DNA of 64,000 nt from Liolophura sinensis (taxonomy: Eukaryota; Mollusca; Polyplacophora; Chitonida; Chitonidae): positions 1,490,501-1,554,500 of the forward strand of contig NC_088295.1 in assembly GCF_032854445.1 (NCBI RefSeq). The letters run 5' to 3'. Below are positions 1 to 64,000 of this stretch, in pieces. Within the stretch, counting starts at the first letter, position 1; every line of letters starts with the position of its first letter. The translations under genes were made by a program, and so were the position numbers. The notes beneath the pieces are model-generated. The model was not told the DNA's origin. It was given only the letters and a program-made list of their open reading frames with translations, and made no database searches.

Positions 1-59
1 CTGTTTTTAGATTGGTTTAACCAAAAATAGCCCAAGGCAATTATACAAAGGTACTAATT

Positions 60-940
60 GCTAAGGTACAGGCGGGTTCACTAACTGCTAAGGTACAGGC
101 GGGCTCACTAACTGCTATGGTACAGGCGGGTTCACTAACTGCTATGGTACAGGCGGGTTCACTAACTGCTATGGTACAGGCGGGTTCACTAACTGCTATG
201 GTACAGACGGGTTCACTAACTGCTATGGTACAGGGGGGTTCACTAACTGTTATGGTACAGACGGGTTCACTAACTGCTAAGGTACAGGCGGGTTCACTAA
301 CTGCTATGGCACAGGGGGGTTCACTAACTGCTATGGTACGGGCGGGTTCACTAACTGCTATGGTACAGGCGGGTTCACTAACTGCTATGGTACAGGCGGG
401 TTCACTGCTATGATACAGGCGGGTTCATTCACTGCTATGGTACAGGCGGGTTCACTAACTGCTATGGTACAGACGGGTTCACTAACCGCTATGGTACAGG
501 CAGGTTCACTAACTGCTATGGTACAGACGGGTTCACTAACTGCTATGGTACAGGTGGGTTCACTAACTGCTATGGTACAGCCGGGTTCACTAACTGCTAT
601 GGTACAGCCGGGTTCACTAACTGCTATGGTACAGGCAGGTTCACTAACTGCTATGGTACAGCCGGGTTCACTAACTGCTATGGTACAGCCGGGTTCACTA
701 ACTGCTATGGTACAGGCGGGTTCGCTAACTGCTATGGTACAGGCGGGTTCACTAACTGCTATGGTACAGCCGGGTTCACTAATTGCTATGGTACAGGCGG
801 GTTCACTAACTGCTGTGGTACAGGCGGGTTCACTAACTGCTATCGTACAGACGGATTCACTAACTGCTATGGTACAGACGGGTTCACTAACTGTTATGGT
901 ACAGACGGGTTCACTGACTGCTATGGTACATGCCTGGGAA
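60..940. repeat. 27-bp minisatellite, about 32 copies
   Basis: The tandem unit is built around ggtacaggcgggttcactaa followed by ctgctat. The period is 27 bp, with scattered single-base variants (cagacggg, cagccggg, caggcagg) and one short unit near 405-430. Because 27 is a multiple of three, both strands show long open frames reading as nine-residue repeats (MVQAGSLTA on plus). There is no exon signature, so I do not treat these as genes. Confidence 0.95.
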
Positions 941-950
941 CTGTGATTAT

Positions 951-1046
951 ATATTATCATGGACTGACGTGATTGTCATGGACTGACGTGATTATCATTG
1001 ACTGACGTGATTATCATGGACTGACGTGATTGTCATGGACTGACGA
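951..1046. repeat. 19-bp tandem repeat, about 5 copies
   Basis: The unit is atggactgacgtgattgtc, with attatc/attgtc variants. It directly follows the 27-bp array and is unrelated to it in sequence. Confidence 0.9.
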
Positions 1047-1227
1047 TTTATACTGCGGAAGTTTTGATGCGCGTGTGCAAGTGGTAAATGTTCATTACCA
1101 TCAATCCGACACATCTGGGACGGTTTATCTCTGTAGCTCTCGGTTAGATCTACCCCACTCCGCCATAAGCCACGTGGGTGTATCCAGTATAACACTGCCA
1201 CCACTAAGCGTTTCCACTGATTTTAAG

Positions 1228-1935
1228 AAGTGGATGAGGGATACCCTATGATGTCTTCATAGATCCTATACCAGTGTCAGTGAGAGATACACCGTGATGT
1301 CTTATTAGATGCTACAAGTCAGTGAGGGATACACTGTGTTGTCTTTTCAGATACTATACAATGTCTTTTCAGATACTATACAAGTTAGTGAGGGATGACC
1401 TATGTTGTCTTTCTAGATACTATAAAATTAACTTATAGTGAGGGATACGATGGGTCTTACTTGATGCTATACAAGTCAACTCCAGAGGAATACACTGTGA
1501 TGTCTTTCTAGATGCCTGTGAGGTATAGACTGTGATGTCTTTCGAGATGCTATACAAGTCTGTGAGGGATACACTGCGATGTCTTTTTAGACTCAATACC
1601 AATCTGTGGGGTGTACATTATGATGTCTAGATAATAGTACTATACAAGTCAGTGGGGGATACACTGCGATATCTGTCTAGATACTATACCAGTCTGTTCG
1701 GGATACACAGTAATGTCTGTCTAGATACTATACAAGTCAGTGGGGGATACACTGCGATGTCTATCTAGATACTATACCAGTCTGTTAGGGATACACAGTG
1801 ATGTGTATCTAGATACTATACAAGTCAGTGGGGAATACACTGCGATGTCTATCTAGATACTATACCAGTCTGTTAGGGATACACAGTGATGTCTGTCTAG
1901 ATACTATACAAGTCGGTGAGGGATACACTTTGATG
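1228..1935. repeat. About 44-bp degenerate minisatellite, about 16 copies
   Basis: Repeated units contain agtgagggatacactgtgat then gtctttctagatactataca. Copies are diverged near 1250 and more uniform near 1640-1930. The array ends within a few bases of the GT31 stop codon, so it would form most of that gene's 3' UTR if transcribed. Confidence 0.9.
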
Positions 1936-3051
1936 TTATCTATGTAAATCTTTGATTTTATTCCATGTTTCTTCCCAATTTTTGGAATAAAAGGAATTTT
2001 TGGCCAAGAACATGATATTGTTTCTAATGAGGTCCCTTGTTAGTTGAGGTGTCATGAGGGTGACCCCGTGTCCAGGGGCAGTACTCGAGGGTTGCATATG
2101 TAGACGGTATGGTAAGAACCCAGTCACGTAGACGTCATCTATCCAGAAGTAAGGTACATAAGCAGCCATGTCCAGCAGCTTCCGGGCAGCGCCAATGGAC
2201 AGGATGTAACCAAAGCCTTCACAATAAGCTGGGTAGTAGCGATACGGGTACTCCTTGGCGGGAATATGCCACTTGTCATCAAGGTTCTGGGGGACTCCTA
2301 TATGTATCATGACTGAGCAATAGAGAAAATCTTCCTTAGTTCTGAGTTTGAGCGGTAGGTCTAGTAAGAAATTGATTAAGTGGTATGGATCGATCAGGGT
2401 ATCGTCGTCCACTTTCATGATGAACTTGGCCTTCGGACAATATTCCAGTGTCCATTTGAGGCCCATCAAGTTTTTGTAAGTCAAGTTGCGGTACGAGTCG
2501 TGGAAATCCCCTTGTACAATGTCACCGTACTCATCGCTCTCTTGTCTCACCCGATCCATTATTTTCTGATCACGTGACGTGCCCAGCAGGAATGCGTGGA
2601 CAAGCCGTTGCCCTCGACGGCTGTTTACGGAACCCCAGCTCTGCCGGATCCGATCCCTCTCCTGTCTTTTGGTCAGCGCAGAATGAATGTAGATTAAAAC
2701 AAGCACATGACCACGTGAACAGAGGTGAACAGAAGGTATCAGAAAAGGGAAGTAAATCTTCTGAACAACTTTATCACTGCCAAATATGTCGTTGTACGAC
2801 CGAGCGTTCTCCACATCCAAAGGTTCGAGGGAATTCAGGCCAGGCATTCCACTCACGATGTTTGCGGGGAAAATGGCGTTTTCAAACGGTGACTTAAATT
2901 CCGAGGAGTTTTTGTGTTGCATAGATTCACCAACACGATGCATGTGAATGACAGACATTACGAGTGCTGTGAGTAGTAGAATCGTAATCCCAGTATCGAG
3001 CTTTCTACCAATGTGGTGACAGAACAGTCGCCATGGCTTCTTGAGTGTCAT
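1936..3051 (-). CDS. GT31 beta-1,3-galactosyltransferase-like glycosyltransferase (single coding exon)
   Basis: This is a type II Golgi-membrane glycosyltransferase of 371 residues, expected to transfer galactose or GlcNAc from a UDP-sugar in beta-1,3 linkage. Residues 1-20 are a basic cytoplasmic tail (MTLKKPWRLF...), about 21-38 is a hydrophobic signal anchor, and a stem runs to about 112. GT31 landmarks follow in order: RQSWG at 136-140, GDFHDSYRNLT at 181-191, the metal-binding VDDD at 214-217, YCEGFGY at 276-282 and IDDVYVTG at 304-311 (the usual motif is EDVYvG). The frame stays open 22 codons further upstream, but I place the start at 3051. A strong acceptor (tattttcatttccag) ends at 3065, so the exon begins at 3064 and the upstream codons are intron. 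The ATG context gtcaccATGa is good. A 5' UTR exon must lie upstream and was not found. The donor and acceptor sugars cannot be told from sequence. No poly(A) signal is evident downstream. Confidence 0.9.
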   Translation of the reverse strand: MTLKKPWRLFCHHIGRKLDTGITILLLTALVMSVIHMHRVGESMQHKNSSEFKSPFENAIFPANIVSGMPGLNSLEPLDVENARSYNDIFGSDKVVQKIYFPFLIPSVHLCSRGHVLVLIYIHSALTKRQERDRIRQSWGSVNSRRGQRLVHAFLLGTSRDQKIMDRVRQESDEYGDIVQGDFHDSYRNLTYKNLMGLKWTLEYCPKAKFIMKVDDDTLIDPYHLINFLLDLPLKLRTKEDFLYCSVMIHIGVPQNLDDKWHIPAKEYPYRYYPAYCEGFGYILSIGAARKLLDMAAYVPYFWIDDVYVTGFLPYRLHMQPSSTAPGHGVTLMTPQLTRDLIRNNIMFLAKNSFYSKNWEETWNKIKDLHR

Positions 3052-3066
3052 GGTGACGGGCCGCCT
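3052..3066 (-). promoter_or_regulatory. 3' splice acceptor in front of the GT31 coding exon
   Basis: On the minus strand a pyrimidine-rich tattttcatttccag is followed by gcggcccgtcacc and the ATG. This acceptor decides the start codon. It is also the first, diverged unit of the 31-bp minisatellite that fills the intron behind it. Confidence 0.7.
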
Positions 3067-3247
3067 GGAAATGAAAATATACATGTATAATATCATGCCG
3101 GGTGGTAATGAGAGCATATAATGTCAGCCCAGATGGTGATGAGAATATATAATATCAAGCCGGGTGGTAATGAGAGCATATAATGTCAGCCCAGATGGTG
3201 ATGAGAATATATAATATCAAGCCGGGTGGTAATGAGTATAAATATAC

Positions 3248-3477
3248 TGACGTCCAAAAGAAACTTTACCAAGGCTTTGAGAGACGACCGAACAAAAGCA
3301 ACCACATGTTGCATATGCAAGAGATATGTATTCAAGAGCGTGATGTTTTAGGGTGGTGTGAACTAGATGAGACTCCATGGTAGGAGAAACATTTTGGTGA
3401 ACAGTCACACAAAGACGCATGTGTGCTCCACGGAAACAAGTTAAAATTGCATTTGTAAAGTTTCTTTTTGGACGTCA
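3248..3477. mobile_element. MITE-like element with 22-bp terminal inverted repeats
   Basis: This 230-bp non-coding element starts tgacgtccaaaagaaacttt and ends aaagtttctttttggacgtca (quoted within the 20-base limit as aagtttctttttggacgtca). The two ends are reverse complements over about 22 bp with one indel. It is inserted in the A+T-rich part of a 31-bp repeat unit. A target-site duplication cannot be fixed because the flanks are TA-rich (ATATA / TTATAT). Confidence 0.75.
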
Positions 3478-3507
3478 TTATATAATGTCAGGCCGGATGA
3501 TAATGAG

Positions 3508-3648
3508 TATATTTATTTATTTGATTGGTGTTTTACGCCGTACTCAAGAATATTTCACTTATACGACGGCGGCCAGCATAATGGTGGAAGGAAACCGGAC
3601 AGAGCCCGGGGGAAACCCACGTCCATCCGCAGGTTGCTGTCAGACCGG
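3508..3648 (-). mobile_element. SINE-B fragment (tail half), minus orientation
   Basis: It begins with tttatttatttgattggtgt, the reverse complement of the (AAAT)n tail, then ttttacgccgtactcaagaa, and extends to about ccgcaggttgctgtcagacc. The tRNA-like head is missing. It interrupts the 31-bp array. Confidence 0.85.
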
Positions 3649-3822
3649 TAATGAGTATATATAATATCAGACCTGATGGTAATGAGTATATATGATATCA
3701 GGCCGGATAGTAATGAGTATATGTAATATCAGACCGGGTGGTAATGAGTATATGTAATATCAGGCCGGGTGGTAATGAGTATATATAATATCAAGCCGGA
3801 CGGTAACGAGAATGTATAATAT

Positions 3823-4128
3823 CAGTGAATGAGTGAGTGCTTGGGGTTTAACGTCGTACTTTACAATTTTTCAGTCATATGACGACGAAGGAATCCTTAC
3901 AGTGCATTTAATGTGCCTCCATGTTGCAGGACGGATTTCCACTAAGACGCCTTACCGAAGGCAAGTAAGCTGCCCCGCCCGAGCCATTATGCTGATACGG
4001 GTCAACCAGTCGTTGCGCTATCCCCTTCATGCTGAACGCCTAGCGAGGAAGTTACAACTTCCTCTTTTAAGGTCTCAAGTGTGACTTGACGCAGGATTGA
4101 CTCTGGATCTACCGCTTTCGAAGCGATC
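3823..4128 (-). mobile_element. SINE-A (tRNA-derived), minus orientation
   Basis: It opens with gtgaatgagtgagtgcttgg then ggtttaacgtcgtactttac, which is the 3' tail of family A. It passes through a core containing gatacgggtcaaccagtcgt and ends near gattgactctggatctaccg, the reverse complement of the box B region. Box A is lost. Confidence 0.85.
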
Positions 4129-4608
4129 GCTCTATATAATATCAGGCCGGATGGTAATGAGTATATATAATATCAGGCCGGACCGGATGGTAATGAAAAT
4201 ATATAATATCACGGTAATGAGTACATATAATATCAGGCCGGGTGGCAATGAGGATATATAATGTTAGGCCGGGTGATAATGAGAATATGTAATATCAGTC
4301 CGGATGGTAAAGACAATGTCCATGTATAATATCAAACCGGCTGGTAATGACAATATATAATATCAGGCCGGATGGTAATGACAATATATAATATCAGGCC
4401 GGCTGGTAATGACAATATATAATATCAGGGCGGATGGTAATGACAATATATAATATCAAACCGGCTGGTAATGACAATATATAATATCAGGCCGGATGGT
4501 AAAGACAATGTCCATGTATAATCTCAGTCCGTATAGTAATGACATTGTATAACATCAAGTCGGATGGTAATGAAAATATATAATATCAGTCCGGATGATA
4601 ATGGCAAT

Positions 4609-5143
4609 GTAAACACCCTTATACATAGTTCGTCGAGTTTAGCAAAAGAATTTTGATGGTCATTTTGCACTCCTGTGTCTGCACATGTTTATTTGTTCAT
4701 GGTTACGTTTGATGCACATATGTAATGGAATAGTGATGTCAATTTATAGCACTTACCAGAGCTTGGGATGGAAAGATACGTGGCTATAGTTGATATAGAC
4801 CCAAATGTATAACTCCCCCTCTGACGCAGAGCAGCCAGTGTATGCTGGATAGGTTAGTGTGTACAGGGACAGATGGTCTCTTTACCATCTCACCTACCCC
4901 ATGCAGTTCACTGATTGATTAACGATTACCCCCCGGGTCAAATGCCTGTGAATAAACCCGACAGGATTTGTAACCGCTGTATACATGAGACACGCATATA
5001 CCATAGCATTAGAGCGGCCACTAATGTAGATGTGAACGTCTGATTGTACGTAGAGTAGATCAGAAGTTGCTTTCCTACTGATTCAGTATGATTCCTTCAT
5101 TTATAATAAAATTCCTTAATTTATAATATACATCCACTCTGAA
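4609..5143. other. No gene recognised
   Basis: Unique-looking A+T-rich sequence after the 31-bp array. I see no open frame of note, no RNA gene and no clear repeat. Confidence 0.5.
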
Positions 5144-5469
5144 GTAGTGAGTGAGTGAGTGCTTGCAGTTTAACGTCGTACTTAACAATTTTTAGTCATA
5201 TGACGAAGAAGGGATCCTTACAGTGCATGCAATTTGCCTCCTTGTTGCAGGACGGATTTCCACCGTCTTTTATCTAGCGCTGCGCCACTGAGACGGCTTA
5301 CCGAAGGCAAGTAAGCTGCCCCGACCGAGCCATTATGCTGATACGGGTCAACCAGTCGTTGCGCTATCCTGTTCACGCTGAACGCAAAGCTAGGAATTTA
5401 CAACTTCTTCTTCTAAGGTCTTAGGTGTGACTCCACCTAGGATTGACCCTGGATCTACCTCTCACGAAA
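5144..5469 (-). mobile_element. SINE-A, minus orientation, nearly full length
   Basis: It matches the 3823 copy from agtgagtgagtgcttgcagt through tgatacgggtcaaccagtcg to attgaccctggatctacctc. The core section with the ttatctagcgctgcgccact spacer, absent from the 3823 copy, is kept here. Confidence 0.88.
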
Positions 5470-5552
5470 CGAACACTCCACCACTCTGAAGTAAGAAGCA
5501 TCAGCTGGATGAGGTTTGTTTTTGGGATGGGAAAGTCACATGGGGATGAAAC

Positions 5553-5702
5553 GTCTTGCGTCTACATGTATGCAAAGTCTTGTGTCTACATGTATGCAAC
5601 GTCTTGCGTCTACATGTATGCAACGTCTTGTGTCTACATATATGCATCGTCTTGTGTCTACATGTATGCATCGTCTTGTGTCTACATGTATGCAACGTCT
5701 TG
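5553..5702. repeat. 24-bp minisatellite, about 6 copies
   Basis: The unit is cttgtgtctacatgtatgca followed by acgt. The frame stays open in all three plus-strand phases because the period is a multiple of three. Confidence 0.9.
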
Positions 5703-5882
5703 TGCCCCTCACCAATGTTTGCTTCCTCTCAAGTCATACGTCTGTCTACGGATGGTTGTGGGTTTCCCCGAGTTCTATCCGTTTTCCTCCCAAAATAATG
5801 ATGGCCGTCGTCGTATAAGTGAAATATTCCAGAGTACTGGGCTTCTGCGTAAAACACCAACCAAATAAATAAATAAATAAAT
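5703..5882 (+). mobile_element. SINE-B copy, degenerate, plus orientation
   Basis: Diverged body (gatggttgtgggtttccccg; gtcgtcgtataagtgaaata) ending in gtaaaacaccaaccaaataa and an (AAAT)n tail. Confidence 0.8.
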
Positions 5883-5992
5883 TGATTAAATAATTAATTA
5901 AATTAATAAATAATTAAACAATGAAATAATGAAATAAATAAATATTTATTTAAATAATGAAATAAATAAATAAATAAATACGACTTCCCATC
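5865..5992. repeat. (AAAT)n-rich tract
   Basis: Imperfect aaataaat/ttaatt repeats form the shared junction between two SINE-B copies, probably an expanded SINE tail. Confidence 0.8.
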
Positions 5993-5999
5993 AGAAGCT

Positions 6000-6268
6000 C
6001 TCGCGGGGCCTCCATGGCCGAGGGGATTAGCATGTCAGCACGGCATAATGACCCAGGAGTCTCCCACCAATGCGATCTCGGTGAATTCAAACCCAGCTCA
6101 TGCTGGCTTCCTCTCCAGCCGTAAGGGGGAAGGTCTGCAGCAACCTGCGGACGGTCGTGCATGATCCCCGGTTTCTTCCCACCATAATGCCTCGGTTGTA
6201 TATGTGAAATGTTCTTGAGTATACGGCGTAAAACACCAATCAAATCAAACAAATAGATAAATAAATAT
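6000..6268 (+). mobile_element. SINE-B, full length, Leu/Ser-tRNA-like head
   Basis: The head contains catggccgaggggattagca (box A-like, in the style of tRNA-Leu/Ser) and ctcggtgaattcaaacccag (box B-like). The conserved body then runs from gcttcctctccagccgtaag to tacggcgtaaaacaccaatc, with a short A-rich tail. It is the most complete family-B copy in the window. Confidence 0.85.
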
Positions 6269-6499
6269 ATAGAAACTCTTGCAAGAATAAGAAAGAATAG
6301 TGTGGGCACACCTGTATGTATGCAAAGCCTGGCACCAATGGTCTAAAGTCGTCATAGTTGAACAGTGGAAGAATGGCTAGTGTTTTCGACAATATTTGAA
6401 TTATGACATCTGTGTTAATGTATGTAAACGAAGAGTCATAAGGTGTGTGTACATACACTGTGTGTTCTTGTGAAAGGCCGTGTCCACTGTGACATCAGA

Positions 6500-6705
6500 C
6501 ATGACAGTCCACTCAGTCACATTATTATAACTCCGGGGCATCCGGTTCTGTTTCCTTGCTCTAACCTCTCGGCGCTGAGCGCCAATTAAGCCAGGCAGCA
6601 ACAAGAACCATTTCTAACGTCTTTGTTATAACCCGACTCGGGTTTGGCCCCGGTTCTCCCGGCTTCGAGGTGGGCGTTCTAACCATTAGGCAGCCGTAGC
6701 GCTTT
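6500..6705 (-). mobile_element. SINE-C (tRNA-derived), minus orientation
   Basis: Read on the minus strand it starts gctacggctgcctaatggtt then agaacgcccacctcgaagcc (box A-like) and ggagaaccggggccaaaccc (box B-like). A core follows with ttgttgctgcctggcttaat, ggcgctcagcgccgagaggt and taataatgtgactgagtgg. That core resembles the core of SINE-A. Confidence 0.8.
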
Positions 6706-8754
6706 AAATAAAATGCACAGAAATTTGACTTTTGATGGAGCTTTATCAGCCGTTTATACGTGACCGATGCTTTACCATGCTTTGTCCTCAAGTATATAGG
6801 TCACGTGTTTACAGTTTGTTTGATGGTCACTGTGGTGCAAACGGTATATCCCCAAGGGTAGTGCTTCCCTTATCGTAGCCCAAATAAACCCAAGGTCAAC
6901 TACATGTATAAAGCCAGGGTCCTGGGTTATATGCAAGTATTTTTTACGCACATATCCAACTAAACACAATGACCAAACTGACTTTTCAGTAGGAATACAC
7001 AGCTTTAACATGCAAGCCTAGGCGTAAGGACATTGCATGTTGCAAATCATGATCTCATGCGGTCACGAATATGCTGATGTACATCTAACTTTACTGCTAT
7101 CGGCTGGGTCATGTCACGCTGTCTGAGCCCCACCCACTGAACAAGTCTCCAGAACCGCCGGTGACTTCACCAGAGGGCCTGTATAACGTGGCTTAGGCCT
7201 ATAGAGATTGAGATAAGATAAACTTCAATATTTCAAATTCACGTGTTTGGAGAATATGTAATATGTCCTGTATGTGTAACTCGTACAGGTTACACATGAA
7301 TCATATCCAGTTTAGGATTATTGGTTGTAGTGAAAGTATGGAATTTGTCAAACTTCATATTCTTGTAGTACCAAGAGTAAAGAGAAAAAAACAAGGAGAC
7401 ACTGTGTAAAAGACTGGATACTTACTCATAAAGATGGCACTACATGGTCGAATACTTTCACGATGCGTAAGTAGGCCTATACACATTTTTCATGTTAACG
7501 TCAATAACTACGAGTAACACATCGTTCTGTTGTTTACGAGGGCAGACTGGCCGTCTATCCACAGTGTCTTGGATATGCGTGGTCCGTTTCCTCCAGGCAT
7601 TCCGGTTTTATTCACCCATATTAGAAAAAAATTCTTAAGCTCGGCCTTGAACATCAGTCAAACAATAAACCAATCAGAATGAACCACTGAGCCTAGCAGA
7701 AGGTTTTGCATACAGCATGGAATGTCTAACCGTACACGTGGCCTACACACGTATTTAGAGGACCAATAAAAGAATCTTTTCTTATAAATCGTGCATACGA
7801 GGTTTTTATTTCTTGGTTAAGCAGTCATGTTAGATGAAGATGGAACCCTGATTTACAGAATTCTCGTTGGTGGCATCAGATGTGATTTATACACATTCCA
7901 GTATCTAGAAAACAATGTTCACTGTACAGCATCAGTTCCTTAAGGGGAAAGACCTCTAAACTCGAAGCAGGCATCACTAAATATACCACTTAAAACTATG
8001 CATAAATATACCTTCATTTTTTTTTGTTTAGATTTTTGTGAAAAGAGTTAAAGGCGCTCAAACATCTAAAGTGGGTTTTATAGACCATACAATCAGAGGT
8101 TAGGAACTCTGACGTCACAGCAAGTTCATCCAAGAAGACACTGAATATCGGAATAGCTCTTTTTACCTATGAGTAAAAGATTACTGAAATAATACTCCCT
8201 ATTATTGTTTGCTTCTGGTGAACATCAGGCAAAAAGGTGATGTGACGTCAGTGGTCCTAGATACCGTCTGTATGGTTCATAAAACCAACATAGTATTCAA
8301 ATATTTGAATGCCTTTCAACATTCTATAAAAAATCTAAAAAAAAAACAGATGATCTTATTTAACTAAAAATTATAACATTTTATTATAAGCAAAAGACAA
8401 CGATGCTATTATAAAAAAACATCATGACTAACACAATATAATATATATGTAAATCTGACTAAATATACAACTAATTCACATCCAAGAAATACCATTTATA
8501 CAGACTTGTATCATTTGTACCATACTAATAACAATCTCCTACACTGATTAATCGAGATCACCGAAAATCCTGAATGAGGTCAAAACTTACGGCTTAGGGT
8601 GTCTAGTCCCATCGCTCTACCAATTGATTTGTCAAGCCCGATGGCAACGGTCCGCCTGTTAGAGACCACACATATTCAATGAATGATTTTACCAAAATGT
8701 ACACAATTTTTTTTTAGTATATGTAGTATAATGTAGTAATTAGTTACCTTTTTA

Positions 8755-8755
<1 letters not shown>
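6706..8755. other. Intergenic stretch without recognised genes
   Basis: About 2 kb of A+T-rich, mostly unique sequence. A 79-codon minus frame at 6772-7011 has no recognisable domain and no convincing splice context. Nothing else is supportable. Confidence 0.5.

Positions 8756-8839
<84 letters not shown>
8756..8839. repeat. (TA)n microsatellite, about 42 repeats
   Basis: 84 bp of uninterrupted alternating T and A, able to form a cruciform and likely to be length-polymorphic. Confidence 0.98.
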
Positions 8840-8842
<3 letters not shown>

Positions 8843-9029
8843 GATATTGTTATGAACAGTGTAATTATAATAAACTAAGGAATCGATTTAGAGTAAAATA
8901 ATTTTGATATTAATGATTCCAACACTATACGTATGCATGTCAGTGATAATGTGTGAAAGTGTGTGATACAGTTACAAACATCAGTGTGTTCGACCACTCT
9001 CCGTGGCTGCATTATCTGCCAACATCCTC

Positions 9030-9700
9030 CGCTCTGTCTGTATGACTGTCTGTTCGGCTGGCTGCCTTAGTTACTGGCTGGTTAGTTACCTTTCTGTGTG
9101 ACTGTCCATCCGGCTGGCTGGCTGGCTGGCTGTTTGACTGTCGGTCTGTATGGCCGTCCGTCCGCCTGGCTGTCTGGTTGATTGCCTGTCTGTGTGAATG
9201 TCCGTCCCACTGGCTGCCTGACTGGCTGATTAGTTACCTTTCTGTATGACTGTCCGTCCGGCTGGCTGCCAGACTGGCTGGTTAGTTACCTTTCTGTGTG
9301 ACTGTCCGTCCGGCTGGCTGGCTGTTTGACTGTCTGTCTGTATTGCTGTCTGTCCGGCTGGCTGCCTGTATGGCTGGTTAGTTACCTTTCTGTGTGACTG
9401 TCTGTCCGGCTGGCTGCCTGACTGGCCGGTTAGTTACCTTTCTGTGTGACTGTCTGTCCGGCTGGTTGGCTGACTAGCTGGTTAGTTACCTTTCCGTGTG
9501 ACTGTCTGTACGGCTGGCTGGCTGGCTGGTTAGTTACCTTTCTGTGTGAAAGTCTGTCCGGCTGGCTTGCTGGATGTTTGACTGTCGGTCTGTATGGCCG
9601 TCCGTCCGTCCGTCTGGCTGGCTGGCTGGCTAATTGATTGCCTGTCTGTATGAATGTCCGTCCCGCTGGCTAACAGGTGGGCTGGTTGATTGCCTGGGTG
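9030..9700. repeat. About 57-bp minisatellite rich in CTGG/CTGT tetranucleotides
   Basis: Units contain ggttagttacctttctgtgt then gactgtctgtccggctggct. Internal tetranucleotide slippage changes the unit length. There are about 10-11 units. Confidence 0.85.
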
Positions 9701-9767
9701 TTTGACCGTCCTGCATACGTGCTTGGCTGCAGAACGCAGAACCAGACCGTTCTTCCCTAAGAGCTCC

Positions 9768-9926
9768 GGGCCCGGTTTCAAGAAACTTCCTAAGTTCAGT
9801 AAACTGTTGGCAAAGTTTGCAATTCCCTGCCCAAGTCTAACATATGTGCTTCTTTAGACTTTCTCCATTAATCACAAAAACTTTCGCTTAGACAAACAAA
9901 TTAAGAACTTTCGTGAAAACGAGCCC
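9768..9926. mobile_element. Short inverted-repeat element (MITE-like)
   Basis: The left end gggcccggtttcaagaaact and the right end tttcgtgaaaacgagccc are imperfect reverse complements over about 27 bp, enclosing about 105 bp of non-coding sequence. No clear target duplication is seen. Confidence 0.5.
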
Positions 9927-10089
9927 TGAACCAGGGTAACGTGCTTTAGACTTACTTAAGCCCGACCTAGTCTTAACCTATGACAGGTTTGAACCTTCCT
10001 TTTTTTCAGTTTTGTCAAGTGTAAGTGTTGAAATATACTTGTGGAAAGTCACAAGTTTAGCCCAGTAAACTGTTAAAGTTTAGACAAAA

Positions 10090-10362
10090 CATCTGACAGC
10101 TTCACCCTAGGTCCTGGACAGGTCATTGGGCGGGTTCCCCTGGGTGTAGGTAGTGCGCCTTGCACGGGCTTGCTGAGTAGGCCTTACACGTCATCTATCA
10201 GCTCTCTCTGAGCCTGTGGTCGTGACCCGGCACGCCCTCTTTTGGAGTGTATGGACCTTCTTCAGGTACCCCAGCAGGGTTCTCTCCTCTGCTACTCTGT
10301 GAGCTTTTGTGAGGTGTTCGGTCCAAATCTAGACAATAAATAAATAAATAAATAAATATTAA
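10090..10362 (+). mobile_element. Dispersed repeat with (AATA)n tail
   Basis: G+C-richer body (cattgggcgggttcccctgg; agcttttgtgaggtgttcgg) ending in caataaataaataaataaat. The A-rich tail and composition suggest a SINE, but I see no clear box A/B and no second copy in the window. Confidence 0.4.
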
Positions 10363-10596
10363 AGTTTGCCATGACTGTACTATTCAGGATGGTATGCAGA
10401 AAGTCAGAGAATGAGGACAAGCTGACTAAGCCAGAGCTGTGACAGCATCAGCCTGTCAGCTGTGCGTGTGTTAAAAGTAAGACATTTGTGATTAACTAAA
10501 AAACATTTCTGAGACATAATACTGGTCGGTTTAGTCGGATGAGACTCAGGTCTGTCCCTGTTTGATAATGTGGGATAATATTAAAAATCTGGGACA

Positions 10597-10727
10597 AGTT
10601 TATTTGATTACAGTTTTACGCCGTATTCAAGAATATTTCATTTACAAGACGGCGACAAACGTGGAAGAACACCGGGCACAGCCTAGACACAACTGTTAGT
10701 ACGTCACGGAGATCGATCCTCTACGGT
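10597..10727 (-). mobile_element. SINE-B fragment, minus orientation
   Basis: Tail-proximal part: tttatttgattacagtttta, then cgccgtattcaagaatattt, diverging after the gccggc-poor body. Confidence 0.75.
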
Positions 10728-10872
10728 CGTAACTGGGAAGGTCTTCCAGCAACCTGCGGATGGTCGTGGGTTTCCCCGGGCTCTGCCTGGTTTCCTCCCA
10801 CCATAATGCTGGCCGCCGTGGTATAAGTGAAATATTCTTGAGTACGGCGTAAAACACCAATCAAATAAATAA
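10728..10872 (+). mobile_element. SINE-B fragment, plus orientation
   Basis: The body runs from aactgggaaggtcttccagc to ggcgtaaaacaccaatcaaa, ending in aaataaataaa. The tRNA-like head is absent. Confidence 0.85.
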
Positions 10873-11060
10873 ATTCTCCGGCCGTAAGTGGGAAGGTCAG
10901 CCAGCAACCTGCGGATGGTCGTGGGTTTCCCCCGGACTCTGCCCGGTTTCCACCCACCATAATGCTGGCCGCCGCCGTATAAGTGAAATATTCTTGAGTA
11001 CGGCGTAAAACACCAATCAAAAAAAAAAAAAAATAAAAATAAATAAATAAATAAAAAAAT
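10873..11060 (+). mobile_element. SINE-B fragment, plus orientation, tandem with the previous copy
   Basis: Second copy of the same body (ccggccgtaagtgggaaggt to cggcgtaaaacaccaatcaa), followed by a poly(A)/(AAAT)n tail. Two copies head to tail suggest insertion into the tail of the first. Confidence 0.85.
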
Positions 11061-11945
11061 CACGGAGAGCCATGTACCTGTTGTACCTGTTGATGAGAAC
11101 ATGGCTTTAAAGTGAGGAGTGAACTCATACAAATCTTTTTCAACTCCATTCACGAGTATATTTACAAGTGGACGTGTCGGGGATCAATAAACTTTGGAGT
11201 ATTTCACATGTTAACGTCGCTGTGTTTTGTAGCAGCGTTTACAGCCTCAAAGCACCTCTATGCATTATCTGGGTCCAGAGAACGTTATAATAGCGGAGCC
11301 GTTCAGTACAGTCTGAAATATGACATTCCCGGATTTCCCGGATGTGATAATGTGAGAGAGCTTTAACGGACTCTTTCTGTTGCGGTTTGCCCATACTGGA
11401 CGTTCGATGGCGCAAAGCACAATGGGGACTTTAGTCCACATGGTCCCGGATGTTTTTGACCTTGGGATTGGAGACAGGCCAATGATGAACTAGACCACCA
11501 AAAGGACCACTTTTTTCCACATCACTGAAAACCGTTGAAGGCTTTCTTTTCCCAGGAGCGGACGTCGAGTCAAGTCAAAATATTTCACGGGTTTGCAATG
11601 CTAAGTTTTATCAATAAAAGCAGTCTTTTCGAACTGCACTTTGGCCTAGAGTAGATGTGAAATAACATTTCAACGTGTTATTTTGTAACACCATTTTGTC
11701 TAGTTTCGAAAACACCCTCGGTCAGCATTTGATTGTTCTAACGTTATTAATACCATGTTCGCACATTCCCAGCCAGTAACACAAGTGAAGACAAAGTACA
11801 GAGGCAAACAGACTGCAGTACGAAATGGCTAAAGCTACAGCCTGGCACAGGCTGGTACAGGCTCCAGTTGTTTGCAGTAATAAACTGTCGTAGCAATTTG
11901 TTACTGATCGACAATTAAAGGTCGTGTTCCTGTTGGTACCTGGTT
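11061..11945. other. No gene recognised
   Basis: Mostly unique sequence. An 84-codon plus frame at 11112-11366 and an 82-codon minus frame at 11722-11970 have no identifiable domain. The region would be intergenic, or intronic if the TNF-receptor-like gene continues beyond 13387. Confidence 0.4.
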
Positions 11946-11949
11946 TGTT

Positions 11950-13288
11950 ACCATACAGTAGTATAACCATACAACCATGTATGTATGGTTATGTAGTATA
12001 ACCATGTAACCATGTATGTATGGTTATGTAGTATAACCATATATCCATGTATGTATGGTTATGTAGTATAACCATATAGCCATGTATGTATGGTTATGTA
12101 GTATAACCATACAACCATGTATGTATGGTTATGTAGTATAATCATGTAACCATGTATGTATGGTTATGTAGTATAACCATGTAACCATGTATGTATGGTT
12201 ATGTAGTATAACCATGTAACCATGTATGTATGGTTATGTAGTATAACCATGTATGTATGGTTATGTAGTATAACCATGTAACCATGTATGTATGGTTATG
12301 TAGTATAACCATATAGCCATGTATGTATGGTTATGTAGTATAACCATATAGCCATGTATGTATGGTTATGTAGTATAACCATGTAACCATGTATGTATGG
12401 TTATGTAGTATAACCATGTAACCATGTATGTATGGTTATGTAGTATAACCATATAATCATGTATGTATGGTTATGTAGTATAACCACGTAACCATGTATG
12501 TATGGTTATGTAGTATAACCATGTATGTATGGTTATGTAGTATAACCATGTAACCATGTATGTATGGTTATGTAGTATAACCATGTATGTATGGTTATGT
12601 AGTATAACCATGTAACCATGTATGTATGGTTATGTAGTATAACCATATAGCCATGTATGTATGGTTATGTAGTATAACCATGTAACCATGTATGTATGGT
12701 TATGTAGTATAACCATTTAGCCATGTATGTATGGTTATGTAGTATAACCATATAGCCATGTATGTATGGTTATGTAGTATAACCATATAGCCATGTATGT
12801 ATGGTTATGTAGTATAACCATATAGCCATGTATGTATGGTTATGTAGTATAACCATGTAACCATGTATGTATGGTTATGTAGTATAACCATATAGCCATG
12901 TATGTATGGTTATGTAGTATAACCATATAGCCATGTATGTATGGTTATGTAGTATAACCATATAGCCATGTATGTATGGTTATGTAGTATAACCATGTAA
13001 CCATGTATGTATGGTTATGTAGTATAACCATATAGCCATGTATGTATGGTTATGTAGTATAACCATGTAACCATGTATGTATGGTTATGTAGTATAACCA
13101 TGTAACCATGTATGTATGGTTATGTAGTATAACAATATAGCCATGTATGTATGGTTATGTAGTATAACCATATAGCCATGTATGTGTGGTTATGTAGTAT
13201 AACCATACAACCATGTATGTATGGTTATGTAGCATAACCATATAGCCCTGTATCTATCGTTATGTAGTATAACCATGTAAACATGTAA
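11950..13288. repeat. 35-bp hairpin-forming minisatellite, about 37 copies
   Basis: Each unit contains tatggttatgtagtataacc, in which ATGGTTAT and ATAACCAT are reverse complements around a 5-nt gtagt loop, followed by a variable atgtaaccatgt/atatagccatgt spacer. The same array therefore encodes about 37 regularly spaced stem-loops on either strand. If the TNF-receptor-like gene uses the donor at 13386, this array lies in its next intron. Confidence 0.93.
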
Positions 13289-13386
13289 GTATGGTTATGC
13301 AGGGTTTGCCTGTGTACCCTATAGGTATACAAACACTTGAGTGTGACGTAAGAAGAAACTGTTACAAGGCAGAATGTAGCCCTCAC

Positions 13387-13779
13387 CTATGTCCACGTGA
13401 CCCGGGTCTCCGTTACTCTGACTCTCCTGTTCTGGGACTCTGGTGTCACGCGGTGGTGACGTCACGCTATGGCTCTTCGATTCACTATCCTTAATGACAT
13501 GTCCTTGTGTAATGGATGGGGTAGAACCTGATATCCCTGGGGCTGGGGTGGGAGCAGGCACGGGTGGAGGTGTGGCAGTGAGCTCGGTGTCATCAGTTCT
13601 GTTGACATTATGATCAACTGTGTGATCAGGTGGCATTAGCGGCACGTTTTCCCGAGTTGTAGTTGATCCCCGGAGCCTTAGTCTGCTGAGGGCCAGCCCT
13701 GCGACAGCAACTGCAATGGGTGTAAGGCAACTGAGCCATATGATGGTACTCCGATAACTAAACGGCGGTGCGGAATCCT
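13387..13779 (-). CDS. TNFR-like gene exon 3 (membrane span and tail)
   Basis: Acceptor tccatctgattgcag ends at 13780. The split codon restores GAG and the frame continues through the membrane span and the proline-rich tail (TATPPPVPAPTPAPG) to PEQE. The donor at 13386-13385 is atag|gtgagg. If it is not used, translation ends 22 codons later at 13319. Confidence 0.6.
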
Positions 13780-14553
13780 CTGCAATCAGATGGACACGAC
13801 GCATGTAGAACTGCTCTCACGGGTTGAAGCAAAGAGAAAGAAAACTACAGCAGGATGCCAACCAGTCATGACATAGGTCTATCTTATGAAAATAGACATA
13901 CAGTTATCTAGTTGAGAATGAGGACTTCAGCCATGTATATCTATTTAAGTTATATATTACTACTTATTATACTATTTTCATTTTTAAATAATGCCTACAT
14001 ATTCCCTGTTGCTTCCATGCAATGTTACACGTTAACATGTTTGCTTGTGGTTTAACAGCTACAGGGGTTATGGTTAAGGGCGATTTTACCTGGAGGATGT
14101 CTCTCACACTGGGTTTTCTGGGTTTCACTGTAATCCCCATTCGGGAAGTCTGAAATGAGAATCGTACATAATGTACCGTAGTTAGTAATACATTAGTTTT
14201 ACGTACAGTGCCAGTTAACCCGCATTTGTGCTTCCGGAACACGATCAACTTAAAATAGTGGACAAAAATGTTACTTACTTTGATATATTAGTATATATGT
14301 GTGTTCATGATTGCCTACCTGTGACACATGCGCAGATACAAGGCTCTGGTAAACTGCGGCGGTATACCTCACACACCCTCGTCGTACATGGCGAACAACG
14401 GCCCTCGATCTTATCCACAAATTGAGGAAGGCCTGCCGCTGACACGGGACACTGGCTAGGGGAAGCAGACACCAGAAACCTCTCCGTAGACAAAATAACA
14501 GCTAGTAGGACTACCCCTAGGGGCAACACGGCTTGATTGGAGGTACACCTCAT
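13387..14553 (-). CDS. Putative TNF-receptor-superfamily-like type I membrane protein, three exons, possibly incomplete
   Basis: I joined three exons: 14553-14319, 14149-14090 and 13779-13387. Every junction is phase 1 and the frame stays open for 229 codons. Residues 1 to about 30 are a signal peptide (core VLPLGVVLLAVIL). The ectodomain has eight cysteines, with a C-x2-C-x4-C core (GRCSPCTTRVC) preceded by a hydrophobic/acidic FVDKIE. This is reminiscent of the single short cysteine-rich domains of Fn14 and BCMA. One membrane span (TIIWLSCLTPIAVAVAGLAL) follows, then a Pro/Thr/Ser-rich cytoplasmic tail containing PEQE, which matches the TRAF-binding P-x-Q-E consensus. No death domain is seen. 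The last exon either reads through to a stop at 13319 or splices at a strong donor (atag|gtgagg) at 13386. The family assignment rests on cysteine spacing and the PEQE motif, so it is an inference. Confidence 0.55.
14090..14149 (-). CDS. TNFR-like gene exon 2 (60 nt)
   Basis: A 60-nt exon between acceptor attctcatttcag and donor ctccag|gtaaaa. It adds DFPNGDYSETQKTQCERHPP, phase 1 to phase 1, with the last ectodomain cysteine. Confidence 0.6.
14319..14553 (-). CDS. TNFR-like gene exon 1 (signal peptide and cysteine-rich start)
   Basis: ATG at 14553 in a favourable context (aacagcATGa). It encodes the signal peptide and seven of the eight ectodomain cysteines. It ends in phase 1 at acag|gtaggc, a good donor at 14318-14317. 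Confidence 0.6.
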
Positions 14554-14603
14554 GCTGTTAACTCGTATGATATGTAATTGGATGGGAGCCAGTAATTGTG
14601 ATC

Positions 14604-14615
14604 GTTTTATATATA
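14604..14615 (-). promoter_or_regulatory. TATA box of the TNFR-like gene
   Basis: On the minus strand tatatataaaac lies about 52-60 nt upstream of the ATG at 14553. This predicts transcription starting near 14575 and a very short 5' UTR. It is the only clear TATA element next to a recognised start in the window. Confidence 0.5.
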
Positions 14616-14636
14616 CTAATATAGGGCGTGAACCTG

Positions 14637-14745
14637 GAAAGCCCCTTCAAGCGTTTTCTGAAATCCCCTTCAAGCGTTTTCTGAAATCCCCTTCAAGTGT
14701 TTTCTGAAATCCCCTTCATGTGTTTTCTGAAATCCCCTTATTACC
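14637..14745. repeat. About 23-bp tandem repeat, 4-5 copies
   Basis: The unit is ccccttcaagcgttttctga followed by aat. It lies just upstream of the TATA element of the TNFR-like gene. Confidence 0.85.
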
Positions 14746-15046
14746 TCACCTAACAGAAATGTGCAGAAGATCATTAGGGACCGTAAAGTAAAGTCAGTTG
14801 TGGACAACATTGTTGTTAATCACAAGGTGGGCTTTCAAGCCAGTCGTTTAAACGAATCAGATAACATAATGGGAAAATACACTTTGAGAAAATTTGGGCG
14901 GTTTAATAATGAGTTAAATTGTCGGAAGAATCATTTTATAAGGTATAAAAAGCATAATTCATAAACACGAGTAATAGGTAAGAAGATCAATTAAAATCAA
15001 GACAAGAGATAATGTCTTTTTAGATTTTCTTAATTTGTTCAACATT

Positions 15047-15262
15047 CAGATAGGTATGTAGGGATATATAATGCACACAATCCACTCCCTCTCCATCAAA
15101 AACACCAGTATTGCCCATCAGGTTAGCGTAACCCGATGGACAATAGGATCAGGAAAGGTATGTAGGGATATGCAATGCACAATCCACTCCCTCTCCATCA
15201 AAAACACCAGTATTGCCCATCAGGTTAGCGTAACCAGATGGACAATAGTATGAGGAAAGGTA
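15047..15262. repeat. About 105-bp tandem duplication, 2 copies
   Basis: Two nearly identical copies contain aatccactccctctccatca, aacaccagtattgcccatca and ggttagcgtaacc. A third partial copy of aggaaaggtatgt follows. Confidence 0.85.
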
Positions 15263-17340
15263 TGTGCAGGGATACCGCTGGGTTATACAGACGAAACAAT
15301 ATGCCAGGTCTCATGTGCTGATATTTAGTTGCACTATCGTCTTTTTCCTTGCTAATCTTTTTCCTCCCCATTTGAATAGCATAGTGCTAATATTCTCTTC
15401 AGATAATAATGTACACAGATTTGGCTATTTTCCCACTGCTATGCTAATATGAAGTGCTAGTTAGTTGTAATTGACAGTACAGTAGCGTTGCTGAAGATTT
15501 GGGATTTTCCATCAGTTAACAAGGATAAGACTATCACGGTGTATTTTAGCAATACCGGCTCCTAACTACCAAGTGTGTATCTGCTGCCTTGTCAGCACCA
15601 TGAAATGACACTCACTGCAGGATTTGTGGACGAGAGAATATATCCGCTTATTAGCACTGCCGTAATAACGCTGTGTAGTAGCTAACTATTAAAGAGGGAA
15701 TTACTGTCAAAGAGGCGATGGCTGTGGAATTTCTGAAAGAATAGTACATACATTAAATAACGCTATAATAACTAAGAGGCAGTCTCTGTGGATCTTTTAG
15801 GACAATATACGTGCTATTTAGCGATAGTTTAATCACGGTATTTGGAAGCTCTGTATCTTATAGAAAATCTCTGCAGATTCGTTAAAGGAACAACATATGC
15901 GCTGGTTTCGCGGCTATTGTACATTTTTAAATTTTAGTGATTAAAAATCAGAGGCAAACAGGCCGTGAGGATTGTTGAAAGACAATGTATCCGCCATTTA
16001 GCAATGCAAATTTGCATTGATTTGTTCATGTCTTGAACCGAATATTACATGTTTTATGATCAGTGGTGTCAGAATGTGATTAAAATTGGGGGTTGAGGGG
16101 GGTGTCTGGTAAAAAATCACAAAACATTAGGCCAGGCTTCAGGAGTTGCCTAAAAGCTTACCCCAACAAATTAGGTTCAGGGGCCGCAATCACTGCGCTA
16201 ACATGGTCGAAGGAGCGATGGTCCTTACTAACCTTCATACATATCATAAAATGAAGGAGTGGTAGTACATGGAAAGTCCCTTTATGGCATACTATACATA
16301 AGTCCTACGTCAGAAGTGTAAAATATGCACGTGGCGATGTAGGTCATGTTATCGATCAGAAAAAGCCCCTCTAGGGTTGAGCTGTGTAGATATGCACCTC
16401 CGTGCATGACCCGTGTCATGAATAGCTTACTGAGAAACTATGGAAAGTTTGCCCAGAGTACTGTGTAACCTCTAGATGTAAGGGGCGAGGTAAGTTACAC
16501 GTGCATCAGGGGAAAACACGCCCCATTATGTACGGCGATTGTTATCAGATGTAACTTTACTATCTGAATAATCGTAGCTTATGTGTGCCTGATTAGTGTA
16601 GCGTCATGTTTGTAGTACAAAACACTGCTCATACCAATAGATAGGGGTGACGGGGTTAGTTGATGTACGGAGTGCATTCTTGTCTCCTCGGTATACATGG
16701 TGTATGTGCTGATTGTAACAACTTGCCCCACATGGGTTTACAGTTGATTTATGAATTCTGGGCGTTATGTCAGTATTTATCAGACATAAAATCCACGACT
16801 ACTTGTTTATTACATATGAATAAAAGACTTAAAATCATTAAAATACATTTTATTTGGTAAAAGCGATATTTTCCATAAACAGGCCTTTAGCCTATTCTTG
16901 TATGCGATATACCATTTTGTTACAGATTGCAATGTGATTGCAATTGCAAACGATACATGTAACGATGTTTGTAGTGTGATACTATAAGGAACTAACTTAT
17001 CTGACTGATAACAAACATAATATCGTGCTACACCTTACCGTGGCATGTATATACGGAACAAGTTTTTATTTTTTTATTTTTTGTGTTTTAAAATTTGCTC
17101 AACATTCAGACGTTAGGTATTCGCCCAAATTAAGGAAAATATGTCCTATATGCAATATGTCCTGTCGTGCTGAACTGAATACCAGATGATTTTCCAGCAT
17201 GCTCTCCTGGAAAAAAAACTCCTGGTATGTAAACAGCAGTGCCAGGAACATACGTCCCCGGCAACTGTACTGTTCACACGATGTACACCGTAAGACAACG
17301 ATGTTGTCAGTCGGTGTGTATAATGCCATGTTTTATGACA
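15263..17340. other. Intergenic stretch without recognised genes
   Basis: About 2 kb of A+T-rich, mostly unique DNA. Short frames here (15264, 16660, 17099-17370) show no domain and no matched splice sites. Confidence 0.45.
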
Positions 17341-17344
17341 GGGC

Positions 17345-17506
17345 TTCTCATGCCAAAGACACCAGACCACCCAGTCACATTATACTGACACCGGTCCAAC
17401 CAGTCCTGGTTTCTTGCTCCAACCTCTCCGTGCTGCGCCACGCGAGGCAGCAACAAGTACTCTTTTTAAAATCTGTGGTATGACCCGACCTGGGTTAAAT
17501 TTGAAA

Positions 17507-17537
<31 letters not shown>

Positions 17538-17572
17538 GTAAATAAATAAATAAATAAATAAATGTTGGAAAC
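17345..17572 (-). mobile_element. SINE-C related fragment with (AAAT)n tract
   Basis: It shares with the 6500 copy the string cagtcacattat...ccggt, then cctctccgtgctgcgccacg, aggcagcaacaagtac and ggtatgacccgacctgggtt. The tRNA head is replaced by (AAATA)n. Confidence 0.7.
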
Positions 17573-17815
17573 AAAAGTAAGCAAAATCTTTTTTAACCAA
17601 AGATGTTTATGAATAAAAACTCTTAATCTGATGTAGGATTAACATGGTAGGAGCTTTTGGCAAACAGTTCTTTAGCCCTTGACCAAATTGTTCTAACGTG
17701 GTATGGAAAAACTCCTATGGTATAAGAAGAATATAAACATTTGTTTTGGAGTGTAATATGTATCATATTCGGGCCGAATAAAACATAAAACTGTTCATTT
17801 ACACATAAAGACTAT

Positions 17816-18031
17816 TTATAACACTGTTTTTATGTAACGTGCCATGAAAACTGAAACGTTTATGGCACAGTTAAATAGGCCAGTTCTGTGGGAATATTGT
17901 CCTAAATACTGCTGTTTTAAGTTTTTCTTCATCTGGAATTTGGCCGTCTTATCCCTAACGAGTCTGCTGTACACTCTCTTCCGGTGGTACTCCAGTTCAC
18001 AAAATCCCTGGAGGTTCGTCTGCATTTCCTC
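17816..18031 (-). CDS. CNBD2: CNBD2-like exon 21 (last coding exon)
   Basis: Acceptor cccgttcccagccacag in phase 0. 71 codons ending in TAA at 17818-17816. Reads EEMQTNLQGFCELEYHRKRV then YSRLVRDKTAKFQMKK, a basic C-terminal helix. An upstream AG at 18057 would shift the frame. The final 20 residues are hydrophobic and unusual, so a further splice near 17890 cannot be excluded. No clear poly(A) signal. Confidence 0.65.
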   Translation of the reverse strand, partial: EEMQTNLQGFCELEYHRKRVYSRLVRDKTAKFQMKKNLKQQYLGQYSHRTGLFNCAINVSVFMARYIKTVL

Positions 18032-21000
18032 CTGTGGCTGGGAACGGGCACTCCTGAACATACAAACCCAGAATGTGGCAAAATGTCTGAATTAAGTAAA
18101 CATAGAACACAAAATGTCGGAATGAAAACAAAATGCTGGAAAGAAAAAAAAATGTCGGAATGAAGACAGAACACCAAATGCCGGAATGAACGCGTTATAC
18201 CACACAAGAAAAGGTTACCTGTTGACGCAGAAGGTCCATGGTGGCGGCTAAGGCGTGCTGCAGGAAGAGACGCTTGGAGATCATAATACACTCGGCACCA
18301 TTGCTCACCAGACTGAGGCTGGGCTGTTCTCCGTACACCAGGTTACTCACCCCCTGTACGAGAGCAAGTGGTCTGACATTGTCCATTCATCGGATAGACA
18401 TCTTTAAATTATAGACTGATGTTGTGTTTTGTACAATACAGTTACATTATTAAGCCGATAGCCTGTCTAATGACGAAATACGCAGGTGACAGTTCTACAG
18501 GAAGGAACACATCACACTCCACTTTTAAAACTAAAACTCTCATGATACCCAAAAATGTTCGTCAAGACTTTGTCCTATATATACTGAAATTTGGACAAAT
18601 GTAAAAGTGCAGCTTAGAATGACCCGTCCCATCAAGTAATGTCCCCAGATAATCGTGTATAAAGCCTTCAAACTTACAAAGTACTGTCCCCAGATAATCG
18701 TGTATAAAGCCTTCAAACTTACAATGTACTGTCCCCAGATAATCGTGTATAAAGCCTTTAAACTTACAAAGTACTGTCCCCAGATAATCGTGTATAAAGC
18801 CTTCAAACTTACAAAGTACTGTCCCCAGATAATCGTGTATAAAGCCTTCAAACTTACAAAGTACTGTCCCCAGATAATCGTGTATAAAGCCTTCAAACTT
18901 ACAAGGTACTGTCCCCCAGATAATCGTGTATAAAGCCTTCAAACTTACAAAGTACTGTCCCCAGATAATCGTGTATAAAGCCTTCAAACTTACAAAGTAC
19001 TGTCCCCCAGATAATCGTGTATAAAGCCTTCAAACTTACAAAGTACTGTCCCCAGATAATCGTGTATAAAGCCTTCAAACTTACAATGTACTGTCCCCAG
19101 ATAATCGTGTATAAAGCCTTCAAACTTACAAAGTACTGTATTTACTCGATCTGGCGGGAGATTTGCTCGATCTGGCGAGAAAGTAGCTTGATCCCGCGGG
19201 AGATCAGCAATCTTCAGTATATTACACAGGAAGGATTTAGTGTTATACTGAAGGGGACTGTGACTATATGAGTTAAAAAATCACTCCTCTTGCATTAAAA
19301 TAAACCTACAGATTACGGTTAGGTAGAAATTTCAGCGCATATACCTGTCGTAATATTTTTTAAATTGCTTAAGACAGTTCACCATCTATAGCCGCTTCAA
19401 CAAGCTTCCCAGAGTTACTCCCCCTGAAAGTCTCTCTCGCAAATGGTATTGCTGATTCTGAAGGAATATTTAATGATTTGACTGTATATATGTGAATAAA
19501 TGGATTTCCCTGTTTAGTGTTCGAACTGAAAAACAAATCTTCGGATCTTCTATTACGGTGTTCTTGCCGCTTTACTGAAATAAGTCGTAAGACTTGAGTT
19601 TTCCTCCAAGAGTTATCTCAGAACAATACAGGCTGGTAATGCATTTGGTAATTAACTAGAACATTAAATTAATAATTGGAGAATTGAGAGTAAATCCATA
19701 TTTCTGGAATGGTGTCTCCAAATACTTGAGGTAAATATCGGTCTCATAGGCTAGCAAAATATAAAAGTTTTTACCTTGGAGTCGATAGAGATTAACTGGC
19801 TGTATAAACGCCTCTAACCTTACAAAGTACTGTCCCCAGATAATTGCTGTACAAACGCCTCTAAACTTACAGAGTACTGCCCCCCCCCCCCCCCAGATAT
19901 CTGTGTATAAACGCCTCTAAACTAACAAAGTACTGTACCCCAGGTAATTGCTGTACAAACGCCTCTAAACTTACAGAGTACTGCCCTCCCCCAGATATTC
20001 ATGTATAAACGCCTCTAAACTAACAAAGTACTGTCCCCCCAGATAATTCCTGTACAAACCCCTCTAAACTTACAGAGTACTGCCCCCCCCCCCCCCCAGA
20101 TATCTGTGTATAAACGCCTCTAAACTAACAAAGTACTGTACCCCCAGGTAATTGCTGTACAAACGCCTCTAAACTTACAGAGTACTGCCCCCCTACCAGA
20201 TATCTGTGTATAAACGCCTCTGAACTTACAAAGTACTGTCCCCCCAGATAATCGTGTATAAACACCCCTAAAGTTACAAAATACAGCCCCCTCAAGATAA
20301 TCTTGTATAAACGCCTCTAACCTTACAAAGAACTGCCCCCCAGTCAATCTCTGTATAAACGCCTCTAAGCTTACAAAGTACTGCCCCCAGATAATCCCTG
20401 TACAAACGCCTCTAAGCTTACAGTACTGCCCCTCCCCCCGGAGATAATGGTATATAAACGCCCTAAACTTACAAAGTACAATCCCCCTCCAGATAATCTT
20501 GTATAAACGCCTCTAAACTTACAAGCACTGCCCCCAGGCAATCCCTGTATAAAGGCCTCTAAGCTTACAAGTACTGCCCCCCAGATAATCCCTGTATAAA
20601 CGCCTCTAAGCTTACAAAGTACTGCCCCCCCAATTATCGTGTATACACGCCTCTAAACTTACAAAGTACTGCCCCCTCCAGATAATCCCTGTATAACCTC
20701 CTCTAAACTTACAAGTACTTTCTCCCCCCCCATAATCGTGTATAAAGGCCTCTAAACTCACAAAGTACTGCCCCCCCCCAAATTAATCTCTGTATAAACA
20801 CCTCTAAACTTACAAAGTACTGCCCCCCTCCAGATAATCCCTGTATAACCTCCTCTAAACTTACAAAGTACTTTCTACCCCCCCCCCCCATAATCGTGTA
20901 TAAAGGCCTCTAAACTCACAAAGTACTGCCCCCCCCAAATTAATCTCTGTATAAACACCTCTAAACTTACAAAGTATTGCCCCCCCTCCAGATAATCCCA

Positions 21001-24000
21001 GTATAACCTCCTCTAAACTTACAAAGTACTGTTCCCCCCGATAATCGTGTATAAACGCCTCTAAACTAACAAAGTATTGTCCCCTCCCCTGATAATTGTG
21101 TATAAACACCTCTAAACTTACAAAGTACTGTCCCCCCCAATTCATCTCTGTATAAACACCTCTCAACTTACAAAGTACTGCCCCCCTCCAGATAATCCCT
21201 GTATAACCTCCCCTAAACTTACAAAGTACTGTCCACGCTCCAGTACCTGGACCTCAATGAACATGGGATGAAGATCAGCTGCCGTCTGCTCTGTGTACTT
21301 CTGTCCAGCTTTACTGTCTAGCTCGTCAGCCATCGTCTTCCGGTTAGCTAGACTCCTCTCCAAAACCCTTTTCTCATCTGTGGTCGAACAGAACTACGAT
21401 CATAATAAAAAATTTCCCAATTTCTTGTAAAAACTAAAAACTTAAAGTACACCATTTTCGTTCGTAACAAAACAACACCGATTTTAACAGTCTATTATAT
21501 ACTAGACCTAGACATACCTTCTGTCTTTTTTCTCAGTTCTTCCATGGCATTCTTCTTCACTTCCGCTCGAGATAACTTTCTTTTTGATGGTGACATCGAC
21601 AAGTATGCACCCTTAAAAAGGAATTTACCTGGTTAGTTCACCTGGTTAGTAAAACAGGTTAAGTAAGCTCCATTTTACCTTGTTAGTTCATCACTGTAAA
21701 ACAGGTTATATAAGCTAAGTGAGTAAACAGCTATCTGTGGACAGACTATTGCCGCTGAGCACAGTACAAGTTGTCATTCTGGTACTGTAACCATCATCAT
21801 GGAGGTTTAACTCATTTGCTGATTCTTGCTTTTCTATGTTTAACTTATGGCCAATAATATATCGGTCAAAATGGGTAAAAAGTTGAATGTTCTGATGTGG
21901 AAAACAGGTATACGAAAAAAACAAAACAAGTGTGTTCGGATATTCAGGGATACTTGAGTATTTTCCCTAATGATAAGAAAACTAAATGTAGAATGAACTT
22001 CTCGCGATCGATGCTCTCGTACAAAACCTCATCATTATCTTCTTGGCGTTCAGTTCTCTGGAGAACTATTATCTATCAGATTATATGAGTACTTGGTATT
22101 AAGTTTCCAGCTAGTTTGTGAGCTATGGTGCCCAGATGTTAATAAATCCATACTGTAGGAGATTATAAATACGCACCTTTGAATTTTTCCGTACCGCCGG
22201 ACCACCCTCCGTTTCACCATCCTCAGCTTTTGTCGCTGATATCGTGGATATATCAGGCAGGATCACCCTCTCCGGCTCCGGGACACTCGAGGTGACGCTC
22301 TCCACCACCCGGGCTCTGTAATCCTGAATAATGGCCTCGTAGTCCAGGATTCCCATCCTCTCCGCCTCTGTGCGGTACCCAGGCAAAGACTCCACCTGAT
22401 GGACAGAGCTTACACAGTCACCTAATTGTTTATGTAGTTATTTACTTATTTGGTGTTTTACGCTGTATCCAGGAATATTTCATTTATATGAAAGGGGCAA
22501 GCATTATGATGGAAGGAAACCAGGCATAGCCCGGAGGAAACCCACGACCATTCGCAGGCTGTTGAGAGACCTTCTCAAATACGATCGGAGAGGGAGACAG
22601 CATGAGTTGTACTTGAACCCATTGCGGCCACATTGGTGAAAGGCTCCTGAGTCACCTAATCTTGTTACATACAGTGGGATTCCATATCACCTCACTAGTT
22701 CAATCAATATAAGCAGGCCCGGCATTAGTGTTTTCTTCAAATCTATGCACGGATCGTATATCGTGAATAAAACCACTGACTTTTCCCTATTTACTTATAT
22801 TTGATATCCCCATAACACGGTACGTTTGTATACAGAGTGTAGATACAACCTACGTCATTCAGTATGTAAGATCATGATTAGCAGTATGGCTTAGTTCTCT
22901 ACCGTCAAACATGGAGAAAATGAGCGACCTCCATGGACCCAGGTGACTTTCACCAATACGGTCGCTCTGAGTTCAAGTCCAGCTCATGCTGGCTTCCTCT
23001 CCGGCCTTACTCTGCTCGGTTTCCTCCAACCAAAATGATGGCCGCCGTCGTATAAGTGAAATATTCTTGAATGCAGAGTAAACACAAATCAAATAAATAA
23101 ATAAAATAAACATGGAGAAAACAAATGTCCAAAACATATGATGATAAAGCGAACAAACCAATCCTCACCAGTCGCTTTTCCATCTCTGTGTAATCTTTGA
23201 ACGTTTCCTTTTCTTCTGATGCTCTGTCGACAAAACTTGCCTCTGGTTTTCTCCCATGAAAGTCTGTCACTTTCAGGTTACGCAGACAACAAGGGGACTC
23301 GATGTTTGGTCTGTTAGCGGCTTCGCACGTCTCAATGGCTGAGGGACAAAACGATATCCAGATCTTTAACACGGCTGAGGAACAAAACGATATTCAGATC
23401 TTTAACACGGCCGAGGACAAAACGATATTCAGGATCTTTAACACGGCTGAGGGACAAAACAATATTCAGATCTTTAACACGACTGAGGGACAAAACGATA
23501 TTCAGATCTTCAACATGGCCGAGGGACAAAACGATATTCAGATCTTTAACATGGCTGAGGAACTAAACTGTACTCCGATCATGACACGCCTGAGGGACAA
23601 AAGAACATTTAAATCCCAACATGGCTGAAGAACAAAACGATATTCAGATACAACATGGCTGAGGAACAAAAGGACATTCAGATCATGGCTGAGGGACAAA
23701 ACGATATTCAGATCTTGACACACCTAAAAGAACATACAGATCCTAACATGAATGTGGAAAATGGCAGCCTGAACGCGTAAATCATATCGGAGGTGGCTTA
23801 AACTATTTCCACAGACATGCAATTGCATCTGCGTTACACATTCGTTACAGTGTATCTATGGCCCATGCCTACCTGCACCGTCAATCCACCCCAACAATAA
23901 ATCCTGGTCTGATGTGCTAAAAATGGACAGGATCCATTCGCTCTGCGTTAAGCGTTCGTTAAAGAATTGTGCGGGATCCGTAGAAAAACTTCAGCTGACC

Positions 24001-27000
24001 TATTCACGTAAATTTCATTCTCAGATAAGCAATCGCAAGTGTAATCGTATGTCCGTTGAAACACAGCATTATACTTACCTGTATCCAAATCTTCTGTCCT
24101 CCCGTCAGTTTTGGTCGCACCTCCTCAGTTTCTTCAGTACTGACACGCTCCCCTATAGAATAAATGACCATAGCTTAACCCACACTTCGGCAATGTTGCA
24201 GCCATATCGAGGCGACGCTCTCCTATAGAATAAATGACCATAGCTTAACCACACTTCGGCAATGTTGCAGCCATATCGTGGCGACGCTCTCCTATAGAAT
24301 AAATGACCATAGCTTAACCACACTTCGGCAATGTTGCAGCCATATCGAGGCGACGCTCTCCTATAGAATAAATGACCATAGCTTAACTCCACTTCGGCAA
24401 TGTTGCAGCCATATCGAGGCGACGCTCTCCTATAGAATAAATGACCATAGCTTAACTCTACTTCGGCAATGTTGCAGCCATGTCATGGCGACGTTCTCCT
24501 AAAGAATGAATAAACGTGGCTTAACCCCTACCCTCTCCCCACTTCGGCAATGTTGCAGCCATATCGTGGCGACAGGGTACGGTGACTTTGTAATAATCAA
24601 TCGAATAGTTTGTTACAATAATTACTCGTCTGATTGCAGATTCTATGTTTTGTTTGGTATCAAGTAAAGATGCAGCTCATTTCGGTACATACATGACAAA
24701 ATGAGGTCATTAAACACCCAGCACTTAAAGATGATCGTGTACCTTGTATAATGCAAATAATAAGTGTACACAGCAAAGAGTGTGTTTCACTGCAGAATTG
24801 CAGGCTAATTCATTAGATTTCACATTTGCTATATATTCTGAAACAGGTGTCACAGGTTCACTATATGTTCAAGTGAGTCATTTAGATGTTATTATATCGT
24901 ATAATGCAGAACTTTCAGTGGACGCACAGAAACAACCACCTCTGGGAACCTCAATCTCAGGTAAAGTAGTGCCGTTTGGAAATTTCTTCCCTCGTGAACT
25001 TCGTACAGAATATGCTTGATTTCTGGGTTAAAATGTGCCAAAAGCTGGAAGTATTGTTACATGGGTCTGCTGATACAGATCTTTAGCAGGGTTACAACTC
25101 GGATGATTGTGCTGATACAGATCTTTGGTAAGTTTACAACTCGGATGATTGTACTGATACAGATCTTTGGCAGGTTTACAACTCGGATGATTGTGCTGAT
25201 ACAGATCTTTGGCAGGTTTACAACTCGGATGATTGTGCTGATACAGATTTTTGGTAGGTTAACAACTCGGATGATTGTACTGATACAGATCTTTGGCAGG
25301 TTTACAACTCGGATGATTGTACTGATACAGATCTTTGGTAGGTTTACAACTCGGATGATTGTACTGATACAGATCTTTGGCAGGTTTACAACTCGGATGA
25401 TTGTACTGATACAGATCTTTGGTAGGTTTACAACTCGGATGATTGTACTGATACAGATCTTTGGCAGGTTTACAACTCGGATGATTGTACTGATACAGAT
25501 CTTTGGCAGGTTAACAACTCGGATGATTGTACTGATACAGATCTTTGGTAGGTTTACAACTCGGATGATTGTGCTGATACAGATCTTTGGTGGGTTTACA
25601 ACTCGGATGATTGTACTGATACAGATCTTTGGTAGGTTTACAACTCGGATGATTGTACTGATACAGATCTTTGGCAGGTTTACAACTCGGATGATTGTAC
25701 TGATACAGATCTTTGGTAGGTTTACAACTCGGATGATTGTACTGATACAGATCTTTGGCAGGTTTACAACTCGGATGATTGTGCTGATACAGATTTTTGG
25801 TAGGTTAACAACTCGGATGATTGTACTGATACAGATCTTTGGCAGGTTTACAACTCGGATGATTGTACTGATACAGATCTTTGGTAGGTTTACAACTCGG
25901 ATGATTGTACTGATACAGATCTTTGGCAGGTTTACAACTCGGATGATTGTACTGATACAGATCTTTGGTAGGTTTACAACTCGGATGATTGTACTGATAC
26001 AGATCTTTGGCAGGTTTACAACTCGGATGATTGTACTGATACAGATCTTTGGCAGGTTAACAACTCGGATGATTGTACTGATACAGATCTTTGGTAGGTT
26101 TACAACTCGGATGATTGTGCTGATACAGATCTTTGGTAGGTTTACAACTCGGATGATTGTACTGATACAGATCTTTGGCAGGTTTACAACTCGGATGATT
26201 GTGCTGATACAGATCTTTGGTAGGTTTACAACTCGGATGATTGTACTGATACAGATCTTTGGCAGGTTTACAACTCGGATGATTGTGCTGATACGGATCT
26301 TTGGTAGGTTTACAACTCGGATGATTGTGCTGATACAGATCTTTGGCAGGTTTACAATTCGGATGATTGTACTGATACAGATCTTTGGCAGGTTTACAAC
26401 TCGGATGATTGTACTGATACAGATCTTTGGTAGGTTTACAACTCGGATGATTGTACTGATACAGATCTTTGGCAGGTTTACAACTCGGATGATTGTGCTG
26501 ATACAGATCTTTGGCAGGTTTACAACTCGGATGATTGTGCTGATACAGATCTTTGGCGGGTTAACAACTCGTATGATTGTGCTGATACAGATCTTTGGCA
26601 GGTTTACAACTCGGATGATTGTACTGATACAGATCTTTGGCAGGTTTACAACTCGGATGATTGTGGATCCAGTGTATTCTAAACGTGAGGATTAGGTTTG
26701 AGTTGTAGGCTTAAAGGTAATTGCAATTCTGACTTAATGAGAACAGTCCGGCTCGTCTGGCTTCGTCTCGCTGAATGCTTCGTACAATTGATGATAACAC
26801 GTGACTGTTTACATACATGAATATTCAGTTATAAGATGTACCAAATGCCTACCGATTTTACGATGAAAATCCAGTCCGAACAGTTGCTGTCCCTGGCTAG
26901 TATCTGGCCTCGACTGAAACAGATAGTCAGATAAACATGTAAGCCTACATACAACAGACATATAGACATGCATGTAAGCCTACATACAACAGATAGTCAG

Positions 27001-30000
27001 ATATACAGATAAACAAGCAAGTCTATAAACAAGAGATCGTCAGACGTACATGTAGGCCTATATACAACAGATAATGAGATATACAAATATAGATGTAGGC
27101 CCGTACACAAAAGATAGTCAGACATAGAGAGATACATGTAGGCCTGTATACAACAAATAGTCAGATATACATGTAGGCCTATATACAAAAGATAGTCAGA
27201 TCTACAGATATACTGTATATGTAAGCTTACATACGACAGATGGCCAGATATACGGATATACATGTATATACAACAGTTATACATCGTACACGTATCATAG
27301 AGTCACTATTCCTCGTATATCTGGTCCTAACAGAAACTCAGAAGCTTCATTTTTCGTTTAACGTGCAGACTTGAAATCCAGAGGGATCAATCTTCCGGTT
27401 GTGTTGTGATATACAAATTAAAAAATTCAGTCCAGGATTTGAGACTTTCTGACAAAACATTAATAATAAGAATGTTTCGTGTTGCCAGTTTCATAAAACT
27501 TACTGGTAATAATGAAACAGGAAGTCGTTCTGATATTTTTCGTCCGACAGAATGTTAATGGGGAACTTCTTCAAGAAACCAATATTTCTGAAAAAAGTGG
27601 ACATTTATTTATTTATTTATTATCAAAATTTTTCAATCAGGTTTATGAGCTTGGGAAACCCAGATGCCCGGAAAACACCGCTGCCCTTCGCCAGATAGTT
27701 GACAAACCCCCAGGCTTAAAGCTGCATCCAAACCGTCATGTTGTCCACACGCAGATCAGCTGCACGCAAAACAACGCTTTATACCGCTGAGTCAATGAAC
27801 ATAAAAGTAAGTTCAAAATTAATCACTGTATGTGATATGATACAACAAAAGTTAAACCTTATAGTTCACAGCACAATAGCGATAATAATTTTATGATCAG
27901 AACGAATTTCCCGTGAGCCAGTATGCATTTAAACTTCATCAGATGGATAAGCATGGCTACCTGATAAAGGTGTTCATCTCAGAGTCTGTCAAGTTCTTGA
28001 AAGTTCCAGCCATAAAAATGTTTCTGTAATCCTGCATGTATATAAAGGGTATTTAAAAGTCAAAACGTTAAGTGATGCCTCTCCAAACCGTATTGCCGTT
28101 GCAGTGATGTGAAATACCAAGCTACAAACAGCCGTATTGCTGTTACAGTGATGCGAAATACCGAGCTACAAACCGTATTGCCGTTCCAGTAACGTTAAAT
28201 ACCGAGCTACAAACCGTAAAGCCGTTACAGAGATGTGAAATACCGAGCTACAAACCGTATTGCCGTTACAGTGAAGTGAAATACCGAGCTACAAACCGTA
28301 TTGCCGTTACAGTGATGCGAAATACCGAGCTACAAACCGTATTGCCGTTCCAGTAACGTTAAATGCCGAGCTACAAACCGTATAGCCGTTACAGAGATGT
28401 GAAATACCGAGCTACAAACCGTACTGCCGTTACAGAGACGTGAAATACCGCGCTACAAACCGTATTGTTGTTACAGTGATGCGAAATACTGAGCTACAAA
28501 CCGTATTGCCGTTCCAGTAACGTTAAATACCGAGCTACAAACCGTATAGCCGTTACAGAGATGTGAAATACCGAGCTACAAACCGTATTGCTGTTGCAAT
28601 GATTTGAAATACCGAGCTTCAAATCGTATTGCCGTTACAGTGATGTGAAATGCCGAGCTACAAACCATATTGCCGTTACAGTAATGTCAAATACCGAGCT
28701 ACAAACCATATCGCCGTTACAGTCTATAAATTATTGCAGAGATGTTATATATCGAGCTACAAACCGTATTGCCGTTGGAGTGATGTGAAATACCGAGCTA
28801 CTCTCGATTCGAAAGCTTTCTTTAAGCTTCGGTTGATCCGGTTGAAGTGATTGTGGCGACTTATACAGTTATATAACCAAATCAGTCAAGTGTACATTGC
28901 CTTAAACTTACTATTATCATTCATTTGTGTTCCATGCAAACAAACTGTGCAAAATGTGCACTACACACCTGCAAAAATTCCACTGCTACTGATTCATAAT
29001 TTAGGAAAACACAAACATGTGTTACTTGTTCTGTGTATTGTCACAGCACTCTATGTCCATATAGTACTTGTTCTGTGTATTGTTACAACACTCTATGTCC
29101 ATATAGTACTTGATCTGTGTATTGTTACAGCACTCTATGTCCATGTGGTACTTGTTCTGTGTATTGTTACAGCACCCTATGTCCATATAGTACTTGTTCT
29201 GTGTATTGTTACAGCATCATTCGTCCATGTGGTACTTGTTCTGTGTATTGTTACAGCACTCTATGTCCATGTGGTACTTGTTTTGTGTATTACTGCAGCA
29301 CCATATGTCCATGTGGTACTTGTTCTCTGTATTGTTACAGCACCCTATGTCCATGTGGTACTTGCTTTGTATATTATTACAGCACTCTGTGTGCATGTGG
29401 TATTTGTTCTGTGTATTGTTACAGCACCCTATGTCCATATAGTACTTGTTCTGTGTAGTGTTACAACACTGTATGTCCATGTGGCACTTGTTCTGTGTAT
29501 TATTGCAGCACCTTATGTCCATGTGGTACTTGTTCTGTATATTATTACAGCACTCTATGTCCATGTGGTACTTGTTCTGTGTATTATTGCAGCACCTTAT
29601 GTCCATGTGGTGCTTGTTCTGTGTATTATTGCAGCACCCTATGTCCATAAGTACTCCATCTGTGTGTTGTTACAGCACTCTATGTCCATGTGGTACTTGT
29701 TTTGTGTATTGTTACAGCAATCTATGTCCATGTGGTACTTGTTCTGTATATTGATGCAGCACCCTGTATCTATGTAGTACTTCTTCCGTGTATTATTACA
29801 GCACTCTGTGTCCATGTGGTACTTGTTTTGTGTCTTATTACAGCACCCTATGTCCATGTGGTACTTGTTTTGTTTGTTATTACAGCACTCTATGTCCATG
29901 TGGTACTTGTTCACTGTATTGTTACAGCACCCTATGTCCATGTGGTACATGTTTTGTATATTGTTACAGCAATCTATGTCCATGTGGTACTTGTTCTGTG

Positions 30001-33000
30001 TATTGTTGCAGCACCCTGTATTCATGTAGTACTTCTCCCGTGTATTATTACAGCACTCTATGCCCATGTGGTACTTGTTTTGTGTCTTATTACAGCACCC
30101 TATGTCCATGTGGTACTTGTTCTATGTCTTATTACTACATTAACCAACAACTGGGTCACTCTTACCGCCACCGATATACAGAGGAGCTCGACGCCGGTCT
30201 TAGAGCTGACAGTAGCTTGTCGCACTCCGCGCTTGATGACAGCTAATTCCTGGGGGATATAGAGGAGAATGGTTAGTGGTTTGTGGTTCTGTGCGCTTGG
30301 GGACACAGAGGAGAAGGATTAGTGGCTTGTCGCACACCATGCTTGATGACTACTAATTCTTGGGGGGATATAGAGGAGAATGGTTAGTGGCTTATCGCAC
30401 TCTGCGCTTGATGTCAGCTAACTTCTGAGGGAATATAGAGGAGAAGGATAAGTGGTTTGTCGCACTCTGCGCTTGATGTCAGCTAACTCCTGGGGGGATA
30501 TAGAGGAGAAGGATAAGTGGCTTGTCGCACTTTGCACTTGATGACAGCTAACTCCTGGGGGGATATAGAGGAGAAGGATAAGTGGTTTGTCGCACTCTGT
30601 GCTTGATGTCAGCTAACTCCTGGGGGAATATAGAGGAGAAGGATTAGTGGCTTGTCGCACTCTGCGCTTGATGACAGCTAATTCCTGGAGGATATAGAGG
30701 AGAAGGATAAGTGGCTTGTCGCACTCTGCGCTTGATAACAGCTAATTCCTGGGGGATATAAAGAAGTATTAGTAGCTTGCCGCATCCTCGCATTCGCTGA
30801 CAACTAATTCTTATTAGGAACTCCCGCTCCGATAATAGCAGCTGATGTAGGACTGCACCGATTGTCATATACAACTCATAGTCCAACGATATATTCCATA
30901 ATAATGTAACTTTTGTATTATCATTATAGCTCTTTCCCGGAGTAGAAATAGATTATAGTTAAAATCATATTACACTTTTCAGATGGTTTTTGTACAATTT
31001 TTAGGAACGGAATCTGTGCTTCACCCAGAAAGAACATTTCCCAAAAAGTGGCCAGATTGTAATCAAAACAGCCTGGCGTTCACTTTTTAAATGGCATTCA
31101 ATAATCAAAGGAAGAATCGTTGAAAATTCTACAGAAATCGTGGTGATCGCCTTACCCCAAAAGACATGCCCTGTTGCAGAAACACCAGTATCTGGAAGTC
31201 GTGGGTCCTTCTGTCGAACTTTGTGACTACGACTGAAATAAATGTTGTATTTCTCATAAAAAGCCTCCTTTTGGTTCTTAGCGGTTATAAAATAAAAACA
31301 TAAAAACAGTCGTAAACAGATGTATTATTTTGTCGCTGAATTCAAAAAAGTATTAACATAACAAAACAACAATTTCACACACTTGCAAAGATAGCAGTTA
31401 AAGCCATAATGTATTCTGGAAAACGATCAATATATTTTTGCAGCTTAACGCAATATTTCAAACGAATATCTTTACAATATAACGGATATGTAAGTTCTAC
31501 ATGTACGTCTAGCATACCAAAATGACCACGAACAAACCTGTTCCCGACAGAATAAAATAAAAAGCTCGTGGCGGATGACCTTGTCGAATTATAGCCCTCT
31601 TTGGTCCAAATCTGTAAAATATGACAATAGTGGAACAATATAATGTGTAAAATATGATAATAGAAAATTATACTCTGTAAAAAATCAAATAAGTACATCC
31701 TAAAGTATGCGCATGCGCTTGCAAACCACAGCCATTCAGAACAGCCTACGCCAGATGGCATTGCCTTGTCGACTATCTCAAATGATCCCTCTGTCACTGA
31801 TTCAGAAGAAACGTCCTTTCAGATTGAAAATACGTATACACTTACGTTTCATACCAGCCAACTTGACAGAGTTTTTCTTGAATGTTTCTTGGGTATTCTT
31901 TGAAAGACTTTATACTCTTCAACGCCACCATGAGCTGAAATGAAAAGTTGGGGTGAACGTTTAGGTGTGTGTGGTTTCACGCGACAATATCTGTTCTTCA
32001 AGCATACCTAATCTAATGACTAATGCTGAGCATCATACGCAAGGATTTCCACACATATAATGGCGTCGGGAACGTGAGTGCCTGGGGTGAACCACCGACC
32101 TTTAGCCAATCACTGACGAATTTGCTGCGAGTAATATATGAGGGATGAACGAATATTCAACTGCGCCAACGGCCCAACGAGCCATGTCGACGACTTCTTC
32201 TCGCCAAGGAATCGCAGGGAGATTAAGTGAATCCACAAATTTCCTGTTCAAGGTCTGTATTGAACGCGCATCCCATATGTCCTACCCATTAGAAGACATA
32301 TGTATTCATTAAACACAGACCACTACCTCGTCTAGACGCGTGCTTCATTGTCCAGAGAATTATTCTTATCAAATTATAAATTAATATTATCGGTATAGGC
32401 TCAAATTCTTAATCTAATACACAAGAAAATCCATCCATACAAATTGTTCCTTACTGAGTTGCCAATGAACGGTGTCTTTTTTTTTTTTGGCCAATAATCG
32501 CTTAATTATCGTTAATCGTTCATTGCAATCCACTCACATGATCAATGTCTTTCTCGGTTCTCTCATCAAACTTTGTCTGTAGGATTCGCTTAGTTTCAGC
32601 CGAGGCCCTTCCCTGTGGGAACAACAGAATGCATGAGTATGGCTTGGCGCCACTTTGACACCATTGTAACTACATCGTGGCGATGTCACTTTGACACCAT
32701 TGTAACTACATGGTGGCGATGTCACATCGTAACCATTGTAACTACACAAGAGAGTTTTATACCATTAATACATTCGTATTGGTGGAGCCTGAAACAAAAA
32801 AAAAGTCTCATAAAAATGCATTGTTCATCATTAATAAGTTCTGATCCGAGATTTACGTCATATTTCTGCACTCAGGTAGGCTTTGAATACATCTTGAAAC
32901 ACAGAATTCTTCTCATTCCAACCATAAACTGGCCAAGACTGGGACAGTCATGAGGACACTGGCCGACACTGCGACAGTCATGAGGACAATGGTCGACACT

Positions 33001-36000
33001 GCGACAGTCATGAGAACACTGGCCTACCATGCAACAGTCATGAGAACACTGGCCGACACTGCGACAGTCATGAGAACACTGGCCTACCATGCAACAGTCA
33101 TGAGAACAATGACCGACACTGCAAAAGTCATGGCCTTGCCTAGCTACCATGCAACAGTCATGAAAGAGCTGGCCTACCATGCAACAGTCATGAGAACACT
33201 GGCCTAACATGCAACAGCCATGTGAACACTGATCTACCATGCAACAGTCATGAGAACACTGGCCTACCATGCAACACTCATGAGAACACTGGTCTACTAT
33301 GCAACAGTCATGAGAACACTGGCCAGTCATTCATATTGCTAACTATTTCTCTCTGACATCAAACCGGCCCGGATAGCACAGTTGGTAGAGCGTCCGCTTC
33401 GGTAGATCCAGGGTCAACCCTGGCTCTGGTCACACCTTTGAAAGAGAGGCTTTAAAAGAGGAAGTTGTAACTTCCTCGCTTGGCGTTCAGTATGAAGGGG
33501 ATAGTGCAATCACTGGTTGATCCGTATCAGTATAATGGCTCGGGCGGGAGGCTTACTTGCCTTCGGTAAGTCTTCTCAGTGAAGCAGCACTAGACAAATG
33601 AGCGGTGGAAATCCGTCCTGCAACAAAGAGGCACATTACATGCACTCTAAGGATTCCTTCGTCGTCACACGAATGAAAAATTGTTAAGTACGACGTTAAA
33701 CCCCAAGCACTCACTCACTCTTTGATATCATTATGAAAACGACAGCCTACAAAAACCAACAACCCCTATGCAAATGGCAGTCAACGTGCTGTGGCTCTGT
33801 ACATTCCACTCTTCCATAGCCTTGCTGGAGATGAGGACGTACCACTTATATTAATTACATGTAGTTCTCATTCCAAAACTTCCCTTAATTTTACCTCTTT
33901 GTTTGCCTTGAACTCCGAAGGATCAAAGACTAGTCCGTCCTTATCGATGATAGTTTTGAATTCCTCGCTGTACTGAGATACGGACAGAAATTCCCCTCGG
34001 GCAGCCTCTAAACTATAACAGAATAGGTGTACCAATAGTACTGCGCATATAACAAAGGAAGTGACATTATACTGTAAATGCAAGGTCTGAAGACAAATGA
34101 TCTCATCAGGTTAATAAATAAGAAATGAACAGAAATGATTCCCATTATCTGGCAATGACTGACACTGTCCCACACATTGTTATGTCAGTCTAGACGCACC
34201 TTTCGTAGCTAGTTTTACACAGTCGAATGCAGATTAATGTTAGCCTGATATAGCGGCGGAACTTCACACCCGGAGGGGTTTTGGGCTGAAAAACAAAACA
34301 ACAGCACTTCTAAAATCCTAAAAAAAAAACAACAACACACCTTTAAGTACAATAAAAACTAATATAAAACTACTTGAGTACGAACATTACATGGCATATC
34401 ATGCGACATGTTTACGTTTAGATTTTGTACATAATCTTAGGAGTAATATAACATAAGTCATGCGTTTACCTTGAGTCATGCGTTTACGTTTATAGTCCTG
34501 TAACATGAGTCATGCGTTTATGTTTAGACCTGTAGGCCTACACGATTTTAGTAGTCCTATAAAATGAGTCATGCGTTTAGGTTGAGTCATGCGTTTACGT
34601 TTAGCCCTTGTACATGATCTTAGTAGTCCTGTAACATGAGTCATGCGTTTACGTTGAGTCATGCGTTTACGTTTAGATCCTGTACATGATATTAGTATTC
34701 TTATAACATGAGTCATACGTTTACCTTTAGACCTTGTGCATGATCTTAATAGTCCTATAACATGAGTCATGCCTTTACGTTGAGTCATGCGTTTACCTTT
34801 GATTTTGTACATGATCTTGATAAGACTGACAACATTAAGATCTACCCTTTTGGTTTTGGCATGCTCCCGCCATCGGGCAAAAGTGGCCAAAGGTTTTGTC
34901 CCGGCAATCGTCACGTTAGCGCGATGGCGTCGCCTCATTGCCCCAACGGCTTTGTAGAAGGCTCTGTTCTGAGAACAAAAATATGACCGTATAGTTGGCA
35001 TAATACTTTTACAATCTCATTTAAGCCGCCTTTGGAATTAAACTTAACTGTTGTTTGTTCAAGTACAGATATGGGAATACTCCGCTGCGTGGTGTGCAGG
35101 ACACGCTTTGACGGTCAAACCATATATGAATGTGGTGAATGCTATATGTATAAGCACAGAAGTGGAATGCTAGTCCTCTATACCGCAATCAGTTGTAGCG
35201 ATTATACAGTGCAAGGTCAGCAGCTGGCACTGATCCAAGACATGGACAACGATGTCGCAACAGTGAACCTATATATACGTCCATGGATAACGATGTCGCA
35301 ACAGTGGACCTATGTATACGTCCATGGATAACGATGTCGCAACAGTGGACCTATATATACGTCCATGGATAACAATGTCGCAACAGTGGACCTATATATA
35401 CGTCCATGGATAACGATGCCGCAACAGTGGACCTATATATACGTCCATGGATAACGATGCCGCAACAGTGGACCTATATATACGTCCATGGATAACAATG
35501 TCGCAACAGTGGACCTATATATACGTCCATGGATAACGATGCCGCAACAGTGGACCTATATATGCATCCATGGATAACGATGTCGCAACAGTGGACCTAT
35601 ATATACGTCCATGGATAACGATGTCGCAACAGTGGACCTATATATACGTCCATGGATAACGATGCCGCAACAGTGGACCTATATATACTTCCATGGATAA
35701 CGATGTCGCAACAGTGGATCTATATATACGTCCATGGATAACGATGTCGCAGCAGTGGACCTATATATACGTCCATGGATAACAATGTCGCAACAGTGGA
35801 CCTATATATACGTCCATGGATAACGATGCCGCAACAGTGGACCTATGTATACGTCCATGGATAACGATGCCGCAACAGTGGACCTATATATACGTCCATG
35901 GATAACGATGCCGCAACAGTGGACCTATATATACGTCCATGGATAACGATGTCGCAACAGTGGACCTATGTATACGTCCATGGATAACGATGTCGCAGCA

Positions 36001-38989
36001 GTGGACCTATATATACGCCCATGGATAACAATGTCGCAACAGTGGACCTATATATACGTCCATGGATAACGATGCCGCAACAGTGGACCTATATATACGT
36101 CCATGGATAACGATGCCGCAACAGTGGACCTATATATACGTCCATGGATAACAATGTCGCAACAGTGGACCTATATATACGTCCATGGATAACGATGCCG
36201 CAACAGTGGACCTATATATACGTCCATGGATAACGATGTCGCAACAGTGGACCTATATATACATCCATGGATAACAATGTCGCAACAGTGGACCTATATA
36301 TACGTCCATGGATAACGATGTCGCAACAGTGGACCTATATATACGTCCATGGATAACGATGCCGCAACAGTGGACCTATATATACGTCCATGGATAACGA
36401 TGCCGCAACAGTGGACCTATATACACATGCTTGGAGAACAATATCTCTATGTCCACATGAATGGACAACAATGTCTCAATGGTGGATATATATATATTTG
36501 TTCTGCATCAATGGATAACCATGACACCAGAACTAACAATGCAATACAGTCACATCAGAACTGAGATGTGTGTTGTTCTGCATCAATGGATAACCATGAC
36601 ACCAGAACTAACAATGCAATACAGTCACATCAGAACTGAGATGTGTGTTGTTCTGCATCAATGGATAACCATGACACCAGAACTAACAATGCAATACAGT
36701 CACATCAGAACTGAGATGTGTGTTGTTCTGCATCAATGGATAACCATGACACCAGAACTAACGATGCAATACAGTCACATCAGAACTGAGATGTGTGTTG
36801 TTCTGCATCAATGGATAACCATGACACCAGAACTAACAACCCAATACAGTCACATCAGAACTGAGATGTGTGTTGTTCTGCATCAATGGATAACCATGAC
36901 ACCAGAACTAACAATGCAATACAGTCACATCAGAACTGAGATGTGTGTTGTTCTGCATCAATGGATAACCTTGACACCAGAACTAACAACTCACTACAGT
37001 ATACGGGCAACGGGTTCTTCAGTTCCATTCAGTTCTTGCCCTTTTCCTTCATATACTCCTAATTTTATAACTACAAATTTAAGACAAAGTTAAGTTTAAA
37101 CTTTTTACATTGTACTTCCCTACATCATCAACATTCTTGCTGTACAATCATTGACATTTTCTGCATCTATTGTTACAAATATTGGTTTGTTTGTTTTTGT
37201 TTTTGCGGACTGGGAAGGGTGGGGGGGTTAATGTCATGGGTTATTTTGGAGGTACAGAATGCGAAAATCGATATCAAAGCTATAAATGATATCATTTTAT
37301 GGGACATATTTAATTGTACACACTTCGCAAACTTTAGGGCAGTTAGACGTACCTCGACGAGCTTGTTGAAGGACAGCTGTTTCCTGGGTAGAGAGCGACG
37401 GGGGAAGGTTTGGGCTAGTAGGTCTCTTTCTTGGGGACTGATAGAGCTTCCCAGACTCCCCGACGGGCCTACATCCTCCATCCCGACTCGGATACCGCCT
37501 CTCACCCTGTGCATAATCAGTGACATAAACAGCCGTACAAATATATAAATTTCTCACCTCATAACAATTAAGCTTACTTTACGAGTGGAGTTGTGTGGGA
37601 TTGCCGTGTCCAGCAGTATATCCCAACCAACCCTGTCAACCCGTGTCTGCAGCAGGAACTAATAACTACTTATACTTCTAGAAATCTTCTTGATACAGGG
37701 CACTCAATGGGTAGACAACCAAAGCTCCGCGTGACTTCTACAGTCAACCGCATCTGGATCCCTATGGGAAAATCCATATACAGCTGTAGATACACCGGGA
37801 AATACCAGTGTAAATATGTGCTCGCTGACCTTGTATCAGCTAAGGACAACCCTTCGCGTGTACAAAATTCATTTCACTTCCGATCACCTATAATGATTCT
37901 TTTACTCCCCGTAGAATTCCATTCTGATCAGCGTGGGTTGTCGTGGGGCCCAGGCACTGGGAGCGTGTCAGCCAAGCGGACAATGTGTGTGTTAGCTGAA
38001 CGGTCAATCGTCGGCGCCATACATGTCGTACAATAACTGACCTTTATCACATGTTCGTCAAGATTATTCTACTGCATCGATTCATCCATGGCTTCTTAAC
38101 CTTCTCAAACAATCTCCTAATTATATACAAGGCCTACACATACATTTAAATATTTCTATGCGGCTTTTAAACAATAGACATATATTTTATTGTAACATTT
38201 GTTTACAATTGTTCTTCAACGAACCTTATGATGTGCAACCCACGAGCATCCTCTCTAAAACCAATTGTGTACAATTCTGTGCATCCACAATGACATGTGT
38301 ATCAACGGTACACACATATATACAAAAGTCGATCTGGGTGTGTTAATTGCATTACACAATATGTGTACTGCTGGTAGACAAAATTATGTGGAAGAGCATT
38401 TTCGTTCTTTCTAGAGAGTCGTCGATCGTTATTGTCACCAATTACGTCTCACGAATCGGTAAGTTCGTTATCATAGCACTATCCCTAAAGTTTTCCACTA
38501 TAATAGTGTCCACCTTTTCATTGGGGTCTAAACTGTTCGCGTTCGATTTTCAAAGTACATCTACGTTATGCAGATATTATCTATAAGGTTTCCCTTTTTC
38601 ATCAAATTTAGCCGGACAGCCATTCATTTGTATAGAGAGAATCCAGACAGATCTTCACAATCTTTAATACGCTGCAGTTCATGCTAACTTCCGTGGTACG
38701 TGTACATGTATATCCCGAGGAGTTTCCCCGTTAGCAGTTTCCAGAGGTACATGTAGGGTTATTGCGACAACGCAGATTAATTCCCTCTTCTAATGTATAT
38801 CAGCTTAATACAATAGTTTATATTATAGCCTGTATATAAATATAAGCCTATGTCAGACTGGTCATTAACTAAGAGGGAAATAAATAAAGGGATGAACATT
38901 TGAATGTTTAAGTCTGGTGAAATAGTGCTGCATACCTGGTCTTCAGGTGAGGGTTGGCCAGGACAGAAGACGGATGTGCTGTTGACAAT
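17816..38989 (-). CDS. CNBD2: CNBD2-like protein with two cyclic-nucleotide-binding domains, at least 21 exons
   Basis: I assembled the gene from GT-AG exons with compatible phases: 38989-38936, 37506-37353, 34968-34846, 34285-34200, 34012-33895, 32612-32538, 31934-31846, 31611-31538, 31232-31156, 30249-30166, 28031-27961, 27587-27504, 26913-26853, 24152-24118, 23916-23873, 23338-23169, 22395-22177, 21611-21518, 21377-21223, 18353-18219 and 18031-17816. That gives about 738 residues with the N-terminus missing. The first cNMP domain (exons 7-10) keeps RQGH, FGELA and the Arg of GVRQATV expected in a phosphate-binding cassette. The second (exons 11-14 plus 19-20) has RGQILARDSNCSDWIFIVKS and FGVSNLVYGEQPS but lacks the cassette Arg. 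A charged insert of roughly 210 residues splits it. Vertebrate CNBD2 is a cAMP-binding protein linked to sperm function. Exon 14 contains a frame problem (see its entry). Confidence 0.85.
18219..18353 (-). CDS. CNBD2: CNBD2-like exon 20
   Basis: Acceptor ttgctctcgtacag, donor caacag|gtaacc. 45 codons: GVSNLVYGEQPSLSLVSNGA then ECIMISKRLFLQHALAATMD. Closes the second cNMP domain. The cassette Arg is replaced (PSLSLVSNG), so cyclic-nucleotide binding here is doubtful. Confidence 0.88.
18640..19136. repeat. 45-bp minisatellite carrying copies of the exon 19 donor, 11 copies
   Basis: The unit on plus is acttacaaagtactgtcccc then agataatcgtgtataaagcc ttcaa. On the transcribed minus strand every unit carries tactttgtaagt. 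Copies are very homogeneous. It lies in the same intron as, and is homologous to, the 19.8-21.2 kb array. Confidence 0.95.
19137..19795. other. Intron segment without recognised features
   Basis: Unique sequence separating two related minisatellite arrays inside the intron between CNBD2-like exons 19 and 20. Confidence 0.5.
19796..21240. repeat. 45-52-bp minisatellite grown from the exon 19 donor, about 29 copies
   Basis: On minus, each unit reads acagtactttgtaagtttag, then aggcgtttatacacgattat and a G-run of 4 to about 17. The first unit is the real exon end and donor at 21223. C-run length (up to about 17 C on plus) makes the unit length vary. About 22 units keep an exact GTAAG. Confidence 0.93.
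21223..21377 (-). CDS. CNBD2: CNBD2-like exon 19 (ends in a repeated 5' splice site)
   Basis: Acceptor tgttcgaccacag, donor tacttt|gtaagt, an excellent match. The exon ends HPMFIEVQVLERGQYF and resumes the second cNMP barrel at FG(VSNLV). The last 10 nt of the exon plus the donor form the first unit of the minisatellite filling the following intron. Confidence 0.85.
21518..21611 (-). CDS. CNBD2: CNBD2-like exon 18
   Basis: Acceptor aattcctttttaag, donor cagaag|gtatgt. Reads GAYLSMSPSKRKLSRAEVKK then NAMEELRKKTE, a basic coiled-coil-like segment. Confidence 0.75.
22177..22395 (-). CDS. CNBD2: CNBD2-like exon 17
   Basis: Acceptor agctctgtccatcag, donor tcaaag|gtgcgt. 73 codons in phase 0, an acidic/Ser-Thr-rich insert (ERMGILDYEAIIQDYRARVV then DISTISATKAEDGETEGG). 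Confidence 0.8.
22432..22660 (-). mobile_element. SINE-B, minus orientation, near full length
   Basis: It opens with the tail side ttatttggtgttttacgctg and runs through aaacccacgaccattcgcag to a box B-like gttgtacttgaacccattgc and the head gccacattggtgaaaggctc. It lies in the intron upstream of exon 17. Confidence 0.82.
22922..23115 (+). mobile_element. SINE-B, plus orientation
   Basis: Head ccatggacccaggtgacttt, box B-like tctgagttcaagtccagctc, body ggccgccgtcgtataagtga, tail aaatcaaataaataaataaa. It lies between exons 16 and 17. Confidence 0.82.
23169..23338 (-). CDS. CNBD2: CNBD2-like exon 16
   Basis: Acceptor cgttttgtccctcag, donor cgactg|gtgagg. 56 codons (CLRNLKVTDFHGRKPEASFV then ASEEKETFKDYTEMEKRL), start of the charged insert. 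Its acceptor is repeated about 11 times in the array upstream. Confidence 0.8.
23339..23745. repeat. About 35-bp minisatellite copying the exon 16 acceptor, about 11 copies
   Basis: On minus, units read agatctgaatatcgttttgt then ccctcagcc. The pyrimidine tract and CAG are identical to the real acceptor at 23339. Copies degrade away from the exon (ccctcaggc, tcctcagcc). Confidence 0.92.
23873..23916 (-). CDS. CNBD2: CNBD2-like exon 15 (tentative)
   Basis: Acceptor gtccatttttag, donor ggtgcag|gtaggc. Reads TSDQDLLLGWIDGA in phase 2 to 1. Its phases fit both neighbours, but it is short and not diagnostic. Confidence 0.4.
24079..24152 (-). CDS. CNBD2: CNBD2-like exon 14, with in-frame stop or frameshift before its best donor
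   Basis: Acceptor catttattctatag. In the frame set by exon 13 it reads GSVSVLKKLRRCDQN and then meets TGA at 24107-24105. The best donor (atacag|gtaagt, 24078) lies beyond that stop. A weaker internal donor (gaggag|gtgcga, exon end 24118) gives an open frame and the correct phase 2 for exon 15. The stretch after the stop is open in another frame and looks coding (EEVRPKLTGGQKIWIQ), so a one-base indel (allele or assembly error) is a second explanation. Confidence 0.6.
24140..24580. repeat. About 67-bp minisatellite copying the exon 14 acceptor, about 6 copies
   Basis: On minus, units read gctatggtcatttattctat then aggagagcgtcgcc. That includes the acceptor and the first 8-9 nt of the exon. 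The last copy (near 24500) is degenerate. The remaining part contains atatggctgcaacattgccg. Confidence 0.92.
25060..26672. repeat. 42-bp minisatellite, about 38 copies
   Basis: The unit is ctgatacagatctttggcag then gtttacaactcggatgattg ta. Highly homogeneous. The period gives a 559-codon open frame that is an artefact. Intronic, between exons 13 and 14. Confidence 0.96.
26853..26913 (-). CDS. CNBD2: CNBD2-like exon 13
   Basis: Acceptor gactatctgtttcag, donor aaatcg|gtaggc. Reads RGQILARDSNCSDWIFIVKS, an unmistakable cNMP-domain segment. Confidence 0.9.
26918..27290. repeat. Degenerate minisatellite starting in the exon 13 acceptor region
   Basis: Units carry acaacagatagtcagatata then catgtaggcctatat, period roughly 45-50 bp, about 8 copies. 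The proximal unit (gaaacagatagtcagataaa) is the polypyrimidine and branch-site region of exon 13. Confidence 0.8.
27504..27587 (-). CDS. CNBD2: CNBD2-like exon 12
   Basis: Acceptor ccacttttttcag, donor ttacca|gtaagt. Reads NIGFLKKFPINILSDEKYQN then DFLFHYY, phase 2 to 2. It supplies the strand expected between exons 11 and 13. Confidence 0.85.
27961..28031 (-). CDS. CNBD2: CNBD2-like exon 11 (linker to second cNMP domain)
   Basis: Acceptor cttatatacatgcag, donor tttatcag|gtagcc. Reads DYRNIFMAGTFKNLTDSEMN then TFI, phase 0 to 2. Confidence 0.85.
28075..28800. repeat. 41-bp minisatellite, about 18 copies
   Basis: The unit is gtattgccgttacagtgatg then tgaaataccgagctacaaac c. Local alternation of gtgatgcg / gtaacgtt / gagatgtg variants suggests a three-unit higher-order pattern near 28150-28560. 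Confidence 0.93.
29015..30140. repeat. 42-bp minisatellite, about 27 copies
   Basis: The unit is tgttctgtgtattgttacag then caccctatgtccatgtggta ct. It ends about 30 bp from the donor of exon 10. All frames are open on both strands because 42 is a multiple of three. Confidence 0.95.
30166..30249 (-). CDS. CNBD2: CNBD2-like exon 10 (phosphate-binding cassette)
   Basis: Acceptor tctatatcccccag, donor gtggcg|gtaaga. Reads ELAVIKRGVRQATVSSKTGV then ELLCISVA. The Arg in GVRQATV fits the cyclic-phosphate contact. The acceptor and about 36 nt of this exon are copied about nine more times in the adjoining array. Confidence 0.88.
30200..30795. repeat. About 63-bp minisatellite copying acceptor plus half of exon 10, about 10 copies
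   Basis: On minus, each unit reads tatatcccccaggaattagc then tgtcatcaagcgcagagtgc gacaagcc, which is the exon 10 acceptor and its first ~36 coding nt, followed by actaatccttctcctc. The distal copy near 30780 is degenerate. Confidence 0.93.
30796..31150. other. Intron segment without recognised features
   Basis: A+T-rich unique sequence between the exon 10 array and exon 9. Confidence 0.5.
31156..31232 (-). CDS. CNBD2: CNBD2-like exon 9
   Basis: Acceptor acatttatttcag, donor tttggg|gtaagg. Ends FLQQGMSFG, so the next exon completes FG|ELA of the phosphate-binding cassette. Confidence 0.88.
31538..31611 (-). CDS. CNBD2: CNBD2-like exon 8
   Basis: Acceptor aaatattttacag, donor aacag|gtttgt. 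Reads FGPKRAIIRQGHPPRAFYFI then LSGT, the classic 'I-x-QG...FYFILSG' strands of a cNMP domain. Confidence 0.9.
31846..31934 (-). CDS. CNBD2: CNBD2-like exon 7 (start of first cNMP domain)
   Basis: Acceptor cttttcatttcag, donor gaaac|gtaagt. Reads LMVALKSIKSFKEYPRNIQE then KLCQVGWYE, the helix that precedes a cNMP-binding beta barrel. Confidence 0.85.
32538..32612 (-). CDS. CNBD2: CNBD2-like exon 6
   Basis: Acceptor gttgttcccacag, donor gatcat|gtgagt. 25 codons, charged helix (KRILQTKFDERTEKDIDH), phase 0 to 0. Confidence 0.75.
32640..32745. repeat. 39-bp tandem repeat, about 2.7 copies
   Basis: The unit is tgtcactttgacaccattgt then aactacatggtggcga. It lies just upstream of exon 6. Confidence 0.85.
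32930..33330. repeat. 30-31-bp minisatellite, about 13 copies
   Basis: The unit is gcaacagtcatgagaacact then ggcctaccat, with a cgacactgcg variant. Intronic between exons 5 and 6. Confidence 0.93.
33364..33720 (+). mobile_element. SINE-A, full length, plus orientation, with intact box A and box B
   Basis: The pol III promoter is legible: box A tagcacagttgg at 33374-33385 and box B ggtcaaccc at 33412-33420. The core is ttgtaacttcctcgcttggc then gttgatccgtatcagtataa, and the tail region is ttgttaagtacgacgttaaa ending in actcactcactc. It is the reference copy for orienting the family. Confidence 0.9.
33895..34012 (-). CDS. CNBD2: CNBD2-like exon 5
   Basis: Acceptor ctattctgttatag, donor aaagag|gtaaaa. 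The split Ser codon is completed and the exon reads LEAARGEFLSVSQYSEEFKT then IIDKDGLVFDPSEFKANKE. Confidence 0.78.
34200..34285 (-). CDS. CNBD2: CNBD2-like exon 4
   Basis: Acceptor tgttttgtttttcag, donor cgaaag|gtgcgt. Reads PKTPPGVKFRRYIRLTLICI then RLCKTSYE, phase 0 to 2. Confidence 0.75.
34440..34835. repeat. Minisatellite downstream of exon 3 with donor-like units
   Basis: Units contain gagtcatgcgtttacgttta then gaccttgtacatgatcttag. On minus they include aaatcaaaggtaaacgcatg, which resembles the exon 3 end (accaaaagg|gtaga). About 6-8 irregular units. Confidence 0.85.
34846..34968 (-). CDS. CNBD2: CNBD2-like exon 3
   Basis: Acceptor atttttgttctcag, donor aaaagg|gtagat. 41 codons, strongly basic (GAMRRRHRANVTIAG then FARWREHAKTKR). 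The intron array downstream contains donor-like aaatcaaag|gtaaac copies. Confidence 0.7.
35235..36430. repeat. 41-bp minisatellite, about 29 copies
   Basis: The unit is gataacgatgtcgcaacagt then ggacctatatatacgtccat g. Variants gccgc/gtcgc and aacaatg/aacgatg recur in blocks. Intronic between exons 2 and 3. Confidence 0.95.
36490..36998. repeat. 75-bp minisatellite, about 6.7 copies
   Basis: The unit starts ctgcatcaatggataaccat then gacaccagaactaacaatgc. It shares 'atggataac' with the preceding 41-bp array. A long open frame here is an artefact of the period. Confidence 0.94.
37353..37506 (-). CDS. CNBD2: CNBD2-like exon 2
   Basis: Acceptor gattatgcacag, donor gtcgag|gtacgt. It encodes a low-complexity Ser/Arg/Pro segment (ISPQERDLLAQTFPRRSLPR), probably disordered, ending QLSFNKLVE in phase 0. 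Confidence 0.65.
37510..38930. other. Intron segment without recognised features
   Basis: Intron between exons 1 and 2. Plus-strand frames at 37593-38036 and 38158-38586 have no recognisable domain. Confidence 0.5.
38936..38989 (-). CDS. CNBD2: CNBD2-like exon 1 (first one found; not the true start)
   Basis: Acceptor tgtcctcgcttctcag and donor gaccag|gtatgc. In the phase that joins exon 2 it reads LSTAHPSSVLANPHLKT. No ATG is present, so at least one upstream exon is missing. Confidence 0.5.
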
Positions 38990-39449
38990 CTGAGAAGCGA
39001 GGACAAATTGCCCGGCTAACTTCTGTGCCGTCTATAGGTACTGTATGCATGGCTGATTTGTCTCGTTTAGCAAAACCAATTAGGTATTGTATGAGGAGAT
39101 TCCTCTTATCTACGTAGACCAGTAAAGGGAATGGATAGAACGGCTTTATTAAAGGCATCGTATACATGCCTATAGAAATTCACTGAATGTAGCCTCCCTT
39201 GTATTTATCACTGTTTTCTTTCAAACAAACACTAGAAGATCTAGGGACATGCTGCCTATTATACCTGCAATAAATACCATTGAAGGAGCTACAGTGCTCT
39301 CTCAGAAGGCAGGGTAGACGGCATGACCCCAACATTAAAGGTCATACGCAGGCCTACTTACTAGCAAGGTCCAGACAGTGAAATGACCAGCAAATTAGAA
39401 TTTATTAAGAGTTTAAATTTGACTGATAGCTACAACAAATCGCTAAGAG

Positions 39450-39850
39450 GTCTCAGTCACGTGCACGTTTGTGAGTGGCATGGATACAGTACATTTGTGT
39501 GTCACAAGGATACAGTAAATCTGTGTGTAACACGGATACAGTGCATGTGTGTGTAACAAGGATACAGTGCATGTGTGTTTAACACGGATACAGTACATCT
39601 CTGTGTAAGACGGATACAGTACATCTCTATGTAACACTGATACAGTACATCTCAGTGTAACACGGATACAGTACATCTCTGTGTAACACGGATACAGTAC
39701 ATCTCTGTGTAACACGGATACAGTACATCTCTGTGTAACACGGATACAGTACATCTCTGTGTAACACGCACACAGTACATTTCTGTGTAACACGGATACA
39801 GTACATATGTGTAACACGGATACAGTAATCTGTGTGTAACATGGACACTT
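39450..39850. repeat. About 26-bp minisatellite, about 15 copies
   Basis: The unit is cggatacagtacatctctgt gtaaca, with tgtgtgt variants toward 39540. Confidence 0.92.
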
Positions 39851-40167
39851 CATGTTTTTCCTTATACAATATATATTTAAGTCGGTAGTGTGGGAAGGAA
39901 TTTAAAAGATGGGGAGGTTGGGCAAATATCAGAGTCCAGGGGCCGCCTTGGCCCGAAAGCTATATCCAGTTGTAAATTGCTGCAGACGAGATTTCAGTCA
40001 TTTTGATGTACCGAGAGAAGGGGTCTGGAGAGTAGGTATATAGAGCCGTAAAATTGACCTAATTCTTGAAAATGAATGTTTTCAAAGTTTACTCATGTGC
40101 GAGGGTCATGGCGCTCTGCGGCTTTAGATCACCACAGCCTTCCATCCATTCTTCGGTAACCATTCGA

Positions 40168-40438
40168 GTAGGTAAGTGAGTGCTTGGGGTTTAACGTCGT
40201 ACTTAACAATTGTTTAGTCATATGACGACGAAGGAATCCTTAGACTGCATGTGTCTCCTTGATGCGGGACGGATTTCTACCTCTCATTTATCTAGTGCTG
40301 CTTCACTGAAACGGCTGACCGAAGGCAAGTAAGCAGACCCACCCGAGCCATTATACTGATACGGGTCAACCAGTCATTGCACTATCGCCTTCACGCTGAA
40401 CGCCAAGCGAGGAAGTTGCAACTTCCTCTTTTAAGTAA
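40168..40438 (-). mobile_element. SINE-A, minus orientation
   Basis: Tail gtgagtgcttggggtttaac, body tagtcatatgacgacgaagg, core tactgatacgggtcaaccag then acgctgaacgccaagcgagg. The tRNA-like head is lost after ttcctcttttaa. Confidence 0.87.
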
Positions 40439-42537
40439 CCATCCAAAGTTGAAGCACTGAGACATGGGGTATGAAAGGTACAGGGCCGTTTAAAATGTTT
40501 ACAAGACTTAAAGTAGGCGGCAGTTCAAAAGTCTATCCCGACATATCAGGCGAGAGTCCAGGGGGCACCTAGTTCCCGGAAGCTCCTCGACCTTGTAGAT
40601 TGACGTATTGACGAGTTTTCAGACATTAAGTTGGTGTTAATTGGTGTCCCTTGATGTGAGGTCTGAAAGAGCACTTAGCCTAAGACTAACGAAAGTATTA
40701 AAACATTAGAAAGCCTGTCCGCCTAGTTTAATCGTGGTTCAAGGGTTAACACTGGAGCTCCGAGTTTAAGAGTTGAGGCACCGACTTTTATAGACTAGGC
40801 ACAGATGAGCGTCTTCGTAAAAGCTTCGTCAAAGAGCCTCATCTGATCGACAGAAGATAAAGAATTTAACAATTCTTAACATAATTTGGAATAATTTCTT
40901 ACTTCACGTTATTTGTGAAAACCAAATCTAGCTCTAAATTGTATCGTCGACAACAGTGTGTATTTACTGTGGCGCAGGAATATCTGGGCCACTCCACTAA
41001 AAGTTGAGGTGCCCTGTTTGGGCATCGCAATTAAAGCAAAGTAATTAACAAGAAAAAATAAGAAATTATATTTCCGAAGTTATTCCGTAAGCCTAAATGG
41101 TTTTTCACGTTTTCCCCTAAAATTAAAGTCTTCTAATGTCCTGTTTCACGGTAAGCCTACAGCAGTTATCTCCCTTGTAAATGTTATTTATGAAAATAAC
41201 CTAAGGACTTATAAATGATACTTGTGTTTACATGTATCAGCTACAAGATATAGGCCTACTTGTATCCCCATTACTAAACATGCAGAGATTGTAGGACGTG
41301 GTGTATATATTAGACACACGTGTCATTTTCTAAGAACATCGTTTAGTGATTGCCGAAAGTGAAGCAAACAATTTTACAATTTTACAATAAAGTAATTATA
41401 TATATAAGTGAAATAATCTGGTTTGGAAATTGTCTCCAGATTCACTGTTCACGTCGAAATTAGATTTAACCCTTGTTGTACATGAAGGCCTCCCATGCAG
41501 GCCTATATACACAAGGCACGTGCAGGCTACGTGTGTACGTAATAGATCTACGCGTGTAACGCTATGAATATAATAAATATACCGTTATAAAAATAACAGT
41601 AAAAAAATATGTTGATATCTTTCCAGGGGATAAAAGTCAAGACGTCAGTTACCCCCAAGCTAGTTGCAGAGGGGGGTAACTCTTAATTGGTTAAGCTAGC
41701 TGCAGTGGGGTGAGAGACAAAAACAGCCCCAAATGAGTCGGACCTTAGAGTCGACGCCAATCATGTGATCTTTGCTATTAACTAGCCTGTTATGAGACTC
41801 GGCCAGCCAAAAGGGTCCATGGTCGCCAATCGCGTCAAGAAGGCTAGACCCTGGAAATATCTCTCTTCCTCATTTTGTGTAATTTCCATGGGCTATTTTT
41901 ATTTATGCCAACCTTAGAACAGGCAGCCCTCTGGATGTCTCCGATATATTATCTCGGAGACATCCAGAGGGAAATATAGGAGGTTTTCGATAAAAATATT
42001 GGGGGAAATATAGGAATTATTTCCGAAAAATACAGGATAATAAACAACTGTAGGAAACTGCAGACATAATTTTGTCTCCAGTGGATGCTGTATGATCTGA
42101 CTGTTCTTTAATGTCATACTCAAGAATTTGTCAACTAACATTGGTCGGTCCTATGGACACTGTACATATTTACATGTATGCAAATCTTGGGATCAATACA
42201 TGAAAAATCAGAATATAGTTGAAATCACGAATACTTTAAGCATAAAGTCCTTAATTTTGTACTAGCCAGCACCCTAGACATCATCAGTGAAACATTTTCT
42301 GGATGCTATTGTGGTTTGCTCCACCACCGCCCCGTTCCGCCACATACATATATGATAGTACAAATGCTTTTTCTCGCGCACCTGCCATTTACAGACTTTC
42401 ACTTGCACGCCTTGACCTCTTGAGTATGATAACGAGGCTGGCTTCCGTTTGCCTTAGTGACAGATTATTTGTTCGAAAGAAAGCAGAAGTTTTGACGAAG
42501 TTGATGTTGTTAGTTTCCCATCATCACGGCTCCAAAC
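40439..42537. other. Intergenic interval between divergent genes
   Basis: About 2.1 kb with no recognised gene. It holds a perfect 18-bp hairpin (41927-41971) and should contain the DNAL4 promoter. It may also hold missing 5' exons of the CNBD2-like gene. Confidence 0.5.
41927..41971. other. Perfect 18-bp inverted repeat (stem-loop)
   Basis: ccctctggatgtctccga at 41927-41944 and tcggagacatccagaggg at 41954-41971 are exact reverse complements around a 9-nt loop. There is no T-run to suggest a terminator, and eukaryotic terminators of this type are not expected. Confidence 0.9.
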
Positions 42538-42600
42538 ATGGCCTCGGAAGACAAGAAAACTGACTCAGAAAAGAGGATACATACATATCCACTAATTCGG
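42538..42600 (+). CDS. DNAL4: DNAL4 exon 1
   Basis: Reads MASEDKKTDSEKRIHTYPLI plus R. Donor ttcgg|gtaaat. Confidence 0.93.
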
Positions 42601-43133
42601 GTAAATTGGCGAAAAATATACAAAGGAAAACCGAAGATTTAGTATGATCGGGCGGGCGGGAGTCAGATGTAGTGATTACGCCACCATAAAATAATAATGT
42701 CGTGCACTGGGTTAGCCACAAGACGGTTGTGGAGTCACAGTAACATACCCGGTACAGAAAACAACACGCTCCGATGTGTGTTCCCAATACTGCTATTGAT
42801 TTAGGACAATTTTGTATAATGCATGCACGGTGTACATTCATGTCGATACCTTGCGAAGAAATAAGGCAATGTCGCAGCTTGGTTCACGTTCATATCTGTA
42901 ACTCCTACTGAACTACTTGCTGGTACTGTTAAGATGGTTATATTTATGTATGCTATATATGCCTGAGTGCTGAATTTAATTTAAGATAGAATTATATTTT
43001 GGATCAGTATATGTATCAAATTTATGTTCCAGTCTGTTCGTAAGCCTTATAATATAACATGTTTGAACAATCACGAGGGTGCATGTAGTTTTACATACCA
43101 GTACTGATATATTATATACATCTACAAACATGA

Positions 43134-43172
<39 letters not shown>

Positions 43173-45439
43173 CCAGGTGGGCTGGTTATTGTAGTAACAT
43201 TTTAGTTATTTTAGTTCATTCTACTTTTCACTTTCTGAGGATTGTGTCACTTGAGATTAGGGCTACAGAGAATTGTATTATCTCCAGATTTATTTTTTCA
43301 TCCTTGTACTTACTTCCAGCACTCTGATATGACCGATGACATGAGGACAGAGACGATGGAGCTATGTGTGACAGCCTGTGAAAAGTTTTCTACAAATAAT
43401 GAGGTAGCATTAACTATGGTACAACTTTATAAGGTGTATATACAAATAATGAGGTAGCATAACTACAGGTACAACTTTATAATGTGTATTTTCAAGTAAT
43501 GAGATAGCCTGACTACGGTACAGCTTTATAATAATCTCTCCATTGGATTTGATTACAGGATAAACTTCATAATAGTCTCTCCAAACTTCATAATAGTCTC
43601 TCCATTGGACATGATTACAGGATAAACTTTATAATAGTCTCTCCATTTGACGTGATTACAGGATAAACTTCATAATAGTCTCTCCAAACTTTATAATAGT
43701 CTCTCCATTTGACGTGATTACAGGATAAACTTCATAGTAGTCTCTCCATTGGACGTGATTACAGGATAAACTTTATAATAGTCTCTCCATTGGACGTGAT
43801 TACAGGATAAACTTCATAGTAGTCTCTCCATTTGACGTGATTACAGGATAAACTTCATAGTAGTCTCTCCATTGGACGTGATTACAGGATAAACTTCATA
43901 ATAGTCTCTCCATTGGACGTGATTACAGGATAAACTTCATAATAGTCTCTCCAAACTTTATAATAGTCTCTCCATTTGACGTGATTACAGGATAAACTTT
44001 ATAATAGTCTCTCCATTGGACGTGATTACAGGATAAACTTTATAATAGTCTCTCCATTTGACGTGATTACAGGATAAACTTCATAGTAGTCTCTCCATTG
44101 GACGTGATTACAGGATAAACTTCATAATAGTCTCTCCATTGGACGTGATTACAGGATAAACTTCATAATAGTCTCTCCAAACTTTATAATACTCTCTCCA
44201 TTTGACGTGATTACAGGATAAACTTCATAGTAGTCTCTCCATTGGACGTGATTACAGGATAAACTTTATAATACTCTCTCCATTTGACGTGATTACAGGA
44301 TAAACTTTATAATAGTCTCTCCATTTGACGTGATTACAGGATAAACTTCATAATAGTCTCTCCAAACTTCATAGTAGTCTCTCCATTGGACGTGATTACA
44401 GGATAAACTTTATAATAGTCTCTCCAAACTTTATAATAGTCTCTCCATTGGACGTGATTACAGGATAAACTTCATAGTAGTCTCTCTATTGGACGTGATT
44501 ACAGGATAAACTTCATAATAGTCTCTCCAAACTTCATAGTAGTCTCTCCATTGGACGTGATTACAGGATAAACTTTATAATAGTCTCTCCATTGGACGTG
44601 TTTACAGGATAAACTTCATAATAGTCTCTCCATTTGACGTGATTACAGGATAAACTTCATAATAGTCTCTCCAAACTTTATAATAGTCTCTCCATTGGAC
44701 GTGATTACAGGATAAACTTTATAATAGTCTCTCCATTTGACGTGATTACAGGATAAACTTCATAATAGTCTCTCCAAACTTTATAATAGTCTCTCCATTT
44801 GACGTGATTACAGGATAAACTTCATAATAGTCTCTCCAAACTTTATAATAGTCTCTCCATTGGACGTGATTACAGGATAAACTTCACAATGTGTATAGAC
44901 ATTTAGTGAGTGTGTATAGTTTTACTCACAATATACCAAAATTAGGATTATTAACAGTATTAAATGAGTGGGTTTTTGTTCAAGCATTAAATATATCTTG
45001 ATAAAATTACTTGAGTTTCCCCACATTTTATTCATGTACACAAGGGCACAAAATGACAGGTGCTAAGAATGTCTAGATGAGAAGTCGAGCGACTTCAGTT
45101 ATTGTGTACAGATGGCTGAGCCAATCAAATCCTCTTGCCCCATGTTTTGTTAATGTGGACCATTTTTGTGCCTCCATCCCTCAGTCTATATCGGTAGACA
45201 ATCCCTACTTTATGTCAGTGTTAATATCAAGATGGCTTCTACTCACTAACATGGCTTCTTTCCTTCTGTTGAAGTTTGCATCAAAGATGATAAAGGAGAC
45301 AATGGACAAGAAGTTTGGAGCCTCGTGGCATGTTGTTGTTGGAGAAGGCTATGGCTTTGAAGTCACCCATGAACTGAAGAACATGTTGTACATGTTCTTT
45401 GGAGGAAACCTGGCCATTGTTGTGTGGAAATGTTGCTGA
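42538..45439 (+). CDS. DNAL4: Dynein axonemal light chain 4, three exons
   Basis: This is a complete gene of 103 codons from exons 42538-42600, 43320-43403 and 45275-45439, all joined in phase 0. DNAL4 is an LC8-fold light chain of axonemal dynein, found in cilia and flagella. From memory of the family, human DNAL4 is 105 residues and matches along its length: the YPLIRHSDM junction, ETMELCVTACEKFSTNNE, MIKETMDKKFGASWHVVVGE, GYGFEVTHELKN and the C-terminal VVWKCC. The start ATG (ccaaacATGg) is the only one in frame before the first donor. Intron 2 is 1.9 kb, mostly minisatellite. It is transcribed away from the CNBD2-like gene. Confidence 0.96.
43138..43168. repeat. (TA)n microsatellite, about 15 repeats
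   Basis: Uninterrupted TA tract in DNAL4 intron 1. Confidence 0.95.
43320..43403 (+). CDS. DNAL4: DNAL4 exon 2
   Basis: Acceptor gtacttacttccag. 28 codons from HSDMTDDMR to CEKFSTNNE. Donor aatgag|gtagca. The exon end plus donor is tandemly repeated in the intron. Confidence 0.95.
43385..43535. repeat. About 50-bp repeat, 3 copies, seeded by the DNAL4 exon 2 donor
   Basis: tacaaataatgaggtagcat occurs at 43391 (the real exon end) and again at about 43441. A third copy (caagtaatgagatagcct) has lost GT. Each is followed by actatggtacaactttataa or a close variant. Confidence 0.9.
43536..44890. repeat. 41-bp minisatellite with optional 20-bp insert, about 30 copies
   Basis: The unit is cattggacgtgattacagga then taaacttcataatagtctct c. 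A caaactttataatagtctct half-unit is inserted in about a third of copies. Fills DNAL4 intron 2. Confidence 0.95.
45275..45439 (+). CDS. DNAL4: DNAL4 exon 3
   Basis: Acceptor tttccttctgttgaag. Starts FASKMIKETMDKKFG and ends WKCC with TGA at 45437-45439. Confidence 0.95.
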   Translation, partial: FASKMIKETMDKKFGASWHVVVGEGYGFEVTHELKNMLYMFFGGNLAIVVWKCC

Positions 45440-45838
45440 TGTGACCTGGTGCTGTGCCACTACAGATGAGCCTGAGAGGTTAAGTTTGTACCAGTGATCT
45501 TGTGAATTCCAGGGAGTTATTCCAGAGAAGAATTGACCACAATGATGGATGAAGGATGTTAGGGGCACTGGTCTCTCACGCAGAGCGTGCCCATGTACAT
45601 GTAGGCTACGCACAGTAGAAGTTCTAGTACATGTTTGTAGTGGAGGATAAAACTGCACGACAGTAGCCTGATGCTCCAAGGGGCTCTTTTGGGCCAGGAC
45701 ACAACGACGAGGCACGTTAGAAAGAGCACCGGCCACTATGGTTGTGATCAATGTACGTTATAGGCTGATTGAACCCTGCGTTACCTGGAAATGACGTTTT
45801 ATCAGTCACTTCGTCCTGTGCTTGGAGGATACTTGAAC

Positions 45839-46325
45839 TAGTAGCGCCAGGTGGCTACCTCAACTCCTCTGTTTATATTGGGCTGGCGGAGCATCATAGC
45901 TTCATAGCCTAGGAACCAGTCGTAACCCATACACAATGACTGCAGTCCAAAAGTGGTGTCAACTTTGGCTCTTACCTCTCAGCTTGCCTGTGCACCCAAC
46001 ATCCCAGGCTTTTCAGGTTTAACGCACATGCTCCATCTAAGAACGATAACTTTTTCCAGATCCATAATGGTGGATGACCGTGACATGAATTTGGGTCTCG
46101 TGTCCTTACCAAGTGGAATATGTGTCAGATGTTGCGTGTGCAGGCGAGCGGATAGGTAAGAGCCAAGGTTGACACCACTTTTGGACTGCAGCCATTGTTT
46201 AGAAAGGACTAATCGGACATGGCGTGAATCAGTGTATGCGTTACCATTGGTTCCCCCTGTGGCTACGATACTCTGCCAGCCCAATATAGAGAAAGGAGCT
46301 GAAGTAGCCACCTGGGGCTACTGGA
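45839..46325. mobile_element. Long imperfect inverted repeat (foldback-like element)
   Basis: The left arm (45839-46003; gcgccaggtggctacctcaa, tatattgggctggcggagca, ctgcagtccaaaagtggtgt) and right arm (46138-46325) are reverse complements with scattered mismatches. The left arm lacks about 40 bp that are present in the right. A loop of about 135 bp separates them. It lies 400 bp downstream of the DNAL4 stop and may be in its 3' UTR. Confidence 0.75.
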
Positions 46326-46399
46326 CTAGATGTCATATGGCAAGCTTGCTACAGATTGTTTGCTTTTGTAAAGCAGTGGCACTTGGGACTGTGTAGACT

Positions 46400-48350
46400 T
46401 TTATTTATAGAATCTGTATATTTTTATACACTCCCCTACACTTGTTTACTATGCACTATTTTAACTTTTTATGGCAGTTGTTGAGGTACATACATTTATA
46501 ACACGTTCAGATTTATAACTTAAGATATATTGATGAATTTTGATACTCATTTACATGTTACCTTTATCAAATTCATGCCAAAATCTTGGCATTGTTGCCG
46601 TTACTATGCATTTAAAGCCTTGTTGTTTCACACTATGCTTATGTTTAAGTTTAAGAGATACAATGAGATATGATCAGCCAGTAATGAGGAGTTTGCAATG
46701 CCCAAAGGTATAATGTCACTTCCTGGCATTCATACATGATTTGATGGTTTGTGGACAATCAAACAACTGTGTATGATAATAACAGAAGTGTAAGCACACA
46801 AAATGGGTGAAAAATCAGAAAAGGCATGGATAAGTCAGTGAGGATTTACTTGTAACCTTAAATATTGCATGTCAGGAAGGTTAACTTTACACTGACATCT
46901 TACAAGTAGTTCTACTGTGTAAATTGCAAACAGGTCTACTTGTATGCTGTACTGAATACCTCTCCTGCAACTCAGCACCAATCCATGTCAAAGTGGATGT
47001 TGATATAGCAAACGGTAGTGTCGTATTGACAAAACTGGTGTACCTCACCCAATACAGGGGTTGCTGCACCAATGGAAATAAAACAAGTACACGTCCACTG
47101 TGCAAAGACATTCAGTCTGTGAGCACAAAAGGGACAGGATGGCTTGTGGTTATTTGTTTCTGATGCTGATTACAAAAGAAGCCTTCAGTAGGAAGTGTTG
47201 ACCTATTAATGTGATATCAGGTAAATACATCTACTGAACTAAAGTCAATAATTATTACATGGAGTATCAAATTGTTCATGAAACTCTTAGAGATTCTAAG
47301 GCCAGTTGTTATCCGCTAGCCTGTGAGAAGTGTTTAGTCGTTTATATACCACAAACCACAGCAAAACACTGTTGTAAAGCCGAAGGTGATGTATCAGCCA
47401 AAATTTGGAAACCTGATCTGTCCTGAAATTGCCACTCTGTACATGCTATACAGTTCATGCAGTTCACACTTGCTGAACACAGACTAGGGTATACTAGATC
47501 AGTCTGCTAGGGTAAAATGACAGTTGTAGCTTCAGGACATGTTTTGGTGCATGCATAACTGGTTGTATTTATCATTTATGGTGCATAAATATATGTGTAT
47601 GTCATCAGACTTGGTTATGTGCTATTTATACGCATTCTAACATGAAGCAATAACCCTGTACAATAAGCACAAGTCAGAATACAGAACCCCCTCCCTGGCT
47701 CAGCAAAACCTGGACACTGTCTTGCTAGGGATTCAAATCCACTTCTTAGTTCAGCTGCAAACTTAATTACAGTGTAACTGGATGATATTGTCAGGTACCT
47801 GGTGAATAACAGTTAGGCTACACTCAGATCCCACATCCTTACACCTCCTGGAGGTCAAGTGGTGGAAAGAGGATCTTCAGTGTGATGTAAATCGTAACAT
47901 AAATAGACTTACATGCAGATTGTAATACATCATACCTTATGAATCAGCATATTTTGTCTCGGCCATTTATTCTTTTTTAAAATACAATTTAGTATTACAT
48001 AAATCAATATAAAGTCATGCAGATAAGATTTTTCACCAATATATATTTGTAACAATATTTATTTGATTGATGCTTTACACTACACTCAAGGCAGCATTAT
48101 GGTAAGAGGAAAGCAACATATAACAATAATATAACTATAGTTAATAAAGAAATATTAAGAGCACAATGCTCAATATGTGGGCGAACATTAAAGTTAAAAG
48201 CCATTCTTGGCCAAAACTGATACAAAAAGATTTGTGTAACGACCATGGACAATAACTATGGCTATCCAAATCAACAGAATAGAGTACAGGATAGAGAAGC
48301 AGAAAAAGTAATCTGGAGACACCTGGAGCCTGCGATCAAAGCTAACTAGC
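46400..48350. other. No gene recognised; possible DNAL4 3' end
   Basis: A+T-rich, mostly unique. AATAAA near 47077 (ggaaataaaacaagt) and near 48140 are possible poly(A) signals. An 80-codon plus frame at 46924-47163 has no identifiable domain. A short minus-orientation SINE-B tail fragment lies at about 48055-48115. Confidence 0.45.
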
Positions 48351-48351
48351 T

Positions 48352-51300
48352 AAACCCATGTCAACTAGATTGGCATACACCACTGATAAACCGGCTGACA
48401 TCCTTTATCTGGCTAAACCCATGTCAATTATGTCAGCACACATCACTGATAGACCATCTGACATCCTTTATCTGGCTAAACCCATGTCAATTATGTCAGC
48501 ACACATCACTGATACACCATCTGACATCCTTTATCTGGCTAAACCCATGTCAACTATGTCAGCACACATCACTGATACACCATCTGACATCCTTTATCTG
48601 GCTAAACCTATGTCAACTATGTCAGCACACATCACTGATACACCATCTGACATCCTTTATCTGGCTAAACCTATGTCAACTATGATACACCATCTGACAT
48701 CCTTTATCTGGCTAAACCCATGTCAATTATGACAGCACACATCACTGATACACCATCTGACATCCTTTATCTGGCTAAACCCATGTCAACTATGTCAGCA
48801 CACATCACTGATACACCATCTGACATCCTTTATCTGGCTAAACCTATGTCAACTATGTCAGCACACATCACTGATACACCATCTGACATCCTTTATCTGG
48901 CTAAACCTATGTCAACTATGTCAGCACACATCACTGATACACCATCTGACATCCTTTATCTGGCTAAACCCATGTCAACTATGACAGCACACATCACTGA
49001 TACACCATCTGACATCCTTTATCTGGCTAAACCCATGTCAATTATGTCGGCACACATCACTGATACACCATCTGACATCCTTTATCTGGCTAAACCCATG
49101 TCAACTATGTCAGCACACATCACTGATTCACCAGTTGACATCCTTCATCTGGCTAAACCTATGTAAACTAGGTCAGGACACATCACTGATACACCAGGTG
49201 ACATTCTTCATCTGGCTAAACCCATGTCAACTATGACAGCACACATCACTAATAGACCAGGTGACATCATTTATCTGGCTAAACCCATGTCAACTATGAC
49301 AGCACACATCACTGATACACCAGGTGACATCCTTTATCTGGCTAAAACCATGTCAACTATGACAGCACACATCACTGATACACCAGGTGACATCCTTTAT
49401 CTGGCTAAACCCATGTCAATTATGTCAGCACACATCACTGATACACCATCTGACATCCTTTATCTGGCTAAACCCATGTCAACTATGACAGCACACATCA
49501 CTAATAGACCAGGTGACATCATTTATCTGGCTAAACCCATGTCAACTATGTCAGCACACATCACCGATACACCAGGTGACATCCTTTATCTGGCTAAACC
49601 CATGTCAATTATGTCAGCACACATCACTTATACACCAGGTGACATCCTTTATCTGGCTAAACCCATGTCAACTATGTCAGCACACATCACTGATACACCA
49701 TCTGACATCCTTTATCTGGCTAAACCCATGTCAACTATGTCAGCACACATCACTGATACACCATCTGACATTCTTTATCTGGCTAAACTTATGTCAACTA
49801 TGTCAGCACACATCACTGATAGACCATCTGACATCTTTTATCTGGCTAAACCCATGTCAACTATGACAGCACACATCACTGATACACCATCTGACATCCT
49901 TTATCTGGCTAAACCCATGTCAACTATGACAGCACACATTACTGATACACCATCTGACATCCTTTATCTGGCTAAACCCATGTCAACTATGACAGCACAC
50001 ATCACTGATACACCATCTGACATCTTTTATCTGGCTAAACCCATGTCAACTATGACAGCACACATCACTGATACACCATCTGACATCATTTATCTGGCTA
50101 AACCCATGTCAACTATGTCAGCACACATCACTGATTCACCAGTTGACATCCTTCATCTGGCTAAACCCATGTCAACTATGACAGCACACATCACTCATAG
50201 ACCAGGTGACATCATTTATCTGGCTAAACCCATGTCAACTATGACAGCACACATCACTGATACACCAGGTGACATCCTTTATCTGGCTAAAACCATGTCA
50301 ACTATGACAGCACACATCACTGATACACCAGGTGACATCCTTTATCTGGCTAAACCCATGTCAACTATGTCAGCACACATCACTGATACACCATCTGACA
50401 TCCTTTATCTGGCTAAACCCATGTCAACTATGACAGCACACATCACTAATAGACCAGGTGACATCATTTATCTGGCTAAACCCATGTCAACTATGTCAGC
50501 ACACATCACTGATACACCAGGTGACATCCTTTATCTGGCTAAAACCATGTCAATTATGTCAGCACACATCACTTATACACCAGGTGACATCCTTTATCTG
50601 GCTAAACCCATGTCAACTATGTCAGCACACATCACTGATACACCATCTGACATCCTTTATCTGGCTAAACCCATGTCATCTATGTCAGCACACATCACTG
50701 ATACACCATCTGACATTCTTTATCTGGCTAAACTTATGTCAACTATGTCAGCACACATCACTGATAGACCATCTGACATCTTTTATCTGGCTAAACCCAT
50801 GTCAACTATGACAGCACACATCACTGATACACCATCTGACATCCTTTATCTGGCTAAACCCATGTCAACTATGACAGCACACATTACTGATACACCATCT
50901 GACATCCTTTATCTGGCTAAACCCATGTCAACTATGACAGCACACATCACTGATACACCATCTGACATCTTTTATCTGGCTAAACCCATGTCAACTATGA
51001 CAGCACACATCACTGATACACCATCTGACATCATTTATCTGGCTAAACCCATGTCAACTATGTCAGCACACATCACTGATTCACCAGTTGACATCCTTCA
51101 TCTGGCTAAACCTATGTAAACTAGGTCAGGACACATCACTGATACACCATCTGACATCCTTTATCTGGCTAAACCCATGTCAACTATGACAGCACACATC
51201 ACTGATACACCATCTGACATTCTTTATCTGGCTAAACCCATGTCAACTATGACAGCACACATCACTGATACACCATCTGACATCCTTTATCTGGCTAAAC

Positions 51301-51510
51301 CCATGTCAACTATGACAGCACACATCACTGATAGACCAGCTGACATCCTTTATCTTGCTAAACCCATGTCAACTATGCAGCACACATCACTTATACACCA
51401 GCTGACAACTTTTATCTTGCTAAACGCATGTTGACTAGGTCAGTACACATGTCAACTTGGTCAACAGACATCACTGATACACCAGCTGACATCCTTTATC
51501 TGGCTAAACC
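48352..51510. repeat. 63-bp minisatellite, about 50 copies, with 945-bp higher-order repeat
   Basis: The unit starts aaacccatgtcaactatgtc then agcacacatcactgatacac, ending catcctttatctggct. A 15-unit block (945 bp) starting at 49224 is repeated from 50169 with few changes. Long plus frames (up to 631 codons) arise because 63 is a multiple of three. Confidence 0.96.
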
Positions 51511-51990
51511 CATCAGTGATGCCAACTACCTGTAGGTCAGCACATATCACTGTCTGTCTGTCTGTTTTACAAGGTATCATTTCAGCTTTGCACTGTTGTG
51601 CACAAATAGTGATTTTAGTCCTTAACGCAGACAACAAAGCAACGTATATTTGCACCGGTACATTTTTGCAATCTGTCTAGCTTTGCATAAAATGACATAT
51701 ATGCAAACACTGGTACATTTGTGCAATCGATCTAGCTATGTATAAAATGACATATATACAAAATGTGTAAACCACAACATTAACTCATTTCACACTTTTT
51801 TACTTTCTTGGAAATTCTTAGCAAAAAATCAGATAAATCCACATAACTACTCTAGTTCAAATCCTGCTAATCAATATCTGGGGAGAATGACGTCCATAAC
51901 CATGACCGATTCATATCTGTCACTCCACCATACCACTAGTATCACTACAATTACACAAATGGTTACAGCGACTTTGTAAAAGTCAGGAGA
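51511..51990. other. No gene recognised
   Basis: Unique A+T-rich sequence with a short direct repeat (caatctgtctagctttgcat / caatcgatctagctatgtat, ~60 bp apart). Confidence 0.5.
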
Positions 51991-51995
51991 CCATG

Positions 51996-52318
51996 GAGGG
52001 TCAGGAGGATCAAACCTGGCTCAGGCCACACACGTACATGTACCAAAGACTTTAAAACTGGTACTTGCTGCAGCCTCCCTTGACGCTCAGCACTGAGTGG
52101 TTAAAGCAAGGAAACATGAGTGATTGGCCCCATGTCTGTATAATGTGACTGGGCGGGGGTCATGTCTGGTGGCTTTGGCATGATATTTCATGGACTCGCC
52201 CTGCCACAAGAAGACACAGTAGTATACATAGGTATGTATACATACCTATTGACTCCTCCTCGTTATAACACTAAAAAATTGTTAAGCACAACGCTAAACC
52301 CCAACCATACAAACATAC
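51996..52318 (+). mobile_element. SINE with SINE-C-like core and SINE-A tail, plus orientation
   Basis: A box B-like aggatcaaacctggctcagg is followed by a core (cagcctcccttgacgctcag, aaagcaaggaaacatgagtg, ctgtataatgtgactgggcg) and the family-A tail aaaaattgttaagcacaacg then ctaaacccca. Confidence 0.78.
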
Positions 52319-52469
52319 ATCCATACAAATATACAGTGTGGTACCATCACAACATTTGTTTGCAAGAAAGCCGCACTAAGAGGACACAGGCTGTCTGGGA
52401 TGTAAACTGTGAACCGTGTTTACATGATGTGATTTGTAATATTGACAAAAGTCAAATTCTATTTTGTAG

Positions 52470-53065
52470 ATTCCAGCTGAAAGCTGATGCAACAAATTCT
52501 TCTAATAGTCAGTGGATTCTAGCTGAAAGTTGATACGACAAATTCTTCCAATAGTCAGTGGATTCTAGCTGAAAGTTGATACGACAAATTCTTCCAATAG
52601 TCAGTGGATTCTAGCTGATAGTTGATATGACACATACTTCTAACAGTCAGTGGATTCTAGCTGAAAGTTGATACGACACATGCTTCTAACAGTCAGTGGA
52701 TTCTAGCTGAAAGTTGATACGACAAATACTTCTAACAGTCAGTGGATTCTAGCTGAAAGTTGATACGACAAATGCTTCTAATAGTCAGTGGATTCTAGCT
52801 GAAAGTTGATACGACAAATGCTTCTAATAGTCAGTGGATTCTAGCTGAAAGTTGATACGACAAATACTTCTAACAGTCAGTGGATTCTAGCTGAAAGTTG
52901 ATATGACACATACCTCTAACAGTCAGTGGATTCTGGCTGAAAGTTGATACGACACATACTTCTAATAGTCAGTGGATTCTAGCTGAAAGTTGATGCGACA
53001 CATACTTCTAATAGTCAGTGGATTCTAGCTGAAAGTTGATACGACACATACTTCTAATAGTCTTA
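52470..53065. repeat. 46-bp minisatellite, about 13 copies
   Basis: The unit is cagtggattctagctgaaag then ttgatacgacaaatacttct aacagt. Confidence 0.95.
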
Positions 53066-53394
53066 CTTACAAATGGCACCATCGGTTTTGGTTAACTAAT
53101 AGTATTAATGATAGAGAAAGGCAAACATAATTATAATGTGTAGCGAAGGAGAGACATTTCAGCCATACAGTCAGTGGTGATGATGCTAATGAAGTGTAAA
53201 GTTAAACAAAAACCAATTAATTCCAGTCCACAATGCAGGTTATGGTTAGACAAAGTGACGAGAAGGTAATGTTGGCAAAATTTGGAGAATGTAAGAGAGC
53301 AACAGAACTGTGACAGTATAACTGTGCTGGAGTGATGAATGTGTGGTTCAAGTGACTGCCCTTCACTGTGTTAGCACTGACGACAGTGGTGATA

Positions 53395-53612
53395 CTAGGC
53401 ATGCCAAGTGTGACAGTAGTCTCCTCATTCGTGTTGGCATCACTGTTTCCTTTCACAATGGACATGCCAAATGTGAGGACTGTCAGGGTTGTATTGTCAG
53501 AAGTTGTCTCCTCATTCGTGTTGGCATCACTGTTCCCTTTCACACTGGACATGCCAAATGTGAGGACTGTCAGGGTTGTATTGTCAGAAGTTGTCTCCTC
53601 ATTTGTGCTGGT
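53395..53612. repeat. About 87-bp repeat, 2.5 copies
   Basis: Units contain gtctcctcattcgtgttggc, atgccaaatgtgaggactgt and cagggttgtattgtcagaag. Confidence 0.85.
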
Positions 53613-54227
53613 GCCAGGTCTAGTGGTGTCTTCTTATCCTGGTTCATCAACATAGCAAATAAAACATTATTTGCTGTGCAAACGGCACTTAGTTCTTTAC
53701 TCTACATATTTACACACAAGCACAGTATTGATCAAAGCAATTAATCAACGAGAAATAATACTGATTTCAGTGATGACTCAGAGACCAGGATATGTAGAGC
53801 ATTATCTGGAAGTTGTCTAAGGGAAGATAACTCTGAAGTTATCTCCCCTGGTGCTATCCTGGGGTAGTAAATCTATGTCACACAAAGAAAAGCATGCCCC
53901 CATTTATGCATTTGCTGCAACATAACAAATTTTGGTGATAGCATAATATTCAGCTCAGTTCTATTTATAAAACATAATTTTCAAAACTTCATACTTGCTC
54001 AAAGCTATGCTTCAGTATGTCAAGTTTTGGGTGTCAGCAAACTCACATAAAACTACAGTTACCTGAAATGAGTAAATAGGTATCAGTCACTGAAGAACAG
54101 TTACAAGTTTGACTGGACCCTAATGGTTGTTGCAGTTTACCCTGTGAATGGGGTCAAGCTGGTTACAAAACAGAAATGATCCTTGTAACCTTGAAACTAT
54201 AGGCCAATGTGGAAGATGTTTGGTTAC
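53613..54227. other. No gene recognised
   Basis: Unique sequence between arrays. A short inverted motif (gataactctgaagttatc near 53826) is visible. Confidence 0.45.
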
Positions 54228-54530
54228 AAGAAGACACTGGGCTGGACTGATGCTGACCTCTACAACAAGTGGCTACAAGGATATGGACAGACACTCGGCT
54301 GGACTGATGCTGACCTCTACAACATGTGGCTACAAGGATATGGACAGACACTCGGCTGGACTGATGCTGACCTCTACAACATGTGGCTACAAGGATATGG
54401 ACAGACACTCAGCTGGACTGATGCTGACCTCTACAACATGTGGCTACAAGGATTTGGGCAGACACTCGGCTGGACTGATGCTGACCACTACAACAAGTGG
54501 CTACAAGGATGTGGACAGACACTCGGTGAA
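54228..54530. repeat. 57-bp minisatellite, about 5 copies
   Basis: The unit is ggctggactgatgctgacct then ctacaacatgtggctacaag gatatggacagacactc. Confidence 0.94.
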
Positions 54531-57500
54531 CTGACCATGTGCTCACGCAAATGCTGTGTGTGAACTGACCTTGTGCTAAGGCAAATGCAGTGTGTGAACT
54601 GACCTTGTGCTCAGGCAAATGCTGTGTGTGAACTGACCTTGTGCTCAAAAGCACATTGTGTGTGAATTGACCTTTCGCTCAATCAAATGCTGTGCGTGAA
54701 CTGACCTTGTGCTCAGGCAAATGCTGTGTGTCAACTGACCTTGTGCTCACGCAAATGCTGTGTGTGAACTGACATTGTGCTCACGCAAATGCTGTGTGTG
54801 AACTGACCTTGTGCTCAGGCAAATGCTGTGTGTGAACTGACCTTGTGCTCACGCAAATGCTGTGCGTGAACTGACCTTGTGCTCAGGCAAATGCTGTGAG
54901 TGAACTGACCATGTGCTCACGCAAATGCTGTCCGTGAACTGACTTTGTGCTCAGGCAAATGCTGTGTGTGAACTGACCTTGTGCTAAGACAAATGCTGTG
55001 CGTGAACTGACCTTGTGCTAAGGCAAATGCTGTGAGTGAACTGACCTTGTACTCACGCAAATGCTGTCGGTGAACTGACTTTGTGCTAAGGCAAATGATG
55101 TGAGTGAACTGACCTTGTGCTCACGCAAATGCTGTGTGTGAACTGACCTTGTGCTCACGCAAATGCTGTGTGTGAACTGACCTTGTGCTCAGGCAAATGC
55201 AGTGTGTGAACTGACCTTGTGCTAAGGCAAATGCTGTGAGTGAACTGACCTTGTGCTCAGGCAAATGCTGTGTGTGAACTGATCTTGTGCTCAGGCAAAT
55301 GCTGTGTGTGAACTGACCTTGTGCTCAGGCAAATGCTGTGAGTGAACTGACCTTGTGCTCAGGCAAATGCAGTGTGTGAACTGACCTTGTGCTCACATAA
55401 ATGCTGTGTGTGAACTGTCCTTGTGTTCACGTAAATGCTGTGAGTGAACTGACCTTGTGCTAAGGCAAATGCTGTGAGTGAACTGACCTTGTGCTCAGGC
55501 AAATGCTGTCAGTGAACTGACCTTGTGCTCACGTAAATGCTGTGTGTGAACTGACCTTGTGCTCAGGCAAATGCTGTGTGTGAACTGACCTTGTGTTCAC
55601 GTAAATGCTGTGGGTGAACTGACCTTGTGCTCACATAAATGCTGTCAGTAAACTGACCTTGTGCTAAGGCAAATGCTGTGTGTGAACTGATCTTGTGCTC
55701 AGGCAAATGCTGTGTGTGAACTGACCTTGTGCTCAGGCAAATGCTGTGAGTGAACTGATCTTGTGCTCAGGCAAATGCAGTGTGTGAACTGACCTTGTGC
55801 TCACGTAAATGCTGTGCGTGAACTGTCCTTGTGTTCACGTAAATGCTGTGAGTGAACTGACCTTGTGCTAAGGCAAATGCTGTGAGTGAACTGACCTTGT
55901 GCTCAGGCAAATGCAGTGTGTGAACTGACCTTGTGCTAAGACAAATGCTGTGAGTGAACTGACCTTGTGCTAAGGCAAATGCTGTCAGTGAACTGACCTT
56001 GTGCTCACGTAAATGCTGTGTGTGAACTGACCTTGTGCTCAGGCAAATGCTGTGTGTGAACTGACCTTGTGTTCACGTAAATGCTGTGGGTGAACTGACC
56101 TTGTGCTCACATAAATGCTGTCAGTGAACTGACCTTGTGCTAAGGCAAATGCTGTGTGTGAACTGATCTTGTGCTCAGGCAAATGCTGTGTGTGAACTGA
56201 CCTTGTGCTCAGGCAAATGCTGTGAGTGAACTGATCTTGTGCTCAGGCAAATGCAGTGTGTGAACTGACCTTGTGCTCACGTAAATGCTGTGCGTGAACT
56301 GTCCTTGTGTTCACGTAAATGCTGTGAGTGAACTGACCTTGTGCTAAGGCAAATGCTGTGAGTGAACTGACCTTCTGCTCAGGCAAATGCAGTGTGTGAA
56401 CTGACCTTGTGCTAAGACAAATGCTGTGAGTGAACTGACCTTGTGCTCAGGCAAATGCTGTCAGTGAACTGACCTTGTGCTCACGTAAATGCTGTCAGTG
56501 AACTGACCTTGTGCTAAGGCAAATGCTGTGAGTGAACTGACCTTGTGCTCAGGCAAATGCAGTGTGTGAACTGACCTTGTGCTAAGGCAAATGCTGTGAG
56601 TGAACTGACCTTGTGTTCACGTAAATGCTGTGAGTGAACTGACCTTGTGCTAAGGCAAATGCTGTGAGTGAACTGACCTTGTGCTCAGGCAAATGCTGTG
56701 AGTGAACTGACCTTGTGCTCACGCAAATGCAGTGTGTGAACTGACCTTGTGCTAAGTCAAATGATGTGAGTGAATTGACCTTGTGCTCACGCAAATGCTG
56801 TGAGTGAACTGACCTTGTGTTCACGTAAATGCTGTCAGTGAACTGACCTTGTGCTAAGGCAAATGCAGTGTGTGAACTGACCTTGTGCTAAGGCAAATGA
56901 TGTGCATGAACTGACCTTGTGTTCACGTAAATGCTGTGTGTGAACTGACCTTGTGCTAAGGCAAATAATGTGCATGATCTGACCTTGTGCTCACGTAAAT
57001 GCTGTGTGTGAACTGACCTTGTGCTCACGCAAATGCTGTGAGTGAACTGACCTTGTGCTCACGCAAATGCTGTGAGTGAACTGACCTTGTGTTCACGTAA
57101 ATGCTGTCAGTGAACTGACCTTGTGCTAAGGCAAATGCAGTGTGTGAACTGACCTTGTGCTCACGTAAATGCTGTGTGTGAACTGACCTTGTGCTAAGGC
57201 AAATGCTGTGAGTGAACTGACCTTGTGCTCACGCAAATGCTGTGAGTGAACTGACATTGTGCTCACGCAAATGCTGTGAGTGAACTGACCTTGTGCTCAC
57301 GCAAATGCTGTGAGTGAACTGACCTTGTGTTCACGTAAATGCTGTCAGTGAACTGACCTTGTGCTAAGGCAAATGCAGTGTGTGAACTGACCTTGTGCTC
57401 ACGTAAATGCTGTGTGTGAACTGACCTTGTGCTAAGGCAAATGCTGTGAGTGAACTGACCTTGTGCTCACGCAAATGCTGTGAGTGAACTGACCTTGTGT

Positions 57501-60500
57501 TCACGTAAATGCTGTCAGTGAACTGACCTTGTGCTAAGGCAAATGCATTGTGTGAACTGACCTTGTGCTAAGGCAAATGATGTGCATGAACTGACCTTGT
57601 GCTCATGTAAATGCTGTGTGTGAACTGACCTTGTGCTCAGGCAAATGCTGTGAATGAACTGATCTTGTGCTCAGGCAAATGCTGTGCGTGAACTGACCTT
57701 GTGTTCATGTAAATGCTGTGTGTGAACTGACCTTGTGCTAAGGCAAATGATGTGCATGATCTGACCTTGTGCTCACGTAAATGTTGTGTGTGAACTGACC
57801 TTGTGCTCAGGCAAATGCTGTGAGTGAACTGACCTTGTGCTCACGCAAATGCTGTGAGTGAACTGACCTTGTGTTCACGTAAATGCTGTCAGTGAACTGA
57901 CCTTGTGCTAAGGCAAATGCAGTGTGTGAACTGACCTTGTGCTCACGTAAATGCTGTGTGTGAACTGACCTTGTGCTAAGGCAAATGCAGTGTGTGAACT
58001 GACCTTGTGCTCACATAAATGCTGTGTGTGAACTGTCCTTGTGTTCACGTAAATGCTGTGAGTGAACTGACCTTGTGCTAAGGCAAATGCTGTGAGTGAA
58101 CTGACCTTCTGCTCAGGCAAATGCTGTCAGTGAACTGACCTTGTGCTCACGTAAATGCTGTGTGTGAACTGACCTTGTGCTCAGGCAAATGCTGTGTGTG
58201 AACTGACCTTGTGTTCACGTAAATGCTGTGGGTGAACTGACCTTGTGCTCACATAAATGCTGTCAGTGAACTGACCTTGTGCTCAGGCAAATGCTGTGTG
58301 TGAACTGATCTTGTGCTCAGGCAAATGCTGTGTGTGAACTGACCTTGTGCTCAGGCAAATGCTGTGAGTGAACTGATCTTGTGCTCAGGCAAATGCAGTG
58401 TGTGAACTGACCTTGTGCTCACGTAAATGCTGTGCGTGAACTGTCCTTGTGTTCACGTAAATGCTGTGAGTGAACTGACCTTGTGCTAAGGCAAATGCTG
58501 TGAGTGAACTGACCTTGTGCTCAGGCAAATGCAGTGTGTGAACTGACCTTGTGCTAAGACAAATGCTGTGAGTGAACTGACCTTGTGCTCAGGCAAATGC
58601 TGTCAGTGAACTGACCTTGTGCTCACATAAATGCTGTGTGTGAACTGACCTTGTGCTCAGGCAAATGCTGTGTGTGAACTGACCTTGTGTTCACGTAAAT
58701 GCTGTGGGTGAACTGACCTTGTGCTCACATAAATGCTGTCAGTGAACTGACCTTGTGCTAAGGCAAATGCTGTGTGTGAACTGATCTTGTGCTCAGGCAA
58801 ATGCTGTGTGTGAACTGACCTTGTGCTCAGGCAAATGCTGTGAGTGAACTGATCTTGTGCTCAGGCAAATGCAGTGTGTGAACTGACCTTGTGCTCACGT
58901 AAATGCTGTGCGTGAACTGTCCTTGTGTTCACGTAAATGCTGTGAGTGAACTGACCTTGTGCTAAGGCAAATGCTGTGAGTGAACTGACCTTCTGCTCAG
59001 GCAAATGCAGTGTGTGAACTGACCTTGTGCTAAGACAAATGCTGTGAGTGAACTGACCTTGTGCTCAGGCAAATGCTGTCAGTGAACTGACCTTGTGCTC
59101 ACGTAAATGCTGTCAGTGAACTGACCTTGTGCTAAGGCAAATGCTGTGAGTGAACTGACCTTGTGCTCAGGCAAATGCAGTGTGTGAACTGACCTTGTGC
59201 TAAGGCAAATGCTGTGAGTGAACTGACCTTGTGTTCACGTAAATGCTGTGAGTGAACTGACCTTGTGCTAAGGCAAATGCTGTGAGTGAACTGACCTTGT
59301 GCTCAGGCAAATGCTGTGAGTGAACTGACCTTGTGCTCACGCAAATGCAGTGTGTGAACTGACCTTGTGCTAAGTCAAATGATGTGAGTGAATTGACCTT
59401 GTGCTCACGCAAATGCTGTGAGTGAACTGACCTTGTGTTCACGTAAATGCTGTCAGTGAACTGACCTTGTGCTAAGGCAAATGCAGTGTGTGAACTGACC
59501 TTGTGCTAAGGCAAATGATGTGCATGAACTGACCTTGTGTTCACGTAAATGCTGTGTGTGAACTGACCTTGTGCTAAGGCAAATAATGTGCATGATCTGA
59601 CCTTGTGCTCACGTAAATGCTGTGTGTGAACTGACCTTGTGCTCATGCAAATGCTGTGAGTGAACTGACCTTGTGCTCACGCAAATGCTGTGAGTGAACT
59701 GACCTTGTGTTCACGTAAATGCTGTCAGTGAACTGACGTTGTGCTAAGGCAAATGCAGTGTGTGAACTGACCTTGTGCTCACGTAAATGCTGTGTGTGAA
59801 CTGACCTTGTGCTAAGGCAAATGCTGTGAGTGAACTGACCTTGTGCTCACGCAAATGCTGTGAGTGAACTGACATTGTGCTCACGCAAATGCTGTGAGTG
59901 AACTGACCTTGTGCTCACGCAAATGCTGTGAGTGAACTGACCTTGTGTTCACGTAAATGCTGTCAGTGAACTGACCTTGTGCTAAGGCAAATGCAGTGTG
60001 TGAACTGACCTTGTGCTCACGTAAATGCTGTGTGTGAACTGACCTTGTGCTAAGGCAAATGCTGTGAGTGAACTGACCTTGTGCTCACGCAAATGCTGTG
60101 AGTGAACTGACCTTGTGTTCACGTAAATGCTGTCAGTGAACTGACCTTGTGCTAAGGCAAATGCATTGTGTGAACTGACCTTGTGCTAAGGCAAATGATG
60201 TGCATGAACTGACCTTGTGCTCACGTAAATGCTGTGTGTGAACTGACCTTGTGCTCAGGCAAATGCTGTGAATGAACTGATCTTGTGCTCAGGCAAATGC
60301 TGTGCGTGAACTGACCTTGTGTTCATGTAAATGCTGTGTGTGAACTGACCTTGTGCTAAGGCAAATGATGTGCATGATCTGACCTTGTGCTCACGTAAAT
60401 GCTGTGTGTGAACTGACCTTGTGCTCAGGCAAATGCTGTGAGTGAACTGACCTTGTGCTCACGCAAATGCTGTGAGTGAACTGACCTTGTGTTCACGTAA

Positions 60501-63500
60501 ATGCTGTCAGTGAACTGACCTTGTGCTAAGGCAAATGCAGTGTGTGAACTGACCTTGTGCTCACGTAAATGCTGTGTGTGAACTGACCTTGTGCTAAGGC
60601 AAATGCTGTGAGTGAACTGACCTTGTGCTCAGGCAAATGCAGTGTGTGAACTGACCTTGTGCTCAGGCAAATGCTGTGTGTGAACTGACCTTGTGTTCAC
60701 GTAAATGCTGTGTGTGAACTGACCTTGTGCTCAGGGAAATGCAGTGTGTGAACTGACCTTGTGCTAAGGCAAATGATGTGCATGAACTGACCTTGTGCTC
60801 AGGCAAATGCTGTGTGCGGACTGACCTTGTGCTAAGGCCAATTCTGTGTGCGGACTGACCTTGTGCTCAGGCACATGCTGTCTGCTGTGTGTGAACTGAC
60901 CTTGTGCTCAGGCAAATGCTGTCTGTGAACTGACCTTGTGTTCAGGCAAATGCTGTGTGTGAACTCACCTTGTGCTCAGACAAATGTTGTGTGTGAACTG
61001 ACCTTGCACTAAGGCAAATGCTGTGTGTGAACTGACCTTGTGCTCACGCAAATGCTGTCTGTGAACTGACTTTGTGCTCAGGCAAATGCAGTGTGTGAAC
61101 TGATTTTGCACTCAGGGAAATGTTGTGTGTGAACTGACCTTGTGCTAAGGCAAATGATATGTATGAACTGACCTTGTGCTAAGGCAAATGCAGTGTGTGA
61201 ACTGACCTTGTGCTAAGGCAAATGCAGTGTGTGAACTGACCTTGTGCTCAGGCAAATGCTATGCGTGAACTGACCTTGTGCCAAGGCAAATGCTGTGAGT
61301 GAACTGACCTTGTGCTAAGGCAAATGATGTGCATGAACTGACCTTGTGCTCAGGCAAATGCTGTGTGTGAACTGACCTTGTGCTAAGGCAAATGATGTGC
61401 ATGAACTGACCTTGTGCTAAGGCAAATGCAGTGTGTGAACTGACGTTGTGCTCACGCAAATGCTGTGTGTGAACTGACCTTGTGCTAAGGCAAATGCTGT
61501 GAGTGAACTGACCTTGTGCTAAGGCAAATGATATGTATGAACTGACCTTGTGCTAAGGTAAATGCAGTGTGTGAACTGACCTTGTGCTAAGGCAAATGCA
61601 GTGTGTGAACTGACCTTGTGCTCAGGCAAATGCTATGCGTGAACTGACCTTGTGCTAAGGCAAATGCTGTGAGTGAACTGACCTTGTGCTAAGGCAAATG
61701 ATGTGCATGAACTGACCTTGTGCTCAGGCAAATGCTGTGTGTGAACTGACCTTGTGCTAAGGCAAATGATGTGCATGAACTGACCTTGTGCTAAGGCAAA
61801 TGCAGTGTGTGAACTGACGTTGTGCTCACGCAAATGCTGTGTGTGAACTGACCTTGTGCTAAGGCAAATGCTGTGAGTGAACTGACCTTGTGCTCACGCA
61901 AATGCTGTGCGTGAACTGACCTTGTGCTAAGGCAAATGCAGTGTGTGAACTGACCTTGTGCTAAGGCAAATGCTGTGAGTGAACTTACCTTGTGCTAAGG
62001 CAAATGCTGTGTGTGAACTGACCTTGTGCTCATGTAAATGCTGTGAGTGAACTGACCTTGTGCTAAGGCCAATTCTGTGTGCGGACTGACCTTGTGCTCA
62101 GGCAAATGCTGTGTGCGGACTGACCTTGTGCTAAGGCCAATTCTGTGTGCGGACTGACCTTGTGCTCAGGCAAATGCTGTCTGTGAACTGACCCTGCACT
62201 AAGGCAAATGCAGTGTGTGAACTGACCTTGTGCTCAGGCAAATGCTGTACGTGAACTGACCTTGTGCTCAGGCAAATGCTGTGTGCGGACTGACCTTGTG
62301 CTAAGGGCAATTCTGTGTGCGGACTGACCTTGTGCTCAGGCAAATGCTGTCTGTGAACTGACCCTGCACTAAGGCAAATGCAGTGTGTGAACTGACCTTG
62401 TGCTCAGGCAAATGCTGTACGTGAACTGACCTTGTCCTCAGGCAAATGCTGTGTGTGAACTGACATTGTGTTCAGACAAATGTTGTGTGTGAACTGACCT
62501 TGCACTCAGGCAAATGTTGTGCGTGAATTGACTTTGTGCTCAGACAAATATTGTGTGTAAACTGACCTTGTGCTCAGACAAATGTTGTGTGTGAACTGAC
62601 CTTGTGCTCAGACAAATGTTGTGTGTGAATTGACCTTGTACTCAGGGGCATGTTGTGTGTGAATTGACCTTGTGCTCAGACAAATGTTGTGTGTGAACTG
62701 ACCTTGTGCTCACGCAAATGCTGTGAGTGAACTGACCTTGTGCTCACGCAAATGCTGTCCGTGAACTGATCTTGTGCTCAGGCAAATTCAGTGTGTGAAC
62801 TGACCTTGTGCTCACGCAAATGCTGTGTGTGAATTGACCTTGTGCTAAGGCAAATGCTGTGCGTGAACTGACCTTGTGCTCAGGGAAATGCTGTCTGTGA
62901 AATGACCTTGTGCTCAGGCAAATGCTGTGCGTGAACTGACCTTGTGCCCAGGCAAATGCTGCCCGTGAACTGACCTAGTGCTCAGGCAAATGCTGTGTGT
63001 GAACTGACCTTGTGCTGAGGCCAATTCTGTGTGTGAAATGACCTTGTGCTCAGGCAAATGCTGTGAGTGAACTGACTTTGTGCTCAGGCAAATGCTGTGT
63101 GTGAAATGACCTTGTGCTCAGGCAAATGCTGTCCGTGAACTGACCTTGTGCTAAGGCAAATGCTGTGTGTGAACTGACCTTGTGCTCAGGCAAATGCTGT
63201 CCGTGAACTTACCTTGTGCTCAGGCAAATGCTGTGTGCGGACTGACCTTGTGCTAAGGCAAATGCTGTGTGTGAACTGACCTTGTGCTCAGGCAAATGCT
63301 GTCTTTGAACTGACCTTGTGCTAAGGCAAATGCTGTGTGTGAACTGACCTTGTGCTCAGGGAAATGCTGTCTGTGAACTGACCTTGTGCTCAGGCAAATG
63401 CTGTGTGTGAACTGACCTTGTGCTCAGGCAAATGCTGTGTGCGGACTGACCTTGTGCTAAGGCACATGCTGTCTGCTGTGGGTGAACTGACCTTGTGCTC

Positions 63501-64000
63501 AGGCAAATGCTGTCTGTGAACTGACCTTGTGCTTAGGCAAATGCTGTGTGTGAACTCACCTTGTGCTCAGACAAATGTTGTGTGTGAACTGACCCTGCAC
63601 TAAGGCAAATGCTGTGTGTGAACTGACCTTGTGCTCAGGCAAATGCTGTCTGTGAACTGACCTTGTGCTCAGGCAAATGCAGTGTGTGAACTGATCTTGC
63701 ACTCAGGGAAATGTTGTGTGTGAACTGACCTTGCACTGAGGCAAATGTTGTGTGTGAATTGACTTTGTGCTCAGACAAATGCTGTGTGTAAACTGACCTT
63801 GTGCTCAGACAAATGTTGTGTGTGAACTGACCTTGTGCTCAGACAAATGTTGTGTGTGAATTGACCTTGTACTCAGGGGCATGTTGTGTGTGAACTGACC
63901 TTGTGCTCAGACAAATGTTGTGTGCGAACTGACCTTGTGCTCAGACAAATGTTGTGTGTGAACTGACCTTGGACTTAGAACTGACCTTGTACACAGGCAC
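54530..64000. repeat. 34-bp satellite-like array, about 280 copies, continues past the window
   Basis: The unit is aactgaccttgtgctcaggc then aaatgctgtgtgtg. Position-specific variants (ctcacg/ctaagg/ctcagg; gctgtgagtg/gcagtgtgtg) are arranged in blocks. A 77-unit block (2,618 bp) near 55.4 kb recurs near 58.0 kb, and an 11-unit block (374 bp) at 61259 recurs at 61633. After about 62.4 kb the array shifts to cagacaaatgttgtgtgtg variants. It is the longest single array here. Confidence 0.96.

Follow-up and report, generated by a model that had tools for sequence, protein, structure and literature searches.

Multiple splice donors within a single minisatellite are reportedly a feature of the human gene IFI6 (6-16, G1P3), where Turri, Cuin and Porter are said to have described them in 1995. 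Two downstream repeat units of IFI6 have been reported as used donors (PMC4526556). In amphioxus, minisatellite-like duplications of intron-exon boundaries at both the 5′ and the 3′ side are called mirages; they often carry AG/GT signals and are unstable in length (PMC3087553). Amphioxus examples are Adh3, troponin C and the globins BflGb6 and BflGb9, and regular splicing is reported to be undisturbed (PMC3087553, PMC3902484). The repeats of PGBD5 have been likened to mirages, with Adh and troponin C cited (PMC3902484). Finally, internal tandem repeats with units of about 30 nt on average have been described at exon-intron boundaries in human segmental duplications (PMC2812944).

Here we describe an array of this kind in a mollusc, within a stretch of 64,000 nt of the Liolophura sinensis genome (GCF_032854445.1, NC_088295.1, positions 1,490,501 to 1,554,500; hereafter the window). 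As in the amphioxus mirages, tandem minisatellite units span an exon-intron boundary and many copies carry splice signals, and judged by its sequence the array is a mirage. The class is thus already named, and the original prediction, which knew of none, was mistaken on this point. Differences from the amphioxus cases are the molluscan host and the kind of data, as our array is known from DNA whereas splicing was reported there. Copy number also differs: the window gene has 40 copies and a diacylglycerol kinase (DGK)-like gene described below has about 100, against 3 and 6 units in two BflGb6 haplotypes. As in IFI6, minisatellite units supply donors at an exon end, but use of downstream units is reported in IFI6 mRNA whereas the decoys of the window are predicted donors. 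The human internal tandem repeats are likewise minisatellite units, some of them at exon edges; these make exons or introns longer and may give rise to new introns, whereas the window intron is old and common to a paralog. No mollusc mirage was found in the accessible text of the open-licence literature searched. What is new here is the extension of mirages, reported in cephalochordates, to a mollusc, and their recurrence across a genome, which we did not find reported in that text. The features of the locus, in window coordinates, are as follows.

21223..21377, minus strand: seed exon (exon 19 of the original prediction), ending in EVQVLERGQYF; from the open frame and homology of the joined product
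21223..21243, minus strand: exon-derived stretch of the seed, firm over 12 nt and extending to at most 21 nt if one gap is allowed
21217..21222, minus strand: authentic donor GTAAGT, copy 1 of 40
19800..21243, minus strand: array 1, 29 donor copies at a spacing of 46-56 nt
19140..19799, minus strand: spacer between the arrays, no unit copies seen
18634..19139, minus strand: array 2, 11 donor copies at a spacing of 45-46 nt, more homogeneous (97%)
18219..18353, minus strand: next coding exon, starting with GVSNLVYGEQPSLSLVSNGAECIMIS, acceptor AG at 18355-18354; from the open frame and homology

The repeat of the exon end together with its donor proved real, with 40 copies at the coordinates and in the numbers originally claimed. 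TRF placed array 1 at 19889-21234 (period about 51, 27 copies, 75% matches) and array 2 at 18634-19139 (period 45, 11.2 copies, 97% matches). Read copy by copy, array 1 contains 29 donors from 21222 to 19823, the first of which is the real exon end, and array 2 contains 11 from 19129 to 18677. GT is kept in 40/40 copies, an exact GTAAG in 33/40, in line with the prediction that most units would carry it, and GTAAGT in 27/40; the other hexamers are GTAAGC (4), GTAAGG (2), GTTAGT (4), GTGAGT (2) and GTAACT (1). Mean conservation is 0.93 over the donor-hexamer columns and 0.94 over the next 17 columns, and is clearly lower in the middle of the unit (columns 24-33); these values are compatible with selection on the decoy donors but do not demonstrate it. 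Contiguous with the donor, the exon end and unit 1 agree at 11 of 12 nt without gaps and at 18 of 21 columns when one gap is admitted, and of 5000 dinucleotide shuffles none attained the alignment score of the last 45 exon nt against unit 1. Because this alignment is significant, but not beyond 21 nt, we take the seed to comprise between 12 and 21 nt of exon, the match past the first 12 nt being weak, together with some 30-40 nt of intron. Homology of the exon more than 21 nt upstream, where the in-frame peptide of the unit had looked suggestive, was at chance level: its score was reached by 4954/20000 dinucleotide shuffles, 5239/20000 simple shuffles and 7158/20000 random window positions. 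A two-unit composite searched against the 609 Mb assembly gave 20 matches, all inside the window (the search skips common words). Among the units of array 1, the final complete one is nearest to the unit of array 2, which would fit a derivation of array 2 from the far end of array 1.

The minus-strand exon terminates at 21223 (...GGACAGTACTTT/GTAAGT) and the next exon starts at 18353, as had been predicted. The joined-exon product, EVQVLERGQYF/GVSNLVYGEQPSLSL, shows similarity across the join to the cNMP-binding domains of cGMP-dependent protein kinases (best E 1.2e-6), and this protein homology supports the predicted exon end at 21223 and acceptor at 18354. The residue that opens the downstream exon is also the first in two paralogous exons of the same genome. 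CNBD2, the name given to the window gene in the original prediction, is putative; a Pfam search with the joined exons of the gene returned zero matches. A separate exon near 31.5 kb gave a cNMP_binding match below threshold (Pfam, E 0.0022).

The direction of change is suggested by a paralog (L004), whose upstream exon encodes VQVLEKGEYF and ends in a single donor, GAGTACTTC/GTAAGTTTG, followed, at the same codon position and phase, by a 306-nt intron. This intron is without an array, the sole TRF repeat in that locus falling outside it. In a second paralog the upstream exon was not found in the locus (L005) or in a further 10 kb (L007), so that a single paralog, L004, informs the polarity from single donor to array. 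Since the paralog has its intron at the same position and phase, the intron predates the split of the paralogs, and since this same intron has one donor and no array, the array probably grew from the exon edge, with the single donor as the ancestral state and the array as the derived one. Tandem duplication across the exon edge, the mode of growth originally proposed, is well supported by the sequence comparison: the copied exon codons GQYF are part of a conserved domain, and the paralog carries one donor and no array. The window intron is not newly born, as the Rogers model of intron birth by tandem duplication would have it, since the paralog has an equivalent intron.

We therefore consider it highly probable that the array is a mirage-type minisatellite whose first donor most likely is still the one spliced, the array behaving as intron. 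A stretch of about 51 nt, made up of the end of a coding exon and the first part of the old intron behind it, would have been duplicated in tandem, and the duplicated unit would have been amplified to 29 copies via slippage or unequal exchange. The second block, downstream and more homogeneous, would have been formed by a related variant of 45 nt, present in 11 copies. We infer both this duplication mechanism and the use of the first donor. All copies lie 3′ of the real donor and the coding exon is thus left untouched; the window array is most likely neutral.

To see how widely such arrays occur, we scanned the whole assembly for three CAGGTAAGT copies at gaps of 20-50 nt, with the reversed motif as control, and likewise for AAGGTAAGT and an acceptor motif. 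The arrays described here are a sample, taken from the matches listed. Among these there were at least 15 distinct CAGGTAAGT arrays, the 5′ ends of all 15 being examined, and at least 19 AAGGTAAGT arrays; examination covered 15/15 CAGGTAAGT, 19/19 AAGGTAAGT and 14/14 reversed-motif arrays and 16/19 acceptor-motif loci, the other three acceptor-motif loci, which belong to one repeated family near 17.9 Mb of C2, being left out. Pfam searches were made for 9 of the 15 CAGGTAAGT, 11 of the 19 AAGGTAAGT, 7 of the 14 control and 10 of the 16 acceptor arrays; some of the others lacked an open frame at the edge that could be used. First donors were placed by hand in L015, L016, L021 and L044. At least ten further boundary-seeded arrays, seven at donors and three at acceptors, were found among the listed matches in genes with a database match.

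L012: POLR3A-like, donor array of CAGGTAAGT (PDB, E 5.9e-8)
L014: GH31, donor array of CAGGTAAGT (Pfam, E 1.5e-12)
L021: SMAD MH2, donor array of CAGGTAAGT (Pfam, E 7.6e-11)
L044 (5′ portion of the array in L022): DGK, donor array of CAGGTAAGT (Pfam, E 3.5e-10)
L076: MED12, donor array of AAGGTAAGT (E 2.1e-7)
L070: KIDINS220-like ankyrin, donor array of AAGGTAAGT (E 1.5e-23; the Pfam ankyrin match alone is below the cut-off)
L056: AGXT-like, array of a different donor, from the reversed-motif controls (E 6.2e-5)
L037: YjeF_N/NAXE, acceptor array
L040: AIG1, acceptor array
L039: cyclin H, acceptor array

Boundary arrays thus occur at both 5′ and 3′ splice sites within this genome; 3 of the 16 acceptor-motif loci examined end at an exon start with a database match. 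Identity on the exon side between first and second unit is 31/32 nt in the POLR3A array and 36/37 in the DGK array, and covers 5 nt only in the SMAD array. Decoys reading CAG/GTAAGT or AAG/GTAAGT are numerous in the DGK, POLR3A, SMAD and MED12 arrays. The DGK array is the longest series: L022 contains 65 CAGGTAAGT copies and L044 contains 19, and as the two loci share 51 nt the donors number at least 83; some 20 further CAGGTAAGT copies are listed below it, for a total of roughly 100. Three more arrays resemble exon-end arrays and were not counted: L015, with a weak deoC match (NCBIfam, E 0.0058, below the cut-off) and no PDB match, and L016 and L020, which have a long open frame only and no database match. 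Counting these and the window array, 6 of 11 donor arrays compared have a first spacing that 3 does not divide. In eight of the 15 listed CAGGTAAGT arrays no exon was seen at the 5′ end. Matches to DUF1030 (L067, 0.0048), CATSPERG_C (L034, 0.021) and DNA_pol_A_exoN (control L045, 0.026) were judged to be due to chance. Arrays arise throughout this repeat-rich genome, those at exon ends being apparently tolerated. Whether boundary-seeded arrays, in which 3 to about 100 consensus donors follow one another after ordinary exons of conserved genes, were born repeatedly and genome-wide is, from these scans, an evenly balanced matter.

If the first donor of the window array is the one used, it may have to compete with 39 others. 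The predicted pairing of U1 with the real donor is −5.4 kcal/mol; 28 of the 39 decoys equal this value or exceed it by 0.1 kcal/mol, and donor 2 equals donor 1. When the gene was spliced in silico, only donors 1 and 2 stayed in frame through the next exon; use of donor 2, with the exon ending at 21172, would add 51 nt, or 17 residues (VSLGEVIQGLSGGGQYF), with the frame open, and the 38 donors from 3 to 40 share a TGA stop that lies 19 codons beyond the exon end. For this test the downstream exon was set to 18353-18221, stopping 2 nt before its end at 18219, with the frame result unchanged. As donors 3-40 would give a premature stop and the gene still encodes a normal domain, donor 1 or 2 is likely to be the one used. 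Runs of G can act on a donor through hnRNP H/F sites in opposite ways, silencing it from the exon and supporting it from the intron. Between −25 and −1, G-runs do not exceed 2 at the real donor and reach 4 or more at 38 of the 39 decoys, including all 28 of array 1; the sole decoy without such a run is the first copy of array 2. The presence of a G-run upstream of nearly all decoys and its absence at the real donor suggest that the first donor is favoured. We infer that the upstream run lowers the use of decoys, and it may itself be a by-product of drift of the unit.

Could the decoys be in use, as in IFI6, giving an isoform from donor 2 or, from donors 3-40, unproductive transcripts that tune expression? 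The human precedent, the tie between donors 1 and 2 in predicted U1 pairing with an open frame, and the convergence of 38 donors on one early stop speak for this reading. We nevertheless regard it as unlikely, as just one alternative donor would be productive, nearly every decoy lies immediately downstream of a G-run, and the amphioxus mirages are reported to splice normally. Far less credible is an intronic minisatellite independent of the exon, either matching it by chance or acting as the source of the exon end. Tandem repeats do make up 48% of the window, but the shuffles already contradict this origin, the copied codons GQYF sit in a conserved domain, and the paralog has similar codons and a donor with no array.

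In a third alternative, an active mechanism tied to transcription or splicing would make splice boundaries hot spots of array birth. Triples of the acceptor motif outnumber their reversed control by 370 to 120 and those of AAGGTAAGT by 119 to 71, and on C1 and C2 there are 14 CAGGTAAGT arrays against 6 of the reversed motif. Triples of CAGGTAAGT, 301 against 158 for the reversed motif (whole assembly), are however close to the ratio of single motifs, 9807:4854, singles that the arrays themselves inflate; CAGGTAAGT, the one scanned motif with single-motif counts, therefore shows no sign in this comparison that donors are special birthplaces. Moreover, one of the seven reversed-motif controls searched (of 14 listed) was itself donor-seeded, the AGXT-like array. 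An active hot spot is on balance improbable.

Work on how one 5′ splice site is chosen over equivalent neighbours usually relies on constructs that contain a few of them. The genes matching POLR3A, MED12, SMAD and DGK offer a natural series in which 3 to about 100 near-identical donors stand in a row. If boundary-seeded arrays were indeed born repeatedly and genome-wide, 5′ splice-site choice would tolerate an almost unlimited number of equal competitors downstream of the first, pointing to a strong first-site or exon-definition rule. Models of how exons lengthen and introns are gained can also draw on such boundary arrays.

Mitochondrial gene order likewise places the host among the molluscs and not with the lancelets. 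Mitochondrial copies were located by a COX1 search. Protein genes were recognised by eye, and the rRNA and atp genes were placed from gaps only. ARAGORN gave the tRNA blocks KARNI and MCYWQGE, and the clusters cox3-nad3-nad2-cox1-cox2 and ...nad1-nad6-cob-nad4L-nad4-nad5 lie on opposite strands. According to two reports (PMC5162086, PMC7003433), this arrangement is that of Katharina and, for the protein genes, also that of Octopus.

The diacylglycerol-kinase-like array, carried by two overlapping loci of the same assembly, is a stronger case than the window's own array. At least 83 head-to-tail donors of the CTCAG/GTAAGT type follow the exon, with a unit of 44 nt and 36 of 37 exon nucleotides kept. 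The arrays and repeats concerned are:

G000:C3, approximately 23271050-23275690 (L022 and L044): diacylglycerol-kinase-like exon and donor array
Window 23337-23716, minus strand: 36-nt array ending at ...TCCCTCAG/CCATTGAGACG
Window 25070-26664: 42-nt unit, 38 copies
Window 54526-63971: 34-nt minisatellite, about 277 copies

The 36-nt array may be an acceptor-seeded array, grown from an exon start, in the same gene as the main array. After its TCCCTCAG/CCATTGAGACG end comes an open frame (IETCEAANRP...MEKRL), for which a Pfam search gave no match. The 42-nt repeat is open end to end on both strands, with long frames of 565 and 544 codons, which probably just reflects a repeat length that is a multiple of 3. 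The 34-nt minisatellite takes up the final 9.4 kb of the window.

Seven COX1 matches spaced about 15.5 kb apart on contig G000:C99 (L023-L026) point to tandem mitochondrial genome copies, which are most likely an assembly artefact.
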